Positions 1 through 5,233 of a DNA stretch of 5,233 nt are shown in pieces. The stretch is taken from positions 1 to 5,233 of the forward strand of contig JAJYOH010000451.1 of the NCBI GenBank assembly GCA_021796315.1, in the 5' to 3' direction. The DNA is from Chloroflexota bacterium. Lineage in GTDB: Bacteria > Chloroflexota > Anaerolineae > Anaerolineales > Villigracilaceae. Every line of letters begins with the position of its first letter. Position 1 is the first letter of the stretch. The translations under genes and the position numbers were made by a program. The notes beneath the pieces are model-generated. The model worked only from the letters and a program-made list of their open reading frames with translations. It was not told where the DNA came from and did no database searches.

Positions 1-1024
1 TTCCGATCTTACGGGGGCGATAGAGCTGCTCAAAGCTCTCGCGCAAAGGCCCGAAAAGCTCGACAGGGTAGGCAGTCGGGCGGCTGAGTTTGATCTCCAC
101 GCCGCTGCCCGTGAAGTCCTGGGTCCGCAAAAAGACGACGAGCCTCGTTGCCGCGAGTTTATAGCGCCGCGCCTTGATGCAGGCGCTTTCGAGGTTCTTC
201 GAGACCTGCGCAAAAACGAAGGTCTTGTCCTGCGAGGGAGGGGTGAAGGTCTTCGCCTTGCTGATGGACTGGTAGCTGCTCTTCGTCTCCGTGACCACGG
301 GATACACGCTCCTGCCGTTCAGCTCGTGCCACACTTCCCGGTAGGGTTTGGAAAGATACTGCGTGACGAACTGCTCGTCTTTTCTCGCGAAGTCCAGGGC
401 GGTTGTGATGCCGTGCTTGTTCAGGAAGGCCGCGGTGTTCGGCCCGATGCCCCAGATCTTTTCAATGGGGAGTTTTGCCAGGTACAGGTGGACTTCCCTG
501 CCCGATATCATGGTGAGGCCGTTCGGCTTATTGTGTTTCGACCCGATCTTTGCCAGGACCTTGGAAAGGCTTACCCCTGCGGACACGGTGATGCCGAGCT
601 CGGTTGCGATGGTCCGGCGCATCTTCTCGGCGATCGATTCATAGGGACCGTGAAAGCTTCGTCTCAGGCCCGTGAGGTCCACAAAAGCCTCGTCAATGGA
701 ATATTCTTCAACATCAGGGGAAAAACGCCTCAGGATCTCGAACATGCGCACCGAGAACAGGCTGTAAGTTTCGTAATCCGAGGGAAGGATCACGGCGTCG
801 GGACAGATCTTCTTTACATCCGACAGCCGCACCCCGCGTGTAATGCCTTTGGCCTTTGCTTCGTAGGAAGCTGCCGCGACAATGCCGCGCTCCTTGCCGC
901 AGATCACCGGCTTGCCCTTGAGCTCGGGATGGATCGCCTGCTCGCAGGACGCGAAGAACGCGTCGGCGTCGATATGCATGATGGCCCGGGGCCAGGAGGA
1001 GAGGGAGATGAATTGATTGTCCAT
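1..1024 (-). CDS. dinB: DNA polymerase IV (Y-family, DinB), 3' end cut by window
   Basis: Error-prone translesion DNA polymerase that extends primers past damaged bases in the cytoplasm. I translated it by hand: 341 codons are visible and the frame is open to the window edge. The palm carries the first metal ligand in HIDADAFFASCEQ (D19, with F24 at the steric-gate position) and the catalytic pair in YSIDEAF (D111, E112). A helix-hairpin-helix thumb follows (IWGIGPNT, about 190-197), and the little-finger domain starts near SYQSISK (250-256). All catalytic residues are present. The usual family length is about 350-420 aa, so the missing C-terminus is short and would hold any beta-clamp-binding peptide. 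The chosen ATG at 1024 lies 15 nt after a candidate attC; no Shine-Dalgarno sequence or LexA-like box is visible there. Met16 is an alternative start, but it has no better ribosome site. Identification is firm; the start is less so. Confidence 0.95.
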   Translation of the reverse strand, partial: MDNQFISLSSWPRAIMHIDADAFFASCEQAIHPELKGKPVICGKERGIVAAASYEAKAKGITRGVRLSDVKKICPDAVILPSDYETYSLFSVRMFEILRRFSPDVEEYSIDEAFVDLTGLRRSFHGPYESIAEKMRRTIATELGITVSAGVSLSKVLAKIGSKHNKPNGLTMISGREVHLYLAKLPIEKIWGIGPNTAAFLNKHGITTALDFARKDEQFVTQYLSKPYREVWHELNGRSVYPVVTETKSSYQSISKAKTFTPPSQDKTFVFAQVSKNLESACIKARRYKLAATRLVVFLRTQDFTGSGVEIKLSRPTAYPVELFGPLRESFEQLYRPRKIG

Positions 1025-1039
1025 GGTTTCTACACAAAG

Positions 1040-1100
1040 GTACAACGTGCGGGTGTGGAGCGCGTCTTTTGCGCGTCGGGCTCGGCCCGCATGGTTAAAA
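1040..1100 (-). other. attC recombination site of the ferredoxin cassette
   Basis: On the minus strand the site opens with TTTTAAC and closes with GTTGTAC, close to the consensus boxes RYYYAAC and GTTRRRY. Inside them TGCGGG pairs with CCCGCA. A central GCGC/GCGC stem follows, and the left arm has extra unpaired bases (CAT against AC next to the boxes, and an unpaired run before the inner stem), the asymmetry that guides integrase in known attC sites. The site is about 84% identical to 4682-4741 over 51 aligned positions by eye. It lies 79 bp after the ferredoxin stop codon and 15 nt before the dinB ATG, so it is the last site of the array. Confidence 0.82.
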
Positions 1101-1105
1101 TCATT

Positions 1106-1132
1106 GTCGGGTTTTACTTCGTTCTACCCGAC
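1106..1132. repeat. Short palindrome between ferredoxin stop and its attC
   Basis: GTCGGGT (1106-1112) and ACCCGAC (1126-1132) form a perfect 7-bp stem around a 13-nt loop. On the minus strand it reads GTAGGTCGGGT, then the loop, then ACCCGACA. I recall a widespread proteobacterial intergenic palindrome with this outline, but the family assignment is from memory. It could act as a transcript-end hairpin, but no T-run follows on the minus strand, so I do not call it an intrinsic terminator. Confidence 0.5.
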
Positions 1133-1179
1133 CTACCGTCTACTATTCATTTTTGGATGTTCGTCAGGAAGTCCCGCAT

Positions 1180-1980
1180 CTACAAATATGTTTCCGGTTC
1201 CTTCCTTGCACTGCACTTCACGGTCAGCTGCGCCATAACCTGCTGGATCCTGGGCTCCTGCATTACTCTCGCCTTGGTCGGGCAGATCTTGACGCAGGCG
1301 CAGCATTTGATGCATCCGCTTTTGTCCGTAACAATGGCACTCCCCACGGTAATCACTCCAGTCGGGCATACCGAGGCGCATTGTCCGCACTTAGTGCAGA
1401 TCTCCTCGATGGTATCTGGCGATATGTTCAACAGTGCCCCGCGTTCCTTGTAGGGGTGATTACCGGGCACGGACAGCGGCGCCATTTCATGTGTCCTGCT
1501 GCTCGCCGAGAGCTTTTCTCGAACCATGCGCCCGAATGCTGTTGCTTTGGCGATATCGTCATTGTCCGGCCGACCGGCAGCCACCGGGGTTGTTGGATTA
1601 GAATAGGAATGTTCGCCGATGAATGCGGCAGCAGCCGTCACCTTGAACCCTGCTTCCGTGACGATATCCCGCAGTTCGATAAGAGCATCCTCGTAAGCCC
1701 TGTTCCCGTAGAGGACTACGATGATCGCCGGGCCGCCATCTCCCTTGAGACCCTGCAATTTCGATATCACGGGGAGCGGTACCCGGCCCGTGTACACGGG
1801 CGACCCGATAATCGCCAACTGGTTCTGATGTATCCTGGGCAGAGCGCCGTTGCTCTTCGCAAAGGTCAGGTCAATGTCCTCGATCGATGGTATTTGAATT
1901 CCCTGGCCGATGGCCTGGACGATCTTCTTCGTTGTCTGAGTAGGGGAGAAGTAGATGGCTTTTGCTGATGTAATGTTCAT
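1180..1980 (-). CDS. Flavodoxin-ferredoxin fusion protein (EFR1-like, two [4Fe-4S] clusters)
   Basis: Predicted cytosolic electron carrier of 266 aa that would pass electrons between its FMN and two iron-sulfur clusters; the partner enzyme is unknown. The N-terminal flavodoxin-like domain has a phosphate-binding loop at 11-19 (FSPTQTTKK), a second FMN loop at 59-68 (GSPVYTGRVP) and a third near 90-100. The C-terminal bacterial-type ferredoxin domain has two full motifs: C195, C198, C201, C205 followed by P206, and C223, C226, C229, C233 followed by P234. The order and length fit the EFR1 (flavodoxin plus 2[4Fe-4S]) family, and no ligand is missing. The ATG is preceded by AAGGAAGG at 1989-1996 with 8 nt spacing, which supports this start. 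The gene is flanked by attC candidates on both sides, so it reads as a complete cassette of about 984 bp. It is large and well characterised in type for cassette cargo. Confidence 0.92.
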   Translation of the reverse strand: MNITSAKAIYFSPTQTTKKIVQAIGQGIQIPSIEDIDLTFAKSNGALPRIHQNQLAIIGSPVYTGRVPLPVISKLQGLKGDGGPAIIVVLYGNRAYEDALIELRDIVTEAGFKVTAAAAFIGEHSYSNPTTPVAAGRPDNDDIAKATAFGRMVREKLSASSRTHEMAPLSVPGNHPYKERGALLNISPDTIEEICTKCGQCASVCPTGVITVGSAIVTDKSGCIKCCACVKICPTKARVMQEPRIQQVMAQLTVKCSARKEPETYL

Positions 1981-2023
1981 GAGGTTGTCCTTCCTTGTGC
2001 GGTAATGAATATGGATTAAATTG

Positions 2024-2082
2024 AGTGAACGCGCCGGTCACGCGCCGCCTTTGGCGCGTCGCTGTGGACCGGCTGGTTGGAA
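2024..2082 (-). other. attC recombination site after the three-gene cluster
   Basis: On the minus strand this 59-bp site runs from TTCCAAC to GTTCACT. GCCGGTC pairs perfectly with GACCGGC, and ACGCGCC pairs with GGCGCGT around a 6-nt loop. The left arm carries a 7-nt unpaired run (CACAGCG) absent from the right arm, matching the asymmetry of the other two sites. AAC/GTT pair at the outer end, separated from the stem by two unpaired bases per side, as in 4682-4741. The outer boxes match the consensus less well than the other two. It starts 19 nt after the stop codon of the gene at 2102-2536 and ends 43 nt before the ferredoxin start. Confidence 0.75.
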
Positions 2083-2101
2083 TCATCTTCGATTCAGCTC
2101 G

Positions 2102-2536
2102 TCAAGAGAAAGAAAGGAGGCGAAGGATAGCATCGTGATAGTATTTTCTCTTGGTTCTAGCCACATCAGTATTTTCGGACAGTGCTATCGCGTACACACT
2201 GCCGTACTCCGTTGCTATGTCGTTTGACTCTTTATAATGTGCTACAGCGCGCTCAAATGCTTTTCGACGCCAGAGAGGAACATGGGGGCGGTAATTGCTT
2301 ATAGCTGCGATAATCCCATTATGGCAACTGGAAGCAATCATCGCAAGAGTGCATGTGGGGTTTTCGGTGATGTTCAGAATAACATCATCAAATGCGTGGC
2401 GATAAGCAGACCGTGAAGCGTTATGACTTTTGATATGCTCAGCGATTCGAGGACTAAGCCACCACGCTAAGAGTACGCCACACACACCGAGAAGCCACAG
2501 GTCGGATGTAGAAAAGGTGATGCCAAGGAGATTCAT
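2102..2536 (-). CDS. Membrane-anchored protein of unknown function (144 aa)
   Basis: Not assigned to a named family. One hydrophobic segment at 11-28 (LWLLGVCGVLLAWWLSPR) should anchor it in the inner membrane, and the following positive residues suggest the C-terminal part stays in the cytoplasm. That part (about 30-144) appears mainly helical and rich in His, Arg and aromatic residues (NYRPHVPLWRRKAFERAVAHY, about 81-101, is the most distinctive stretch). I have an impression of similar anchored small proteins in other environmental genomes, but no function is known to me. The ATG is fixed by an in-frame TAA two codons upstream; the only ribosome-site candidate, AAGGTGG at 2550-2556, is a distant 13 nt away. 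It is the last gene before attC 2024-2082, 60 bp after the zinc-ribbon gene. Confidence 0.8.
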   Translation of the reverse strand: MNLLGITFSTSDLWLLGVCGVLLAWWLSPRIAEHIKSHNASRSAYRHAFDDVILNITENPTCTLAMIASSCHNGIIAAISNYRPHVPLWRRKAFERAVAHYKESNDIATEYGSVYAIALSENTDVARTKRKYYHDAILRLLSFS

Positions 2537-2595
2537 TGGTTAATCAAAACCACCTTCATTATTATTTGACCTCTTGCGTTTAGGCAGTGATCTAA

Positions 2596-3054
2596 TCATA
2601 CGTTGACAAACAAAAACCTGCGTTTTTTCCAATAAATGTAATTTGCCCAAATCCACAAGCTTGCTGCGGTTATTCGTCCAAAATGGCCAGCACTTAAGGC
2701 CTCATATCCAGGGCCGGGCATCACATAAACGATAAACATAAGTGCAATATTAACCCAGTTCAATTTCCAACCCCACAAGGTTTTTTTATACAGTCCATAG
2801 AATAAAATCAAATCTAATGCGGCCCAGCATATCATTATAATTGACAGAAAAGGCACTTTTTTAAAAAATGCCACCGCACCTAACACGCTGATGACTGCGC
2901 CGAGTGGAAGAGTATATAGCCAAAACTTCATCCATTTGGTGCCAACTGGTTGTTCTTGGTTGAGCGATACTGCTTTAACGTCGTGTAGAGCACCACACCG
3001 TAAACATTTTTCATTTTTTTCTTCTATTTCATTACCACATTCCACGCAGTTCAT
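2596..3054 (-). CDS. Zinc-ribbon membrane protein of unknown function
   Basis: A 152-aa protein with a short N-terminal zinc ribbon, C3-x2-C6-G and C17-x2-C20-G, followed by a linker and about four membrane helices (near 44-64, 68-89, 97-113, 127-142). It ends in a basic tail (WKKRRF). Zinc-ribbon plus multi-helix proteins are common in bacteria and usually uncharacterised; the ribbon would face the cytoplasm and might mediate contacts with partners, which is inference. The start is supported by AAAGGAAGG ending 6 nt before the ATG. It lies 40 bp after the exported-protein gene 3095-3550 and 60 bp before the gene at 2102-2536, with no good attC on either side, so these three genes may be co-transcribed as one unit. 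The sequence is noticeably A+T-rich compared with dinB. Confidence 0.85.
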   Translation of the reverse strand: MNCVECGNEIEEKNEKCLRCGALHDVKAVSLNQEQPVGTKWMKFWLYTLPLGAVISVLGAVAFFKKVPFLSIIMICWAALDLILFYGLYKKTLWGWKLNWVNIALMFIVYVMPGPGYEALSAGHFGRITAASLWIWANYIYWKKRRFLFVNV

Positions 3055-3094
3055 ATCGCCTTCCTTTCGCAGGGGTTATAACCTCAGAGTGGCG

Positions 3095-3550
3095 TCATTT
3101 GTTGCTTTTAGCTTTTGAATTATCTTTATTTTGAATTTTCTTAAGTTCATTATTAATTAAATCACGCGCGGACAACCAGTTTTTAGCATCAGTTGGTTCG
3201 AATGAAACAAATCCGGGAAGGATCATGCATATATTCTTACTGTCGATCCAAATAAGTAAATTCGCCATTCCATTCTTCATTTCGATGATATAGACTGTTA
3301 CATCATCAAGGCCGGGTTGGGATGATAAATACTTTCTTTTAGGTGGAATTAACATTTTCATCTGTCCGCTCTCGGGGAGAGAGCGAATAAGTGACTCCAC
3401 TGCTTTTACAACATCATCGCTTGTTTTGCAGGAAGCATAAAGGATTGGTTCCTCTTTATTGCCATTGGTGGCTGCTGTCTCTGCAAAACAACTGATTGTA
3501 AATGAGGCCGATAATATAAAAATAATTATAAAGGCAACTATTCGTTTCAT
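3095..3550 (-). CDS. Exported protein of unknown function (151 aa)
   Basis: The N-terminus is a signal peptide: basic MKR, a hydrophobic core at 4-20, and a likely signal peptidase I site after CFA at residue 23. C21 follows T-I-S, a poor lipobox, so a soluble periplasmic protein is favoured over a lipoprotein. The mature part (about 24-151) has a mixed helix/strand pattern, with probable strands at 84-90 (VTVYIIE) and 96-112, and a very polar Lys/Asn-rich tail from about 136. No enzymatic motif is visible and I do not recognise the family. The start is strongly supported by an AGGAGGGGAGC ribosome site directly before the ATG. It is the first gene after the palindromic gap 3551-3842 and probably leads a three-gene unit with the two genes that follow. 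Confidence 0.82.
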   Translation of the reverse strand: MKRIVAFIIIFILSASFTISCFAETAATNGNKEEPILYASCKTSDDVVKAVESLIRSLPESGQMKMLIPPKRKYLSSQPGLDDVTVYIIEMKNGMANLLIWIDSKNICMILPGFVSFEPTDAKNWLSARDLINNELKKIQNKDNSKAKSNK

Positions 3551-3560
3551 GCTCCCCTCC
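3551..3560 (-). promoter_or_regulatory. Strong ribosome binding site for the exported protein
   Basis: On the minus strand GGAGGGGAGC lies immediately before the ATG at 3550, preceded by AAAA. It is the best Shine-Dalgarno match in the window and fixes that start. It also separates the real gene from the palindromic sequence upstream. Confidence 0.7.
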
Positions 3561-3625
3561 TTTTAGCCTTTTGACTTTTAGGCCCGCTCAGCCTCCTTGT
3601 AGGTCTGGAGCGTCTGGTTGGTAAA

Positions 3626-3763
3626 TTCCAACACCCCAGGTGAGCGGCTTACCCCGAAGGGGTAAAGTCCGTCTCGACCGGTTTGATGGCTCGCGCTGCT
3701 TTCGCGCGAGTCGTCAGGTCGGCCGCTCACCTGGGGTGATGGGCCGCGCGAAGCGCGGGCCAT
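3626..3763. repeat. Nested palindromic element, possible degenerate large attC or MITE
   Basis: A 17-bp perfect inverted repeat (3632-3648 and 3722-3738; CACCCCAGGTGAGCGGC) extends to about 20 pairs with one mismatch if 3628-3630 and 3740-3742 are added. Its interior holds a 7-bp hairpin with a GAA loop (3649-3665) and a second one at 3690-3710 (CTCGCGC/GCGCGAG). A further hairpin follows at 3739-3763, with CCGCGC/GCGCGG around GAA. Read on the minus strand, GCCCATC (3738-3744) and GTTGGAA (3626-3632) could be the outer boxes of a 119-bp attC whose AAC has mutated to ATC. Alternatively it is a small non-autonomous mobile or REP-like element. The sequence alone does not decide. Confidence 0.6.
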
Positions 3764-3772
3764 TGCGAGCGT

Positions 3773-3816
3773 GAGGAACGCGGTTCACAGCGTTTCTCTC
3801 GACGCGATTGTTATAA
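3773..3816 (-). other. Degenerate attC-like site after the 271-aa gene
   Basis: On the minus strand TTATAAC (3810-3816) and GTTCCTC (3773-3779) stand in the box positions, with short CGCG/CGCG pairing next to them. The stretch around 3798-3813 (CTCGAC then CG, then GTTA) matches the corresponding part of attC 4682-4741. The site is only 44 bp and its stem is poor. It lies 26 bp after the stop codon of the gene at 3843-4658, where an attC is expected. It could be a decayed site or chance. Confidence 0.35.
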
Positions 3817-3842
3817 ATTATATGACATACTCATTCAAATTA

Positions 3843-4658
3843 TTAGTCTGCGTCATTGCCAGTATCGTAGTAAGCCAGCAAGCCTTTGTTGAAATCGGGA
3901 CCAGTGGAATAAAGGCAAATACTGGTGGTATGCTTTTGCTTGAAAGCGTCGAAATACTCAACTTTTCCGCTGATAAAGATAGCGCTTTGTTTGTTACGAA
4001 TAGATTCAATCTCAGCTTGATTCAAATAATCTGGAAGGCACGCATACTGTCGAATATATTCACTAGGCGCGAGAGCCGACCGAGCAGAAGAGGAGAGTTG
4101 TTCGGCGTGGTCAATTTCGGTATCCAACGGGAACTTATAAAGACCGATATACAGGGAACAACCAAGGCCATAGGCGGGCGTTTGACCGAAATTTTTTATC
4201 ATGAGTGGTACGGATCTATACCAGTCGGCATTATCGGGCATGTTTTCATCAATTCGTGGGAACACATAAGCACGCAATTCTTGCGATGCGGTTTTCTCTG
4301 CACCAAGAACGAGCTGACGGGTAGACCACCACAACAGGCCAGTAGCGATGAACAGCAAGAACGTAAACGTCGCAACGGGATCGGTTCTGAGTTTGTACCA
4401 CCAGCTTTCATCAGGGGCTTTGCCATTTTTCTTATCTTGATTTTCTGTATGATTGGCATTCAGTGGACCGCCGACACTGGATACCGTTTTATTAACAGCC
4501 GAAGGAATATCATTGGGTATATTTTTTATGGTCTTTGTGTCTGTTGTTGGTGTCTTGCGGGATGTGTTTGTCTTTTCGCTGGTCAGATTCTCGGCACCCG
4601 ATGAAACAGCGTTGAAATTGCATATCAGCATTATGACTAAAATGAAAAGTCGAATCAT
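3843..4658 (-). CDS. Membrane-anchored protein with extracytoplasmic or cytosolic beta domain (271 aa)
   Basis: No named family is assigned. Residues 1-21 look like a signal peptide (MIRLFILVIMLICNFNAVSSG). A long polar Thr/Asn/Lys-rich linker (about 22-85) follows, then one clear membrane helix at 94-112 and a C-terminal domain at about 128-265 that appears rich in beta strands. The core of that domain, RAYVFP (129-134) and IKNFGQTPAY (154-163), resembles a common group of uncharacterised proteins in which a membrane helix precedes an RxYV...V+NFGxTPA module; this is from memory. With a cleaved signal the linker would be periplasmic and the beta domain cytoplasmic; an uncleaved first helix gives the same sidedness. 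The ATG is supported by GGAG at 4664-4667 (5 nt spacing) and lies 23 nt after attC 4682-4741, so this begins a new cassette. Its own attC is unclear. Confidence 0.83.
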   Translation of the reverse strand: MIRLFILVIMLICNFNAVSSGAENLTSEKTNTSRKTPTTDTKTIKNIPNDIPSAVNKTVSSVGGPLNANHTENQDKKNGKAPDESWWYKLRTDPVATFTFLLFIATGLLWWSTRQLVLGAEKTASQELRAYVFPRIDENMPDNADWYRSVPLMIKNFGQTPAYGLGCSLYIGLYKFPLDTEIDHAEQLSSSARSALAPSEYIRQYACLPDYLNQAEIESIRNKQSAIFISGKVEYFDAFKQKHTTSICLYSTGPDFNKGLLAYYDTGNDAD

Positions 4659-4681
4659 GTAGTCTCCAGTTTTTGTTTCGC

Positions 4682-4741
4682 GTATAACGCGCGGGTGAGA
4701 CGCGCGTCTTGTGCGCGTCGGACTCGACCCGCAGGTTAAGG
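4682..4741 (-). other. attC recombination site of the 120-aa protein cassette
   Basis: The best site in the window. On the minus strand it runs from CCTTAAC to GTTATAC (60 bp). GCGGGT pairs with ACCCGC and GACGCGC pairs perfectly with GCGCGTC around a 7-nt loop. A 7-nt unpaired run (CGAGTCC) on the left arm faces only two bases on the right. It begins 2 nt after the TAA of the preceding gene, the tight packing typical of cassettes, and ends 23 nt before the next start codon. It shares the GACGCGC-ANAA-GACGCGC core with 1040-1100. Confidence 0.85.
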
Positions 4742-4743
4742 AA

Positions 4744-5106
4744 TTATTGTTGTTTTTTATTTTTCCCTATACCAGGGGCGTGAAACATTACGTCATTCCA
4801 GATCAAATCACCGGCATTATCTCCTAACAGGAGTTTTCGGACTTCTATTACGGCTTCAAATCGCTCTTTCGGGGTGGGACTAGTCGCTGCCTTGATGACT
4901 TTTTTATAAATATCGGCAGGAAGCCACATTGCGAGTTCCCACCCCAATTGATTGACTCTATCGTATTCGTTTTGCGAACTGTTTTCTTTTAAATTGATTT
5001 GAAGTGCCATATACTCGGCAACTTTTTCAGCTCTTTCTTTTACTTTTAAGTTATATTTGTAATCTTCTATAATCTTGTCGTATTTGGCTGCAATAGATTT
5101 TTCCAA
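4744..5106 (-). CDS. Small cytosolic helical protein of unknown function (120 aa)
   Basis: No signal peptide or membrane segment. Residues 1-40 form a charged amphipathic helix that could be a coiled coil (KVKERAEKVAEYMALQ at 21-36). A second helical block follows with NQLGWELAMWLPADI (52-66) and EVRKLLLG (88-95). I recall uncharacterised small proteins with this pattern (an AEKVAEY-like helix, a W-E-x-x-x-W-L-P core, a VRKxLLG end), some with an N-terminal membrane helix, but have no function for them. The start is TTG at 5106, since no ATG or GTG occurs in frame back to the TAA near 5163-5165. A possible ribosome site, AGAGGGG (5118-5124), is 11 nt upstream. A 5' truncation during cassette formation would also explain the missing ATG. 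The attC follows the stop codon by 2 nt. Confidence 0.78.
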   Translation of the reverse strand: MEKSIAAKYDKIIEDYKYNLKVKERAEKVAEYMALQINLKENSSQNEYDRVNQLGWELAMWLPADIYKKVIKAATSPTPKERFEAVIEVRKLLLGDNAGDLIWNDVMFHAPGIGKNKKQQ

Positions 5107-5117
5107 TGTTAAGTGGA

Positions 5118-5124
5118 CCCCTCT
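5118..5124 (-). promoter_or_regulatory. Candidate ribosome binding site for the TTG-started gene
   Basis: AGAGGGG on the minus strand, 11 nt before TTG at 5106. The spacing is longer than ideal, but it is the only purine-rich ribosome-site candidate upstream and the main support for the TTG start. Confidence 0.4.
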
Positions 5125-5153
5125 GTCAAGACAATAAAGAGCCGAGTTTAAGA

Positions 5154-5199
5154 TGGTAACCGGTTAAGCCGCAGCGGCATGGCGCTGCCCCAGTTTCTA
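5154..5199 (-). other. Possible short attC of the preceding cassette
   Basis: On the minus strand AACTGG and CCGGTT pair at the ends (one G-T pair), and GCAGCG pairs with CGCTGC around a 6-nt loop. A 7-nt bulge containing CTTAA is on the right arm. The right box is GTTACCA; the left box (TAGAAAC) keeps only the final AAC. At 46 bp it is shorter than the usual 57 bp minimum. A minus-strand stop (TAG, 5203-5205) 3 nt before it could end the previous cassette's gene (last residues SKRQKSFK), but too little is visible to call that gene. Confidence 0.4.
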
Positions 5200-5233
5200 A
5201 TACTACTTGAAGCTTTTCTGTCTCTTTGAATTT

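Follow-up and report, generated by a model that had tools for sequence, protein, structure and literature searches.

The window, as we call the whole stretch of 5,233 nucleotides analysed here, is the tail of a genuine integron gene-cassette array. Comparison with related genomes suggests that it probably belongs to a sedentary integron, of which it forms the end nearest to dinB. This integron would possess an attI site but no integrase gene of its own, sit inside an ancestral lexA-dinB operon and be served by an integrase (IntI) acting in trans. The element is of an ordinary kind; its place is unusual, and perhaps consequential. The cassette array itself had been proposed in an earlier note on this DNA and is confirmed by attC sites with conserved boxes, by covarying stems in their homologues and by homologous sites near intI and attI in related genomes.

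Organization of the array and its attC sites

All recognisable genes of the window lie on the minus strand. The fixed 3' flank of the array is dinB (2..1024, minus strand, cut by the window edge), encoding DNA polymerase IV; its product matches Pfam IMS with 167.5 bits and its best NCBIfam Pol IV model with 228.6 bits, below the cut-off of 256. The nearest relative of this sequence, locus L001 in the Nitrospirae MAG BP4.bin67 (genome G001), carries a dinB 99% identical to that of the window.

Three folded sites with AAC/GTT outer boxes, which the earlier note had placed 3' of co-oriented genes in an array ending at dinB, were all found as described, on the minus strand at 1040..1099 (site 1, the last site, flanked by dinB), 2024..2082 (site 2) and 4682..4741 (site 3). 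The G|TT crossover of site 1, located between 1046 and 1045, precedes the start codon of dinB by 21 nt, and the sequence of this site is unchanged in L001 and L002. While the three sites stand, their number as given in that note does not, since two had been overlooked and the array has five. The first of these is the degenerate attC of the cassette encoding a 271-aa protein (3758..3816, minus strand), which keeps AAC at 3810-3812 and has an R' box that is no longer GTT. It abuts the second, an ORF-less segment at 3628..3772 treated below.

Support for the sites was assessed in several ways. A generic attC definition of our own (AAC...GTT with pairing arms, score of at least 9.5) gave three matches in the window against a shuffle mean of 1.4. 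Site 2 reached 15.3 and site 3 reached 14.6, against a top score of 14.3 among 60 dinucleotide shuffles, 12% of which attained 12; the third match (11.0) lies inside 3628-3772. Site 1, whose arms are seemingly offset by one base, was missed by this definition. Folding of the minus strand as single-stranded DNA gave z-scores against shuffles of -3.1 for site 2 and -4.1 for site 3; site 1 is the weakest of the three by fold, barely beyond shuffles (-1.2).

A site model, R1, was trained on eight sequences including the three sites of the window, whose scores (62.6, 79.7 and 72.4 bits for sites 1, 2 and 3) hold by construction; the degenerate attC scored 17.1 bits (E 0.092). As an independent test, R1 recovered sites outside its training set that lie some 2 kb away from intI and are separated from it by cassette genes (72.5 bits in L118, 63.9 bits in L117). 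Across 17 distinct homologous sites, standard pairs fill 89.6% of pair cells and 10 of the 15 pairs show double-sided changes; none of 500 shuffles equalled this alignment in paired fraction or in covariation, the alignment being fitted to the model in a way that favours the covariation result. Genomes of 11 among 17 relatives contain R1 sites, as judged from up to 150 scored candidates in each. The Rfam search of the window returned nothing at E up to 1; we know of no general attC family in Rfam.

Cassette content

The cassette nearest to dinB encodes an EFR1-like flavodoxin/4Fe-4S protein (1180..1980, 266 aa), with an NCBIfam EFR1 score of 74.1 bits, just below the cut-off of 75, and a Fer4 score of 42.7 bits. 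It is followed, likewise on the minus strand, by ORFs of 144 aa (2102..2536; no family), 152 aa (2596..3054; weak zinc-ribbon N-terminus under the Pfam cut-off), 151 aa (3095..3550; no family, N-terminus hydrophobic by eye), 271 aa (3843..4658; hydrophobic segments by eye and a weak phrog_9607 match, E 1e-4) and 120 aa (4744..5106; TTG start, no family), the last with a stop codon that abuts site 3. The cargo had been described as mostly uncharacterised and devoid of resistance genes, and both statements were borne out: five proteins gave weak matches at most and none above the curated cut-offs of Pfam and NCBIfam, and no resistance family was matched in Pfam, NCBIfam or PADLOC. GC content is 0.58 in dinB, 0.56 in the EFR1-like gene and 0.36-0.47 in the other five ORFs, a spread expected of unrelated cassettes. 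The cargo between 2102 and 5106 had no match among plasmids, and the 271-aa protein had no relative among viral contigs. Counts of promoter-like and terminator-like motifs in the window equal those of shuffles, so expression of the window cannot be read from them.

The segment at 3628..3772 (145 bp, minus strand) forms a long attC-like structure ending in GGGGTG|TTGGAAT and lies, together with the degenerate attC, between the 271-aa and 151-aa genes. Its region folds strongly (3600-3748, z -8.2). In L001, a copy identical at 98.6% across 143 bp comes after a different gene and ends in GGGGTG|TTAGGC; a relative that has AAC...GTT boxes is present in genome G002 (L074, 78% over 96 bp), and in L075 the first hairpin, alone, follows another attC. 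We infer that the segment is an ORF-less mini-cassette with a long attC whose boxes would have changed to GAT/ATC. Integron cassettes that carry no gene are known (PMC6557892), and the mini-cassette likewise has none; it differs from them in having GAT/ATC boxes instead of GTT/AAC.

The lexA-dinB interval in related genomes

To characterize the surroundings of the array, relatives were used that are all MAGs or draft assemblies. A scan for dinB gave 52 loci, 31 of which were examined for an upstream lexA. On the same strand as dinB, lexA was present upstream in 22 of them. The gap is 254 bp or less in 14 of these 22 loci (in L024, lexA matched in two pieces), and because of this lexA-dinB is likely to be the ancestral arrangement; in the other eight it measures 444-5301 bp. 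No upstream lexA was found in nine loci, with 10 kb covered in L004, L027 and L049 and 37-5491 bp in the other six.

Two of the eight interrupted intervals hold attC cassettes (L001 and L003). The remaining six (L006, L007, L009, L010, L016 and L017) gave no R1 match and contain other ORFs, RAYT-like by eye in three; an inverted repeat in the L017 interval scores 14.9 by the generic definition. Toxin-antitoxin-like genes also occur between lexA and dinB, with BrnT identified by Pfam in L003 and others by eye. The variety of ORFs in the six intervals and the toxin-antitoxin-like genes together mark the lexA-dinB interval as a general insertion hotspot.

The order lexA, the small gene p122, an attI-like site, attC cassettes and dinB was found on one contig in four relatives: G001 (L001, three R1 sites), G060 (L147/L170, one), G034 (L149/L168, two) and G079 (L150/L167, five). 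In these, lexA was matched over only 161 (G034) and 121 (G079) of 197 aa, and p122 is interrupted in G060. In G005, G008 and G002, lexA and dinB are on separate contigs that break off inside the interval after a few kb; an attC (74.4 bits) is present on the lexA contig of G005, and several are present on the contigs with dinB in G005 and G008. The lexA-dinB intervals of all four one-contig relatives gave no IntI match in tblastn with one IntI query. Of the intI and attI expected in the earlier note right of position 5233, attI may well lie there, judging from the attI-like site at the far side in relatives, and intI is unsupported.

Across 198 phylum genomes, IntI exceeds the curated cut-off in 38 and reaches E <=1e-60 in 42; of the 29 genomes reached via dinB loci, 10 have an IntI above the cut-off. 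Complete intI-attI-attC integrons exist among the relatives (contigs C74 of G005 and C12 of G008); in G001, intI occurs as truncated pieces only (264.5 and 237.3 bits against a cut-off of 265), one with a stop codon, and in G002 it is split. With these integrons and IntI counts in its favour, an ordinary complete chromosomal integron, with intI and attI directly right of 5233 and dinB at the far end by chance, might be considered, but it is unlikely given that the four one-contig relatives, the 99%-identical L001 among them, have attI, p122 and lexA on that side and no match to IntI.

The p122 gene and the attI-like site

The p122 gene encodes 115 aa (122 aa if translated from a TTG start) with a weak DUF5710 match under the cut-off. 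We found 21 matches in 12 of 198 phylum genomes. In eight of them p122 follows lexA in the same orientation (L001, L108, L109, L110, L147, L149, L150 and L156), in six it adjoins a divergent intI (L113, L120, L121, L148, L151 and L159), and the remaining seven have neither gene within the stretch covered. IntI at E <=1e-60 is present in 10 of the 12 genomes with p122 and in 32 of the 186 without it (Fisher p 3e-6, kinship ignored). A single origin is unsupported, as the p122 tree needs three changes of the lexA label, at least two of them forced by starred branches. The predicted fold (pLDDT 80, pTM 0.47) found nothing better in the PDB than E 1.0 and TM 0.25, and no sequence relatives were present there. 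A match to a Cas12 model was disregarded, its 13.4 bits being too weak. The right edge of the window was also compared with the 3' end of p122; this identification was discarded, with a best score of 32 against a shuffled 95% level of 30 and a maximum of 36, and with the alignment falling in the middle of p122.

Most p122 loci continue downstream with AT-rich palindromic repeats, specific to each locus, and then with an attI-like core. These repeats are plain to the eye and weakly supported by counting; the number of palindromes between p122 and attI is above the mean of mononucleotide shuffles in 15 of 16 loci and above the shuffle maximum in four (L113, L148, L149 and L151). A degenerate core pattern, made after the sequences had been seen, matched 12 of 16 loci at 89-139 bp after the p122 match. 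L110, which it missed, reads CAATTACTTG|TTCTCCC by eye. In G005, the same core, CAATTACTTG|TT, is found in the lexA-side site (C71) and beside intI in the true integron (C74).

Two or more attC sites separated by under 4 kb, with no intI nearby, define a CALIN in part of PMC9668308, and the window agrees with this, the absence of intI being judged on the intervals of relatives. A CALIN is likewise an attC array without an adjacent intI; relatives of the window, by contrast, retain an attI-like site, and this makes the element more probably an integrase-less integron than cassettes without any attI. A CALIN formed when IntI inserted cassettes at a secondary site in the lexA-dinB interval, without the participation of an attI, is quite improbable, since L001, G005, G060, G034 and G079 have on the lexA side an attI core resembling the one beside intI. 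A section of PMC8618304 gives such off-target insertion among three proposed origins of CALINs, and the L003 interval, which has attC cassettes and no p122 match, would agree with it.

Cassette exchange between the window and L001

The alignment of the window with L001 extends from dinB through site 1 and the EFR1 cassette to site 2 and has matches in 2056 of its 2076 columns. The near-identity begins at the G of G|TTCACTC in site 2 (plus-strand coordinate 2030 of the window) and amounts to 99.8% over the next 600 nt. Immediately before that G there are zero matching bases, and ungapped identity upstream is 37%, 28% and 27% over 60, 200 and 400 nt. In their 5' halves, the attC sites of the window and L001 can still be aligned with gaps, as can different attC of one family. 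Further upstream the cargo of L001 differs, with an HSDR_N-like protein of 375 aa and a protein of 363 aa without family.

Divergence exactly at the G|TT crossover is evidence, at the level of sequence and for one natural pair, that cassettes have been exchanged in nature; such site specificity at G|TT, an integron criterion, was seen here between the window and L001. The breakpoint, as read from this alignment, matches the prediction of IntI-mediated exchange, and homologous recombination between arrays is not expected to stop at that very base. REP-like hairpins or other dispersed repeats, which the spread of attC matches over many contigs (30 in G005, 23 in G008) could recall, were rejected as a highly improbable source of the sites on genome distribution (no match at E 0.01 in the genomes of six of the 17 relatives), on covariation of stems whose AAC/GTT boxes are kept, on the exact exchange breakpoint that the sites mark, on their position 3' of genes in a single orientation in the window, and on their occurrence near intI/attI.

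LexA boxes

The motif GTGAAC-N4-GTTCAC, which we take to be the LexA box also from its position over -35/-10-like hexamers, occurs in exact form at the lexA promoters of L001, L003, L009, L010, L108, L109 and L110 and just upstream of dinB in L004. Exact copies upstream of intI were found in L118 and L121 (50-70 bp) and in L120 (~ 370 bp), in only three of 15 intI-bearing stretches scanned, with a fourth having one mismatch. The window contains no such box with fewer than three mismatches, and none with up to two was found in the lexA-dinB intervals of L001, L003, G060 and G034. Because of its absence from the window, expression of dinB there is probably either reliant on read-through or not coupled to SOS.

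Discussion

The array shares with sedentary chromosomal integrons its attC cassettes in one orientation and, in related genomes, an attI core with G|TT and an IntI of the TIGR02249 family. It differs from them in that attI in the relatives adjoins lexA and p122 instead of intI, and in that the array has its end between genes that elsewhere form a lexA-dinB pair. As in SOS-regulated integrons, where LexA represses intI, LexA-type boxes lie upstream of intI in some relatives; unlike in those integrons, the cassette platform of the relatives has lexA itself as a neighbour, with the lexA promoter facing the cassettes. A gene named dinP is reportedly located next to intI in Betaproteobacteria. Control of intI by LexA is established, according to a passage of PMC8876359. 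Nitrospirota are missing from the list of integron-bearing phyla in a section of a 2021 review (PMC8618304), and attC sites of Nitrospirota are mentioned in part of another article, according to which IntI can also mobilise CALIN cassettes in trans (PMC9668308). Among the titles and abstracts listed in searches of an open-access library, none described cassettes between lexA and dinB or p122 at attI. Integrons and CALINs are known; the lexA-dinB location and the p122-attI arrangement look new.

In the history that we consider probable, an integron without an integrase gene would have invaded the ancestral lexA-dinB operon in a Nitrospirota lineage, and the window would represent the promoter-distal end of its array. 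Cassettes, each a gene with a folded attC, would be inserted and excised between the lexA-side attI and the site abutting dinB, the catalyst presumably being IntI encoded elsewhere and acting in trans, now or formerly. By analogy with the relatives, lexA should lie right of 5233 in the window's own genome, and transcription from its LexA-repressed promoter may read into the cassettes and on to dinB.

A bolder and rather doubtful extension is that this Nitrospirota lineage has an integron hard-wired into its SOS master operon. The lexA promoter would then serve as the cassette promoter, dinB would be expressed through the cassettes, IntI would act in trans under LexA, and p122 with its palindromic repeats would form an unrecognised accessory module marking or controlling attI.

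The p122 gene is an uncharacterised small gene tied to attI, and the lexA-dinB arrays offer a natural test of whether an attI separated from its intI stays active in trans. If the platform sits between lexA and the mutagenic polymerase gene dinB, cassette content could tune the damage response and be tuned by it.

The p122 gene and its downstream repeats

On L001, the contig 99% identical to the window in dinB, the p122 gene (115 aa) lies at 2287-2631, and the stretch downstream of it as far as 2770 contains palindromic repeats together with an attI-like core. The database holds 1045 homologues of p122 (E 0.001). A gene of this type, with repeats and a core of the same kind downstream, is also present in L113, L120, L121, L147-L152, L154 and L157, and the sequence of the repeats 3' of p122 varies from locus to locus. 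Close to the right edge of the window, 5150-5200 was considered as p122 and rejected; this segment carries a hairpin and TTAACCGG|TTACC, which are possibly a further degenerate recombination site.

The mini-cassette and the chimeric attC

The ORF-less mini-cassette (window 3628-3772; L001 4212-4354) is characterized by GAT/ATC boxes, not GTT/AAC. Its first hairpin was also found by itself, 3' of an attC, in L075 (709-738). At L001 5688-5745 there is a chimeric attC, whose 5' half resembles the short sites and whose final 19 bp match the mini-cassette's 3' end without a difference.

Associated genes

In four relatives (L007, L009, L010 and L027) dinB is directly preceded, at a distance of 6-97 bp, by a gene named by eye as RAYT-like. 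L003 4723-5911 is an RsgA cassette, an RsgA GTPase gene with an attC site on either side. A broken relative adjoins a long attC in L074.
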